NCBI GenBank assembly: GCA_015146655.1
Contig: VKHL01000064.1
Location: forward strand, 94,216-158,215
Length of the DNA: 64,000 nt
From: Ochromonas danica
Taxonomy: Eukaryota > Sar > Chrysophyceae > Chromulinales > Chromulinaceae
Reading direction: 5' to 3'
Shown: positions 1-64,000 of the stretch, piece after piece
Layout: the number at the start of each line of letters is the position of its first letter
Numbering within the stretch: position 1 is the stretch's first letter
Position numbers and translations under genes: made by a program
Notes under the pieces: model-generated
The model's input: only the letters and a program-made list of their open reading frames with translations
The model's database searches: none
What the model was told of the DNA's origin: nothing

Positions 1-438
1 GGGGAAAGAGACTGACTGTCTACTACTGTACGAGGACAGGAGGAGGGACTGTAGAGAAGAGGTACTAGTAGGCAATATACGATAACTCATATGGTGTACA
101 TGTACAGCAATGCTTCATGCTAGCTACTACAACACAAGAACAACTGTATCATGGACATACTACCAGGGTATACAGTAGATACCACTTAACATACTATCAT
201 CACCACTTAACATACGAATAAAACTCGAAATATCTTATTATTGGGAGAAAGACTGAGAGAGAGGGAAAGAGAGAGAAAGAGGGGGAAAGAGAGGGAATAG
301 GAAATATCACGGATCAATAATATAGTAATAGGAAACAAGCACAAATAGAGCTGACAGAGTCAAGGACTGTCAGTCACTGTCACAGTATAGATAGAGAGAA
401 ATTAGAGAGAGATGACAACGTGGTAGTATAGAGAGCAA
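1..438. other. intergenic, window left edge
   Basis: No gene is recognised here. The stretch lies downstream of the TPR gene that ends at 439. It holds a purine-rich GA tract at about 245-297 and AT-rich sequence. It is probably 3' flank of the TPR gene. Confidence 0.5.
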
Positions 439-2697
439 CTATTTCATGGAATTCATTGGACTGCTTGGAGCGGTAGTCTTCATTTTTGACATCCTTCCTC
501 CTCCACCACCTCCTACTGCAATATCACTCTCAAAAAACTTCATCTTACTCTTATTACCACTACCACCACCAACACTACGAGTAGTAGCAGGAGTAGAAGG
601 AGAGGTAGTAGCACAAACACCAGCACTGGCAGTACTCTGTTGACTACGTTGTAGATAGAGTGCAGCAAGGTTATTCATCACCTCTACTGTCTCTGGATGA
701 TTCTCTCCATCTACCATACGTCTCTTAGCAAGACAAGCTGTAAATAACATCTCAGCACTATTGAAATCACCTAATTGAAAGCAACAGACTGCTAAGTTAT
801 TCATCGCGGATAAGGTACGATGGTGATATTCACCATGTATACGTCTAACAATAGTAAGACATTTCATAAAGATGGGATAAGCTTGATCACATCGATGTAA
901 TCGTACATAAAGTGAAGCTAAATGATTCATAAAGGATAATGTTTCAGGATGATCTTCACCTAAGACTCGATTTGCTTGTTCAATATAATCAATTAATAAC
1001 TTCTCAACTTCATATGATTTACCTTGTATCAGATAACAACTAATTAAAGCATGTTGGAATGAGATGATTTTAGGATGATCTTTGCCTAATCTTTCTAAAT
1101 GATGATGTAGACAATCCAATAAAATCTCTTCTGCTTCTTTATGTCTTCCTTGTTGACTATATAAGCTAGCTAATAACTCCATTATCTCTAAACAAGACTC
1201 ATGATCACTTTCACGACATTCTGCTAAAGCTTCTAATAATAAGACTTCACTTTGATGATAACGACAACGTGATAGACATAACTTAACGACTTGAATCGTT
1301 ACTGAGAGTTTTAAAGCAGTAGGGATGACATCAAATTCATCTTGACTACGTCGTAAACATTTCAAATAAAGCCCTTCTGTAATCTCTGCTAATTCTTGTT
1401 GTCCTTCTTGTTCATAACAATTAGCTAAGAGATGCATAAGATGTAAAGTAAAAACATGTTTTAATCCTAATTGATTCTTACTCATCATTAAAGCATCAAA
1501 ATAGATTGTTTCAGCATGAGATAAAGCTTCTTCTTTCATATAGAACGCAGCTAACGTCTTCATCAGATGTAAATATTGTAAAGGTTGCTTATTTTTGAGA
1601 GAGGGAGAGACCTTCTCTATGACAGCACATATCCATTTCCTCATCGTTGATAAGATCAAATGATCTAATCCTTGGAAACCAATGCGATCTTCAATCAGGT
1701 TTAATATCATCTCACGATCTTCAAAGGAAGAAGCTTCAGAGAGGATGGAGTCAATAGAAGAATGACGAGAGGAAGAGGATAGAAAGATAGGGTCATCACT
1801 TGCAAGGTTATCAATGAGAGCTACTTCATCTTCGCGAGTACAAGCAAAGGATATCTTGGAGTTCTTACGTGAGGTAGTTATGTCATTATTATCATTACTA
1901 TTACTACCTCCACCACTGTTAGCGGGATGATCACTATTGGGTTGTTGTAGGGTGAGGAAGATCTCCCAGAGACACCAAGTGCGAGATAAGCATAAGGGTT
2001 TATTGGTCCAACGATTGCATACAGTAGTGGTAGTGGTAGCAGCAGCACTACCACCTGAGGAAGGAGAGGTGTTAGTGATAGCAGTAGTAGTAGGGGGAGT
2101 AGCAGGGGCGGGGGAGGAATAAAGTATAACCAAGGTATTTCCTATGGTATTAACTACTTTCTCTATTCTCTCCACATAACTCCCATAATATCCACCTGAA
2201 AGATGATGTTGATTGACACTAAAGATATCAATCCAGACATAGATGCGTTGTTTCGCTTCCCCCTCACCATGATAATAGTGTGACAAACTGTCAATAAGAG
2301 AGAGGAAAGGAGCCTGCCAACAGTGGGAGACATAGACAGTGGCCATCCCTACCATCTTATTACCTTTCTTTTTCTGACTAGTACTAGTACTAGTACTAGT
2401 GCGAAGAAGGTAGTCACAATAAGAAGATCGATCTTCCTTCGTGATAGGTTTAATAAATCTCTCTACCACCTCTTGGGTAGTGAGTCCTAGGAATTGTTCT
2501 CGTCCACCACAAGTTAAGAAGAAATTATCATAATCAGCTAAGCAGATTCCAAAGAGAGAAATTCCACCACCTGCTGAAGGAGAGACTGCTACTTCTACCA
2601 CAGAGGAGGAAGTTGTCTTCTCATCACTAGGAATAAAATTATTATTTTTATTTCTAGTGCTCCCTTCACTCTCTACAATAGAGACAGAAGATCCCAT
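439..2697 (-). CDS. TPR-repeat protein, kinesin-light-chain-like repeats
   Basis: Single-exon gene of 752 residues; ATG at 2697, TAG at 439. Residues about 1-45 are low complexity. Residues about 115-340 form a globular region with VSHCWQAPF and, further on, WIDIFSVNQH. I know this W-x-D-x-F-x-x-x-Q pattern only as a recurring N-terminal module of algal and oomycete TPR proteins; a TIR-like fold is possible but not shown. From about 370 to 690 there are tandem 42-residue TPRs with the kinesin-light-chain signature (LGEDHPETLSFMNHLASLY, HRTLSAMNNLAVCCFQLGD). The C-terminus is Ser/Thr/Gly-rich. The protein is probably a cytosolic scaffold; partner and process are unknown. It is divergent from the transporter gene at 2936, with 238 bp between the two starts. 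Confidence 0.75.
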   Translation of the reverse strand: MGSSVSIVESEGSTRNKNNNFIPSDEKTTSSSVVEVAVSPSAGGGISLFGICLADYDNFFLTCGGREQFLGLTTQEVVERFIKPITKEDRSSYCDYLLRTSTSTSTSQKKKGNKMVGMATVYVSHCWQAPFLSLIDSLSHYYHGEGEAKQRIYVWIDIFSVNQHHLSGGYYGSYVERIEKVVNTIGNTLVILYSSPAPATPPTTTAITNTSPSSGGSAAATTTTTVCNRWTNKPLCLSRTWCLWEIFLTLQQPNSDHPANSGGGSNSNDNNDITTSRKNSKISFACTREDEVALIDNLASDDPIFLSSSSRHSSIDSILSEASSFEDREMILNLIEDRIGFQGLDHLILSTMRKWICAVIEKVSPSLKNKQPLQYLHLMKTLAAFYMKEEALSHAETIYFDALMMSKNQLGLKHVFTLHLMHLLANCYEQEGQQELAEITEGLYLKCLRRSQDEFDVIPTALKLSVTIQVVKLCLSRCRYHQSEVLLLEALAECRESDHESCLEIMELLASLYSQQGRHKEAEEILLDCLHHHLERLGKDHPKIISFQHALISCYLIQGKSYEVEKLLIDYIEQANRVLGEDHPETLSFMNHLASLYVRLHRCDQAYPIFMKCLTIVRRIHGEYHHRTLSAMNNLAVCCFQLGDFNSAEMLFTACLAKRRMVDGENHPETVEVMNNLAALYLQRSQQSTASAGVCATTSPSTPATTRSVGGGSGNKSKMKFFESDIAVGGGGGGRMSKMKTTAPSSPMNSMK
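2377..2402. repeat. (CTAGTA)n hexamer repeat in coding sequence
   Basis: About four copies of a hexamer inside the TPR gene. On the coding strand they read as a Thr-Ser run (about residues 99-106), the kind of in-frame simple repeat that is common in this window. Confidence 0.8.
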
Positions 2698-2935
2698 AAT
2701 GATAATAATAGAAGTGATGAAATATGGGTGATCTATTTATTTATTGATTTATTCAATTCAGTTACTGTTCTGTCTTCTGTCTGTCCCAGTGCTTGCAGCA
2801 GCAACCAAGGACTTCTGTTACCGTTGAACCAGGCATTCCATTCCGTTGGAAGAGAAAGAAACGCGATTTTTCCCAAGCACGCATCGTAATAATGAACTTT
2901 TATGAACTTGGATTGGACAAAGTATTTTGTGAAAG

Positions 2936-4445
2936 ATGCGAAGTTTTCAGTTTCTATGTCTGTTATTGGGAGGATGGTGTCTCTGCTATTCCCCTCTCTT
3001 CTCTCTGTCACCTTCCTCATGCTGTCAGGCATGGCGTCATAATCATATTCCAAATCAGAGGAGAGGGTCACTATCCTCTAGGAACCAACTACTTGGAACC
3101 ATCCACCAAGGCATGAGGACAACCACTATCTCAATTCCTATAACTAGTACAGCATTCCTACCAGTTTCGAATAGAATGAATGCTCTCTATGCTGATGCTA
3201 ATAGATCACCCGAAGTGGATATGGACAGCAATAGTCAAAGCGGACAATCTTTCACATCCCCACCAATTCCTTTCAATCTTGCCTTTCTTTTACTGAACGG
3301 TGTTGCAGTCTTATGGGGTAGTCAACATGTGGTAATCAAATCAGCTGTGGAGTCATTTCCTGCCACTTCTCTATTAAACTTTTGGCGCTTTTCTTTATCT
3401 TCTCTTCTATTTGCCTATCCAGCACTCTCAGCTCTTCTTCTTAAGGCCAATAGTGGAGACTCCAAATCCAACAAAAATGAACTTCTTCTAGCTGGAGCAG
3501 AGTTAGGACTATATACATTTCTTGGATTTGCTTTCCAAGCAATTGGTTTGGAAACAACAACAGCTTCTCGAAGTGCTTTCTTATTATATCTAAATGTCAA
3601 GATTGTTCCTTTTCTAGCTGCTGCATTGTTCTCAAAGAAGATTCCTGGAAGTACTTGGTTATCAGCATTGATGGCGTTTAGTGGAACCTGCTTGTTGTCC
3701 ACTGATGGAGGACCTATTAACGTGGGTGATGCTTGGTGTATTGTAGCTGCTGTTGCATCTGCATTGTTTATTTTAAGATTAGAATCATTCGCTTCAAAGT
3801 TTGATGCAGCACAATTGAATGGGATATCCTTTTTAACGGGTAGGGAAGAACCAATCGTTGACTATTCTCGTGGTTATAAAGTTCTTGATGATGTTAACAG
3901 TTGCTGGGCTATGTGGAGCATGGGTTGTATGCGACCTTTACTCTGGCAATCTTTCTTCCTCTGAGGTACTAGTTTTCCCCACGTTTACAACATTCTGACA
4001 TATTTTATCCTCGATGATGATGAACATTAGATTCTGGAGCCTTTGCTGAAAAGTCCACTATCTATTGTATATTTGGGATGGATTACTACAGCACTATGCA
4101 ACTTTCTGCAGGTCTAATTTCTATTTAATACAACGTACTTTTTAATGTTCTATTTTTTAAGAACTAATGTTCCACCATTTATAGACGATTGGCCAAAGAT
4201 CAATTCCCGCAGAGAAGGCAGCAATCATTTATTCTATGGATCCTGTCTATGGCGGTTAGATTCTTGCAATTTCTTTCATTTTCATGTTGAGGAATTTTAT
4301 TTGATGCTCTGACTGTTGCTCATTAGCCGTATTCTCTCGCTTAGTGTTGGGTGAAGAATTGGGAATGCAAGGGCTAATAGGAGCTGGTCTAATTATGCTA
4401 GGGGTATGGGTTAGCAATCGTGCAGTCAAAATAGAGGAGAAGTAA
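2936..4445 (+). CDS. EamA-type (DMT superfamily) membrane transporter, probably plastid-directed
   Basis: Five exons by splice consensus: 2936-3839, 3901-3965, 4031-4111, 4185-4254 and 4327-4445; 412 residues. The core from about residue 110 is an EamA domain with many hydrophobic helices: AVLWGSQHVVIKSA near the start, then TTTASRSAFLLYLNVKIVP, and in the last exons AIIYSMDPVYGAVFSRLVLGEELG followed by a final helix. This is the two-repeat, ten-helix architecture of drug/metabolite transporters. The N-terminus is uncertain: starting at 2936 gives a hydrophobic leader; a later ATG at 3114 gives ITSTAFLPVS, reminiscent of ochrophyte transit signals. The substrate cannot be told. The first intron (61 nt) contains no in-frame stop, so retention would extend the frame only to 3964. 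It converges on the RUS gene that ends at 4619. Confidence 0.85.
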
Positions 4446-4618
4446 TGGCGAAGACCAGGACAAGCGAGAATAGCGCTGCTAGTGCAACAGCTCCTCAAAC
4501 GAAGCATTATTTTGTTAGATTAAATCTAGTTTAGGTCTGTGAAACAGATTCTTCAGTGCAAAGTTATACAAACATCATAAGTATGATGTTTCAAAGTAAG
4601 CACAGCAAAGCTCCTACT

Positions 4619-6787
4619 TTAGGAAGAAGTCGAGATACGAGCAAGGCGAGGCTCCAAAAGACCCACAGCAACCACCCAATAATTCAATTCTTCTTCTCTA
4701 CTACCTTGTCTACCACGCCCACTCTGGAGATGCCCATGTCCATCATTTTCTCCCATCAGCAGTTGGTCAATGATGACTTCTCCAACAGTGGTAGATTTCA
4801 TAGCATCACTAGAAGATGCCACAAGCTGATTATGATTCACAATTACTCCACGGCATGCTAATAACAAGACACAATTCAATCAGTATTCTATCGTATAAAA
4901 TCATCGTCACAATCTAATAAGCAGAACATAATGCTTACCTCTGTTCATAGCTTCAAAGGAAGCTTGAATGATATCCAATCTGAGGGTATCTGACTCTGTC
5001 ACAGATGTTGCAGGAAGATCTTTCCCCCCTTGTAACCAAGATGGCAATGGACTACCCAATAGCTTCTTCTCTGAAGAATAATATCCTTCCTCATGAAGCA
5101 ATCTTCTTGCAATATAAGCATGACAATGAGCTAAGAGCAGATCTCTCTTGCTTGCAGTGGATTTGAATAGAATATGTACTTTAGCTGAGGTCTTGTCAAG
5201 TGAAGAAGGAGTGGTAACAACCAACAGGTAATGCTCCTTCTTAAAAGCTTTATTAATCGTCTCAAACATTGATTGATCAAGAAAGACATTATTGATATCA
5301 TCTCCAATGATTACCTTTGGTAAAGCCAACTCTTCTTCTGTTGTGCCCAAATAAATCTCTTTATACTTTCTTAATGCACTAGGAGATAAGATTGAATCTA
5401 ATTGAATACTTTCTCTTTGTGATGATGATGATGAAGAATGAAGATTCTTATGAAAGACTGCATTTAATGATTGACCAAAGATATGATCTAATCGACAAAG
5501 ATTCAATGTGTTTAAAGTGACATGAGTTAAGGATTGGTATTGACACCATAAACTAACGGAAGAAAGAGAACTAAAGGCAAGGAAGTAATTCCAAAACTCC
5601 TTTCCTGCCATCACAGCTACCTCTCCTTCTCCTCCTCCTCCACCTCCTGCCATCGAACCTATCCAATAACTCACAGCTAATCCTAATCCTGTTCCACATG
5701 TGGACGATAAGATATTTTGTGATGCTGTCTTGGCTGTGATATCTGCTAGATTATATTCTTTCGCAAAGGAAATATGAATTGCAGCACGAGATGCACTTGT
5801 TGCTAAAGCTGCAATATTCTTACCAAAGTTAGCCAATGATGCAATGGGTAAGAAGTAACCTGGAAATAAAGGAGTCATTAACTCTAATAGACAAGAGAGT
5901 TCTAATGAGATAGCAGCAAGAAACCTCCATCGTTTTGGCTCAGAATCAAAACGAGTATTAACCAAACTAGCAAACCAAATCCCTCCTAATTGTCCTAAAC
6001 CATCTTTTAATACCCAATTCAAGGTAGCAGCTAAAGGTAACATTCCTTGTCCTATACCAATCGCTGATAGTAATGATTGCATGGAAAGGATACTAGCAGC
6101 AGAAGAGAATAAAGCAGAAGTCATTTGCCAGGTAACATAGTCAGAATATCCTTTTGAGACACTTTGAGGGTAGTTCTTTGGGTAGAGGTAATGAAAGAGA
6201 TTATTCCATGAAATGGTCAGATAATGCTGAAGACTGGTGGGAGCGGATGCTGAAGAAGAAGAAGAAGTTAGGCGAACTATACCACTGCTACCACTACCAC
6301 TACCTGCAGTAGAGGGACTAGGAGGTGTAGAGGTAGCAGGAGTGCAACTACCTGAGGATGAGATATGAGAAGGGTGGCCTTCTTCTCTCTTCTGATTGGT
6401 GGTATTTGGATGAGAAGAAGGGGTATTAGGGTTGAAGGTGAACTCTTGGTACTTGTTCTCTGACAACATCTGACGAATCACAATAGTCTTCTTCCCATCC
6501 TGCTCTGAACCACGACTGCGACCACTGAGACTTGAAAGACAAGCTTTCCATAGTTTTCTCTGACTCTGACTAGAGACCCAATTTCTTCTGATCAGCATGA
6601 GGTCTCTGGGAGAATGCAAAGCGAGCAATGATGATTGACGAAAGCCACTGAGCGGCCATGGATGGATTCCATGGATTCCATCTCCTATCCTCTTTTTCAT
6701 TTGAGTAATGCTGTCTTCCGCAAAAGTTCTAGCATTTACACATACAGCAGAGCAGAGGTAGTAACTACAGTGTATGGCTGTGTTCAT
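4619..6787 (-). CDS. RUS family (DUF647) protein
   Basis: Two exons, 6787-4939 and 4857-4619, joined by a GTAAGC...TTAG intron; 695 residues. Residues about 205-400 carry the RUS/DUF647 core: SKGYSDYVTWQ, then the strongly conserved stretch around LNWVLKDGLGQLGGI, then PIASLANFGKNIA, and NLADITAKTASQNI. Plant RUS1/RUS2 act in UV-B signalling and vitamin B6-linked root development, partly at the plastid; the molecular activity is not established. The N-terminal ~190 residues are Ser/Thr-rich and unlike other members. The C-terminal ~300 residues include a region with alternating charge typical of the family tail. The upstream edge carries a perfect hairpin (6792-6849) directly before the ATG. 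Family membership is firm; the role here is inference. Confidence 0.88.
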
Positions 6788-6791
6788 AACA

Positions 6792-6849
6792 CCTCAAACC
6801 AGTTCACTACCTTGACTTAACTTAGCCGAGGTAGTGAACTGGTTCGAGG
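6792..6849. promoter_or_regulatory. 58-bp inverted repeat just upstream of the RUS start codon
   Basis: Two 21-nt arms (6792-6812 and 6829-6849) pair with one mismatch around a 16-nt loop that contains CTTAACTTAG. The near arm ends four bases before the ATG of the minus-strand RUS gene, so the element is either a palindromic promoter site or a stem-loop at the end of the 5' UTR. Confidence 0.75.
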
Positions 6850-7558
6850 AGGGTAGCTTGATGACGCGGGGTAGTCTGGGGGTCTTCCAAGTGGGTGGAG
6901 TCTTCCTCGGTGTGTTCCCCTGAAACAAAATAGATAGAGAAGTGGGAGGAACAATAAGTTCCCACGAGAGACAAAGCCTTGATCAGTCAGTCAGTCTCTC
7001 CCTCACCAGACAGACCGATCCATTCGTACTATGGTGCGGAAGGGTCGCATCTAAACAAGAAGAACAATATAAGAAAGAGCTACAGTAGTCCCTCGCTGAA
7101 AGACAGTGGTTCTCTCAGACCTGCAGTAGCTTGGAAGCTACCCACTCGCTGTATGTAGTGCTGTGGTATATAGACACACTTCACTTCTTCCATACAGCAG
7201 ATATAGTGAACACACTAATTATAACAGATGTAGTCTAGTGAAGGTTGGTAGAGAATGGGAGAGAAGATCTAGTCTAGTCTAATGAGGATCTTAATAAAGA
7301 TGTCGTACTATGGCTAGTTATTGAAGAATAGCTATTACTACTACTAGTAGTATGAGATAGTGTGTTAGTGTCTGCGTGTGTGTGTGTGCTACTATATTTA
7401 GATCACTAGCACTGAGTCAAGGAGATAGCTTTGCAAAAGAGAATACCATTAGCTCTGTTACACCACCCACCATAACAACATCATTATCATTATCACTATA
7501 CACCCTCTCCTCCTCCTCCTCCTCCACCACCACCATCATAGAGTCTACAACTACCACC
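6850..7558. other. intergenic between RUS promoter and YceD-like gene
   Basis: No gene recognised. Contains ACTACTAGTAG-type repeats and a short TG run near 7374-7388. It is the upstream flank of the RUS gene and the downstream flank of the YceD-like gene. Confidence 0.5.
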
Positions 7559-8134
7559 CTATAACTCCATAGCAAGATATTGTGAAGCAATCTCTCCAAT
7601 ATCAATATTACCTTGACTATCCACTTCTTCATCACAATCATGTTCTACCTCTTCCTCCTCCTCCCCCTCCCCCTCTCCTCCTCCTCTACCATTATACACT
7701 GTTGAATCAAACTTTACTTTAATCACCTCATCTTCTTGAATCATCTCAGCTGACATATGTGCTTCAATAGTTCCTTCTATAAACAAGGTAGTACGCTGTA
7801 AGTCTTGCCATCCCACAGTGACATTAGCAGAGAAGTGAGACAAGCCTGAGAGGTCTAGGCGATGGGCTAGAGCCTGGCGTTCTGACTCTTTAGCTAGAAT
7901 ACGACAGAGAACAGGTCGTTTTAAAGGGATTTGAGCAATGTTAAGAGGTCGAGAGAATTCTGGTTTGGGTAGGTTGGAGGAGGAGGAGGAGGAGGAGGAC
8001 TTCTTGGCTAGCAAGGTAGTGGTAGTGGAAGTCAAGGGGTACCTGCTATGAGAAGAGAAGGCAATCCATGAATTAATAGGAGGTAGTAGCAAGCAAAGTA
8101 ATAAGAGAGGGAGAACAAGACCAGAGTATTGCAT
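7559..8134 (-). CDS. YceD/DUF177-like protein, plastid-targeted (23S rRNA accumulation)
   Basis: Single exon of 191 residues from the ATG at 8134; an in-frame ATG at 8167 would add 11 residues, but the second gives the better signal peptide. The order is a hydrophobic leader (LVLPLLLLCLLLPP), then INSWIAFSS, a phenylalanine context like ochrophyte plastid signals, a poly-Ser stretch, and the YceD core: RPLNIAQIPLKRPVLCRI, then ALAHRLDLSGLSHFSANVTV. The YceD end motif DIGEIASQYLAMEL closes the protein. Bacterial YceD and its plastid homologues are needed for large-subunit rRNA accumulation. An acidic low-complexity insert (EGEGEEEEEVE) interrupts the second half, and the usual extension after the final motif is absent. 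It is head-to-head with the dynein light chain gene, 196 bp apart. Confidence 0.8.
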   Translation of the reverse strand: MQYSGLVLPLLLLCLLLPPINSWIAFSSHSRYPLTSTTTTLLAKKSSSSSSSSNLPKPEFSRPLNIAQIPLKRPVLCRILAKESERQALAHRLDLSGLSHFSANVTVGWQDLQRTTLFIEGTIEAHMSAEMIQEDEVIKVKFDSTVYNGRGGGEGEGEEEEEVEHDCDEEVDSQGNIDIGEIASQYLAMEL

Positions 8135-8330
8135 GTTGTTGTCAAATGAAGTGAATGAACACCACAAGGCAGACAGGTCATTCCATGGAATACTACATGG
8201 AATTATGTAATTACTTAGCTGTGGCAGTTACCCTTTCTGAGTTTGATTGATTTGATAATAATAAACAGACTATTCAATTATTATTATTATTCATTTGTCA
8301 ATTAATTGAAGAAGGAAAGTTCAAGACAAG

Positions 8331-9055
8331 ATGGCGGTAAGTCTATTTAACTAGTATATTAATTATTTATTTCCTATTTATTCTCATTCACTGTCATTGT
8401 CATTGTCATTGTCATTGTCATTGTCATTGTCATTGTCATTGTCACTGTTGCTCTCACTCACTCATACAGGCAGCAACAAGTGGGAATGAAGTGGATGACA
8501 CTATACGAGAACTGAAAAAGATCACTGGATTCACTTCCTATCTTGTACTGAATAACGATGGTATCTTTCAGTTTTCATGCCTTCTCTTTTTCCAGTTTTC
8601 AGTTTTCAGTTTTCATTGTTGTTTCTTCAATATCTATGATATTCTAGGCATTGTGATTAAGTATGAGAACATGTCCTATAGAGTGGCTGTTCATCATGCT
8701 CATTTAATCCTATCTCTATGCTCTAAGGCAAGTAAGTACATTCGAGACCTCTTAGAGACACCTGATGTAAGTACCTACCACTACCACCTCCTTGTCACTA
8801 CCTCTTCCTCTTTCTCACACTACCTATGCTATGCTATGCTATGCTACACTATGCTATGTGATGGTGTCATCTCAGAATGAAGTGGAGTCCATCCGATTGA
8901 TCACCAAAGAGTATGAGATGATCGTAGCTCAACACGGTAACTTCACTCTGGTAGTGACTCACAGTAACTCCAAGGCTCATGTCAAGGTAGTGGTAGAGGG
9001 TGAGAAGAAAGAAGGAGAGGTAGTTGAGCAGAAGAAAGAAGTCGTGGCAGCATAA
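8331..9055 (+). CDS. DYNLRB: roadblock/LC7-type dynein light chain
   Basis: Four exons: 8331-8336, 8470-8560, 8648-8766 and 8876-9055; 131 residues. The first coding exon holds only ATG GCG. The joined protein shows the roadblock fold: DDTIRELKKITGFTSYLVLN, NNDGIVIKYENMSYRVAVHH, LILSLCSKASKYIRDLL, and ESIRLITKEYEMIVAQHGNF. It is slightly longer than the usual ~96-105 residues because of a Lys/Glu-rich tail. It would bind dynein intermediate chains in cytoplasmic or flagellar dynein. The first intron contains a (GTCATT)n array. The frame is kept across all three introns, which supports the model. Confidence 0.92.
8392..8445. repeat. (GTCATT)n hexamer array in intron 1 of the dynein light chain
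   Basis: About nine perfect copies of a hexanucleotide inside the 133-nt first intron. Confidence 0.9.
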
Positions 9056-9641
9056 GGAGTACTACCTTACTACTACCCTATCATTACTACTACCACACCT
9101 TCACTAGTCTTGTTGACTAACTAACCCCTCCCCCGCATCATAATAATAAATACAATAAATACATTCAATAATTCATAAATTAATAATTAAATAGTAAAAT
9201 AGAGACTGCAGGTGTTATCATTATTGTTATGAATTATGTTATCTCTGCTACTACTACAACAACAACTACTTCACATACCACTTCTTCTTCCTCTTCACTT
9301 CCTCATCTACTACCATATCATATATCATAATATAGTACGATATAGTATATAGTATGATATAGTATATAGTACGATATAGTATAGTGAGCGGTGTGGTAGC
9401 TCAGCCCTACCACTACCTCTACTACCACCAAACCTAAGACAGACTAGCTACAACACTGGCTGGCTACGAGGCAAATCTCTCCATGGGGACACTCCACGCA
9501 CTTCTTCTATCTCCCATAATCCTAATAGACAGTCAGTCCCTCCTTTCCCCCTCCCCCTTGCCTTGTAACATCGTGATGATGTCAGCAAGAACCAATTGAC
9601 AGAGCCCTGAGAGAAAGGGTCAGTGGGGTAGTAATGGTGGT
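9056..9641. other. intergenic between converging dynein light chain and WASHC3 genes
   Basis: No gene seen. AT-rich 3' flank with an imperfect repeat of ATAGTATATAGTACGAT-type units at about 9311-9382 and several poly-A-signal-like AATAAA stretches near 9147-9180, suitable for 3' end formation of the dynein light chain gene. Confidence 0.5.
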
Positions 9642-10222
9642 CTAGAAGGAGGCAGCAATGCGTTCAATGACCGCACCATCTAACCCTGCGGCTACTGCCT
9701 TTTGTTGAACTACCATGAAGGGTACACCTACTTTCAACATCTTCTCAAAGGACTTATACTCCTCTCCCCATGTTGATTCAGCAGAAGCAGGTGTTATCTC
9801 TGTACTACCACTGAGAGGTGGAGGAGGTGGAGGAGGTACACCACTACCAGGCTGTGAGGAGGAGGAGGAGGAGGCTGCTGCTGAAGGTTGGGCACCCGTC
9901 GTCTGACTTGAACTTGAACCTACTCCTGGCGGTGGTTGAACTTCTTCAAGCATAGGAACTGAATTCAGTTTAGCTTCGAAGACAGCCAGCAGTACTTCCA
10001 TCTCTGTTAACTTATGAGAGATCTTGGCAATCTTCTTCTCTACATTCTCTGAGAAAGAGTTTAAGAAGACAGAAGTAGTCACAAGGAAGTTATTCACTAA
10101 AGTTAATGTCTTCTCTATTGGTACAGGTTTGATCTAAAAACAATCAGAAATAAGAATAAGAAGAGAGAGAAGGAAAAGTATGAGAATATTGAGCTTACTT
10201 TAGATTTATCAACTCCACTCAT
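9642..10222 (-). CDS. WASHC3: WASH complex subunit 3 (CCDC53)
   Basis: Two exons, 10222-10199 (8 codons) and 10133-9642; 171 residues. After MSGVDKSK the second exon gives IKPVPIEKTLTLVNNFLVTT, then SVFLNSFSENVEKKIAKISH and LAVFEAKLNSVP, which follow the CCDC53 pattern (FLN.F...E.KL..L....L..LDAKL.S.P). A Pro/Ser linker precedes the conserved tail EYKSFEKMLKVGVPFMVVQQ. The human protein is 194 residues. The subunit sits in the WASH complex, which drives Arp2/3 actin nucleation on endosomes. It is divergent from the LYRM7-like gene across a promoter with repeated GTTAA words. Confidence 0.9.
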
Positions 10223-10339
10223 ATTGGATATTGATTGATCGAGTCTGTTTTGTATATAAAGAAGTGGACAGTCAAAGTGATATGAATATGAAGAGATCTC
10301 ATCATAGACAGACCAGAGCAAGAAGACACAAGGAGGATA

Positions 10340-10445
10340 TCGTGGGAAGTTAACCTTATTAAGTTAATGCTGCCGAAGAGTTGTTAAGTTAACAATAAGA
10401 GTTGTTAAATTAATGTGAAGTTAACACTTTCTTAAGTTAATGTCT
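10340..10445. promoter_or_regulatory. cluster of AAGTTAA words in the WASHC3/LYRM7-like shared promoter
   Basis: Between two head-to-head genes the words GGGAAGTTAAC, TTAAGTTAATG, GTTAAGTTAAC, GTTAAATTAATG, GAAGTTAAC and CTTAAGTTAATG occur within about 105 bp. GGGAAGTTAA also occurs three times upstream of the gene at 17075. A transcription-factor site is inferred, not proven. Confidence 0.55.
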
Positions 10446-10494
10446 CGTCCACTGCCCCCCAACAGAGTTGAAAAAGCAGAAAGAAAGAGAAGCA

Positions 10495-11075
10495 ATGACA
10501 ACAACAACGACTACAGGTTTAGCTCAATTTAGACGATTATTACGTAGTGTTCATTATGCCTTTGGTCAAGATAAAAAAGCTATTAAAATGGCTAAACTTC
10601 AACTACGTGATGAATTCTTCAAGCATAAGCATATTGTTGATCCTCATGTCTTGACAACTTTATATAAAGATGTAGATGATATTGATGAGATGTTAAGATA
10701 TCATATTGTACAAGGTCAAAAGAATCAGAAAGGTCATTATGGTAAGTACTGTAACTAAGTCATACTTGTAGGTCATAGGTCATATTTCACGGTCAGACTC
10801 ATTTTGTGGATTTATGAGTCGATTTATCGGGTCTCACTCATTCACTTACTCCTCCCTATATGTGATGTATTGTCTATTATGTTTGACTACTAGAGGTGAG
10901 CTTAAAACCAGAGCATAAGTTAACAATTGAAGCAGAACAAGATCGTAAACATGGTCCTGAACTAACTCCTATTGATCCTTCTTTCTTGGGTCAACAAGTG
11001 GTTAGTATGACCAAGGTCAAAGGAAATAAGACCCCTCTGAAGAATGTCGATGTCACGAAAGAGCGACAAGATTAG
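10495..11075 (+). CDS. LYR-motif complex III assembly factor, LYRM7/MZM1-like
   Basis: Two exons, 10495-10741 and 10894-11075; 142 residues from the ATG at 10495. An in-frame ATG at 10468 would add nine Lys/Glu-rich residues. The core reads LAQFRRLLRSVHYAFGQDKK, the LYR helix with the variant R-R-L-L, followed by IDEMLRYHIVQGQ. The VQG ending of the third helix is the MZM1/LYRM7 hallmark. Those proteins are matrix chaperones of the Rieske iron-sulfur subunit of respiratory complex III. The second exon supplies a charged tail longer than in yeast and human, so another LYR family member remains possible. Mitochondrial location is inferred. Confidence 0.8.
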
Positions 11076-11393
11076 ACTAGACCAACCTCTCTCTCTCTCT
11101 TATCCTCTCTAGATGGGTTAGTTAGGTGTTGTTAGCAAATAGTAGGAGACCTTGGTGTACATAAGAGATTAAACCAGGAAATTCATAGTTAACTGAGTGA
11201 ATAACACGACTTTCAGATCAGCGACTGACAACATGCGCATGTCTGACAGAAGAGATTAAACCAAGAAGTTCGCAGTTGATTCAGTGAAGAATACGACTTT
11301 AAGTGAACAAGTCAAGCATAATGAACAAGTCATCGTATGTTACTGTATATATTATAGACAAATGAATAGAATTGAGAAGGTATACTACACTAC
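11076..11393. repeat. convergent spacer with a diverged 54-bp direct repeat
   Basis: Two copies starting AGAGATTAAACCA (11164-11217 and 11251-11304, period 87) and both ending in ACGACTTT-A-T sequence lie between the 3' ends of the LYRM7-like and UTP13 genes. No gene is seen. Confidence 0.7.
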
Positions 11394-14300
11394 TTAGAAT
11401 GCCTTCTTCGCCCTTTTCTTGCTACCCCGAGTGCTCGAGGCTGCTGCTACTACTGGTACTACTACCTCAGACACTTCCTCTTCTACCTCATCAGACACTA
11501 CCTCCACCTCCTCGGCTTTCTTCCTTTTCCTCTTCTTCTCTGGCTCGACGGCTACTATCTTAGAGGATGATTTCTCTTCTTTCCGTCGCTTCTTTACCAC
11601 AGCTTGTACCTTACTCTCTTCTTCTTCTACCTCTTCATCCTCAACTACTACCTCCTCGCCTTCATCTTCTTCCTCCTCTTCTGCAGTAGTGTTACCAATA
11701 TCTACCACTTCATCGTCATCTTCCTCCTCTACTACTACCTCATCATCATCGTCACCACTACTAACGACCATGTTATTACCCTCCTCCTCCACCTCATCAC
11801 CACTACTATGTGGTAGTAGTCGAATAGGCTTCTGAAAGATAGAGAAAGGAATAATCTTCAAAGGTTCCATAGGAGGCATATTAGCATTACCAGCTACTAA
11901 CTCCAATAGAAACGATGCTTCAGATAGTCGATGTAATCGTTGTCCATGTCTTTCAGTATAAGCTATTAACCCTGGTAATGCTTCTTTGAAGACATCCATC
12001 TTTAATAAGGCTTCACTACCTAAGATACGTAGTAAACCATGTAGTACTACTTGACTTATTGTAGAGAATCTAGCATTAGTATTCCATTCTTTCATATAGG
12101 TTATGACTTTTTCAATCTCTTCTAAGGTGAAAGTTGATAAGAAAGGATCTAATCGTGTAAATACACGACAGATTACTACCCCTTCTTCCTCTCCTTCATT
12201 ACCATTACTACTACCACGATTTACATTATCTTGACTATCATCTTCTAAGATAGTTGTAAAGATTTGTAAGACTTTCGTTGTCATATTTAACTTCAAAGCG
12301 GCCTTTAATGCTTTATGATAAGCTTTATTGTGCATATCATTTGATAATTGTTGTTCAATAATAATCTTCTCTTCCATAGCAACAATACGTTTTTCATCTT
12401 CTTCGATGGTAACATCTTTCCATAGAATTAATTTACCATCACTACCACCTGACAATGCAAACTTTGTTATCATTTGATCAGTCACAGATAATGAAGAAGA
12501 TGTCGACTGTTTCTGTTTATCATCATCATTGTTATTATCAATGAGAAGGTTAGTAGTATTGTATGAGTTAGGTAAAGCTGTTAATGCCCAAACACGATCT
12601 GTATGATCATCCATAGTCTGTTGACATTCACTAGAACGTAATGTATGCAATCTTAATAATCCATCAGCTGCACAAGATAACACTTGTTGTCCCATAGCAA
12701 CATAGACAGCTTGCAAGACAGAAGCACTATGGCCTTCGATAGATCGTAAGATACTATAATCAACCATAGACCATAGCTTAATCGTACGATCACCTGAACA
12801 AGAGAGTAAGACTTTGTCGATAGGAGAGAAGACAACCTTCCAGACACCTCGTTTATGTCCTTTTAAAGTAGCAATAGGTGACAAATCAAGACTATTCCAT
12901 AGACGAATAGTCTTATCTTGTGAGGCAGAAGCAATGAGAGAGTCATTAGGTGAAGCTAATAGACAATTAATATCTTTCTCATGTCCTCGTACACTATGAC
13001 TTGACATGACCTTTACTAATGCATCCCCAGTAGATGATGATGATTCATAGGTATGAAGTGGTAGAGCATATCTCTTAATCACTTTATCTCCTGCACCACT
13101 GACTAAGAAGACTTTACGAGAGGCATAGCTAGCAGCACATTGAGAGATGGTTACAGCACCTACTGCTTCAGTATGACCAGTACAAATTGCTTTACATTGC
13201 CAATAATAGGAACCACTTGAACTAGTAGTATGATACCATAGTCGACTAGTATGATCTTTTGATGAAGTTACTAACCATTTCCTATAGAATCAAGACAACC
13301 ATAACAAAGGTTAGCAATGATGATGTAACACATGTACACAGAGAAACAACAGACAATGACAACAATAATGATGAATGTACAAGGGTTGATTGAGGTCTCT
13401 AACCATGAATAATTCACTCTACCATATAGACTATTATCAATCATAACCTATCTCACTATACCAACTCTAATTATCATTTACGAGGAAGAAGACAACTCAT
13501 TTTAAGCTACTTCTTCTCTTATCATGATATGACAAGTAGTAAAGCAAGGATAAATCATGATTAATACCAGTCATGGTCTAATGAGGCTAAAGACACACCC
13601 ACCCTCTAAAGTTAAGTATATTCTAGCAAGAAATTTGACCAAGACAGCTCATCAGTGTTCTATCAACTTTATATAGCTGATAGATATCTTTGTTGTTTGG
13701 CTTCGATATCTTGCAATACACACAAAATACAAAATACGCATAGAAGATGTTTGTTGGACTTCCAGGAGGAGAGATGATATGAAAACACCTTCTCCTCTAA
13801 CTATATGCCAACATATTTCATTTAGCACGAGAAATAACCCTATTGGACATTGCTAATCTGCATACTGCAATTAACTATCAACAGGGAGATACGTCATGCA
13901 CTACATACACCCACACATACACTACTACTGCTAGAATACTTACCCATCAGGTGAACTATCAACTGCTAAGATAATATCATGATGACCTTCTAGTATATCA
14001 CAATGTTGATCTTGATCAATCACACGTACTTGTGCTGAATTGGTCACTACTGCTACAGAGAATCTAGCTTTACTATCCTGAGGTTGACATGATGAAGCTA
14101 ACAAGGAGAAGTCAAGAATATCCCCATAACTACCAATCAGAATACGCTCAGGATGCATAGATAAGTTAGAAGCACTACCAGTTGACTTAGTAGTGATTAA
14201 CTTGGAGAGTTTCTCTAAGGAGAAGAAGGAGATATTATAATCTTTACTCACAGAGACAATCTCTTGTTTTGTTGGTAAAACAAAGAGATGAGTTAATCCA

Positions 14301-15682
14301 CGTAAGTTTAATATCTCTTCTGAGATAGTAATCCCATCACTTGAATCAGATAAGGATGATAATGGGATCTGACCTAAAGACTTGTAAGTTAACTCATCGG
14401 ATGATTTCTTCTGACATGATAGTATTCGAATGACTCCTTTAGCACCAGCTGTTAAGAGGACATAGTCTTCATCTTTACTACTGCTAGTTGACTTCTTCTT
14501 ACCACTTGTTGTTTTATTATTACTACTACTTGGTAAGAAGGTTACAGCTTCTAACTCTTCCATAATAGGAACAGTCTTTAGATGTGTAAACGTAGTGAGA
14601 TCATAAAAGTTTAACACCTATATAGAATAAACAAACCAAACAATATTAGCATGATTATTAGTGAAATAATATAGGCAATCAATACATATACAACAGTGGT
14701 AATTTAAGTAATTGTTTTATACATTTTATAACCCATATATCATAAGATAGGATATAGGGCAGATAGAATAATATAAAAATCATTAGTGATTTATTATAGC
14801 ATCCGAACAATCCCAAGGGAACACTAGATTCTATTCCTCTCAGGTATCAATAGATGCCACCCACCCCCGGTATTATATACACAAGCACACCATATAGAGA
14901 GACACACACAGAGATATCACACTAACTACACATCATACTCACCTTATCTCTTCCAGCAGAAACCATAAGACGATGATCATCTGAAAAGCTTAATTGTGTT
15001 GGTAGACTAACATGTTCTTGAAAGACAGCACGACATGAGGATGTATTTAAATCATAACATCGTATCGTTGTATCATCACTTGTTGTAAATAATAATAATT
15101 CTTTGCCTAAATACTGAAATTGAACATTTCGTATTAAATCATTATGTCCTGTAAAACTATGTGTACAATATCCTTTCATAATATCCCATACACGTATTGA
15201 CTTATCCGCAGATCCGGTAGCAATTAATGTACCTGTAGGATCATATTCCATACATAAGATTGGCATACGATGTGCTCGTAAGTTCTTTGTTGTAACTTTT
15301 TCTTTCCATAACCAATGACGAAGTGTAAACTTTGTCGTTGCGATAACAATTTCTTGATGATTAGGATGTAAAGCAAAAGTTGAAATCGTCTCATACTCTT
15401 CAGGATGATCAATGAGTAAGATAGGATTGGATGGATCTTTAACATGAGTAATCTTTAAATTGCCTTCATATTCACAAAAGATTGTCTCTTCATCTTGAGC
15501 AAAGACTATCTATATATGACATGACATGACAAAGGGAGGGAAGGGAGGAGTTAGTGGTGGTGTACGGGTGGTGTGATGGTGATAGTAAGTGATTTATTTA
15601 CCTTGCCACCTTTATAGAATGGATCCCAGACTTTCTGAGCTTTCCAGACTTTAGATAGACCATCATCACCTGCCTTGAGCAT
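11394..15682 (-). CDS. UTP13: U3 snoRNP protein UTP13 (TBL3), WD40
   Basis: Four exons: 15682-15602, 15509-14943, 14617-13944 and 13281-11394; 1069 residues. It starts LKAGDDGLSKVWKAQKVWDP then FYKGGK, the UTP13 N-terminus. WD repeats follow in every exon (e.g. GTLIATGSADKSIRVWDI, DGKWLVTSSKDHTSRLW across the exon 3/4 join, SASQDKTIRLWNS, SCSGDRTIKLWSM), making two beta-propellers. The UTP13 C-terminal helical domain (residues ~780-910; KVLQIFTTIL, then ARFSTISQVVLHGLLRI) follows. A long acidic/Lys tail with KKRAKKAF at the end makes it longer than the human protein (808). UTP13 belongs to the UTP-B subcomplex of the SSU processome, which acts on 18S pre-rRNA in the nucleolus. The third intron (13282-13943, 662 nt) holds no gene I can see. 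Confidence 0.92.
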
Positions 15683-17074
15683 ATTATAGGTAGGATGAGA
15701 TAGAATGTATAGAGTAGGGTATGGAAAGGTATGATATGGTGGTAGAGTAAGTGAAATTGATTTGATTCTGATGAGAGGCTGGCAAAGACGCAGTCCTCAC
15801 AGCCATTGATATGAAATAACGCGTTTTCCACAAGTGTTTGTAGTTTATTTTCAAAAGCTCTGATATGAAATACCTTATTTCTGTATTAAGCAATTCCTTA
15901 AACAACTTATCCTTAGCAAAATGAAGATCAATACCAAATACTACTATTGCTCATATGCTCTCTCAATTGCTAAACAGTAGCAAGAATTATAGTAATCGGG
16001 CCCTGAGTTAATACTTTCTTTTAGATAGTCATCCTTCATTCTAATGTCGTGGTCAAGCCCAAGGGTCTTTCTGCTACATCTTGATACTAACTGACTGACA
16101 ATATAAAATGTTGTCCATATCTGAGTAGTTCCAAAATGGGCAGAGGCACTTTCATGCTTTAAGTTGTATGGTCGATGCCAGCCAAGGGTTTCATGCAGCT
16201 TGTCTCTCGTTGTGGACAAGCTGTTTAGTTAGACCATATTGGCAAACTTATCTGCAGTCGTTATACACTTTTGCTAGAGTAAATATAAGCTGGTATATCG
16301 ATAGCTAAGTTGCATACTGTAAAATATATGAGCTTTGATTGATCGCAGGGAAAAGGCTTGCTTAGTGGTCTTTCGAACCAGACTGGAAAGAGAGCAGCTT
16401 GTTGTCCAACAGCGGCGCGAATATTCCCTAACGAATTTGTGGTGCAAATCCACTGATAGCATTGCATTTTGCAAAGTTTCACTTTTCGACTTCCATTTAC
16501 CACGATGGTCTGACAACAGGCAGAATCAAGAATGTCTTTTTCCCACAAAAGTTACATTATCTGAGCCACCAAACGAATAGAGTAATAAGATATCACTTTG
16601 AAAATGATATCATGATATGATATCGGATATCCATAGTAGAAATTGCCAAAAACAGTTCTCAAAATTGCATTGAAGTTGAACGATATTGTGGGCAAGGGCT
16701 GTAGTGGAAGTTGAGGTCAAACAAACCCTCATTTTGGGAAGTTAATCATCTTTCCTCACGCGTTTTGGGAAGTTAACGACCTTCCAAAACATCTCTCCTC
16801 GCCACCACACAGAAGACAGTGCAGTGCAGGTTGCGGTGAATTGGGAAGTTAAACACCCTTGCACTGCTTGCCATGCACGGCCTCAAGTGATTGCCAACTT
16901 GCAGGTGGAATCATTGCCTTATCCTAGTGGATTGCACCTGATTGCTCAGAATTTATTGAATCATCCTTCAATAATTTATTTCCTTTTTTTGCAAAATCAT
17001 TATCCTTCTACTTTGAAAGGATTTTTTCGTCTTTAGTTAAAAGTAAAATACCTTGATTTCCAATCAATTTGAAG
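15683..17074. other. 1.4-kb spacer upstream of the unknown plastid protein
   Basis: No gene is recognised. Open frames of up to 95 codons exist on the minus strand between 15944 and 16548, but they overlap in different frames, match no family I know, and lack splice signals linking them. They could be a decayed mobile element. The last 350 bp carry the promoter words at 16734-16852. Confidence 0.45.
16734..16852. promoter_or_regulatory. three copies of TTGGGAAGTTAA upstream of the gene at 17075
   Basis: The identical 12-mer occurs at 16734-16745, 16765-16776 and 16841-16852, all in the gene's orientation, 220-340 bp before the start codon. An 11-nt version (TGGGAAGTTAA) lies in the WASHC3/LYRM7-like promoter at 10343-10353. 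Confidence 0.7.
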
Positions 17075-17861
17075 ATGGCAACAATAGCAAGAATTATTCT
17101 TTTACTGGCTTTAGTTGCAAGCTGCACTGCCTTTGTTCAACGTTTCGTTGCTTCTCGTCGTAATGCAATTTTAATGGCAAGTGATGCTAAAAAAGAGCAA
17201 TGGCCTGGTAATCGACCTCCTCTTCCTCATATGGAATTATTAGAACAAAGAATGGATGCCACTTGGGGACGTGGTAGATATCGTGAAGAGGTTTGGGTTG
17301 ATAAGGGTAACCCTTCTAATGAATGGTGGCTTGCTTATACTCCTTCTGAAGAAGAAGCTGAGGCTGCTGCAAAGGGATACAATTTCACTGATTTAGATGG
17401 CTTCTTCAAGGCAAGTTACACCCTTCCCCTGTCCTGCCCCTTCTACCCGCGCGTATACTCTTGCCTCCTATATCCTCTCCTGCAACTTGCAATCTAATAA
17501 TTACCTTATATTCTTTAATAGGAGAAGGGCATTGATTATGACAAGGCATTTGCTGAGGCTAGGGCATTAGCCGATCAAAAGTTCCAGGTTTACCTGAAGG
17601 TATGAGAGACTTCTCTATCTTAACTCCTTGCCAAAGCCTATACTAATACTCTTTTATAACAATAATTAACAGGAGAAGAAGGCTGCTAGAGAGAACTTTG
17701 ACATCCAGAAGTTCTTCCAGCTGCAGAAGCAGTTGTTCGATCTGCAAAGAGTTGCCTATGATGTTGCCTTCAAGCTGGCTGATAATGAGCTCCAGAAGGC
17801 TAAGGGTCAACCTACTCATGATGAGGAGGACACTTGTGAGCACTACCATAATGAAGCTTAA
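17075..17861 (+). CDS. unknown plastid-targeted protein of 200 residues
   Basis: Three exons: 17075-17410, 17522-17599 and 17673-17861. The first intron starts GCAAGT after AAG and ends TTTAATAG; only this GC-AG reading keeps the frame. The protein starts with a signal peptide (ARIILLLALVASCTA) followed at once by FVQRFVASRR, the classic ochrophyte bipartite plastid signal with Phe at +1 and a basic transit-like stretch. The mature part has a conserved-looking Trp-rich region (WGRGRYREEVWVDKGNPSNE, WWLAY), then two charged helical segments, the last with heptad-like spacing (FFQLQKQLFDLQRVAYDVAF). I do not recognise the family. C-ending codons are more frequent than in neighbours, which suggests strong expression. 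Location is well supported, function unknown. Confidence 0.8.
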
Positions 17862-18213
17862 AGAATGTCTAGTTTCTATTGCTACTGTTGCCAGCCACCC
17901 TTTTTCATCTCTAACCCTCCTTTTAATAGTAAAGCATTGCTAGCTACCATTCCTACCCATTCTGTTAATAACCTTAACTGTTGACGTTATCTCTCTCAGA
18001 AAGCTACTACTTGCCTAATGACTTATAACGAGAGGATTTAAATAGTTACAGTGTATTTTAACAAGCTTAAAATATACAGAAATTAGACAACTTGAGTACT
18101 ATCTATCACGATAGTACAAAGTGTATGTACGTGAAGTTGAGAAGAGAAAGGAGACTGTTTATCCCACCATCTCTGTTGCCCCAGATAAGATTTGAGATAG
18201 TTGCAGTAGTTGA
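17862..18213. other. intergenic between converging genes
   Basis: No feature beyond AT-rich 3' flanks of the unknown plastid protein (ends 17861) and the gene ending at 18214. Confidence 0.5.
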
Positions 18214-18822
18214 TTATAGTCCAGCATAGGCCTCAATGCTTGACTTACCAGGTGCTAACTTAATCTCAACCTTTTCTAGTTTACTTTGCAAAGTTCTCAC
18301 TTCTTCCTCTCTACGATAATATTCTTGTAATTCAGGTGGTACTTGTGTATTACTAGGAGGATATCCTAATTTCTCACATAGAACATTTTCAATCTCTAAT
18401 TTCCCTTTATAGAGATCAATAAAGTTCTTTAATTGTTTGGCTTTACGTTGTTGAGATGCTTCATATTGTAACATAATTCTTAACTTGATTAAGATCTTTT
18501 GTACTTCAAGATAGGTATTATACTTCTCAACAACTTCTTTTTGATGATTATTTTCCACGTCATGATTACCTCCATCAGCATGATGATGATGATTGAGTTG
18601 ATGATGATCATATTTCTCTTTCATTTCTTCTAAAGTAGCTTTAATTTTAGGATCTAAAGCATAGCATGGTTTCATCATTCTAGAAGCAATAACCTTCTTG
18701 CTCGAGAGGACAAGAAGCTTTCCAGAAGAAGATGATGATGAAGATGAGGTTAAGAGTCCATAGGTTGTCTCCATTTGCATCCAAGCAAGAAGTCCAAGAG
18801 AAAGGAGGAAAGAAAAGTACAT
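18214..18822 (-). CDS. unknown signal-peptide protein with helical/coiled region
   Basis: Single exon of 202 residues. Residues 1-23 form a signal peptide (YFSFLLSLGLLAW then MQMETTYG), followed by a poly-Ser stretch and a His-rich low-complexity segment (residues ~73-92). The C-terminal half is strongly helical and charged (VVEKYNTYLEVQKILIKLRI, ASQQRKAKQLKNFIDLYKGK), ending EAYAGL. The family is not recognised. The protein could be plastid or secreted; there is no Phe directly at the predicted cleavage site, so plastid entry is less certain than for the gene at 17075. It is head-to-head with the CCCH gene, 582 bp apart. Confidence 0.6.
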   Translation of the reverse strand: MYFSFLLSLGLLAWMQMETTYGLLTSSSSSSSSGKLLVLSSKKVIASRMMKPCYALDPKIKATLEEMKEKYDHHQLNHHHHADGGNHDVENNHQKEVVEKYNTYLEVQKILIKLRIMLQYEASQQRKAKQLKNFIDLYKGKLEIENVLCEKLGYPPSNTQVPPELQEYYRREEEVRTLQSKLEKVEIKLAPGKSSIEAYAGL

Positions 18823-19404
18823 GTTGTTATTTGATTGATTGATTTGTTTGAGTTTAGGAATGAAATTCTTCTAAAGAGTTCTCTCTTTCACTGCTTGTTG
18901 CATGAGTTGGTGTCAGCCAAGATGCAAGCAAAGTGACCTGGCCATTGAGGGAGCGAAACAGTCCAGGCAAAATCTCACAGAAACGCCATTTTAACTCGTT
19001 AAAACACATAAATCAAACTATCTCAAGATTTTTCATTCCTAAATTCTAAAACACGGAAATCCGAATCTTCGAAAATGCGAATATTGAATAAAGGGATTTT
19101 TTATCGATATTTTTAGGGTTGGAAAAGCCAAGAAAAAGGATGAAAAAAACTGAAAAAAGTGCAACGGTGCAAGTTGAGCTTCAAGCACCACCACCACACC
19201 ACTCACTGCCAAGCCACCAGCAGCCACTCTGTGAGTGAGAGAGGGCAGCACACGCCCCACCCAGCCTGTGCGTGCGAGCAGGACAGCCAGCCACTGACTG
19301 CTGCCAATCAATCATTCCCTCACTCACAATCAAATTCACTTACATTCCTTTCCTTTAGGAATCTACTACTACTTTCTACTCCTTTTTCTTACTTCAAATT
19401 AAAG
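18823..19404. other. shared upstream region of the genes at 18822 and 19405
   Basis: No gene. Several TTCGAAAATGCGAAT / TCCGAATCTTCG-like words around 19040-19085 and a CA-rich stretch at 19180-19230 lie between two divergent starts. Confidence 0.45.
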
Positions 19405-20164
19405 ATGTCTAACGTTTGTTATGCTTTCCAAAGAGGTAAGGAATTAAGAATTTTGTGGATTTTGAAACTTTCCTTTTTGATTGAAAAGGAAAACAATGGA
19501 ATCCTGGAAGTATGACTTCTAACTGAACTTTCTCTCAATTTTCTGATCATTAGGCGAATGCACCCGCGGTGATGGCTGCAGATTCTCTCATGATTCTAAT
19601 GGTGCTCCTTCTTCTAGACCTCCTCGTTCTTCTGGTGGTGTTTGCTATGCATTCCAACGTGGTGAATGCGACCGTGGTGATGCTTGCAGATTCTCTCATG
19701 ATCAGAGTGGTGCTGGTGGTGACTTTGGCGGTGACCGTCCTCGTAGCACTGTTTGCTATGCTTTCCAGCGTGGAGAGTGTGATCGTGGTAGCGCTTGCCG
19801 CTTTTCTCACGATTTGTCTGGTTCTTCTGAGCCTCCTCGTCGTGCCCCTTCTTCCGGTGGTGTCTGCTATGCTTTCCAGCGTGGTGAATGCGACCGTGGC
19901 AGTGCTTGCCGTTTCTCCCATGATTCTGGATCTGGTGCTCCTTCTCGTTCTTCTGGTGGTAACTCAAATGTTTGCTACAAGTTCCAAAGAGGAGAGTGTG
20001 ATCGCGGTGATGCTTGCCGCTTCAGCCATGACTTGAGCGGTGCTTCTGCTCCTGCCCCTCGTGGTGGTGGAGGTGAGAAGCGTGGAGTTTGTTACTCTTT
20101 CCAGCGCGGTGAATGCACTCGTGGTGATGCTTGCCGCTTCTCTCATGAAGTTGATGCTCATTAA
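19405..20164 (+). CDS. CCCH zinc-finger protein with six tandem fingers
   Basis: Two exons, 19405-19435 and 19554-20164; 213 residues. The protein consists almost wholly of six near-identical C-x7-C-x5-C-x3-H fingers of the form CYAFQRGEC, then RGDACRFSH, joined by 13-23-residue Ser/Gly/Arg linkers. The intron falls inside finger 1 (after QR), so exon 1 encodes only ten residues plus one base. CCCH fingers of this type usually bind RNA or single-stranded nucleic acid; the target is unknown. Codon choice is C/T-rich and unlike the AT-rich neighbours, which suggests high expression. The GRGGG and RGGGG linkers resemble RGG motifs. Confidence 0.88.
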
Positions 20165-21469
20165 TGGCCTCACCTTCTATGGGGGTGGTGGGCGGTGTCA
20201 TAATCATTTCCTTCATTATGCTGATTTGTGGTTCTACAGCATTGTGAATATACTAAGGAATGATTATGTGAAATTTTGAACTGTATCAGAACCATCAAGA
20301 TACATGTTACTACAAGCTTTAGTTATGAAGAAGGGTTCGTCAAGTTACGACCTGATTATTGTACCTATATGAAAAAAGTGTGTTGATACTGAAAATGAGC
20401 CAAATTGACCTTGTGGTCATTTTAGTGAGGCTGCTCGTTGCTTTACATTGGAAGCAAGAGCATTTGCGGAGAGGAGAAGTTGTGCGGTCTGGTTCTACTG
20501 AGGAGATTTATTGGAGTTCTGAAGGGATCTGTCTTTATGGAATGTGTGATGATGTTTAATGTCATTCAGTTCGTCATAGTAGGCTTTGGGATAAAGGGTG
20601 TGTAAATTGGGATAGGGATTAAATAAGGTTCAGCATGTAATAATATATGGTCATTTTTTTACATCAATATTAGACTCTTCAAGAAGCAACATACCAGACT
20701 AGACAAGTTCTAGTATTTGCTAACACCATCCACAAACTGACATGGCCAACACTCTACAGAGTGTTCCCAACATTCTTGCTTCCGTTCAAGTACTTTACAT
20801 CAAAACGAAATAAAAACATAACTAGTACTAGAGTAGGATTGATTTCATCCAACAATGACTAGACTAAACTTTACATTTTTTTGTTCCATATAGACTAGAA
20901 GAAAGTAGCGCTTAAATAAAATCGATATAGAAGTGAGGTACTCTCACAAACTGCATAGAACCAACCAAGCACACACGCACAAACACATTGATTAGCAAGC
21001 AAGTAGTTCAATTTCCCAGAACACAAGAGAGGAGGATCAAGAAGATACTACTACTATAACTGCTATAACTGCAGTATGTATAGAAGGCTACAGTAGATAA
21101 TGTGTTCTCTTGGACTCGACTACTAACCAACTACTACCTCTACATGATGATCATCAACATACACACAACACATATCAACTGCTTCATTCCTTTCCAAGAA
21201 AAAAATAAATTAAATCAAAAGAAAAGAAAACGAAATCACCACATATAACAACAGTTCCAACAATGACAAGAGAAGAACTAACTGCTGTAATATTTAATAT
21301 GATCAACACGAATCATCATCATGTTAAAACGTAGACATCAATAATCTCTTAGAAAGGTATAGAATGAAGAAATGGAATAAAAAGCTAATACATCAAACAT
21401 AAGGTCAGCGAAGACCATCAACAAGAAGTCTAAGGTAATGGACAGTGATCATCTTAAAGGACACCTTGG
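20165..21469. other. 1.3-kb spacer between CCCH and GAF genes
   Basis: AT-rich and without a recognisable gene. An open frame of 66 codons at 20359-20559 has no family match, no splice context and ordinary composition. The sequence is probably the 3' regions of the two converging genes. Confidence 0.5.
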
Positions 21470-23605
21470 CTATGCACTTAAAGGGGCAGGTCTCACAGAT
21501 GCAATTGCTTGAATATTATGACAACAATTGATACCATGAAAAGATCCAACCATTCTTAGCAACCATTGAAACCCTCGTGCAAGCTTCCCTTTCTTCTTAT
21601 TGTTAGAAGAAGAAATTACATAGATAATCTTTGCACTACGAACTTCCCCATCACCAACACCAGCATTGGTGCTAGCACCTCTGCCATCAACACAGCCACC
21701 ACTACTATGATTAGTACCACCACCACCATTACCAGTATCACTCATAACACTATGAGCACGAGAACTGTGGTTAACACCATTGACAGTATCACCATGACCT
21801 CGAGTACTATTAGTGACAATACCACCAAGACCAAGACCAATACCAAGACGTGTCTCACCCCCCATAGTACTAGGTGATAACTCTTGATGCATCATGAAGT
21901 CATCATGTCTCTTCATCGTCTTCTCATTCCCATAAGAAGGTCTAAAGGTTAACATTCTTCTGGTAGATAAGACTTCACGACATGGAATATCTTTCTCTCC
22001 TTTCTCAAAGAGATCATCAGTCTCAACATTACAAATAGAAGTAGAATGGAATAATCCTCTCTGATGATCAATACAATTATCATGATAATCATCTTTTGTT
22101 ACTGCGTTGCATATCATAGGGAGAGGTTCTAAAGTATCCGTTAGACTAGCAGCATGACGGAAATCACAAGGTAGCCAAAACACAACTACCATCACGTTAT
22201 CATGGTTATCATAAGAAAGCTCTTTCATTCCTCCACATTCATCTTGTAGAATAGCATGACAAAGAGAGTAAACACAGTCTTTTAAGACCATCTCATATCT
22301 ATCATGACCACGACGAGATGATGGTAGTGTTGTTGAAGGAAGTACTACTCTATCACTACCATGAACATCTGTCTCATGTATTATGTTGTCAGCACCTTGT
22401 TCAGAAGATGATTTAACACGTGGAATGACAAAGATCACCTCCAGTCTTCCTTTCCATACTCCCCCACCTACAACTGATTGAGACCAGATCTCTTGCTGTA
22501 CTCTCATAGTAATCTTAGAGGAAGAACGAACCTCATATTCTCCCTTACTCTTCTCCAATGATGATGATAATGAAGCTGATGATGATCGGCATTCTACATG
22601 GTCATGATATGCTAAGAAGGTTTCAATAGCTAGTATCAATCCTGGTAGATCCATATTCATCTCAAGAGAGGAAGAAGAGAGGTAGTAGCCATCCTCTAAC
22701 TCCTCCTCCTTCTCCTTTATACACTTCTTCTGATCATACTTCTCATAGTTAACAGTAAGATGAGGATAGTTAAGCATGACTTTCTCAATCTGTGCATAGA
22801 TAAGAGACTCTTTCATAAACTGTTTCATAGGAGAGAAGGTATTCATAAGAAAGGAATTACGACTATGGAATTGGAAAGGATCTAATAGATAATGATGTAG
22901 TCCATGAGGTAAGAAAGGTCTCATGGATAATAAGGAGAGATCAACTAGTTCCTTCACTATCGCAATCTTCTTCCAGAACTTCTCTATCATCTCAATCAAC
23001 TCTTTCTTCTGTCTACTCTCTTTATCAAATGAAGAATAGGATAGCCATGCTTGATAAAGGTCTTCCTTATCTTGAGAGAGGCTATGTAAAGGTTCTTGTA
23101 GACGATAGTTTCCAGTGAGGACTAGCTTGGCTAATGAGAGAGATTCACGAATCTCATCCCTTCTTCGTTCTTCCAAGATAGTGGAGATTATCATAGCAAA
23201 CTCTATTAAAAGGGATTTCTCACGGTCCGTAAAGATGGTTTGATCTCGTGGCTGACTATCCAGGAGACACAGACCACCTACTCGAACGCCACCACAGAAG
23301 ATAGTCAAGCCTACGAGAAATCGGACTGTAGTCTTATACTGACTGCTGGCAGTTGTTGTTGTAGAAGGGAGAAATAACTTAGACAGGGCAGTCTTCACTT
23401 TATCTTCTCTTGCTTCTTCTAGGGTATCATAGTAGACAGTAAAGTCTGATCGGTGGAGGAGGTAGTGGAGTTGAACTTGATTGACAGAAGTTGACAAGTC
23501 TTCTGGTTGTGTGAGACATGTCATGGGTGCTTCGATAGTAGTAGTTCGAAAAGAGGCTATAACCGTCTCAATCTGATACCATCGTTCCACACACACACAC
23601 ACACA

Positions 23606-23692
<87 letters not shown>

Positions 23693-23946
23693 AGCACTTG
23701 TCAGTCTTCATAGTAACTGAGATGGAATAGAGGGCGGGTGTTTACCTGGAACAAGCGCTGAATGAGAGAGAGAATACGTAGTATGCCATGGTTCTTGTGA
23801 GCGACAAGAGGCTCACCAGATGGGTGAAAATGATTGGAGTGGATGGAATAGGGCAGGGGTCTGCTACCATGACGATCACTCCCATCACTACTACTACCTT
23901 CTCCTTCCTCCTCCTTCTTCTTATCCATCATCACCATGTGATTCAT
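21470..23946 (-). CDS. GAF-domain protein, possibly a degenerate sensor kinase
   Basis: Two exons, 23946-23746 and 23572-21470; 767 residues. The intron contains a ~100-nt (TG)n run on the sense strand and ends GGTATCAG. A GAF domain is seen at about residues 65-195: VRFLVGLTIFCGGVRVGGLC, then TIFTDREKSLLIEFAMIIST. A helical region follows (residues ~195-330), then a part with VMVVVFWLPCDF at about 560, which resembles the end of a histidine-kinase ATPase domain without clear N, G1 or G2 boxes; this is inference. The C-terminal ~200 residues are Gly/Ser-rich, then a basic segment (KKKGKLARGFQWLLRM). The ligand is unknown. It is head-to-head with the AP2-like gene. Confidence 0.75.
23589..23690. 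repeat. (CA)n microsatellite in the GAF-gene intron
   Basis: Nearly pure dinucleotide run of about 100 nt; (TG)n on the coding strand, ending about 16 nt before the 3' splice site. Confidence 0.95.
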
Positions 23947-24526
23947 GCGATATTAGAGGAGTGGCAATTATTAAAAAAGAGTAAAAAACAGATAAAATTG
24001 ACAACAAAACAAAGAAATAGAATTATTCCATGGAAGGACAAACGGGAGACGTGTCAGAGTGCAATAGAAGGAATGATAAGTATAGAGATGAATCAATAGT
24101 AGAAGATAAACAGCTGGAAATAGTAGAGTAAGTAGCGATAGAAGTTGTTTGGATGTGATACGTAACAGCTATGATGGCTGACATAGGCAGGACAAGCGAG
24201 GACAGGTTGAACAGGCAGCTAGTGTGCCATGGAATGGATTATGGATTCCATCCAGAAGAAGGTTTCCAAATTCTGTTCCGCTTCTGTTCAAGATTCCACG
24301 AAAACGAAAAACGAAAATTAGACGGAGAAGCTCGCACGCACCACAACAATGTTTCTCTCTTCTCTTTGACCCTGATCACAACAAAGGGATCTGATATTTG
24401 TCTGTCAAAACAAACGAATCGTCTTTTAAGCCTCTTCTTAAAACCAAAGGAAGAAGAGAGAGAACAGAAAGAAGAAGATATTGATATTTATTTTGCCCAG
24501 ACAAATCAAAGGACTAACTTGAAAAG
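23947..24526. other. shared upstream region of GAF and AP2-like genes
   Basis: No separate gene supported. Open frames here run into the AP2 start but show no family pattern. GGAATGGATTATGGATTCCAT near 24230-24252 forms an imperfect inverted repeat. Confidence 0.45.
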
Positions 24527-25396
24527 ATGACTGAAACCTTCTTTGAGAATATTGATGGAAAAGATCTCTTTGAAGTCATGGTAGAAGCAATTGTTAGTAA
24601 AGCCTGTACTGTAGAAGAAGTGATTGATAAAATTCATGGCTATGGTATCGCTCATGGTGAATCTCTTCAGAAGTCTGGTCTGACTCAGGGTGTCACTAAT
24701 CCCTCACGTTCAACCACACACTCTTCGTCATCTGTGAAAAGGAAGTATCCTTCACAGACCCATCCCACCACCTCTCATCCCACCTCCTTGTCTTCTTCTT
24801 CCTCCTATCATAATCATAATCCTTCCATAGGAAAGAAAGGTCTTCATCATCCACAGACTTCTTCCTTAACCACTTCTAACACTTCCTTTACTTCTTCTTA
24901 TCCTCATGATGATTTTGCTTCTTCTCCTACCGCCACTACTAATAACTCTTCAAAGCGATCTCGTCCTAGTAGTAATACCACCACATCTTCCTCCTCTCAG
25001 CAATGGACAATGAAACCTGCTATTCACCCTCCTAAAGACTATATGGGTGTAGTTCCAACCAAAGAAACTACGACCTCCTCAACCTTCTCTAAGAATGCAC
25101 CATCTCAACATATTCGAAAATATCAAGCTTTCTTAGAGATCTTTGGGAAAGTCATCATATTAGGAAACTATGAAACACCTGAGGAAGCTGCGAGAGTTCA
25201 TGATCGAGCTCTTATGCGCACTGTAGGTCCAAAACATTGTTCAAATGAAGATTTGAACTTTCCTTTGGAAGATTATTCGAGAGAACCTATCCAGAGCTTC
25301 ACACATTATGATTCGATCTTAAGATCTTCTCTCTTAGGAACGTCTTGGAAAGGACCTAAACTGTGTGATTTTTCATTCTTAGTATTAGGAAAATGA
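24527..25396 (+). CDS. AP2-like DNA-binding domain protein
   Basis: Single exon, 289 residues, ATG at 24527. Residues ~45-190 are Ser/Thr/His/Pro-rich. Residues ~200-260 form an AP2-like domain: RKYQAFLEIFGKVIILGNYE, then TPEEAARVHDRALMRTVGPK, then LNFPLEDY. The LG.Y.T.EEAA..HD.A......GP....NFP pattern matches AP2/ERF; the usual N-terminal GVR/W-G-K-W strand is altered (LEIFGKVIIL). A short conserved-looking tail follows (GTSWKGPKLCDFSFLVLGK). The N-terminal 40 residues (EVMVEAIVSKACTVEEVIDK) look like a separate small helical module. It is probably a transcription factor; the target is unknown. Confidence 0.8.
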   Translation: MTETFFENIDGKDLFEVMVEAIVSKACTVEEVIDKIHGYGIAHGESLQKSGLTQGVTNPSRSTTHSSSSVKRKYPSQTHPTTSHPTSLSSSSSYHNHNPSIGKKGLHHPQTSSLTTSNTSFTSSYPHDDFASSPTATTNNSSKRSRPSSNTTTSSSSQQWTMKPAIHPPKDYMGVVPTKETTTSSTFSKNAPSQHIRKYQAFLEIFGKVIILGNYETPEEAARVHDRALMRTVGPKHCSNEDLNFPLEDYSREPIQSFTHYDSILRSSLLGTSWKGPKLCDFSFLVLGK

Positions 25397-25807
25397 TGTC
25401 ATGTGGAGAGTTTAAGCCATCGGTTTAGTGGCTACTTGGCAATAATGACAGTCGACCATGGAGGAGCAGGAAGAAGATGATAAAATAGTAATTATAGTGC
25501 ATGTCTAGGCATGTAATTGTTGTGAGAGATTCGCAATTCTACTCCATGTTTATATGTGTGATAAAATATCAGTGCTAGTCTCTGGTATTGTTAATGATTG
25601 TGAGAATATTCCAATGTTTCTTCTTCATCGCCCATTCAACACCCTTGACCACCTGATCTGTTGGATGAGTGCAGCAGAGCAGAAAGATATTAATGAATGA
25701 ATGGTCGTGGTAGGAATGGTTCATTTATACAGTTAGTTATAGTCATCACTTTTGTTTAGTAAAAGAGATGAGCTCATGCTCTAGCTATTGCGTAGGTTTG
25801 CGTGTGG
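25397..25807. other. intergenic between converging AP2-like and YkgJ-DUF1415 genes
   Basis: No gene or repeat of note; the 3' flanks of both genes. Confidence 0.5.
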
Positions 25808-27717
25808 TTAGAGTATCCTCCTCAAGATGTCGCTGAATTGCTCAGCTAACTTCTCTTCTCCGGCATCAATCAAGGCATTCTTATTACGAGAGGCTATCTT
25901 CGCTGTTTGTAACTGAGTTTACATCACATTTCATATACAGCGATAAATGAACATAGTTAGCAACAAACACAGTCAGAGGTCATACTACAAGAGAGTGTGA
26001 CCACTTACCTCATTAGCATATGCACGAATCTGTTCTCCCCGCAGAATATTGATAGTAGGGAATGGTGATTTCTTCTCAAAATCTAATGCAGGAATACTCT
26101 CTTTATCTTCTCCCCACACAAAGCCAGGGTGGAAGCAAGCCAACTATGTAGTTCATACATATACAAAAATATTAGTATCGGACATTTGCATGATTTCATA
26201 GTAGAGATAGTAACTCTTTACTTGTAATACTTGATCCATCTTCTTATTACCATAGCCACCAGAAGTTGAAGATGAGGTGACGGGAGCTTTTGGTTGTTCC
26301 TGGTGCTTCTTCTTGAGATAACGACGATAGAGCTTGTTTCTATTTCCACTATTATTGCCGCCACCACTGTTCTCCTCCTCCACACCACTGTTATGGTTGT
26401 CTTCCATGGAAGCAGTGGTGGAGGTGGTAGTAGTAGAGACAGGTGAGGAGGCAAAGGTAGAGAACTGCTTGAGTATACCAGGAAGAATGATATCTTCTAG
26501 TTCTAGTGTAAACTCATAGAAATCCTGTTTTATACCAGCCAGCAGGTCATGCATAAATACTAGATGAAGTAGTAAATGTAATCCTACCTCAAATTCTGGA
26601 GTAAGGAAAGGGAAGACAAGTAAGGTAGTCTCTACTTCTTCCTTAGGATGTGTAAGTAGATATAACACCTACATAACAACAACATGTACACACATATATA
26701 CAGTAACCATAACCATATCATATACATATATAATAGACTAATTACAACACTAAGCTAATGCTATACTATAATATAGTATCTTACCTCTTGCTTTAATAAC
26801 TCTATAACTTGTTTTTGATCACTTGTTGTTGATATACGATATCTTACATGATCATTACTATAAGCTGGTAAAGCAAAAGGACATAATTGATATCCTATAA
26901 CAAATGTCTGTATCCATTCTTTTGTTGCTTGTCTGACTCTTTGATTAAGATCAACTTTACTAACAAATCGATCTCTATCTTCATCATGACTTAAGAAAGG
27001 AAATGACTTGGAATATAGACTATAAAGATGCTTTTGTTGATGAATAACTTGTGGTAAGACTAGAGGGGCATCATGATGATTAATCCCTTCACATCCTCCT
27101 TCAGTACGTGACCAATGCTTACCAGGAAGATCATCAGGTACAACACTTTCTTCTATCCATTGTTGTTGATTGGATAGTAAAGATGGCCAATAGGGATAAG
27201 TACGACATTGAATAGGTCGTTGTGAATAGATAGTACAACTTTTTTGATCATCAGAGGAGAGGAAGATACATCCTTCAATGACTTCTTTATTACCAGATGG
27301 TGAGGTAAAAGTGAGATTTTTCGACTTTAATCGTACCCAATCATTACGTATTTCATCAGTATAGATAGTAAGAACATCTTCAATAGGAAGATGTAGAATA
27401 TCAACTAAGTCAGTGAATTCATTACTATCAAACCATACCTCACCTTCATTTAGACAACAACGACCACATCCTGTACATTGAAAATGTAAGCCATTACTCC
27501 AATAAGGATCAGGTAAGGGATTAGTAGAAGTGTGTGGGGGGATAGACTGATAGAGTGTTGTTGTTGTTGTCGTCGTCATTGAATGAGAAGAAGAAGAGTG
27601 ATGGTGAAGAAGGATATTATTGCCTTTAAGAAATTGCAAACTTTTAGGAAAGCATGATACTTGATAGAAAGTGGATATGAAAAGATAGAGAAATAGGTTA
27701 AGAAAGGTAGTTTTCAT
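25808..27717 (-). CDS. YkgJ (CxxCxxCC) - DUF1415 fusion protein, probably plastid-targeted
   Basis: Four exons: 27717-26785, 26668-26222, 26143-26009 and 25912-25808; 539 residues. A signal peptide (LFLYLFISTFYQVSC) is followed by FPKSLQFLKG, consistent with plastid entry. Residues ~78-215 hold the YkgJ/PF03692 metal-binding domain: FQCTGCGRCCLNEGEVWFD, EGCIFLS, SCTIYSQRPIQCRTYPYWP. Residues ~285 to the end are DUF1415: WIQTFVIGYQLCPFALPAY, VETTLLVFPFLTPEFEVG, then ACFHPGFVWGEDK and KSPFPTINILRGEQIR, interrupted by a Ser/Thr/Asn-rich insert (~385-460). YkgJ domains bind iron or zinc; DUF1415 has no known activity. The fusion implies a shared pathway. Confidence 0.87.
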
Positions 27718-28166
27718 TCTCTATTGTAGTAGTCAAGTTGCATGATTTGTTTGCATTGGCATCCAATCCCACCCATTCACTTCCCCAAACCTGGGATCTA
27801 GATCTGGAGATCTGGTGGTCTGGACTTTTGCATTTCTATCATTAAGTTCACAAATTGAAGCCATAATCCGAAAACCCCAAATCTCACTCTAAAGTTAACT
27901 ATTATTAAGTGATTTACTGTACTGTAGGTTTGTTGTGTAAAATCATCGCTTTAACATCGCTGAGATTTAAAAAAAAGTTGGTGGTAGACAAGACTAGACT
28001 AGACTAGACTAGCTAGTTCTCAATACCATGCTATCATCATTATTATTATTATCATCATCATTGTTATCATTAACATCACTATTATCTCCTTGACTATCAT
28101 AGCTTCTTCTTTCTTCATCATGTCTTATCAATGCCTTCATCAGTGCAGTAATCAACCTCTTCTTCC
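27718..28166. other. spacer between YkgJ-DUF1415 start and ankyrin-gene end
   Basis: No gene. Upstream of the YkgJ gene lies AAAGTTAACTATTATTAAG (27892-27910), the GTTAA-type promoter word. An (AGACT)n run occupies about 27988-28010 and an ATT/ATC-rich stretch 28030-28080. Confidence 0.5.
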
Positions 28167-30866
28167 CTATATTGCTCCCTTAGCCCTCAACATTGCTTTA
28201 ATGTCTTCTTTCTTAGCAACATCTAGAGCAGTCCTTCCAAACTAACCAAACAACAACCACAAGATAGATACAAGGCATAAGACAGAGAGTATGACAAGGT
28301 TAGAGTCAATAACAACAACACACTCTGTCAACATAACTACCACTGCCACTACCATCTTGCTACTACTATATAACCTACTAACATATAACATATAGCAGTA
28401 GACTAGTACCATCTAATCACTGTACTCCAATAATAACCACACATCATGTCACTCACTCTAATAATACTCTACACCCTATTGCTAACCTCTCATACACACC
28501 ACCATAACACATAATCCATTTCATACATCTTGTGACAAACACATGATAGAAAGAAACACAGATGAATACTCTGCTATCTCATACACAAATCAAATCAAAT
28601 CAAGTCAGTATCAATATTAATAATAATGATATTAGACTATACTACAGACACTTATACTCAATACATCTACTTTATGATAAATACTACACCAAAAACATCT
28701 ACTAACACACCACACAGTACATCATGACTTTGATAGACTATACTATATTTGACTACTACTACTACCTTATAAGCTGATATTAGACATGGGCACACTTACA
28801 GAATCAGTCTTGTTCAGATCCACCCGTCCATCAAGTAACAAGACTTTAACTATCTCAACATGACCGAACTTACACGCAATATACATGGGCGTGCCCCATG
28901 CATCCTAGTCAAACACAGTCACAAACATTAGCTATCTATAACAATAATGGCATCCACACTTACATCATCAATGTTGTTCACATCAACCCGATCATCAAGC
29001 AGTAAGATCTTGACTATCTCAACAAGATCATTCCAGCATGCGCAATAAAAGGGTGTCCATCCATTCTAGTCAAATACAGCCACATTGATTAGCTATAATA
29101 ACAATAAGGAAATTGTAATCATTCTATATCTGATCATACTAACATATGCTAATACTAACACCTTCATCTACTTTATACTAACACCTACACTAACCTATAG
29201 CATACAAACCATCATCACAGACTAAATATTAGATATATACTCATTGTAACATATACTGTACATTAACATATTCATCTGCTTTCTAACTACTCTAACACTA
29301 ACTTATAACATACTACATATATATATACATATATCATTATTGTGACATAGACTACTATACAGTACAAGACTACTAAGGTGAAAGAAAGAATAGCCACTCT
29401 TACATCATCAGTCTTGTTAACATCTACCCGCCCGTCGAGTAATAGGAACATCAATAGATCAACATGACCTAAGCCGCATGGAATATGCAAGAGCGTAGCT
29501 CCACCCTAGTCAAACACAGTCACATATATTGGCTATAACATTAATGACATCGTAATCATTCTATATCAGCATATGCAAATAGTAATACAACCTTCACCTT
29601 CTTTATACAAACATAAGCAACATCTTCTGACACAGAAACCATCATTACAACTATTATATATCTACCCATATTAGTCTGACATATACTATACATTACTGCT
29701 TTCTAACTACACAACCACTAACACTAACTTATTTCATGCTACACAAATTATCATTATTGCGACATACTATATCATACAAGACTACTACCTTGTTGGGGTG
29801 AAGAAAGGATTGCAACACTTACATCATACGTCTTGTTATAATCCACACGCTCATCAAGTAATAGGAGTTTCACAACATCAATATAATCATATTTGCATGC
29901 AACATACAAGGGCGTCCATCCATTCTAGACAAACACAGTCACAAATATTAATATCAGTAATCTATAGGAATAACCTCTCTTATACTCAGACAAACTCAGA
30001 CATCATCATTAGTAGTTGTTGAAATGCTTGCATACTCACCTCACTGTCCACAGCATTGACATCGATTGCTGGATGAAGTAACAACAACCTCGCAAGCTCT
30101 TCATTTCCCTTCACAGCTGCCAAATGCAATGCTGTCATTCCCTACAGACCATTAGTAGACATTCACCACATCATACCACCCCTATTAGAATGCACAGCAA
30201 CATATTGGAGCTATACACAGACATCTCTCCCGCCTACATCACAACAAATACAATACAATAGCAAGCATCATCATCCTAGCTAACAGACTTAGTTAGCTAG
30301 AGTACTCATGACACAACCTTCTACACACTATAGCAACAACCATCAGCCTATAATCAGTACGTTACCTGGATTTCGTAACCACGTAGAGTCATTGTGAAGT
30401 GATGGTGGATTAGTGAGGCAGGGATTCTATAAATTGCATTGTAAGTCTCCAGTGTTTTCAATACAGTCAAATCTCCCGATTCAATCATTTGCTGCCAATT
30501 AGTGGAGCAATTTCGAAGTAGAATAGCTATCTGACCGTCTTCTAGTAGAGTGAATAATTTGTCATTCATAGCCTGAGATTCTTTCAGTTTTCTCTCTACT
30601 TCAACTCGTCTGGCTTTTTCTTTCTCTCTTGATTTGATGCTCTCTTCTAGTTCAGACACCAGCTTCTCATTTATATGACATTCTTCCAGCTTTCTCTCTA
30701 AATCAAATCGTCTTATTTCCTCTTCCTTGTAAGGGATAGCATAGACTTCTTCCTCTACCACCTCAGCATGTCTTCTCTTTTTCAGTATTCTTATCACTTC
30801 TTCAGTTTTGCTATTTTCTTCCTCTGTGTTATCTTGCTTCTCTAAGCTCGACTTCATCTTTTGCAT
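28167..30866 (-). CDS. ankyrin-repeat protein with one repeat per exon and N-terminal coiled coil
   Basis: Seven exons: 30866-30366, 30141-30040, 29924-29823, 29505-29404, 29065-28964, 28904-28800 and 28241-28167; 362 residues. Exon 1 encodes a charged coiled coil (KEEEIRRFDLERKLEECH, SREKEKARRVEVERKLKESQ) and a helical linker. Five following exons of 102 or 105 nt each encode exactly one ankyrin repeat (e.g. MTALHLAAVKGNEELARLLL, NGWTPLYVACKYDYIDVVKL, NGWTPFYCACWNDLVEIVKI), all in phase 0. The last exon gives FGRTALDVAKKEDIKAMLRA and ends KGAI. The introns between repeats share their 3' and 5' ends, so the cassettes are recent duplicates. The start is tentative: the frame continues upstream of 30866 without a clear acceptor. 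The partner is unknown. Confidence 0.85.
28800..29935 (-). repeat. tandemly duplicated ankyrin exon-intron cassettes
   Basis: Next to each repeat exon the plus strand shows the same word, TAGTCAAACACAGTCACA or a close variant (28907, 29067, 29507, 29927), i.e. the intron 3' end on the coding strand, and TTACATCAT at the intron start. Cassettes differ mainly in intron length (59 to 338 nt). Confidence 0.8.
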
Positions 30867-31282
30867 CACTTCCAGCAAATAGGAAAATATAATATGAAAT
30901 AAATAATTTTAGAATAAGGTTGATTGGTGTTCTGCGTGCTGCGCACACCTCCCACAGATCTTCCACTGTGGGAAGGGTTTGGATCGAATAAATGTTCTCC
31001 TGTGTGAAACAAACGTTCCCCTGAAAAAGAACGGGTTTATTGCCTATTTTTGACCGAAAAACACCCATTTCCAAGCAAAAAACTTCAGTTTAAAATCGAA
31101 TAATGCGAGTTTGAGGAAATGCTAAAACTTCAGTTTGAAATCGAATACTCTCTGCAAACTAACGATCCATTATTATTATTTCCCTCGCCAATTATTGGAG
31201 AAAAACGATTCTCAACGGTGACGAAAACCCGAAAATGCTAAAACTCGAACCGCATGTGTGTGTGGTGTCTCTGTGTGTAAAC
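30867..31282. other. shared upstream region of ankyrin and SerRS-like loci
   Basis: No separate gene is supported. The words AAACTTCAGTTTAAAATCGAAT (31080-31101) and AAACTTCAGTTTGAAATCGAAT (31125-31146) form a direct repeat between the divergent starts. Confidence 0.5.
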
Positions 31283-32847
31283 ACGCCCTTGGATATCACC
31301 TTATTTCGAAAAGGTGGGGGGTAACCTTATTCGACAATCTCGACGTCGTCGCTAAAAGCCAGTCGAAGCAGTGGAAGAGTGGATGAGATTATTGCCAAGG
31401 ATGATGAGTGGCGCCTCCATCGACAAGCTCCGCAAGCTTCGCAACACTATCCAGAAGGATATTACTACATCAAGAAGGCTGTGGCCATGGCTGCGAAAGA
31501 AGGCAAAAGTGCGGAGGAACAAGCACAGCTTGATCAACAATCCGTCGAACTTGTCAAGCAGAAGGATGCGATGGATATTGAGATCGAGCAGAGTGAGCTC
31601 AAGCAGAAAGACTTGAAAGTGGAGGTGGACAAGATGTTGACCAAGATCGGAAACATCGTCGCGGACAATGTGCCCGTCAGTCTAGACGAGGCAGAGAATC
31701 ATGTGGAACGCCGCTGGGGCACTCCTCGTGATCCTAAGGGACTGTTAAATCATCATGATGTGCTCTGGCGTATTGGTGGTTATGAACCTAACCGTGGAGC
31801 TGCAGTGGCAGGTCATCGTGGATATTTCCTCTGTGATGTTGGTAAGATCTGTTTTATTTGATTTGATTTGATTTGATTTGATTTGATTTGTATCTGTCAC
31901 TGTTTGATTCTTACCTATGCTTATTGGATACTATCAGGTGTGATGTTGAACCAAGCATTCATCAACTACGGTATTGCCTTCCTCCGTAAGAGAGGCTACG
32001 TGGTCCTGCAGCCTCCTTTCATGATGAAGAAGGAGGTGATGGCTGGTGTGGCACAGCTCGAGCAGTTTGACGAGGAGCTCTACAAGGTCACTGGTGACGG
32101 AGAAGACAAGTACCTCATTGCCACCTCTGAGCAGCCTATCTGCGCTCTGCACATGTCTGAATGGCTGGAGGAGAAGCCGCTGCTCATGTTCTATGCTGGC
32201 ACCTCCACGTGCTTCCTTAAGGATCCCACGGCAAAGATACCTCGTATCTTCCGTGTGCATCAATTTGAGAAGGTTGAGCAGTTTGCTATTGTGGAAGGTG
32301 ACTTGGAGAAGTCTAACGCAGTGCAGAAGGAGATGATCCGTACTGCCGAAGAGTTCTACCAGTCGCTGGGCTTCCCTTACCAGGTCATCAACATCGTCTC
32401 GGGGGCACTGAACAATGCTTCTATCCGCAAGTATGATCTGGAAGCATGGTTCCCTGGTTACAACAACTACCGTGAGCTTGTCTCTTGCTCCAACTGCACG
32501 GACTATCAGTCTCGTGCCATGGAGATTCGCTGCGGTATTAAGAAGACGGGAGATCGTGAGAAGAAGTATGTCCACATGCTCAATGCCACTCTCTGCGCTA
32601 CTGGTAGAGCAATTTGCTGTCTCTTGGAGAACTACCAGGAGGCTGATGGTGTACGTGTGCCTGAAGTGCTCGTGCCTTTTCTGACCTTACCTTTTGGTGA
32701 GAGATACCAATGCTGACTCTGCCTCCAAGAAGGAAGACAAGAAGGATGAGAAGAAGAAGGATGAGGATTCCTGCCCCTGTAGCTGCTGCTCCTGTGGCCC
32801 CTCCTGCTGCTCCTCGTAGTGCTCCCACTCATAGTACTCCACTTTAA
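31283..32847 (+). pseudogene. seryl-tRNA synthetase locus with multiple lesions
   Basis: The body is plainly cytosolic-type SerRS in two exons around a 96-nt intron (31842-31937): VERRWGTPRDP, GHRGYFLCDVG, TGDGEDKYLIATSEQPICAL, IFRVHQFEKVEQF, DLEAWFPGYNNYRELVSCSN (motif 3 region), KKYVHMLNATLCATGRAICC. Lesions seen: the expected start reads ACG CCC TTG GAT ATC (31283) instead of ATG; an extra G in the G-run near 31314-31320 puts a stop in frame; further frame changes lie near 31352-31380 and on both sides of IDKLRKLRNTIQKDIT (31417-31470); motif 2 (32216-32245) has its Arg codon as CTT and two small deletions; the C-terminal ~100 nt change frame twice. Either a decayed duplicate or error-rich sequence; the enzyme is essential, so a good copy must exist. 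Confidence 0.75.
31856..31890. repeat. (GATTT)n pentamer in the SerRS intron
   Basis: Six to seven copies of a pentanucleotide inside the 96-nt intron. Confidence 0.9.
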
Positions 32848-33528
32848 GTTGTGTAGTATATCAATAACTGCTCCTTCCCAATATAAAGAGAAAGATCTGA
32901 TTTGATTCGATGAGTTACTTCATCGGACTGCAGTGCCGCCGCACTATTTGGGCCACTCTCCACCGAGTCTTCTGCGGGGTTCACTCATACTCTATCTAGT
33001 CTACTTCTAAGCAAAACTATCTTCTACTAGTACAATCTATGCAGCATAGAAATAAACTATGCCACCAAAGCTAACAATGGCCAATCGTGGTAACAAGCTT
33101 GCAAATGAACAATCCCTTATTTAATTAATAGAGCAACTAATCCAGTTCGTCACCCAGCGGCAACATCAATCCAACCTTCTTTTTTTGAATTTTCAAATCA
33201 AATTCAAACTAATTTTCGGATTTTCGGCGATGCCCTTCCCCACTGACACCAGCCACAAACCGTCGGTTGACAACAGCTTGACACCCTTTGGTTTTTCAAA
33301 ATCTGTGAAAGATCAAAAATCATTTCAGCTTTTACTCTACTGAAAAGAAGAAGAGTCTTTCCTTTGCAATCACCTGAAGATATTCAGTTTTTAGTGAAGA
33401 GAAGGATTCTTCCCTAGTTCAACATCAACCCGGTGATCTTGATTCATCATCCATCACAATCAAATTCCCAAAGCCCAGCATATCGATCGACTAGACCAGC
33501 CAACCCATCCACTTGAGGACTATTTGAA
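32848..33528. other. spacer upstream of the dynamin gene
   Basis: No gene recognised. AT-rich, with the promoter and 5' UTR of the dynamin gene presumably in the last 300 bp. Confidence 0.5.
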
Positions 33529-36500
33529 ATGAGCAGGACAATAATGATGTTCTCAAGGAAGAATACTTGGTTGATCTTCATTCTATTCTGGTCATTGATA
33601 GTCTTCTTATCATTGAATCTAGGCGATTCTGAGAGATTAGGGAAGAACACAATGATGGGATCATCATCTTCATTGAAAAAGCGTTTAGAAGAACATGAGT
33701 ACTCAATTTTCTCCTTGTATTCAGAAGGAGGAATGGGTAATGATCAACAGCAACAACAGGCTAATTCACTAGCAAAAGAAAGAGAACAACTCTATGAAGC
33801 TTATAACCTTCTTCATACTTTAGCACAGGTAGTAATCGCCTTTTCTTTGATTATACTGAGTCTATGATTATCTTACGATCTATTTGACTGGGTGGTGAAT
33901 GAAATAGGACTTTCATAAACCATTTGATGCCCCTGCAGTCATTGTTGTTGGTCATCAGACCAGTGGCAAGAGTGCCCTCATTGAAGCCTTGATGGGCTTC
34001 CAATTCAACCAGGTAAAGCTTTCTTCAAATAGAGTGTCAAATAATTCCTTCTTTCTCTAATTTGGTGTGATGTGCGGTTGTTTAGGTTGGTGGAGGAACG
34101 AAAACTCGTCGCCCTATTGCCCTGCGAATGCAGTATAATCCCAACTGCCTCGCTCCACTTTGCTTCCTTACCTTAGAGAATGGTAAGGAAGAGCAACGAT
34201 CTATGACCGAAATCCAGGCCTATATTGAAGCCGAGAATAAAAGACTGGAGCGAGATCCAACGCGTTCTTTCGATCCTCGTGAGATTAATATCCGCATGGA
34301 GTACAAGTATTGTCCCAATATGATAGTCATTGATACTCCAGGGATGATCCATCCTCCTAAAGGCAAGCAGCTTTCTCCTCAACAGCGAGCATTACAGCAA
34401 GCAGCTAAAGAGGCCGAAGCTCTTGTGTTGGCGAAGATCAAGTGCCCTGATTACATCATTCTTTGTGTTGAAGACACGACCGATTGGAAGCATAGTACAA
34501 CTCGAAACGTTGTCATGCAGGTAGATCCACAACTTACTCGTACAGTATTGGTCACAACCAAGTTAGACACGAAGTTACCGCAGTTCTCTGAAGCTGAGGA
34601 TATCGAGGACTTTCTCATTGCCCCAACAATCAGAGCTTTCTTCTCTCAGATCCTTGGTGGACCTTTCTTCACAACTGTTCCCTCCGGTAGAGTTGGTAAT
34701 AGCCGTGAATTTGATACCAATGAAGCATTTGTCCAGTCATTGAAGAAGTGTGAGAGACGTGATCGATCATTTATTCTAAATAAGCTCGGGGCTCTTAGAG
34801 GAAAGAAGGCATTGCCTACTGTGGGTATTTCGCGTCTTCGAGCATTTTTAGAAGCTCGCATTGAGGATTCATATCGTCGCAATGTCGCCAAGATTGTACC
34901 CATCCTGCAAACTGAGCTTCGCCTAACAGAGTCTAAGCTTCAGCGTGTGGAAGAAGAGTTGCAAGCCTTGTCCATTGATCGTTTGAAAGAAAGTGCAAAT
35001 CTTTATCGCGAGAAGTTTGCCAAAGAACTCTCAAATGTTATTCAAGGTACTATCCGAGCATCCCCAGAAGAGTTTGGAGAAACCTTGGAGATGGAAGTGA
35101 TGAAAGGAGGCAGCTTTATTCAGCAGGACATGCAAAACTCTGATGCATATCAGCACATTCTGTCTGCGGAAGTTGGAAACCATGTTCATAAACTCTTTGG
35201 TGGTGCTCAATATCACCGTGCTTTGAAAGAGTTTACAATTGCTGTTCGACATGCTAAGAGTCCTTCAGTGAGCGAAAATGAAATCGCCAACGCTGCAGGC
35301 ATGGCAGACACTCACAATGGTGTCAATTTCATGAGAGCTGCTTGTGTCATCGCCATGGAAAAAGCGCAATTATCTTTCGAACCCATGCTCGAGGCTCTCC
35401 GCCATCGCACCGAACATATTATGAAGCGCTTGTATCCTATCATTGCAAAGTTGGTCCACATGAGAGGCAACTCTTTCAGCAATCGTGAATCGATGAGCTC
35501 CGTCCACAGTCAGCTTTCCTTGTCTTTTCAAGATCTTCTAGAGAAAATCTACTATCGCTTTGTGGAGCATCAATTGGAGAGTACGATTCAAAAATGCAAA
35601 GATGATCTTTATGGAATGACCAAGTTTGTCACTTGGGACATAGAGGACAAGTCCGGCGCTTCTACGCTCTATCGTTTGCTACCAACTCCAAAGAAAATGG
35701 TTGAAATATATCAAATGGCGGTGGAAAACAAGAAGCAGAAATACTTGACTCCGTACGGCGAAGGGGAGGAAGAGGATGATGAGGTATACGGCGACCATGA
35801 AGAGACCCATTCTTCTTCATCTGGTCCTGCGAATAAAGTCCTGGAGGAGTGGAATCGAGCAAATAAGCACAACAAGCCTAAGGCGATCAAAGTTACTCCA
35901 TCGGGGGCAAATAAGAAAGGCGATAACAACAAGAAGCAGCCAAGTAGTCCAGCCACCAATAATAACAATAACCAACTTACCGTCTCGCCGGTATCTGGTG
36001 AGGCTATGGAAGAAGATGCTGAACTCGGCGATTATTATAGAGTTATGCAGCTGACGGAAGAGATGCTTTCTGGATCTTCGGCATCTCGCACATCAGCATT
36101 GGTCACCTCGTTGGTGCAGTATATTATCAGGTAAAATCACACACGCCCTTTAGTGAAGTCAATGATCATTACGTATATGAGCATCATTATTATTATGTGT
36201 TGTGGAGATCGTTGTCATGTCCTGTTATGTCATGGTTGTTCGATGATGACTGAGTTATCATGCACCACTCTGAAGTTTTCGATGTGGAGAACTCACTCAC
36301 ACCTAAATGAAATTGGCTGAGAACAACGATGATGACATATATGACTGATTGCTTAATATATGTTATGATGATATTGTTGTTATAATTGGTCGATGAAGAC
36401 TGAGTTCATGCACCACTCTGAAGTTATCGATGTGGAGAATTCACTCATTCCCACCAGAATCTTGACTGATGACCAAATTATATACTATATATCATATTAT

Positions 36501-37552
36501 GGTGATAATGTTGTTGTGATTGTTGTTATAATTGGTCGATGAAGACTGAGTTCATGCACCACTCTGAAGTTATCGATGTGGAGAATTCACTCATTCCCAC
36601 CAGAATCTTGACTGATGACCATTTTTATATACATCATAATAACTATTGACTGATAATCTTGAACCCATTTCTAACTTTCTTGATTGCCTTTGTTTTCTGT
36701 ATTTTAGCTCCTGGCGCAATCACTTTGCACGGACCACGGCAATGAAGTTCAACTGTTTCTTCTTGATGCCGTTCTTGGACGAGTTTCCTGTATACTTGGT
36801 AAGCGATCACACTACGTTGTTGCTCAGAATTATTGCTCATCTATGATTTTATTAATTAGCGCAATGAACTTGATCGTGCGTATTCAAATGGTATGGCAGA
36901 AGTGTTCGATATTGCCGAATCTCGTCGATCGTTGCAAATGCGACGCACTGAGTTGCTTGCAGAGTGTGAAGCCAATAGCAAGTTGCAGAAGAGGTTCGAT
37001 ACAATTGCTGCTCAACTTAGCAAGAAAATTCAGGTCAATAAAGACCAGAACGCCAATGACAATAATAATGGAAGTGATGATTCTGATCATGGTAGTGGAA
37101 GAGGTGGCGGGGCAGATGGTGGAAGTGGCTCAAGCGGTCGAGGAGGATTTTTCGACGATGAGGAATATGACGAAGAACAGGCTTATATATTTGCTCCTCC
37201 AACCGAGAATTATGATGATAATGCTTTTATCGATCCTTCTCGTGTCAATTCTTCTGGTCCTTCTAGTTCTTCCGCATCACCCTCTCAATCTTCTAACAAT
37301 ATCAAGCAAACTCGCCGGAGAGGTTCGAACTTTCCAACAAGTTCTGATGAGGGAATGGACGATATTGAAGCTGATATTAAGTTAAGGCGACCTGCTCCTA
37401 GGTTAGTTAAACGGTTGGTTCGACGAAATTCAGCCGCCAAAAATAGCCAGCAGCAACCTACAGGAAGTTCTACAACTTCCCCTGCCTCTAGTGGGAAGAA
37501 GTCTTCTCCAGCTGCCAGCAAGAAGACAACTGGTACTTCTACCAGGAAGTAA
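33529..37552 (+). CDS. DRP5B: DRP5B/ARC5-type dynamin, plastid division GTPase
   Basis: Five exons: 33529-33828, 33908-34012, 34086-36130, 36708-36798 and 36860-37552; 1077 residues. G1 is GHQTSGKS (115-122), followed by ALMGFQFNQVGGGTKTRRPI, the switch region diagnostic of ARC5/DRP5B; G3 is DTPG (218-221) and G4 is TKLD. The stalk carries GGAQYHRALKEF, ACVIAMEKAQLSFEPML and WRNHFARTTAMKFNCFFLMP, all typical of ARC5. In plants and red algae this protein constricts the outer plastid envelope. Unlike plant ARC5, residues ~13-31 form a hydrophobic helix (NTWLIFILFWSLIVFLSL), a possible membrane anchor or signal. The ~200-residue tail is acidic then Ser/Lys-rich; no PH domain is visible. Intron 3 (577 nt) holds the block shared with the RPA1 gene. 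Confidence 0.92.
36217..36621 (+). repeat. ~405-bp intronic block shared with an RPA1 intron (copy 1)
   Basis: It lies in intron 3 of the dynamin gene. It begins ATGTCCTGTTATGTCATGG and ends ACTGATGACCA. Inside are two nearly identical units starting ATTGGTCGATGAAGACTGAG (36385 and 36531, period 146) and a weaker third at about 36235. The reverse complement lies at 42402-42813 with only a few differences (e.g. an 8-nt insertion near GACATA). Confidence 0.95.
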
Positions 37553-38215
37553 TCACCTCGAAATGAAGCGTAATCTGTGTTACGTGTGATAATGATTGCT
37601 TTTGGTATTAAGAAGTCAATAGACTGCTAGCTAGCCCGTATATATCTGTCAAACGAGGGGAAGAATATATTTTCAACCAATGACCTGGTCAAATATATGC
37701 TGCCCCTTATCAATCCAATTATCTCAGCCCTCCCTTCGTGGGCATATGCCTATCGATGATGTGTTGAGTGTTGAATGGTAATGCCGACTGGAGAGGTGTG
37801 ATGAATGCGCGAGGTTGATCGTTAGAAAGAGATCGACGAGGTTGAGGGCGGAGAAAGTCGCTGAGAGGTGCTGAAGGGTGTCTCTTGTGTATATAATATA
37901 TATATGACTTCTTGTATATATATTTAGTTGTGGTCAGAGCAGTATCCCGTATCTGAGCCTCCTTTTTCATTCACACTTGTATCCTGATGTACTGTAGTAG
38001 TGTTTTAACGTCATCAGCCCTGTGTGTCCAACTTACCGCACACATATATACAGTGAGGTATATATTATTTATAGTGTAACTTAAACTCAATGGTGAAATG
38101 ATTTCCACATGTCTAGTCAGAATTGACAGCATCTGGTATTATACTTCTTAAGTTATTCATGTCTTCCTTCTCTCTCTCTCTCTATGGCCCTACCTACATG
38201 TTGAGGTTTTGATTA
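37553..38215. other. spacer between converging dynamin and RPA1 genes
   Basis: No gene. A TATATA-rich stretch at 37895-37925 and a (CT)n run at 38170-38184 are the only notable parts. Confidence 0.5.
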
Positions 38216-41200
38216 CTAAGCATCCATGACATGCAGATCAAAATCAAAGGACACATTGTTCTTGCGTACGACCGAGTCGATTAGCTTGTCCTGTTCTTCC
38301 CTCTTTGTTTTATCCCCCACAAGAGGGATCATCACTTCAAACGCTCCTGTGCCCCCACGACAGACCGATCCAGTCACAATACGAGCACTGGGTGACATCA
38401 TATTGTCAGGAATATTCTCTTGTGCTGCCTTGGTAAGGAAGGTGCAAGTCGTCTCAAAGCTCATTTGCAGCAATGGAGAAGGACATTTCACCATACCCAT
38501 ACGATTCATTGGAGTGAACTCACCATGACGAGTCATGAAATCTCCAATGAGTGAAAGATGTCTTGGATTGACATCGATACCATAGACAGCGAAGACAGCT
38601 TGAATTTCACTCACAATACTTAATCTTGCTGCCTCAACACCATAATGTAACAATACCTGGTTGATATCATTACATTGAATGGCATTGTAATTGACCAATG
38701 TCTCAGGTAAGGCCCAGATGGCTTCGAAGTTGACACCTTCAGATTGGACAGCCAGTCCACCAGGAGTGTTGGCATCTTCGATAGGATGTGCTCGTACAAT
38801 GTTCTTGGTAGCACGAACCATGGTATTTCCAGCAGCTTTTTCTGCTAATTGAGCCATCAAGAGACGACGACTAGAAGATGGGTATTGTAGAACAACCTCA
38901 ACCCATCCTTCCACTTCGTTATAAGACAAGGACTTGTTATCATTGTCCACAATAACAGCACAGCTGCTGGGAAGAGAAAATGACAATCTCTTAGCAACCG
39001 AGTCCTTAGGATCTTTCTTCTTGGATGATGCTTTCTTCGAGATCGCTTCCATATCCTCGTCATCAACCTCAACATCATCAACTCCTTCGATTTCATCCTT
39101 GTCAGCATTATTGTCAGTATCTTCTTCTTCATCGCTATCATCTTCATGAGCATTGACACCATAACCAGTGGGTGCTCGTAATGCCTTTCCGTCTTCATCA
39201 TCGTTATCGTTGTCACTATCACTTGATTCACTGGCCTCGCTATCACTATCGTGACCACTATCATCATTGTCTTTATCCGTTGCATCAACGACATCCTCAT
39301 CCACGTTGACTTCTTCTCTACCCTCATCGTCGTCATCATCATCATCATCTTCAGAAGAACTCTTCTTCCGTCCATTCTCTTGGCCAGGCTTGACAGCTGA
39401 ACGGAAGGCTTTCAAAGCATCATTCTTACCCGCAGTGCTTTCTCCAGCACGTCGTTGTTCCAGCTTAATAAGATAGTCCAACTTATTTAAGAATGCTCTC
39501 TTCACAGTGGCAACAATGGTATCAAAGACAACTCCAAAGGAATGTTCAATTTGCTTCACTGCTTCAAAATGTAATCGAATACGATATCTTCGTTCCCATC
39601 GACTTAATGGATTACTACGAGTAAGGCTTTCCCCAACTTCTACACCTCCACTATGGGAGAGTAAAGTGGCTAAGGGTAGACAAGATAGCTTTCTTGCTAA
39701 ACTCTTAGCTGCTTCAGGAGTTCTTCCTGGAACTAATGGGATTAACATTGTTGGTGTCTTCAAAGCTTTCGACGCGGTCATAATAATCTCACGTAGACGT
39801 GGAATACCTAACGTCACATTAGCACCACCATGTCCTGCTAAATGGAAAGTATTTAATGTCATCTGTGTGGAAGGTTCACCAACTGATTGAGCAGCAACAC
39901 AACCAACAGATTCACCAGGACAAGCTAATGATCGCATGAACTTCACCCACAATAAAAGTTCAAAGGCATCTTTCGCCACAGTTTGTAAACTACCTTGTTC
40001 TGTGATAACCCCGTCAGGATTCTCTTTAGCATAAGTTTCAATAGCCGCTTGGATACGTTCACTACATGCTCCCACAGTACTTCCTAAGGATAACTTACTT
40101 TGAGCAGTATCTTGAGGTAAAGCAAGTTTAAATAATGTCAATGCAAGTCGTTGATGATGATTACCCGTGGTCTCTCCTGCTAGATTATGAGTGGGTTGAG
40201 TATAGACTTGTAAAGGAACCTTCTTCTCTGTCATATGATCTGACAAATAGCGAATATCAACAGACATCTTATGCTTTGATTCATGAGAACGCACTTTCGT
40301 CACTTCTACTGCATGCCATCCAGAGAGAAGGTTATCACGTGACCATTCTTGGTTGGGATCTTTCTTACGACGAGCAAGAAGAACCATCTTCTTATCCATT
40401 TGATCAAGTGTTAATGGTAGGCTTAACTTTGCTCGTCTTATCATTTCATGATGGCTTGCTGCATTATGATAAGACAGACCTTGATCGAAATAACCATCAT
40501 GTAAAGAGTATTTGAATGTCAAGGCTTGATTGTTACGAGCTAAGAAGAGCATCTGATTAGCTTTGCCTCCTAACATACCCGCTGCAACAGGATCTAATCC
40601 ATCTTCACCATACAAGAATTGAATCACATTTCCTCCACTATCTCTCACTGTGAAATCATATCCAACTGCTAACTCTTCTAAATGCTTCATTAAACAACGT
40701 TGCAGATAACCTGAACGAGATGTCTTCACCGCAGTATCGACTAAACCTTCACGTCCAGCCATACAATGGAAATAGTATTCTTGTGGCTTCACACCTGTTA
40801 AGAATCGATCACGAACAAATCCTCCAGCTCGAGCAGATCCATCATAAGGTTTGAAAGAAGGTAATGTCTTTCCTGAGATCATAATAGGTACACGCATACC
40901 TTCTAAGGCTTGTTGACCTAAGAAACAACTGATTTGAGATTGATTCACAGCTGAACCTTTGGCTCCAGTTAACACCATCATAGAGAAATGATTGGATAAG
41001 AAAGGAACTTGTAATCCATTAGGAAGACAAGCTTTGATCACTTGACTGGCTGACTGATTGATAATACCTTGCATAGCACTGTCAAGCTTACTCTTTCCAT
41101 TGAGTAATCCTTCACTTGTGAGATAGCGAGCAATCTTAGCAGCTTGTAATCGTTCACGATGTCCTGGACCATGACTATGAGAATGACTCTCTGAAGGTCC

Positions 41201-44200
41201 TTTGCTTTGTACATGAAGGGCTAAGAAAGCTTCAAGTCCTTTCCAAGTTTCTTCTTGAACAGCTTCAAGTAAATCTCGTCGTTCTTGATCAGCTTGACGA
41301 GTTAAGACCAAGTCAGAGAGACCGCAAGAATGTCCAGCACCTTGGAGATAATAGGTAAACAACCGACCAAAGGCATTTAATAATCGACCTGCTAGTTCAG
41401 CACCATAGAGTTCATAGACAGCATGAACTAATCCAAGAGAAACGTTACCAATAGCATTCTTATCCAAGACACCAGAGAGTAATGCACCTTGACGAATGAT
41501 TACTTCATGTTCATTCTGTTCTGCACCAAAGGCAGTAGGAGGAGTACGTGCCTTGCTATCCAAGTTTAATGGTGGCAAAGGTGGACGACAAAGATGACTT
41601 AACAAAGCAGTAATAACTTGTTTACCAGTCCATAATGGCGTAGGTTTCCAAATGGTAGGAGGTGGTAGACGAACTTCATCATGAGGTGAGATGATCTCTG
41701 TACCAGACAGACCTGAAATAGCGATGTAGACTAATTGCTGGAAGGTTGCACGGTCTAAGAAAGAGTCTTTACAAGTCAGCTTCACAGCAGAAGCAACATG
41801 ATCTTGAATCAAACCTCTCAGAGGATTACCACTTGTAGGGACGATATACTGATTGTCAGTATTGCAGATATTATATGCTTCAGCACGTGCTAACTCACTC
41901 TATTCAATCAACCACCCATATCAATGAGAAATGAATACCAAGTCTTAAAGAGGTATATAGACTATTTACCTGGACAAAGTGACAATTCATTTCATCACCA
42001 TCGAAATCAGCATTGTAGGTGTTACAATTGGCATAGTTCATACGAAGTGTTTGTTCTTTGACATGTTTCAAGACACGAGCTTTGTGAGCCATGATACCAG
42101 GCTTGTGTAAGGTAGGTTGACGATTGACAAGCAAGACGTCACCGTCAACAAGATGACGATAGACCTTAATGCCAGGATCAGAGAGAAGAAGCTTTGCTTT
42201 GCCAGCACGTTCCATAGCAGACAACTTGTCCAACTTGATAATACGACCATCAGATAACTCCATGGAATTAGCACCTAGACAAGAATGCATCCCTCGTTAG
42301 CATTAGTGTTCGAACATAAAATAACATAACATAGATCACAGACAAGTAGGGCAGGAGGTATAGTATAGTTGTTGTTATGATATGATATACAGTATATAAT
42401 TTGGTCATCAGTCAAGATTCTGGTGGGAATGAGTGAATTCTCCACATCGATAACTTCAGAGTGGTGCATGAACTCAGTCTTCATCGACCAATTATAACAA
42501 CAATCACAACAACATTATCACCATAATATGATATATAGTATATAATTTGGTCATCAGTCAAGATTCTGGTGGGAATGAGTGAATTCTCCACATCGATAAC
42601 TTCAGAGTGGTGCATGAACTCAGTCTTCATCGACCAATTATAACAACAATATCATCATAACATATATTAAGCAATCAGTCATATACTACGTATGTCATCA
42701 TCGTTGTTCTCAGCCAATTTCATTTAGGTGTGAGTGAGTTCTCCACATCGAAAAATTCAGAGTGGTGCATGATAACTCAGTCATCATCGAACAACCATGA
42801 CATAACAGGACATAACACACTGCAACATAACCATATCCACCATACTAAAACAACAACAATCATTACCTGGATATTGATCAGGTCCTCTTTCGACTAAAGT
42901 TCTCAAATACTTGACATTCCAACTATTCACTGGAGTAGGATAAGTCAGATTCTTGGCAAAGTGTACAGGAATACCAATCTCATTACTTCCCATATAAGGA
43001 TCAGGAGAGATGACGGAACGACAACAATAGTTGACACGTTTACCCATCATATGTCTTCGGAAAAGACCTTCTTTACGCTCTAATAATTGACGAATACCAA
43101 TGGGTGCATTCTGACTACCTAAAGGATTAGGATCCTTCGCAGAGTCCATATAGCAATTGACAGCATTTTGAAGATCAATCCAAGTGGAAATGAAACGAGA
43201 GACTTGTTTCCCATCTCCTGTCGTGGTAGTGTTCATCACACTCTCTTCTGGACCACTTCCATTCGTTCCAGTTGTAGTACCCACCTCAGCTTGAAGTAAA
43301 CGAATACGGAAGTTAGTCTCTAAGATCTTCTTCAAATGAACATTTTGTGGATGCTCACTAAGACGATCACCAACTTTACCCATAGGACGGAAACGATTAG
43401 GTGGTACTAAGACAACACGCATAAAGAAGATCTTGTATGCCTCAGCATGATGTAAATCAATCTCCCGTGCTGATTTACCAAGAGAACGACACCAGATAAA
43501 GTTTAAGATCTCTCCATTCTCTTGCCATAATAACTTAATCTGTGCTTCCACTTCTAATGGTGGGAGATATTTATCAGCTGCAGGTGTTGATTTAACAGCA
43601 TTTGCTAATCGACCAGCTTGAAGATGATTATCATCATCGTCATCATCATCTTCTTCATTATTATATTGCTCATCGGCAAGATCTTCTTCATCGGTATCTT
43701 CATCTTCAATCTTTCCAGCTTGTTTAGCAATAGCTTTCAAGGCAGACTACAGTACACACACACCATATACACTTCATTAATACCCCGACTACAACAACAA
43801 CAATAGAGAAGAGAGAGTGTGTGTAACAGGGCATTCATTACCTTCTGACGAAGAGTAGAACTCATCGACTTTCTCTGTCTTAATGGAATAGCTTTCATAA
43901 AGATCTTCGCAGCTCCATCTTTACGAATAGGAGGAGAAAATGCAGAACAATTCTCACAACGTTTGGTTGCTAACGTTAGCTTTTGAAACTCTTCAATAAC
44001 ATTTCTTTGAAGAGATTTAATTAAGAGATCAGGTTTATTACGAATAGTCTTAGATGAAGCAAATCGTTTAAAACGTGCTTCAATATCATGTAACTTCTTA
44101 TCAACACTGTTTTCTTCAGTGGAATGACCAGTTATACCATCTCCTTTATCTAATTGAGATGGAGCAACAAGATCAAAGAGAGAGTTAGCACCATCAATAT

Positions 44201-44993
44201 CACCCATCTCTAAGAGCATGAGTCGTAAGAGATAGTAACGTGTACGTAAATGAGACATACGCAACCTATTATCATCATTCAAGAAGAAGAGACAAGTTAG
44301 TTTAGTATACAGGATGACTAACACGAACAACAGATGGAAATATATCATACGATTAGCCACACACACACATGCACACAGTACATACACTCCGCATGCACGC
44401 ACACAGTATGCAAACACATGCACACATGCACACAAATACACAGTATACACATACACAGCATATACACACATAGCACTCTACACACGCACAGCATACACAC
44501 AGTGGAGAGAGAAGCAAGCAAGGAACAGGGAGTTACAAAGACTTACTTATGACAGAACATACACTTCATTCGAAGCACTTTAACCAATTCACCAAAGTAC
44601 ATGGGATAATAGACTGGTACATCTAATTCAATATGTCCTGGATGACCAGGACAATTCACTGAATTTGCTTTACATGTTCCACAGGTTTGTGTTTGTTCTA
44701 ATGGACCCATACGACTATCATAGAGACCCCTATAAGAAGAAAACAAAAAAATGACATAATTCAAGAATAAATTAGATGATAAGGTCAGAAGCAATAGGAA
44801 CTGAAAGAAGATCATTGAAATAGTGTGTAGAAGATCCTCAAGAGGTTTTCACTTACCCACGAATGGTTGTCCCATCTTCATTCAATGACTCTAACTTAGT
44901 GATTTGACAGACAGATAATCCATCACGACGATCACTATCTTCATAGATACTGAATGTGGCTTCAACCACTTCACTCACAATACTTGACTTCAT
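38216..44993 (-). CDS. RPA1: RNA polymerase I largest subunit (RPA1/RPA190)
   Basis: Six exons: 44993-44857, 44729-44547, 44265-43842, 43746-42867, 42274-41970 and 41899-38216; 1870 residues. N-terminal zinc region: [20 protein letters not shown], then [18 protein letters not shown], then [10 protein letters not shown]. Exon 4: [20 protein letters not shown]. Exon 5: [20 protein letters not shown] and the catalytic [13 protein letters not shown] (three Asp bind Mg). Exon 6 carries the funnel, bridge helix and trigger loop ([20 protein letters not shown]). The Pol I-specific acidic insert lies in the jaw (poly-Asp/Glu/Ser, ~39040-39350). The end [14 protein letters not shown] and the lack of a heptad CTD mark it as Pol I, not Pol II or III. 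It transcribes 35S/45S pre-rRNA in the nucleolus. Intron 4 (42275-42866) holds the block shared with the dynamin gene. Confidence 0.95.
42402..42813 (-). repeat. ~410-bp intronic block shared with a dynamin intron (copy 2)
   Basis: Copy 2 of the block at 36217-36621, in intron 4 of RPA1. It is inverted on the chromosome, but because the two genes face each other it has the same orientation relative to transcription in both. The internal repeat structure is the same. Confidence 0.95.
44355..44505. repeat. CA-rich imperfect microsatellite in RPA1 intron 2
   Basis: CACACA/CATGCACA/CATACACA units over about 150 nt; TG-rich on the coding strand of the 281-nt intron 44266-44546. Confidence 0.9.
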
Positions 44994-46821
44994 GAGAAGG
45001 GAGAGAGAGAGTTGAAGTAAAGGGTTGTTCTTCTCTCTTTTCTTGATGCCAAGGTTAGGGAAGACGAAATGGATGGCAAGCCGAAGAAGACAACGTGATG
45101 TGTGTGTCAGACGGGAAAAAGTCGAGATTTAGATATTTCAATATTATGGAAAAGAGAGATTTCTAATAGTCTAGTTCAAAGCAGACCAGCGGTTCCCGTG
45201 CAATATAATAATATCATGATCTTTGTTCAATTAGATCAACATGTTGGATAGGATTTGTCGCTGACCAAGACTTATCGCAACCTAGAGACTCATGTCAATT
45301 GGTTCTTACACTGTACCAGGGTTATAACTCTCCTGTTCAAGCATTTACGGAACCCTTGAAAGTGTGTTCTAGATTCGATAATTACAATCGCAATAGTAAT
45401 GATCCAAGCGCACAGTTGTTGACATTCAATTATATATTTATGATGATTGAGGATTATCAGCAGATACCAACAAGTCACTGTTATTCACACACTGTACACT
45501 GTCACTTAATTGAATGCCCCTTGGTAAGTGTTTACAAAGTTACTGCCAACTGTTAGAGCACAAAACCGAGCCAAATAGAAAACAGTGCAAACCTAACCAA
45601 CCAACCTACTTCAAGCCTTTCCTCCACCTCTTTGTCTGTGAGCAAGGAGGTGCGCCAGGAGTATGAGAGGGACTACCGTCTACCGTCTCCGCTGCCACAC
45701 ACTCTTCTTACAGTCCCTCGAGAAGATACGCTGGCCTCCCGCTCTCGAGGCGTCAGTTGGTGACGAGAATGTCTAGACTAGTCGTTGGGATGAGCAAGTT
45801 GGGTTCTTGTTGATACATTGGCATTGGATACACCAAGAAGGCAGTAGTCTAGGATCTATGTAGTCTAAGTGTCTGGTTATCACACTTTCACCTGCTGTTG
45901 ATGATAACGACAACTGTTTGCTTTGTCTTGTTCATAATAGAATCTTCTCTATGGAGTGTTTAATAAGGTGATTATTAGTGTGGCTCGCATCATATCAACC
46001 ACCCTAGACTATTCCCCACCAACCAATGGTATTTCTCTCTTTGTCTCGTTTTCATCTTAACTTAGCTAATGACTTCATACTGTAGACTATCTCGTGTCTT
46101 TACGTGAGGCTGAGCAATATACTCAAGTCCATTAAATCACAGCGGTGATGAGAACCTACCCATAAGATTATCAACTAAACTACAGTATATCATCGCAGTC
46201 CTTCTATGTGATAAATATAGTGGATCAACAGCAATGACCACTAGACTATTGTAAGCAAATGACACATCCTTCCACATTGCTTGCTGCTGGGGGGGGGGGG
46301 GGGGGGGGCCTGGAGACCTTAGCATTCCTTGTCTTCTCTAGAGAATCGTGGGAAAGATTTCAGGGCATCTATTCCATCTCTGAAAGTCTTGTGGTGATCT
46401 CAGAGCTTCGTAGGCTCAATGACTAATAATAAAGAGATCCTCTCTGGTCATATCATACACAGAATTCCCCTTCACCACTGGCAATGGACACAATGGCTTG
46501 AGAACGCAATGCATCATCTTTCCCGTGAGGAGGTCATCAATGGGGGGCCAAGATTCAACCGAACTTTTCTCTGTCGCGGAGGGCAGAAGAAGAAAATGTA
46601 GAGCGGGAGGGACATGTGGTAGTGGCTGAATACATTCCACAGTAGCTTGAAGGGACAGTTACAGACCTCTGACCTCACTAAGAGCCTAACCCAATCCTAA
46701 CCAATCAACAGGTAGACTACTTGAGAAGATTAATGATTTCATAGTCTTGTTAGTTAATTACTCTTAAAGTTACAACGACACTATTACTAGTTAGTTAACA
46801 ATGATCTTCTATCTCAGGATA
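44994..46821. other. 1.8-kb spacer between RPA1 start and DDX1 end
   Basis: No gene recognised. Open frames of 60-85 codons (e.g. 45299-45556, 46416-46640) show no family pattern. The first few hundred bases should hold the RPA1 promoter. A G homopolymer lies at 46289-46308. Confidence 0.5.
46289..46308. repeat. G20 homopolymer
   Basis: Twenty consecutive G bases, the only long homopolymer of G or C in the window; a possible G-quadruplex former and a place where read errors are likely. Confidence 0.9.
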
Positions 46822-49441
46822 TTATGCAATCATCATACTATCATCATCATCATTACTATTATTATTGTCATTGTTGTTATTACCAAGTAACTGAAGAGAG
46901 AGGAAGAGATCTTGTGCCTGTGTCTCTAACGCAGTTAAAGTACGTACTGTACCAAGTCTACGCTCTGTCATATAGACCTTCTGCTCACTCTGCACTACCT
47001 CGGTAGCGCTACTCTCCCCATAAGTTACATTTAGACCTTTAAGCTCCTTCGGGAGGTCTAAGGTATCACTATCTAATGCTAATATAGGTCCTTGTAACTT
47101 CTTCTCAATCGCTGCTATGAGTTGTCCTTCATCATACCAGATTGTACATCCTCCTTCCTTCTTAAGTTTACGATTGTAACAGACTTGTACACCTCGACCA
47201 TGTCCTTTACAACTATGATACCATACCTTCTCTTTTACATCTGAAGATACAATAGAGATTGCTAATCCCATACGATCAGCACGACCTACACGTCCTATAC
47301 GATGAATGTAATTCTGTGGTTCATCAGGTAATGTGATGTTAATGACATAAGGTAGAGAGTCTATATCAATACCACGTGCTGCTACATCTGTACAGATTAA
47401 GATACGAATCTCTCCATCTTTAAACTGTTGTAAGGATCGTCTACGATCTTCCATAGACATTAGACCTGCCATAGTAGCGGAAGTGTATTTCTCATGGAGC
47501 AGTTTACCATTAGATTGAGATTGGAAGAATCGTTGTAGATTGATACAATCTAGATTAGTACGACAGAATATCATCACTTGAGGCATCTACACAGACACAT
47601 ACATACACACATAGACACACACACACATACACACACACACACACATACACACACACACACACACATACACACACACACACATACACACACACACAGACAC
47701 ACACACACACACATACACACACACACACATACACACACACACACACACAAAGCATGAAACAACAACAAGGAGTTAGAGAAGAGCATGCACTACGGGATAG
47801 CACGAAAGATCTGTTAGTGTAGGGTAGAGTACTTACCTTGTAATGATCAATGAGAGCCTTAGCAATAAATGGTTTAATCATTTTAATCCATTGTGATTGT
47901 TGACAACTTAATCGATCAGGACCTTCTCTAGTTAACTCTTGTTCAACATGTACTTCATCTGTCATGATACTACTACTAGTAGTAGTACTACTATGAGATG
48001 CTACTACCCATCGTCTATAAGACTCTTCACAAGGCGTTAGACGATAGAGTACATGATGTACACTATGTGGTATTACAGTCTCTTGTCCTTTTAAATCAAT
48101 CCATATAGGATTAACACAAATCATATCAGCTAATGATCTTATAGCAGGATCATGTAATGTAGCAGAGAAGAAACATACTTGTAAACGATGTATACCAATA
48201 CCTCCTATAGGACAATGAGAGAAGACTTGTTTAACACCTTGTAAACTCTCTCCTTCCATCATACTATCCGCTTCATCAAGTATAAAGAAACGTATAGCTG
48301 AGAGATCTAATTGATGAGTCTTAATCACTTCACCTAACTTACCTAATGTCCCTATTACTATATCTACACCTTCTTCTAAGGCTTTCTTTATAGTATGATG
48401 ACTATTATTATTATCTCCTATTAATAATAAGGTACGTATAGAGGGATTAGTTAAATAACGACTTAGATCCATAAAGGTACGATACATTTGTTCTGCTAAA
48501 TCACGTGTTGGTTCAATAATGATAGCTAAAGGTTTACGGTGACCTGGAATCCGGTATGATTCCATGGAATCGGCTTGAAATAAATGCATTGGACTAGCTT
48601 GATGGAATGGTTGATATCCAGATGGTAGATAACGTATAGGAAGTTGTCCTAAGTTAATCTCTGCTTTACTACCCGATAAGGAGAGGGTAGGGAAGAAGAC
48701 CATTCCATGGAACTCCCGTGGAATCGTATAGGCAATATCATAGACTTTCCCATTTTTAGAGAAGGTAATAGTAGAATGATCAAAGTCAATAGCACATCCA
48801 ATAATATCACCTTCTCCATAGGTTTCCCCATATTTCTCATAATTACCCTGTGAGGATTTAAATCCCTTCCCACCGTAACCAAAGCCCAACGGATCTTTCC
48901 CAAGATCTAAACTAGCTAATCGGGTAGACCATCCAATACGAGCATTACCATTACTATAGAAGTGAACTTCATAGTAGTATCTACCCGCGTTGACCCCATG
49001 GGTAGTTCGTATACCTAGCCAACGGTCACTTCCCTCAACGGAACAAATGCGACGAGGACCGTTGGGAGTGTTAGGGTGTAGGAGGAGGAGGTCAGGGTCT
49101 CGATCTAAGTCATTGAGTTCAATGACCACTGGCCCACTCTCACTACTACCACTACTACCACTACCTCCTGCACTACTAGAGGTAGTGGTGGTGGTAGGAG
49201 GAGGAGGAGGAGAAGAAGAAGCAGAAGGGGTCATTTTTCGTTCATAGACCACTTGTAAGATAGGTAAAGCAAAGGCAGCACTTTTCCCAGAGCCTGTCTC
49301 TGCTGCTCCCATGACATCTCCTCCTCCTAGAATAAGAGGAATAGCTTCATCTTGGATGTCAGTGGGTAGAGACCATCCTTGATCTTCAATAGCTTGGAGT
49401 AGCTCAGGTAATAAGCCAAGATCAGCAAATCCTCCTGACAT
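46822..49441 (-). CDS. DDX1: DEAD-box RNA helicase DDX1 with SPRY insert
   Basis: Two exons, 49441-47837 and 47586-46822; 789 residues (human DDX1 has 740). The start at 49441 (SGGFADLGLLPELLQAIED) fits the DDX1 N-terminus; an ATG at 49486 would add 15 residues. Motifs: Q-motif region LPTDIQDEAIPLILGG, motif I AETGSGKS, then the SPRY domain unique to DDX1 (GSDRWLGIRTTHGVNAGRYY, NARIGWSTRL, GDIIGCAIDFDHSTITFSKN) inserted before motif Ia (EPTRDLAEQ), DEAD (LDEADSMM), SAT, and in exon 2 CTDVAARGID and YIHRIGRVGRADR. DDX1 works in the tRNA ligase complex and other RNA processing. The intron (250 nt) carries a (TG)n run that ends at the 3' splice site. A Ser/Thr/Gly/Pro low-complexity insert lies at ~80-120. 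Confidence 0.95.
47595..47748. repeat. (CA)n/(CATA) microsatellite in the DDX1 intron
   Basis: About 155 nt of CACACA with TA and GA interruptions; (TG)n on the coding strand, leading into TGTGTAG at the acceptor. Confidence 0.95.
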
Positions 49442-49757
49442 TCTTTCTGATGATGATATGATATGATTGATTGATTGACCACTCAAGACAGGGGAATGTT
49501 GTTAAGTTAATATTTACCACGCAAATAACAATATTGGAATAAAAAAACGAGCTGTTCAACGCGGAATGCGTTTCTCTCTCTCTTCTCTCTCCGCTGTGAT
49601 TGCAAAAAGCGAGCTTTTCAACAAGAACGCGTTGTTTCTCTCTCCCTCACAACAGCATGATGAGCAGTCAGTCACAGTCAGTGTATGAGAAAGAAGACAA
49701 TAACAACAACAACAAATTACCATAAATAAAATAAATTAATTAATACCTACCTACCTA
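49442..49757. promoter_or_regulatory. shared promoter region of DDX1 and the DUF726 gene
   Basis: 316 bp between two divergent starts. Holds TTGTTAAGTTAATATTTACC at 49499-49518 (the GTTAA-type word) and two similar segments, AACGCGGAATGCGTTTCTCTC (49558-49578) and AACGCGTTGTTTCTCTC (49627-49643). Confidence 0.5.
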
Positions 49758-52127
49758 ATGCCAATCCTACCAGAAGAAGAAGAGGATAATAATCCTAATA
49801 ATAAGAAGATTTATCTTCTCTGTCAGCTAGTGACCTTCCTCCTAGCCAGTCTAATGCAGAGAGAAGAAGAGTGGCAGAGTTGGGGTCAGCCTTTCCTGCT
49901 CTCTCTCTTCACTGCACAGTTCACCTCTCAAGATGAAGCACAGAGAGTCCTAGCAGTCTATGAGAAGCAGTTCCTACCTCTCATAGGTCAACAATGCTTC
50001 CTATGGGTGGGACAAGAGGAGGATGAAGACTATGAAGTCATTTCTCATGCTGAAGAGAAGATGTTAGAGGTGTTGAACACCTTATCCACCCTTCATGATC
50101 CACCTCAAGCACAAGTAGTAGCAGGAGGTGGAGGTAGTGGAGGAGGAGGAGCAGGGGAGGGTAGTGCCGAGGGGGTGGAGGTAGTGGGGGGATTAGAGGA
50201 CATGGTAGAAAGCTTTCTTCAACGTTATTATGACTTTCTCCGCTCTTCCCCCTCCTCCTCCTCCACCACCACCACGTCCTCCTCCTCCTCCTCCTCCCAC
50301 TGCTGCTATGATGCTCGTGCTCGTCTCATCGTCAAGCGTATCTGTAGCCTCACAAAAGGTCTTGCTAAATGTGATCATCATACTATTGAATCTACTCATC
50401 TTCTAGATAAACTAGGTCCAAGAAAGAGCTTCCTAGAAGGAATGAATACCTCCATTGCTGCTATCCCTCGTGACTCGTTAGTCGTTCCTCGTCGTGCTTT
50501 GAAAGTAGCTCTAGTAGCTCTTAGTGGTGGAGCTATGGTAGGGGTAGCAGGAATGATAGCAGCACCAAGTATAATAGCTACTATGGTACCAATGGTAATG
50601 ACTGCTACTAGCTTCTTACAAGTCTCTCTAGCCTTAGAGACGATAGCAGCAGCAGGGTTTACCTTCTCCTCCTTCTCCTCCACCACCTTCTTACCTATGA
50701 TCCTACCAACATTATTCACCTCATATGGTACTTCTGTAGCAGCTGAGACGATGATGTTACGAACTGCTCCTATTGATGAGTTTGCACTACATGCTATGTT
50801 CAATCCTAATGCTGTAGTAGCACTACCTCGTGACAAACAAGGTAGTGGTGGTGTAGCATCACAACCTCATGGCAGACAAGGTAGTGTAGCTATCTTCATT
50901 AGTGGTCATATCCCTCAACCTTATGATTGCCAACATGATCGAGAGATCTGGGGTGCTGATAGTTCTTCCTTGTTACCTGGACAAGAAGACAATGATCATC
51001 ATGATGATGAAGAGGAAGAGAAGAAGAAGAAGTGTAAAGGAGATGTGTGGCAGCAGGTAGCAGCTGTTTTAGTAGAACGAACTACACAGTTACTACCTAC
51101 TATGACCAACACACACTCTACTCCAGTAGTAGATACTACCCCATCACATATTGCCTCTTCTGAATCGAAAGAGATGGTGGTGGAGGAGGAGGTGGAGGAG
51201 GAGGAGGTAGTGAAAGATGTAGAAGATGGATGGGCTGCTCTACAAGTTCATTGTCGTCCAGGATGGTGGAGAGAAGTCCTCCCAACTGATGAAGCCTATC
51301 TATTACGATGGGAAAGTAAGCTGTTAAGTCGTCTACAAGACTCTTTCTATCAGATGGTAGCAGATAAAGTCTATGGAGAAGTCTATGCTAAGGTCTATAG
51401 TCAAGTCATGCAATTCACTCCTATACCATCAATTAAAGGGGCTATGAGCTTACCTTTGACAGTTGTAAAGAATATTGAAAGCTTGAAAGATCCTTGGGCT
51501 TTGATTATGGATCGTGCTCGTCAAGCAGGATATCTATTAGCTAAGGCTTTGCTAGCAGAGAAAGGTCAACCTCCTCCTCCTCCTGCTCCTGCTGCTCCTC
51601 CTGCTACTGCTAGTGCTAGTGCTACTACTGGAGAGTCTTCTTCTTCTCTCTTCCGTCCTGTCCTTCTGATAGGATATGGTATGGGAGCTAGAGTGATCTT
51701 TCATTGTCTAGAAGCACTATCTGAACTACCTCATGCACAAGGTTGTGGTATAGTCGAACACGCGGTATTGATGGGTACACCTGTCTCTAATACACCTTCT
51801 GATTGGCAGAAAGCAAGACATGTGGTAGCTGGGAGACTAGTTAATGTCTATTCTACTACAGACTATCTACTAGCTTTACTCTATCGGAGTAAACTGATGC
51901 AATGGGGAATAGCTGGGTTAGGACCTGTTCAATTGTCCTCCTCCTCCTCCTCCTCCTCCTCCTCCTCCTCCTCCTCCTCCTCCTCCTCCTCCACTGCTAC
52001 TGCTGGTGCTGTAAAGTTGATGGAGACAGGAGGAGTGGAGAATATTGATGTCAGTCATTTAGTAAAGAATCATTCTGATTATCCTCTTGTGCTACGAGAC
52101 ATTCTCTCTGTAGTACATCTCACCTAA
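49758..52127 (+). CDS. DUF726/TMCO4-like alpha/beta-hydrolase-fold membrane protein
   Basis: Single exon, 789 residues. Acidic start, then a helical region (residues ~15-150). A hydrophobic pair or triplet of helices at ~245-340 (LKVALVALSGGAMVGVAGMI, SFLQVSLALETIAAAGFTFS) matches the TMCO4 membrane part. The C-terminal half is the DUF726 hydrolase fold: VAIFISGHIPQPYD, LQDSFYQMVADKVYGEVYAK, LLIGYGMGARVIFHCLEAL, VEHAVLMGTPVSNTPSDWQK, VVAGRLVNVYSTTDYLLALL, GVENIDVSHLVKNHSDYP. Human TMCO4 has GFSLG at the nucleophile elbow; here it is GYGMG, so residue 641 is Gly, not Ser. Several Ser/Ala/Pro/Glu low-complexity inserts, including a (TCC)n poly-Ser tract. Substrate and organelle are unknown. Confidence 0.88.
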   Translation: MPILPEEEEDNNPNNKKIYLLCQLVTFLLASLMQREEEWQSWGQPFLLSLFTAQFTSQDEAQRVLAVYEKQFLPLIGQQCFLWVGQEEDEDYEVISHAEEKMLEVLNTLSTLHDPPQAQVVAGGGGSGGGGAGEGSAEGVEVVGGLEDMVESFLQRYYDFLRSSPSSSSTTTTSSSSSSSHCCYDARARLIVKRICSLTKGLAKCDHHTIESTHLLDKLGPRKSFLEGMNTSIAAIPRDSLVVPRRALKVALVALSGGAMVGVAGMIAAPSIIATMVPMVMTATSFLQVSLALETIAAAGFTFSSFSSTTFLPMILPTLFTSYGTSVAAETMMLRTAPIDEFALHAMFNPNAVVALPRDKQGSGGVASQPHGRQGSVAIFISGHIPQPYDCQHDREIWGADSSSLLPGQEDNDHHDDEEEEKKKKCKGDVWQQVAAVLVERTTQLLPTMTNTHSTPVVDTTPSHIASSESKEMVVEEEVEEEEVVKDVEDGWAALQVHCRPGWWREVLPTDEAYLLRWESKLLSRLQDSFYQMVADKVYGEVYAKVYSQVMQFTPIPSIKGAMSLPLTVVKNIESLKDPWALIMDRARQAGYLLAKALLAEKGQPPPPPAPAAPPATASASATTGESSSSLFRPVLLIGYGMGARVIFHCLEALSELPHAQGCGIVEHAVLMGTPVSNTPSDWQKARHVVAGRLVNVYSTTDYLLALLYRSKLMQWGIAGLGPVQLSSSSSSSSSSSSSSSSSSSTATAGAVKLMETGGVENIDVSHLVKNHSDYPLVLRDILSVVHLT
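51936..51991. repeat. (TCC)n trinucleotide run encoding poly-Ser
   Basis: About 18 TCC codons in frame near the end of the DUF726 gene; a likely length-polymorphic site. Confidence 0.95.
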
Positions 52128-52888
52128 TACAGCAGTACAGTACTACACCATGTCAATGTCCATGGCAATGACAATGACAAGAGAAGGTACTGACTGAGAA
52201 GGGTCTGCTGCTGCTACTACTACTACTGCTTAATACTACTACTTAGCTATGGTATGATATAACAAGATATCATAGTCTAACATCATCATTGTTTTGTTGT
52301 TGTTGTTGTCACATTATCAGAAGGTTGTGACCGAAAGAAGAAAAAGAAAAAGAAGAAGATATCCTTTAAATGCTATTTTTTTCATGTGTTTTGTTTGCTT
52401 GTTGCCATTGATGAGATTATAATGGATAATATGTGGTTTGTGTGCTACAACTACTACTGCTACTGCTACTGCTGTCGGTGGTGTTGGTGTTGGTGTTGGT
52501 GTTGGTAATGTAAACTAAACCCAATCGACTGCTGCATGAGATGATAGATAGTCTACAGTAGGTCACCTCACAGTAGTCTAGGAGGTTGTTGATTAATTGA
52601 TTGTAAGCATTATCAAAAGAAAGAGAAAACACAGAAGAGTTTAATATTGTGCTCCATATATTGATGTAGTGCAATGACACAGTCTGATTGGTGTTAGATA
52701 GACTACTGTAGTAGTTTTGGCTTTGGCGATGACAGCTTAGTATCAAATCAGGCTTTTATATAAGACATTTTCGAGATTTGACTGATACTTTTCGACTTTT
52801 GCGACTGGGAAAGGCAACACCAAACCATCAATCCAGCAGGAATTGAATTGAATTGAAGAACACATACTGTATGATCTAATTACTTGCA
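52128..52888. other. spacer upstream of the HAD-like gene
   Basis: No gene supported. Contains a (GGTGTT)n run at 52480-52505 and ACTACTGCTACTGCTACTGC-type repeats. The 110-codon minus-strand frame here is only the complement of these repeats. Confidence 0.5.
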
Positions 52889-54214
52889 ATGAAGCTCTGT
52901 TTACATTTTGATATCAATAAGACTATTCTTATTGCTGATGCTGGTTCAGGTCGTAATTTTCTCTCTAGTTTAAACTCTCTTCTAAGTGAAGCTGTCTGGG
53001 GAGAATTCAATCATGACATTCCATTTACTGATCGTCAACCACAAGATTGGATTCCTGTCTCTACTACACCAGGTATTTATCCACCTAGTAACTATGCTGT
53101 TACTTTTGGTAGTTATTTAGAAGAACATACTGCATTGTCTAAAACACAACGAAGAGCATTGAAATGTCATTTCACTGATGGTGGTGATGATGATAATGAT
53201 AATGGTGGTGAAACATCATCATCATCATCATCTAGTACTACTATTAGTGTTGGAAGACTCTATCAGAAAGATTTAATGGATTTACAACGTCATTTAACTA
53301 TTCCATCAGATATTCCTATTAATAATAATGAAGACATTACAAATAGTTTTTATAAAGATGGATATTATCATATCTTACCATCTTTCTTTCATCTTATTAA
53401 CTATCTTGTCGAACTACAACTACAACAACAACATGATAATGACAACAACAATAACAATACCAATGATAATAATAGGTTAGATTTTCGTATTATATTCCGT
53501 ACATTTGGTATTGATATCATAGAAATAGCTAAAGAATTTAATATGTTTTGTGAAGGTAAACATCCTTTCTTTCAACCAAAATATCCATTAGATGGTAGTC
53601 AACCTGATCGTTATCCAAGAGATCTAAGACTTCATCTACCTCTAGGACATGCTGTATTACGACGTACAGGACAAGGTCCTATGGATATTCATTTAGCACA
53701 TCTTGATTCTTCTGGTTCTTTAGTAACTGTAACTTCTGGTTATCAAGCAATTCATGAGATTATTATGAAAGATTGGTTACAGTTAGATAGTTCTTCAACT
53801 GAAGGTAATGAAGATGAAGATAGAAAGGAGAAGAGTCGTTATACCATAGCTATTCGTGATGATTATCAATGGTGGGATAAAAATGGTGAGAGTGATACCT
53901 CAGGTAAATTGTTTTTCGTCAACTCAGAGGAAGTCGAAACAATGCATCATGCCGTCAAAACAAATCATAAAATGCCCTTGCTGAAGAAAGATCATCAAGA
54001 AAGGGTCATCGAGCTGTTCTTTGATGATAATATTGAACGCCATCGCGCACACATTGTGGATGTTCGTGATAGTGCTACCTTCAACCCAGTGCCTTTCGCT
54101 CTCACCTCGAGTACAGTCTTGCATAAAGTGGAACCTTACCTGTCGATCACTGACCCGGAGTACTTTATCAAAATTGTCAGAGATGTTCTAAGCAGGTATG
54201 ACTGGAATCAATAA
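52889..54214 (+). CDS. HAD-like protein of unknown function
   Basis: Single exon, 441 residues. It starts LCLHFDINKTILIADA, a hydrophobic strand followed by F-D-x-N-x-T, the HAD-superfamily motif I with Asn in place of the second Asp. Later parts (RIIFRTFGIDIIEIAKEFN, about residues 207-225) fit a motif II-type strand, and VIELFFDDNIERHRAHIVDV (~370-390) has the paired acidic residues expected of motif IV. I know proteins of this pattern as conserved but uncharacterised in protists. Asp/Asn/Ser and Gln/Asn low-complexity inserts lie at ~95-115 and ~178-200. The last 300 nt use more C/G-ending codons than the rest. It converges on PRORP with 124 bp between. Confidence 0.65.
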   Translation: MKLCLHFDINKTILIADAGSGRNFLSSLNSLLSEAVWGEFNHDIPFTDRQPQDWIPVSTTPGIYPPSNYAVTFGSYLEEHTALSKTQRRALKCHFTDGGDDDNDNGGETSSSSSSSTTISVGRLYQKDLMDLQRHLTIPSDIPINNNEDITNSFYKDGYYHILPSFFHLINYLVELQLQQQHDNDNNNNNTNDNNRLDFRIIFRTFGIDIIEIAKEFNMFCEGKHPFFQPKYPLDGSQPDRYPRDLRLHLPLGHAVLRRTGQGPMDIHLAHLDSSGSLVTVTSGYQAIHEIIMKDWLQLDSSSTEGNEDEDRKEKSRYTIAIRDDYQWWDKNGESDTSGKLFFVNSEEVETMHHAVKTNHKMPLLKKDHQERVIELFFDDNIERHRAHIVDVRDSATFNPVPFALTSSTVLHKVEPYLSITDPEYFIKIVRDVLSRYDWNQ

Positions 54215-54338
54215 TATGTAGTAGTAGTAGATAGACAGCTTCGTGGTGAAAGGTGTGGAATGCAAGCAAAGGTCAAATGTCAAGTGCTTCCATGTAAAAC
54301 TAATTAAATCCCAGAACATCGACCTAATTCAACTATAA

Positions 54339-56477
54339 TTAGCCTTCACTTTCATTATCATCATCTACGCGCTTTCGCTTTTCACCTGTGCAGGGAGTAG
54401 ATTTGCTTTCATCTTTACGCCGATAGATGCAAAGCCACTTAGTGTTACTGGCAGGCTTATTGTTGTCGTCGTTGACTTCTGCTGACCTTTCAGCAGCAAT
54501 TTTCGAATGGTCATCAATAGAACCGCCATCCTCTTTTATCATGTTATCACTTTCATTGTCTTCCTCATCTTGCATGGAAGCATTAGGAAGAGATGGAACA
54601 AGAGGAGGGAAATACCATCCTTCATACACTTTTCCATCAACATGCTGAATGCGATGAGAATAAGGTCGAGGCCAATGTACAAACATTCTTATTGTGCGAG
54701 ACAAATAATGGGAACTATCTCTCACCGCATTCTTGCTTTCGTCACTGTCTGTTTGACCATTTCCCTGCTGCTGTTCATCATGTTCTTGTTGACTCTGACC
54801 ATGGAAGCATGAAAACATCTCATAGGTGACACGATATCTTTCTCTCCATTGCAAGAAATATCTTGGACGGAATAATTGGAAATGATGATCTCTCATATCA
54901 TCATTCGTTAAAACTGGTCGATGATATTTAATCGCAGCAAACATCCAAAACCAATCATCGTTAAACTTGCGAGGTGTAGGATAGAACAAGATAGTCTTTC
55001 TCCATTTATTGATTAATTCTTGTGTTTCCGTATTAGGTACCATATCTGCAGCAAGATGACGTGAATGTAAGATAAGCAAAGGCTTTTTATTTTGAGCTAA
55101 TAACAGATTAATCATGTGATCAATTTGATCATAAGCCACATGCTTTGGAGCACCATGATAATTCTGTTTATAATAGCCAATATTCGCACCATCCACAATG
55201 AGATCAAAGTCTTGATGTTCTTCTAGCCAAGTTTTATAAGCTGACCAGATATTAATACGTTGTTGAAGAGCTTTTTCTTCCTGATTGTCTTGGATTAATG
55301 ATACCTTCTCTTCTGTAATAGCCTCAGCATTACCATTGTGGTCTAAAGGAATGGATGAGGATGACACAACAGAAGCATTAGTGGGTTTGATCAGATTCCG
55401 TATTTTATTGTTAGGCTTGTGTCGATGATTTGGATCACGATTGACAGCAAATCCTTCCAATTGTTCCACTAATTTCTCTCTACTAGAAGAGGTTAAATCA
55501 ATTGATTTCAACTCTTCTTGATTACATTCAATAAGACCATTTTTTGATACTTCTGAATAGGTTAAACTATAATGATTAGGATTCTGTTGAAACCAATTCA
55601 TAATAATATCTATTGTTTCTTGATGAGATAAGACAAGAAGATCTTCCATGAGAGATGTCAAATATTCCACAAACTTTCCCTTCTTCTCCTCTACTACTAC
55701 TACCCTTCCTTCTCCTCCTTTCTCTTCTCCATGACTACTACTATTATTATAATTATGACAATGACTACTATAGAGTATTAACATACTTGCATATTCCTTT
55801 TCAGTAGGAATTAATTCAAAACGATGTAATAGATCATGAAAGATTCTCTCACATTGTTGAACTTCTTTATGTTGTGCTAGTAGAGCTAAGAGAGCTGATA
55901 GACTACGTACACGTGGCATAATTTCACAAGTTAGCATATCTTCATAAAGGGACAAAGCTTCTACAGGACGATTTTGTGTGGCACAACAACGGATCATTGC
56001 AGTAAAAGCTGCTTCTGTCAAGGGGATGTTAAAGCTTTTCATATCTTGAAAAATATGAAAAGCTTTATCAATATCTTGTGGTGGTGGTGATAATAATCGA
56101 CGATGATATTGATTATTTCCACTACCAGGTTCACCTAATCCAGCTGTTAAACAAAGTAAATTTGTGAAAATAATAGGACTTGGTTTAATTCCTATTTTTT
56201 TAGCATCCATATAGGCAGTATAGGCATGGTCCAGGTCTAGAGTCTAGGAAACAATCATAGGAAGGTAGGAAGTCATTAGGAGGGAGGATAGTCAGTGAAA
56301 ATGGAATGAAGTCGTTGAAGTCTGACTGACCTTGAGACAGTGTGAGATAGCAACACCTAATTTAAAGCTTTCAAAAGCTTGTTCAGTCATTTCTAAGACT
56401 GCTCTTTTCTTTTTCTTATTCATTTGAGTACCATAACGAACTTCAAGAGCTTCAATAGCAGCTTTTCGTTCTTCCAT
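54339..56477 (-). CDS. PRORP: protein-only RNase P (PRORP)
   Basis: Two exons, 56477-56331 and 56243-54339; 683 residues from the first in-frame ATG. PPR repeats at ~20-190 (TLDLDHAYTAYMDAKKIGIK, AAFTAMIRCCATQNRPVEAL, MPRVRSLSALLALLAQHKEV). The NYN metallonuclease domain is at ~390-540: LIVDGANIGYYKQNY (Asp400), FNDDWFWMFAAIKYHRPVLT (Asp478, Asp479), NDDMRDHHFQLFRPRYFLQW, then the zinc-site tail HWPRPYSHRIQ and WLCIYRR. The metal-binding aspartates are all present, so it should be active. It removes 5' leaders from pre-tRNA. There is no clear targeting peptide from this start; the compartment could be nuclear or organellar. It is head-to-head with the UPF0301 gene. Confidence 0.92.
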
Positions 56478-56683
56478 TTTCTCTTCTGAAATTGAATGAA
56501 AATTGATTAATGGTGATGGTTCTTCCCCTTCCTCTCTTTTCGTTTTCTCACCTTTCCCCCCACAAATCACTTATACCACGCATCGTAATAATAGTTAACC
56601 TACTAGTAATACCACGCAAACCAATAATAGTTGTTAATGCATCACAGTGCAGCAGCAATCATCTCGAAGACACCATCACAGAG

Positions 56684-58196
56684 ATGAAGAACTACCATCT
56701 CTTTCTCATTTGCATTCTAAGTGCCTTTATAGGAGGTATTCAACCTTTTCGTCATTCTTCTATCTTGCTCTCTCTGAGGCAGAAGAAGACCTTCCCTCCT
56801 CCTGCTCCTCCTACCACTACCACTACTACTACATTAGCAGCAGTAGGAGCAGCAGGTGGAGAAAGAGGAGGAGGAGGAGGAGGAGGAGGAAAGAATGAAC
56901 GAAGTATATCAACCACTACCTCCTCTACCTCTCCCTCTACCTCTACCTCTCATTCATTCCTCAAGGCTGACTATCGTGTCGCTCAGGCTATGCTAGACCA
57001 TCTCTCTCCTCTCAGTCTGAAACAAATCTTTGGTACCCTCTGTCAGTCTAACATCACAGAAGACACCTCCTCCTCCTCCTCCTCCACCTCCTCACGTCAC
57101 TACCTCTTTCCTCAAGTTGAAGTTGTCTTAGACTCACCTAGTATTAACCGTTACCTTCTAGCTAATCCACGTAGTTTCCTATCCCATCCAGAATTAGCTA
57201 AACAATATGGATGTGATCTAACACTATTACAACATGCTACAGACTATTTCACTTTATTAAGACAATTACCTGTTATCTATATTGCTGATATTCATTCAGA
57301 ATTAGGATCATTAGGTTTACAATTAAATAAACAAGTTGATGATCTTGTCATAGGTGATCTTTATCCTAGTCTACGTGCTCTTCGTAATAGACCAATCTAT
57401 CTTGGTGGAGTGAATAAGAAAGGTTCAAGTTTTATGATGGTTCATCAAAAAGCTGGCTTTCCTGATAACAGGTTGGGACTTTTTTCTCCACTTTTTAGAG
57501 TTTCCCTCCTCCCTTCATACTACATTGTATTGTATTGTATATAGAGCATGGAGAATACTACCTGGTCATAATGACTTTCGATTATTCTTTAGTCCTGATG
57601 TTGCTATGGCGAATGAGCTTGTCTCAACAAAGGATGCTAAAGTTGAAGATTTCAAGTAAGTGACATACTCTTATAGTAATGACACTATCCCTCCCCCCAT
57701 CACCATCATGTTAACATGTCATGGTATATATATGATGTGTGTGTGTGTGTCTATGTGTGTGTGTGTGTCTATGTGTGTGTTTGTGTGTCTATGTGTGTGT
57801 GTGTGTCTATGTGTGTGTGTGTGTCTATGTGTGTGTGTGTGTTTGTGTGTCTATGTGTGTGTGTGTGTTTGTGTGTCTATGTGTGTGTGTGTGTTTGTGT
57901 GTCTATGTGTGTGTGTGTTTTTGTGTGTGTGTAGGTTCTTCCAATGGGCTACAGTCTGGAGTCCGAAGGTCTTGGAGATGGAATATGATGACAAGATGTG
58001 GTTGACTATTTCAGCACCTGTCAAGGTCAGTCCCCCCTTCCCCCCTATCCCTACCCTGTCACTCTAACAAGTCTACTACTACTACTTCGCTCAGGTGCTG
58101 TTTGCAGATGATGACATTGTACATCTTCCCCTCTATAAGCGACTAGTTTGCTCTCTTCCATCTGATCTCGTCTCCTTCCCCCCTACTGACTATTAG
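56684..58196 (+). CDS. UPF0301 (AlgH/YqgE)-like protein, probably plastid-targeted
   Basis: Four exons: 56684-57471, 57545-57655, 57935-58025 and 58095-58196; 363 residues. The first ~20 residues are a signal peptide ([19 protein letters not shown]), followed by a Thr/Gly/Ser-rich stretch with an (RGGG)-like poly-Gly. The UPF0301 core starts near residue 195: [60 protein letters not shown], then [20 protein letters not shown]. The family occurs in bacteria and plastid-bearing eukaryotes; activity unknown. The third exon is preceded by an intron with a long (TG)n run that ends TGTGTGTAG at the acceptor. It converges on importin alpha. Confidence 0.85.
57738..57932. repeat. (TG)n/(TGTCTATG) microsatellite in UPF0301 intron 2
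   Basis: About 195 nt of TG repeats with regular TCTATG and TTTG interruptions, filling most of the 279-nt intron and touching the 3' splice site. Confidence 0.95.
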
Positions 58197-58664
58197 ACTA
58201 GTCTAGACTAGTAACACAGGCTATGTAACATCATGATAATAATGACAATAAGAATAATAGTCTTTATCATCACTACTAACGACTACTATAGATCTGATCT
58301 GATCTGATCTGATCTGGTATGATGTAACAGTATTACTGTAACTTCTGCATAATCTATTGAAGTGATCTATACTAGTGATATCATGATGATAATGATAATG
58401 ACCATGATGATAATGGTAATAGAGGTAGGTGATAATGATGGTGTTTCACTGTAAGAGATAATGTAGAGTCAACCAGTCTATGACAACCAGTCTGCTATAC
58501 GAGTCTACTGTACGAGTCTACTGTACGAGTCTAGTCTAAGAGACATGACAGATAGTCTACTGTAGACTAGTAGACTAGCTATGATATGATATGAATGAAT
58601 AGTACTAGTGAATGAATTGATTGATAGATAGATAGATTGTTATTAAATAGGTCGAAGAGCTAGT
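58197..58664. repeat. convergent spacer with simple repeats
   Basis: No gene. (GATCT)n at 58291-58316, several GAGTCTACTGTAC direct repeats around 58500-58530 and a palindrome AGTCTACTGTAGACT near 58554. The repeats lie between the 3' ends of the UPF0301 and importin genes. Confidence 0.7.
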
Positions 58665-61779
<3,115 letters not shown>

Positions 61780-62215
61780 GATGATGATTGAAGATGATTG
61801 ATAATGAGGATGATAATGATGATAATGATAATGATGATGATCGTCTATTACAATACAATTGCTGAAATAGCCTTTTTTATAGGAAAGAGGGAGAGAGAGA
61901 AGAAGAAGATGAAGAGGAAGAGGAGGAGGAGGAGGAGGAGGAGGAGGAAGATGGTAGGGTTGGTAAATGAAGATGCTATTGGCGAAGCAGGTTGAACTCT
62001 TGGCTAAAGCTGGAGCAGGAGGAGGTTGACTACTGCAGACTAATCCAGGCAGACAGCGACAGCACGGAGCATGACACCTGGCCTAGCCTCCTGGCCTGGC
62101 TCCCTGGCCTAGCCTGGCCTCAAGATTTAGCTATTTAGTTGAGCGATGTTCATCTTAAGTTAACCCCACACTTCCCATCATCATCATCATCATCAAATTG
62201 AGAATCAAATAAGAA
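61780..62215. other. shared upstream region of importin alpha and RAD9
   Basis: No gene. A (GAG)n purine run at 61895-61950, CCTGGCCTAGCCTGGC-type repeats at 62075-62125, and ATCTTAAGTTAACCCC at 62152-62167 (GTTAA-type word) just upstream of RAD9. Confidence 0.5.
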
Positions 62216-63818
62216 ATGGTCAAAGAACGTTATTTTATGATCAAGATTGATGTTGAGAATATTCGTATCTTTTCATCTACTTTACACTTTGCTCAAAAGA
62301 TTGGAAAGGATATCATATTAGGTATTTTCACTTGATTTTTCATTTCAGTTTTCAATTTTCAGTTTTCAGTTTTCATTTGACATGATAATCAACAAACAAT
62401 ACTCTTACTTTAATCTATGACAATGAAATAGAGGTAGAAGCTGATAAGCTTACAATAAGATCATTAAATGATAATAAAAGTGCCTTTATTGCAGTGGAGT
62501 TTGACGCAAACTTCTTTGATGACTACCAATTAATGGACCCAAATCAACCCTTTGCAGGCAAGATAGCAGCTAAGGTGAGGGAGGCTCTCTCACAAATTTC
62601 CCTACACACTGTGATGATCCCCTGCCCCCTCTCTAAAATAGTTACCCACAGTACTTACCCCTTACTACTACTACTGTTATTACCTCTACTAGATGATCTG
62701 TTCGATAGTACGGAATATCAAGACGTTACGTCATCTTGTGATCTATGCTGAAGTCATTGGTATAGAGCATTATCTCACTTGTCAATTTCAAATGCAATCT
62801 GGACTAGTACGATGTCATCATTTCCATTATCTTGACTGTGAGATTATGAATGCTCTATTTGATGAAACAGGATGTAACTTCTTGAAAGTTCGTCCCAAGG
62901 TGAGCACTTTCTCTCTACCTCTCTATCTTTCTCTACCTCTTTCTCTCTACCTCTCTACCTCTGTCTCTTCCTCTCTGTCTTTCTCTACCTCTACCTCTTT
63001 CTCTACCTCTCTGTCTCTGTCTTTCTCTACCTCTTTCTCTCTACCTCTCTACCTCTGTCTCTACCTCTCTGTCTTTCTCTACCTCTTTCTCTACCTCTCT
63101 GTCTCTGTCTTTCTCTACCTCTTTCTCTCTACCTCTCTACCTCTGTCTCTTCCTCTTTCTCTCTACCTCTCTCTCTATCTATCTATCTGCACCACAGGGT
63201 ATGACTGTGTCTAAGCACTACTAACTTAACCATCCCCATTATCATACTATCATTACTATCATACTATCATTACTATCCCCTTATCATTATCATTATTATC
63301 ATTGCTATCATGATGATTATTGTTATTATTGTTATGATTGTTGTTATATGTTATTATAAGGTGTTCAGTGAGATATTTGAGCATTTCTATCGAACTCCAG
63401 AAGTGATTCTTCGTGCAGGACCTTTGAAGATTGATATTCGTACCTTCCATGCCATGACTCCTGTCGCTTCTTCCTCTTCTTCCATCACAGGTGGAGGAGG
63501 AGGTGGTGGTGGAGGAGGAGGTGCTAAATATCACAAACTATCAACAGAGTTGACAGTCCATACAGAGCATTTTGATGTCTATGACTATCATAGCAAAGAA
63601 GAAGTGACTTCCTTAGTAGTCACTATGAGAGAGGTAAGTCACCCTTGTCCCCCTCCTACCCCCCGCGCGCGCGCACACACACACACACATGCGCACTTAC
63701 ACCTTCTCTCTCATCCCTAATGATGATGATGATGATGATGATAGTTGGCAGCGTTTATGGCCTATTGTGATCTACTCGATTCTTCCTCTTGTGACATGTT
63801 CTTCTCTTCTGGAGGAAG
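62216..63818 (+). CDS. RAD9: RAD9 checkpoint clamp subunit, 5' part (gene continues past the window)
   Basis: Five exons seen: 62216-62321, 62432-62574, 62693-62899, 63361-63633 and 63745-63818; ~267 residues, the last ending in phase 2 at a GT donor. The joined start KIDVENIRIFSSTLHFAQKI then GKDIILEVEADKLTIRSLND, followed by SAFIAVEFDANFFDDYQ, matches the RAD9 clamp fold. Further support: CQFQMQSGLVRCHHFHYLDC, IMNALFDETGCNFLKVRPKV, and ELAAFMAYCDLLDSSSCDMF (human RGLLSFAESANLNL position). RAD9 with RAD1 and HUS1 forms the 9-1-1 DNA-damage clamp. A poly-Ser/poly-Gly insert lies in exon 4. The start could also be the ATG at 62237. The phospho-tail would lie beyond the window. Confidence 0.9.
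62906..63188. repeat. CTCTACCT/CTTTCTCT pyrimidine minisatellite in RAD9 intron 3
   Basis: About 280 nt of CTCTACCTCT-, CTGTCTTT- and CTTTCTCT-type units in the 461-nt intron 62900-63360, pure pyrimidine on the coding strand except for scattered A and G. Confidence 0.9.
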
Positions 63819-63835
63819 GTTAGTTGTTACTACAG

Positions 63836-64000
63836 TACCTACCCTACCCTACCCTACTCTACTCTACTCTACCCTACTCTACTCTACTCTACTCTACTCT
63901 ACCCTACCCTACTCTACTCTACTCTACCCTACTCTACTCTACTCTACCCTACTCTACTCTACTCTACTCTACTCTACCCTACCCTACTCTACTCTACTCT
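63836..64000. repeat. (CTACT/CTACC)n pentamer array at the right edge
   Basis: Over 160 nt of 5-bp units alternating CTACC and CTACT, starting 17 nt into RAD9 intron 5 and running off the window. Confidence 0.95.

Follow-up and report, generated by a model that had tools for sequence, protein, structure and literature searches.

Predicted box C/D snoRNA arrays in the introns of two neighbouring genes of Ochromonas danica

Why do introns of two different genes of the chrysophyte Ochromonas danica hold nearly the same sequence in the same sense? We addressed this question in a window of 64,000 nucleotides (the whole stretch of DNA that was analysed). Introner-like elements are near-identical sequences inside introns of different genes, and the sequence-only reading had suggested such an element, a reverse-spliced intron, or intron gene conversion. 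We propose that the shared block is most likely a tandem array of three predicted box C/D snoRNA-like guide-RNA genes, not an intron-making element. More fully, with a probability of about 0.87, the two blocks are a box C/D snoRNA-like array, a predicted guide of 18S rRNA methylation, that was copied by a local inverted duplication. A striking claim about introners gives way to a checkable, ordinary one: the copying of a snoRNA array is nothing out of the ordinary, and the alga itself has been little studied.

The shared block and its host introns

The host genes encode a dynamin-related (ARC5-like) protein, in which a Dynamin_N domain was found, and RPA1, the largest subunit of RNA polymerase I (assigned via a PDB sequence match). 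The genes are convergent neighbours, and the two array copies lie about 6 kb apart, inverted (Table 1). Public predicted proteins confirm both splice pairs. P0121 has the junction of YIIS with SWR at dynamin intron 3 and is 100% identical to the 681-aa exon in the window; P0001 has the junction of YPG with ANSM at RPA1 intron 4 and likewise matches large exons of the window at 100%. One of the two host proteins is the same as an entry from O. danica.

Table 1. Host introns, block copies and snoRNA-like units (positions in the window; boxes and guides of minus-strand units run from high to low)
Feature	Positions	Strand	Box C	Guide	D'	D	RF00300 (bits)	Remarks
Dynamin-related (ARC5-like) gene, intron 3, host of array copy 1	36131-36707	+						577 nt, phase 2, GT..AG
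RPA1 gene, intron 4, host of array copy 2	42275-42866	-						592 nt, phase 1
Duplicated block, dynamin copy	36213-36620	+						408 aligned nt vs RPA1 copy, 2 mismatches, one 7-nt indel
Duplicated block, RPA1 copy	42403-42817	-						aligned to dynamin copy as reverse complement; repeat period runs on to about 42377
SnoRNA-like unit 1 (dynamin)	36235-36327	+	ATGATGA 36243-36249	36258-36269	CTGA 36270-36273	CTGA 36317-36320	35.5	C'-like TCGATGT 36279-36285
SnoRNA-like unit 2 (dynamin)	36386-36476	+	ATGAAGA 36393-36399	36406-36417	36418-36421	36466-36469	30.9	
SnoRNA-like unit 3 (dynamin)	36532-36622	+	ATGAAGA 36539-36545	36552-36563	36564-36567	36612-36615	30.9	outermost terminal-stem pair lost
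SnoRNA-like unit 1 (RPA1)	42703-42795	-	ATGATGA 42787-42781	42772-42761	42760-42757	42713-42710	37.3	
SnoRNA-like unit 2 (RPA1)	42547-42637	-	ATGAAGA 42630-42624	42617-42606	42605-42602	42557-42554	30.9	
SnoRNA-like unit 3 (RPA1)	42401-42491	-	ATGAAGA 42484-42478	42471-42460	42459-42456	42411-42408	30.9	

The sequence-only reading had both intron lengths right, and its near-identical block of about 405 bp, in the sense of the host gene in both introns, holds up as well: the copies differ by two substitutions (at 36216 and 36275 in dynamin coordinates) and the one indel. A run of 284 nt (36338-36621 and 42402-42685) has no difference at all. This near-identity is far beyond chance. An artefactual duplication in the assembly would also give near-identity. 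We find this hardly credible, given the substitutions and the indel, four distinct flanks within intact genes, and public protein models for both genes.

We then compared the intron parts outside the block. The block begins 82 nt (dynamin) or 49 nt (RPA1) past the 5' splice site and stops 87 or 128 nt short of the 3' splice site. That these outer parts differ, as had been stated, is mostly true; the exception is a weak similarity on the right side. There, none of 1000 dinucleotide shuffles reached the best local score, but the similarity was not significant in an alignment of 40 nt fixed to the edge of the block (0.075 of shuffles). The left flanks had no local similarity beyond chance (123/1000 shuffles) and no significant alignment when anchored at the block edge (0.786 of shuffles). 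These tests took in 11 pairs, and the flanks are AT-rich. (The dynamin left flank also resembled the spacers, with 4/1000 and 8/1000 shuffles doing as well; shared base composition may account for this.)

A search of the 31.2-Mb genome found the block at two places only (counts of repeats are lower bounds), both of them intronic and sense-oriented. Two introns with the block in the same sense are what an introner-like element or a reverse-spliced intron could have produced. But an introner would be expected in many intronic copies genome-wide and would bring its own splice sites; this block was found twice and reaches the splice sites of neither intron. Also, the intron phases (2 vs 1) and the outer sequences differ, and the repeats resemble snoRNA genes. 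It is therefore extremely unlikely that either kind of element accounts for the block.

Six box C/D snoRNA-like units

Each block copy contains three snoRNA-like units in the sense of the host gene, each with box C, D', D and a terminal stem. In the sequence-only reading, their likeness to box C/D snoRNAs was overlooked. The 146-nt period is real, and a third unit is present as reported; "degenerate" was the wrong word for it, as it carries an exact box C. Box C is an exact RUGAUGA in two of the six units (unit 1 of each intron) and deviates at one position (AUGAAGA) in the other four, which leaves unit 1 alone with the full consensus. Box D is CTGA in 6/6 units, and the guide 12-mer is identical in all six. 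The terminal stems, as read from the unit ends, have 6-7 pairs. Between unit 1 (TTGTTC/GAACAA) and units 2-3 (TTGGTC/GACCAA), the stem shows a two-sided change from U-A to G-C. Folding of the three dynamin units was no better than that of shuffles (z = -1.4, -0.8 and -0.4).

A consensus scan of the window (box C with no more than one mismatch, stem with four or more Watson-Crick pairs) gave 14 candidates. Six of these have an exact box C or six Watson-Crick stem pairs: five of the six units, and 1201-1305. In the whole genome, the guide plus D' pattern (up to one mismatch) occurs at 6 places, which are the six units; the backward control gave one forward and one reverse place. A second core pattern found the six units and one place with three mismatches (control, 0).

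The Rfam family RF00300 (snoZ221/snoR21b) matches all six units over its full length (30.9-37.3 bits; E = 6.5e-6 for the dynamin intron). Of the 51 places scored genome-wide, the units are the top six, led by unit 1 of RPA1, and the next place drops to 22 bits. A caveat is that no unit reaches the gathering score (best 37.3 vs 44 bits), and nothing in the 64-kb window was found by Rfam at gathering score. When the whole window is scanned, RF00300 is outscored by five miRNA families, in repeat-rich stretches. Of 14 prokaryote genomes scanned as a control with E allowed up to 10, 13 yielded matches to RF00300, but never above the cut-off. Our claim is the working of a predicted RF00300-type guide, not formal membership in the family. 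The dynamin intron also has weaker matches to RF00133, RF00533 and RF01201, and a search for the SNORD24 family found weak places only (best E = 0.34). U14 in the same genome is likewise below its own gathering score (55.4 vs 64). The sub-threshold matches to RF00300, RF00133 and U14 suggest that Rfam cut-offs miss snoRNAs in the chrysophyte lineage.

The predicted target in 18S rRNA

Neither the 18S motif nor 5.8S was found in the O. danica assembly, so the target was read on proxy eukaryotic 18S fragments (L100 and L101, verified as 18S by RF01960) and not on the alga's own rRNA. Using one unit of each type, we found that the guide before D' pairs at 12 of 12 positions (10 Watson-Crick and 2 G-U) with both fragments. 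Among 5000 shuffled 12-mers, 11 paired equally well on L100 and 5 on L101. Shuffles of whole units discriminate more weakly: 9/60, 2/60, 7/60 and 1/60 did as well. For the guides adjoining box D, of which there are two different ones, the proxy 18S pieces held no target.

The pairing points at the 18S G equivalent to yeast Gm1271 and human Gm1328, in GGUGG*UGCAUGG, as the predicted target. In the proxy 18S, a U stands two positions 5' of this G. Excerpts of PMC8817022 list methylated U/G pairs with the same spacing (Um1269/Gm1271, Um1326/Gm1328, Um1264/Gm1266 and Um1270/Gm1272), which we count in favour of the predicted target. According to the same excerpts, CATGCACCACT is also the guide of snR40, U32 (SNORD32), AtsnoR21 and Dictyostelium CD37, where it precedes a CUGA box. 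They also have the same predicted target G, as given in parts of PMC8817022 and PMC3511168 (where the latter gives yeast sites, its numbers are two lower). Unlike that group, the O. danica units score below the Rfam gathering scores, occur as tandem triplets in both introns, and have a D-adjacent guide without a target in the proxy 18S pieces.

If the prediction is correct, then the array would be transcribed within the host pre-mRNA, and nucleases would cut and trim the spliced-out intron, leaving three snoRNAs, each about 91-93 nt long. Box C/D proteins would shield the snoRNA ends at the terminal stem and the C/D motif. The D'-adjacent guide would pair with 18S rRNA in helix 34; the fifth base from D', which is the target G, would then be methylated by fibrillarin.

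Intronic snoRNA gene clusters have reportedly been described in Chlamydomonas. In plants and green algae, several box C/D snoRNAs can share an intron and be processed polycistronically (Ostreococcus; PMC7671301, in part); by contrast, the O. danica array is three copies of one snoRNA in a stramenopile host. Judging by titles and the starts of abstracts, none of the papers we found deals with chrysophyte snoRNA genes. For one chrysophyte, such genes are now predicted, along with their hosts, boxes and target.

Origin of the two copies

That two sense-oriented intronic copies call for an explanation was the right intuition, and the snoRNA-like units provide one. An intronic snoRNA is made from the host transcript, which would explain why both copies are in the sense orientation. 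A copy would be kept only if it were intronic and in the host's sense, so that the protein stays intact and the array stays expressed. No special insertion machinery would then be needed for either orientation or location. Tandem copies in an intron, with another copy in a second host gene, are also known from cis- and trans-duplication of snoRNAs (PMC2653536 and PMC3412847, in part). What differs here is that a whole three-unit array with its spacers was copied, inverted, into the adjacent convergent gene. The block would be a young example of an intronic snoRNA array changing its host gene, over a short distance, inverted, and with its sense preserved.

We propose that one array was copied recently by local inverted duplication of DNA, perhaps with gene conversion. 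Alternatively, an older pair of arrays could be common to both introns, with its centre homogenised by conversion between the inverted copies while the outer sequence drifted. The spacers are as identical between copies as the units themselves, and the weak similarity of the right flanks would be expected if the homology was once longer. But the left flanks lack similarity, neither edge-anchored alignment is significant, and the right-hand match is one of 11 pairs tested in AT-rich sequence. Furthermore, a second recent local inverted duplication (C89), on another contig, carries a SNORD33-like intron. Its copies align over 1080 nt, with 5 mismatches and 57 nt of indels in three places, so its substitution rate (5/1080) is like that of the block (2/408). 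A single recent duplication is the simpler account of the same data. We consider the older pair unlikely: intron gene conversion, as raised in the sequence-only reading, could be a later homogenising step but is not favoured as the origin.

Mobility of snoRNAs between introns has been published (PMC3511168, in part), so the precursor might have been retroposed via RNA into the second intron. However, three units were copied together with their spacers, the copy lies just 6 kb away and inverted, and by eye we saw no A-tail at either end. Retroposition is very improbable here. (By eye, we saw no target-site duplication in the two introns either.) We also doubt strongly that read-through transcripts fold into a hairpin at the inverted repeat and so regulate the two genes by dsRNA. 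The genes are convergent, and one strand has 284 perfectly complementary bases. But the normal pre-mRNAs of both genes hold the same sequence, not complementary ones, and a hairpin would leave the snoRNA features unexplained.

If the array was duplicated locally, the source was perhaps the RPA1 intron and the recipient the dynamin intron. The repeat period of the RPA1 array extends about 24 nt past the block, which hints weakly at this direction. Among the 119 RPA1 homologues listed, 10 begin their homology exactly at the intron 4 site, another weak hint, and 32 read across it, which argues against this direction. In the search for relatives' DNA, the best 80 of 273 relatives among genome contigs were all prokaryotic (archaeal), at 28-38% identity; viral contigs gave 7, at 31-33%.

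On the dynamin side, the survey of homologues does not show the intron 3 site to be interrupted in the closest relatives only. Two homologues stop there, but it is not clear for both that they are nearer than several others without a break at this point, which also speaks against copying from RPA1 to dynamin.

More speculatively, and we would not bet on it, this genome may move snoRNA-bearing introns, or parts of them, by frequent local inverted duplication, with gene conversion keeping the copies alike. Arrays would then spread between neighbours, and a young intron may have been filled or made larger by one. For a young dynamin intron, we can offer that the intron 3 site is covered by 99 dynamin homologues, of which 97 continue across it without a break.

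The shared block and its repeat units

The window most likely contains two copies of a three-unit array of predicted box C/D snoRNAs, each copy within an intron. The array most likely belongs to a known kind and was spread by a known type of event, snoRNA trans-duplication, to which we liken the copying as it is described in two papers (PMC2653536; PMC3412847). This gives a striking observation an ordinary and specific explanation.

The sequence-only reading had described two introns with a block in common, and our re-derived coordinates and alignment (see the table) bear this out. Across 408 aligned bases, the blocks differ by two substitutions (36216 and 36275) and one 7-nt indel, and the longest unbroken identity is 284 bases. 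The exon joins at both introns' splice sites are supported by public predicted proteins for RPA1 (P0001) and dynamin (P0121, labelled Ochromonas danica), which are 100% identical to the window's large exons. (RPA1 was identified because its sequence matches RNA polymerase I subunits of solved structure; the other host is a dynamin-family protein, whose Ectocarpus homologue is named ARC5.)

Coordinates of the introns, the shared block, and two snoRNA-bearing duplications elsewhere in the genome
Feature	Location	Strand or arrangement	Basis or detail
Dynamin intron 3	36131-36707	+	window sequence
RPA1 intron 4	42866-42275	minus strand	window sequence
Shared block	36213-36620 (dynamin) vs 42817-42403 (RPA1)	+/-	pairwise alignment
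Inverted partial duplication, contig C89	L128:4625-5704 and L129:4165-5301 (stretches of C89)	inverted	5 mismatches and three indels (57 nt in all) over 1080 aligned bases
U14 (SNORD14) pair, contig C67	L121:3488-3597 and 3859-3968 (stretch of C67)	direct tandem, 371 nt apart	below Rfam cut-off

The 146-nt unit of the repeat is organized like a box C/D snoRNA gene: a terminal stem encloses box C, a guide, box D', a motif resembling C', and box D. In both introns, a permissive Rfam search gave RF00300 (snoZ221/snoR21b) as the top match for all three units, spanning the whole model (35.5, 30.9, and 30.9 bits in dynamin; 37.3, 30.9, and 30.9 bits in RPA1). None of the six reached the gathering score of 44 bits. 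U14 in the same genome (55.4 and 51.6 bits) is likewise below its own cut-off of 64, which suggests that the curated cut-offs are too strict for this genome. When we searched the genome with RF00300 (4165 first-look candidates, 51 of them scored), the six units were the top six, with E values from 2.6e-5 to 1.6e-3; the next place scored 22 bits. Among 14 prokaryote control genomes, 13 had matches at E of 10 or less, none above the cut-off. Five miRNA families outscore RF00300 in a permissive scan of the window, in repeat-rich stretches, and we therefore do not argue snoRNA identity from the Rfam score by itself. The three dynamin units fold no better than shuffled sequences. (A consensus scan gave a lone candidate elsewhere in the window, at 1201-1305, which has CTGA, a stem of seven pairs, and a single mismatch in box C.)

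The guide and its predicted target

The 12 bases 5' of D', TCATGCACCACT, are identical in all six units. Neither the 18S motif nor 5.8S rRNA was found in the O. danica assembly, and rDNA seems to be missing from it as searched. Because the species' own 18S motif was not found, we used pieces of eukaryotic 18S from two IMG/VR contigs (L100 and L101) as a proxy, confirmed by RF01960. (These pieces, L100:3632-4543 and L101:4059-4305, lie on two contigs that, although in a viral collection, may not be viral.) On this proxy, the guide pairs without a break with GGTGGTGCATGG of 18S rRNA, adjoining D', by 10 Watson-Crick and 2 G-U pairs. Shuffled 12-mers paired as well in 11/5000 cases on L100 and 5/5000 on L101; shuffling whole units was less sharp (9/60, 2/60, 7/60, and 1/60).

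A box C/D guide places methylation at the fifth base from D'. Applied here, the rule predicts methylation of the fifth base in GGTGG, a G that follows a U by two bases. A published site table gives the same spacing, with a methylated U two bases upstream of each of Gm1266 (CD37, Dictyostelium), Gm1271 (snR40, yeast), Gm1328 (human), and Gm1272 (AtsnoR21) (PMC8817022). Another source gives the same correspondence of sites, with yeast numbers two lower (PMC3511168), and a further one locates the site in helix 34 (PMC5464676). Next to box D, unit 1 carries a different guide from units 2-3; no target for the box D guide turned up in the proxy pieces, which span part of 18S only.

Copy number and direction of copying

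The sequence-only reading had proposed an introner-like (intron-making) element, a reverse-spliced intron, or intron gene conversion, and had asked for a genome-wide copy count. We searched the 31.2-Mb assembly, in which repeat counts are lower bounds, and found the block at two places, both intronic and both sense. The guide plus D' pattern (at most one mismatch) matched six times, all at the six units (a backward control matched twice), and a second core pattern matched the six units plus a single three-mismatch place (0 for its control). An introner predicts a dispersed family, but these block and pattern searches found none.

An intron-encoded snoRNA derives from its host transcript, and only a sense copy works. 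Only copies landing in introns would leave the host protein intact, and selection among surviving copies would then yield the intronic, sense pattern without an insertion machine. We infer this explanation from established snoRNA biology.

The spacers between units match as closely as the units do, which implies that DNA was copied, beyond conservation of the snoRNAs. Gene conversion could instead have kept an older pair of arrays alike. The right flanks outside the block are weakly alike, as this would allow (0/1000 shuffles reach the score), but the left flanks are not (123/1000), and aligning the flanks from the block edges outward gave nothing significant. We consider conversion of an older pair unlikely and prefer trans-duplication.

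As for direction, the period of the RPA1 array runs about 24 nt beyond the block edge (a 135-nt repeat in RPA1 versus 110 nt in dynamin). Among 119 listed RPA1 homologues, 10 have unrelated residues up to the splice position and homology from exactly there on; 9 start slightly inside; 32 read across (annotated or possibly transcript-derived, and mostly more distant); and 68 lack coverage. Judging from these proteins, the RPA1 intron site is shared with homologues. The dynamin site differs: of the 99 homologues that cover it, 97 read through, some of which may be transcript-derived. The two that stop exactly there, P0122 and P0123 (75% and 66% identity), are the top-scoring non-self matches. 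The array overrun and the shared RPA1 site hint at copying from RPA1 to dynamin. But P0134, P0125, and P0124 read through at identities (65-66%) like that of P0123, and another 20 homologues, some about as identical, lack coverage of the site, so we only lean towards this direction. (P0003 and P0149, which are 64% and 71% identical to the O. danica RPA1 and dynamin, are labelled "archaeon" (EON65) in a public source, apparently a mislabelled metagenome bin.)

Other local duplications

A genome search with RF00133 (SNORD33) gave two equal matches on contig C89 (31.6 bits; cut-off 44), inverted and about 15 kb apart, and a third elsewhere (24.6 bits); 1/14 control genomes had a match. One C89 match lies in an intron and reads in the same direction as its host, an M16-peptidase gene with Peptidase_M16 and M16_C domains. 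The other falls in an inverted, truncated copy that spans the final bases of one exon, the intron, and the exon that follows. The two copies have diverged by about 0.5% in substitutions, the same as for the window's block. By our own reading, this SNORD33-like guide would point at the U two bases before the predicted G site. The U14 tandem pair is apparently intergenic. Recent local duplication of DNA that carries snoRNAs thus also occurs outside the window.

We also compared 106.9 kb of the genome against itself; at a minimum of 100 bases and 90% identity, three repeats were inverted and three direct. This sample is biased, since each stretch in it had been picked for a snoRNA or pattern match or was the window itself. 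L128 has a perfect 334-nt inverted repeat (5864-6197 and 6915-7248, 717 nt apart) between neighbouring reading frames of the same peptide sequence, and L121 has an identical 300-nt direct repeat (5242-5541 and 7702-8001, about 2.5 kb apart). In the window, a DEAD-box helicase with a SPRY domain (46822-49501) has an open frame that enters a long CA repeat (47589-47749).
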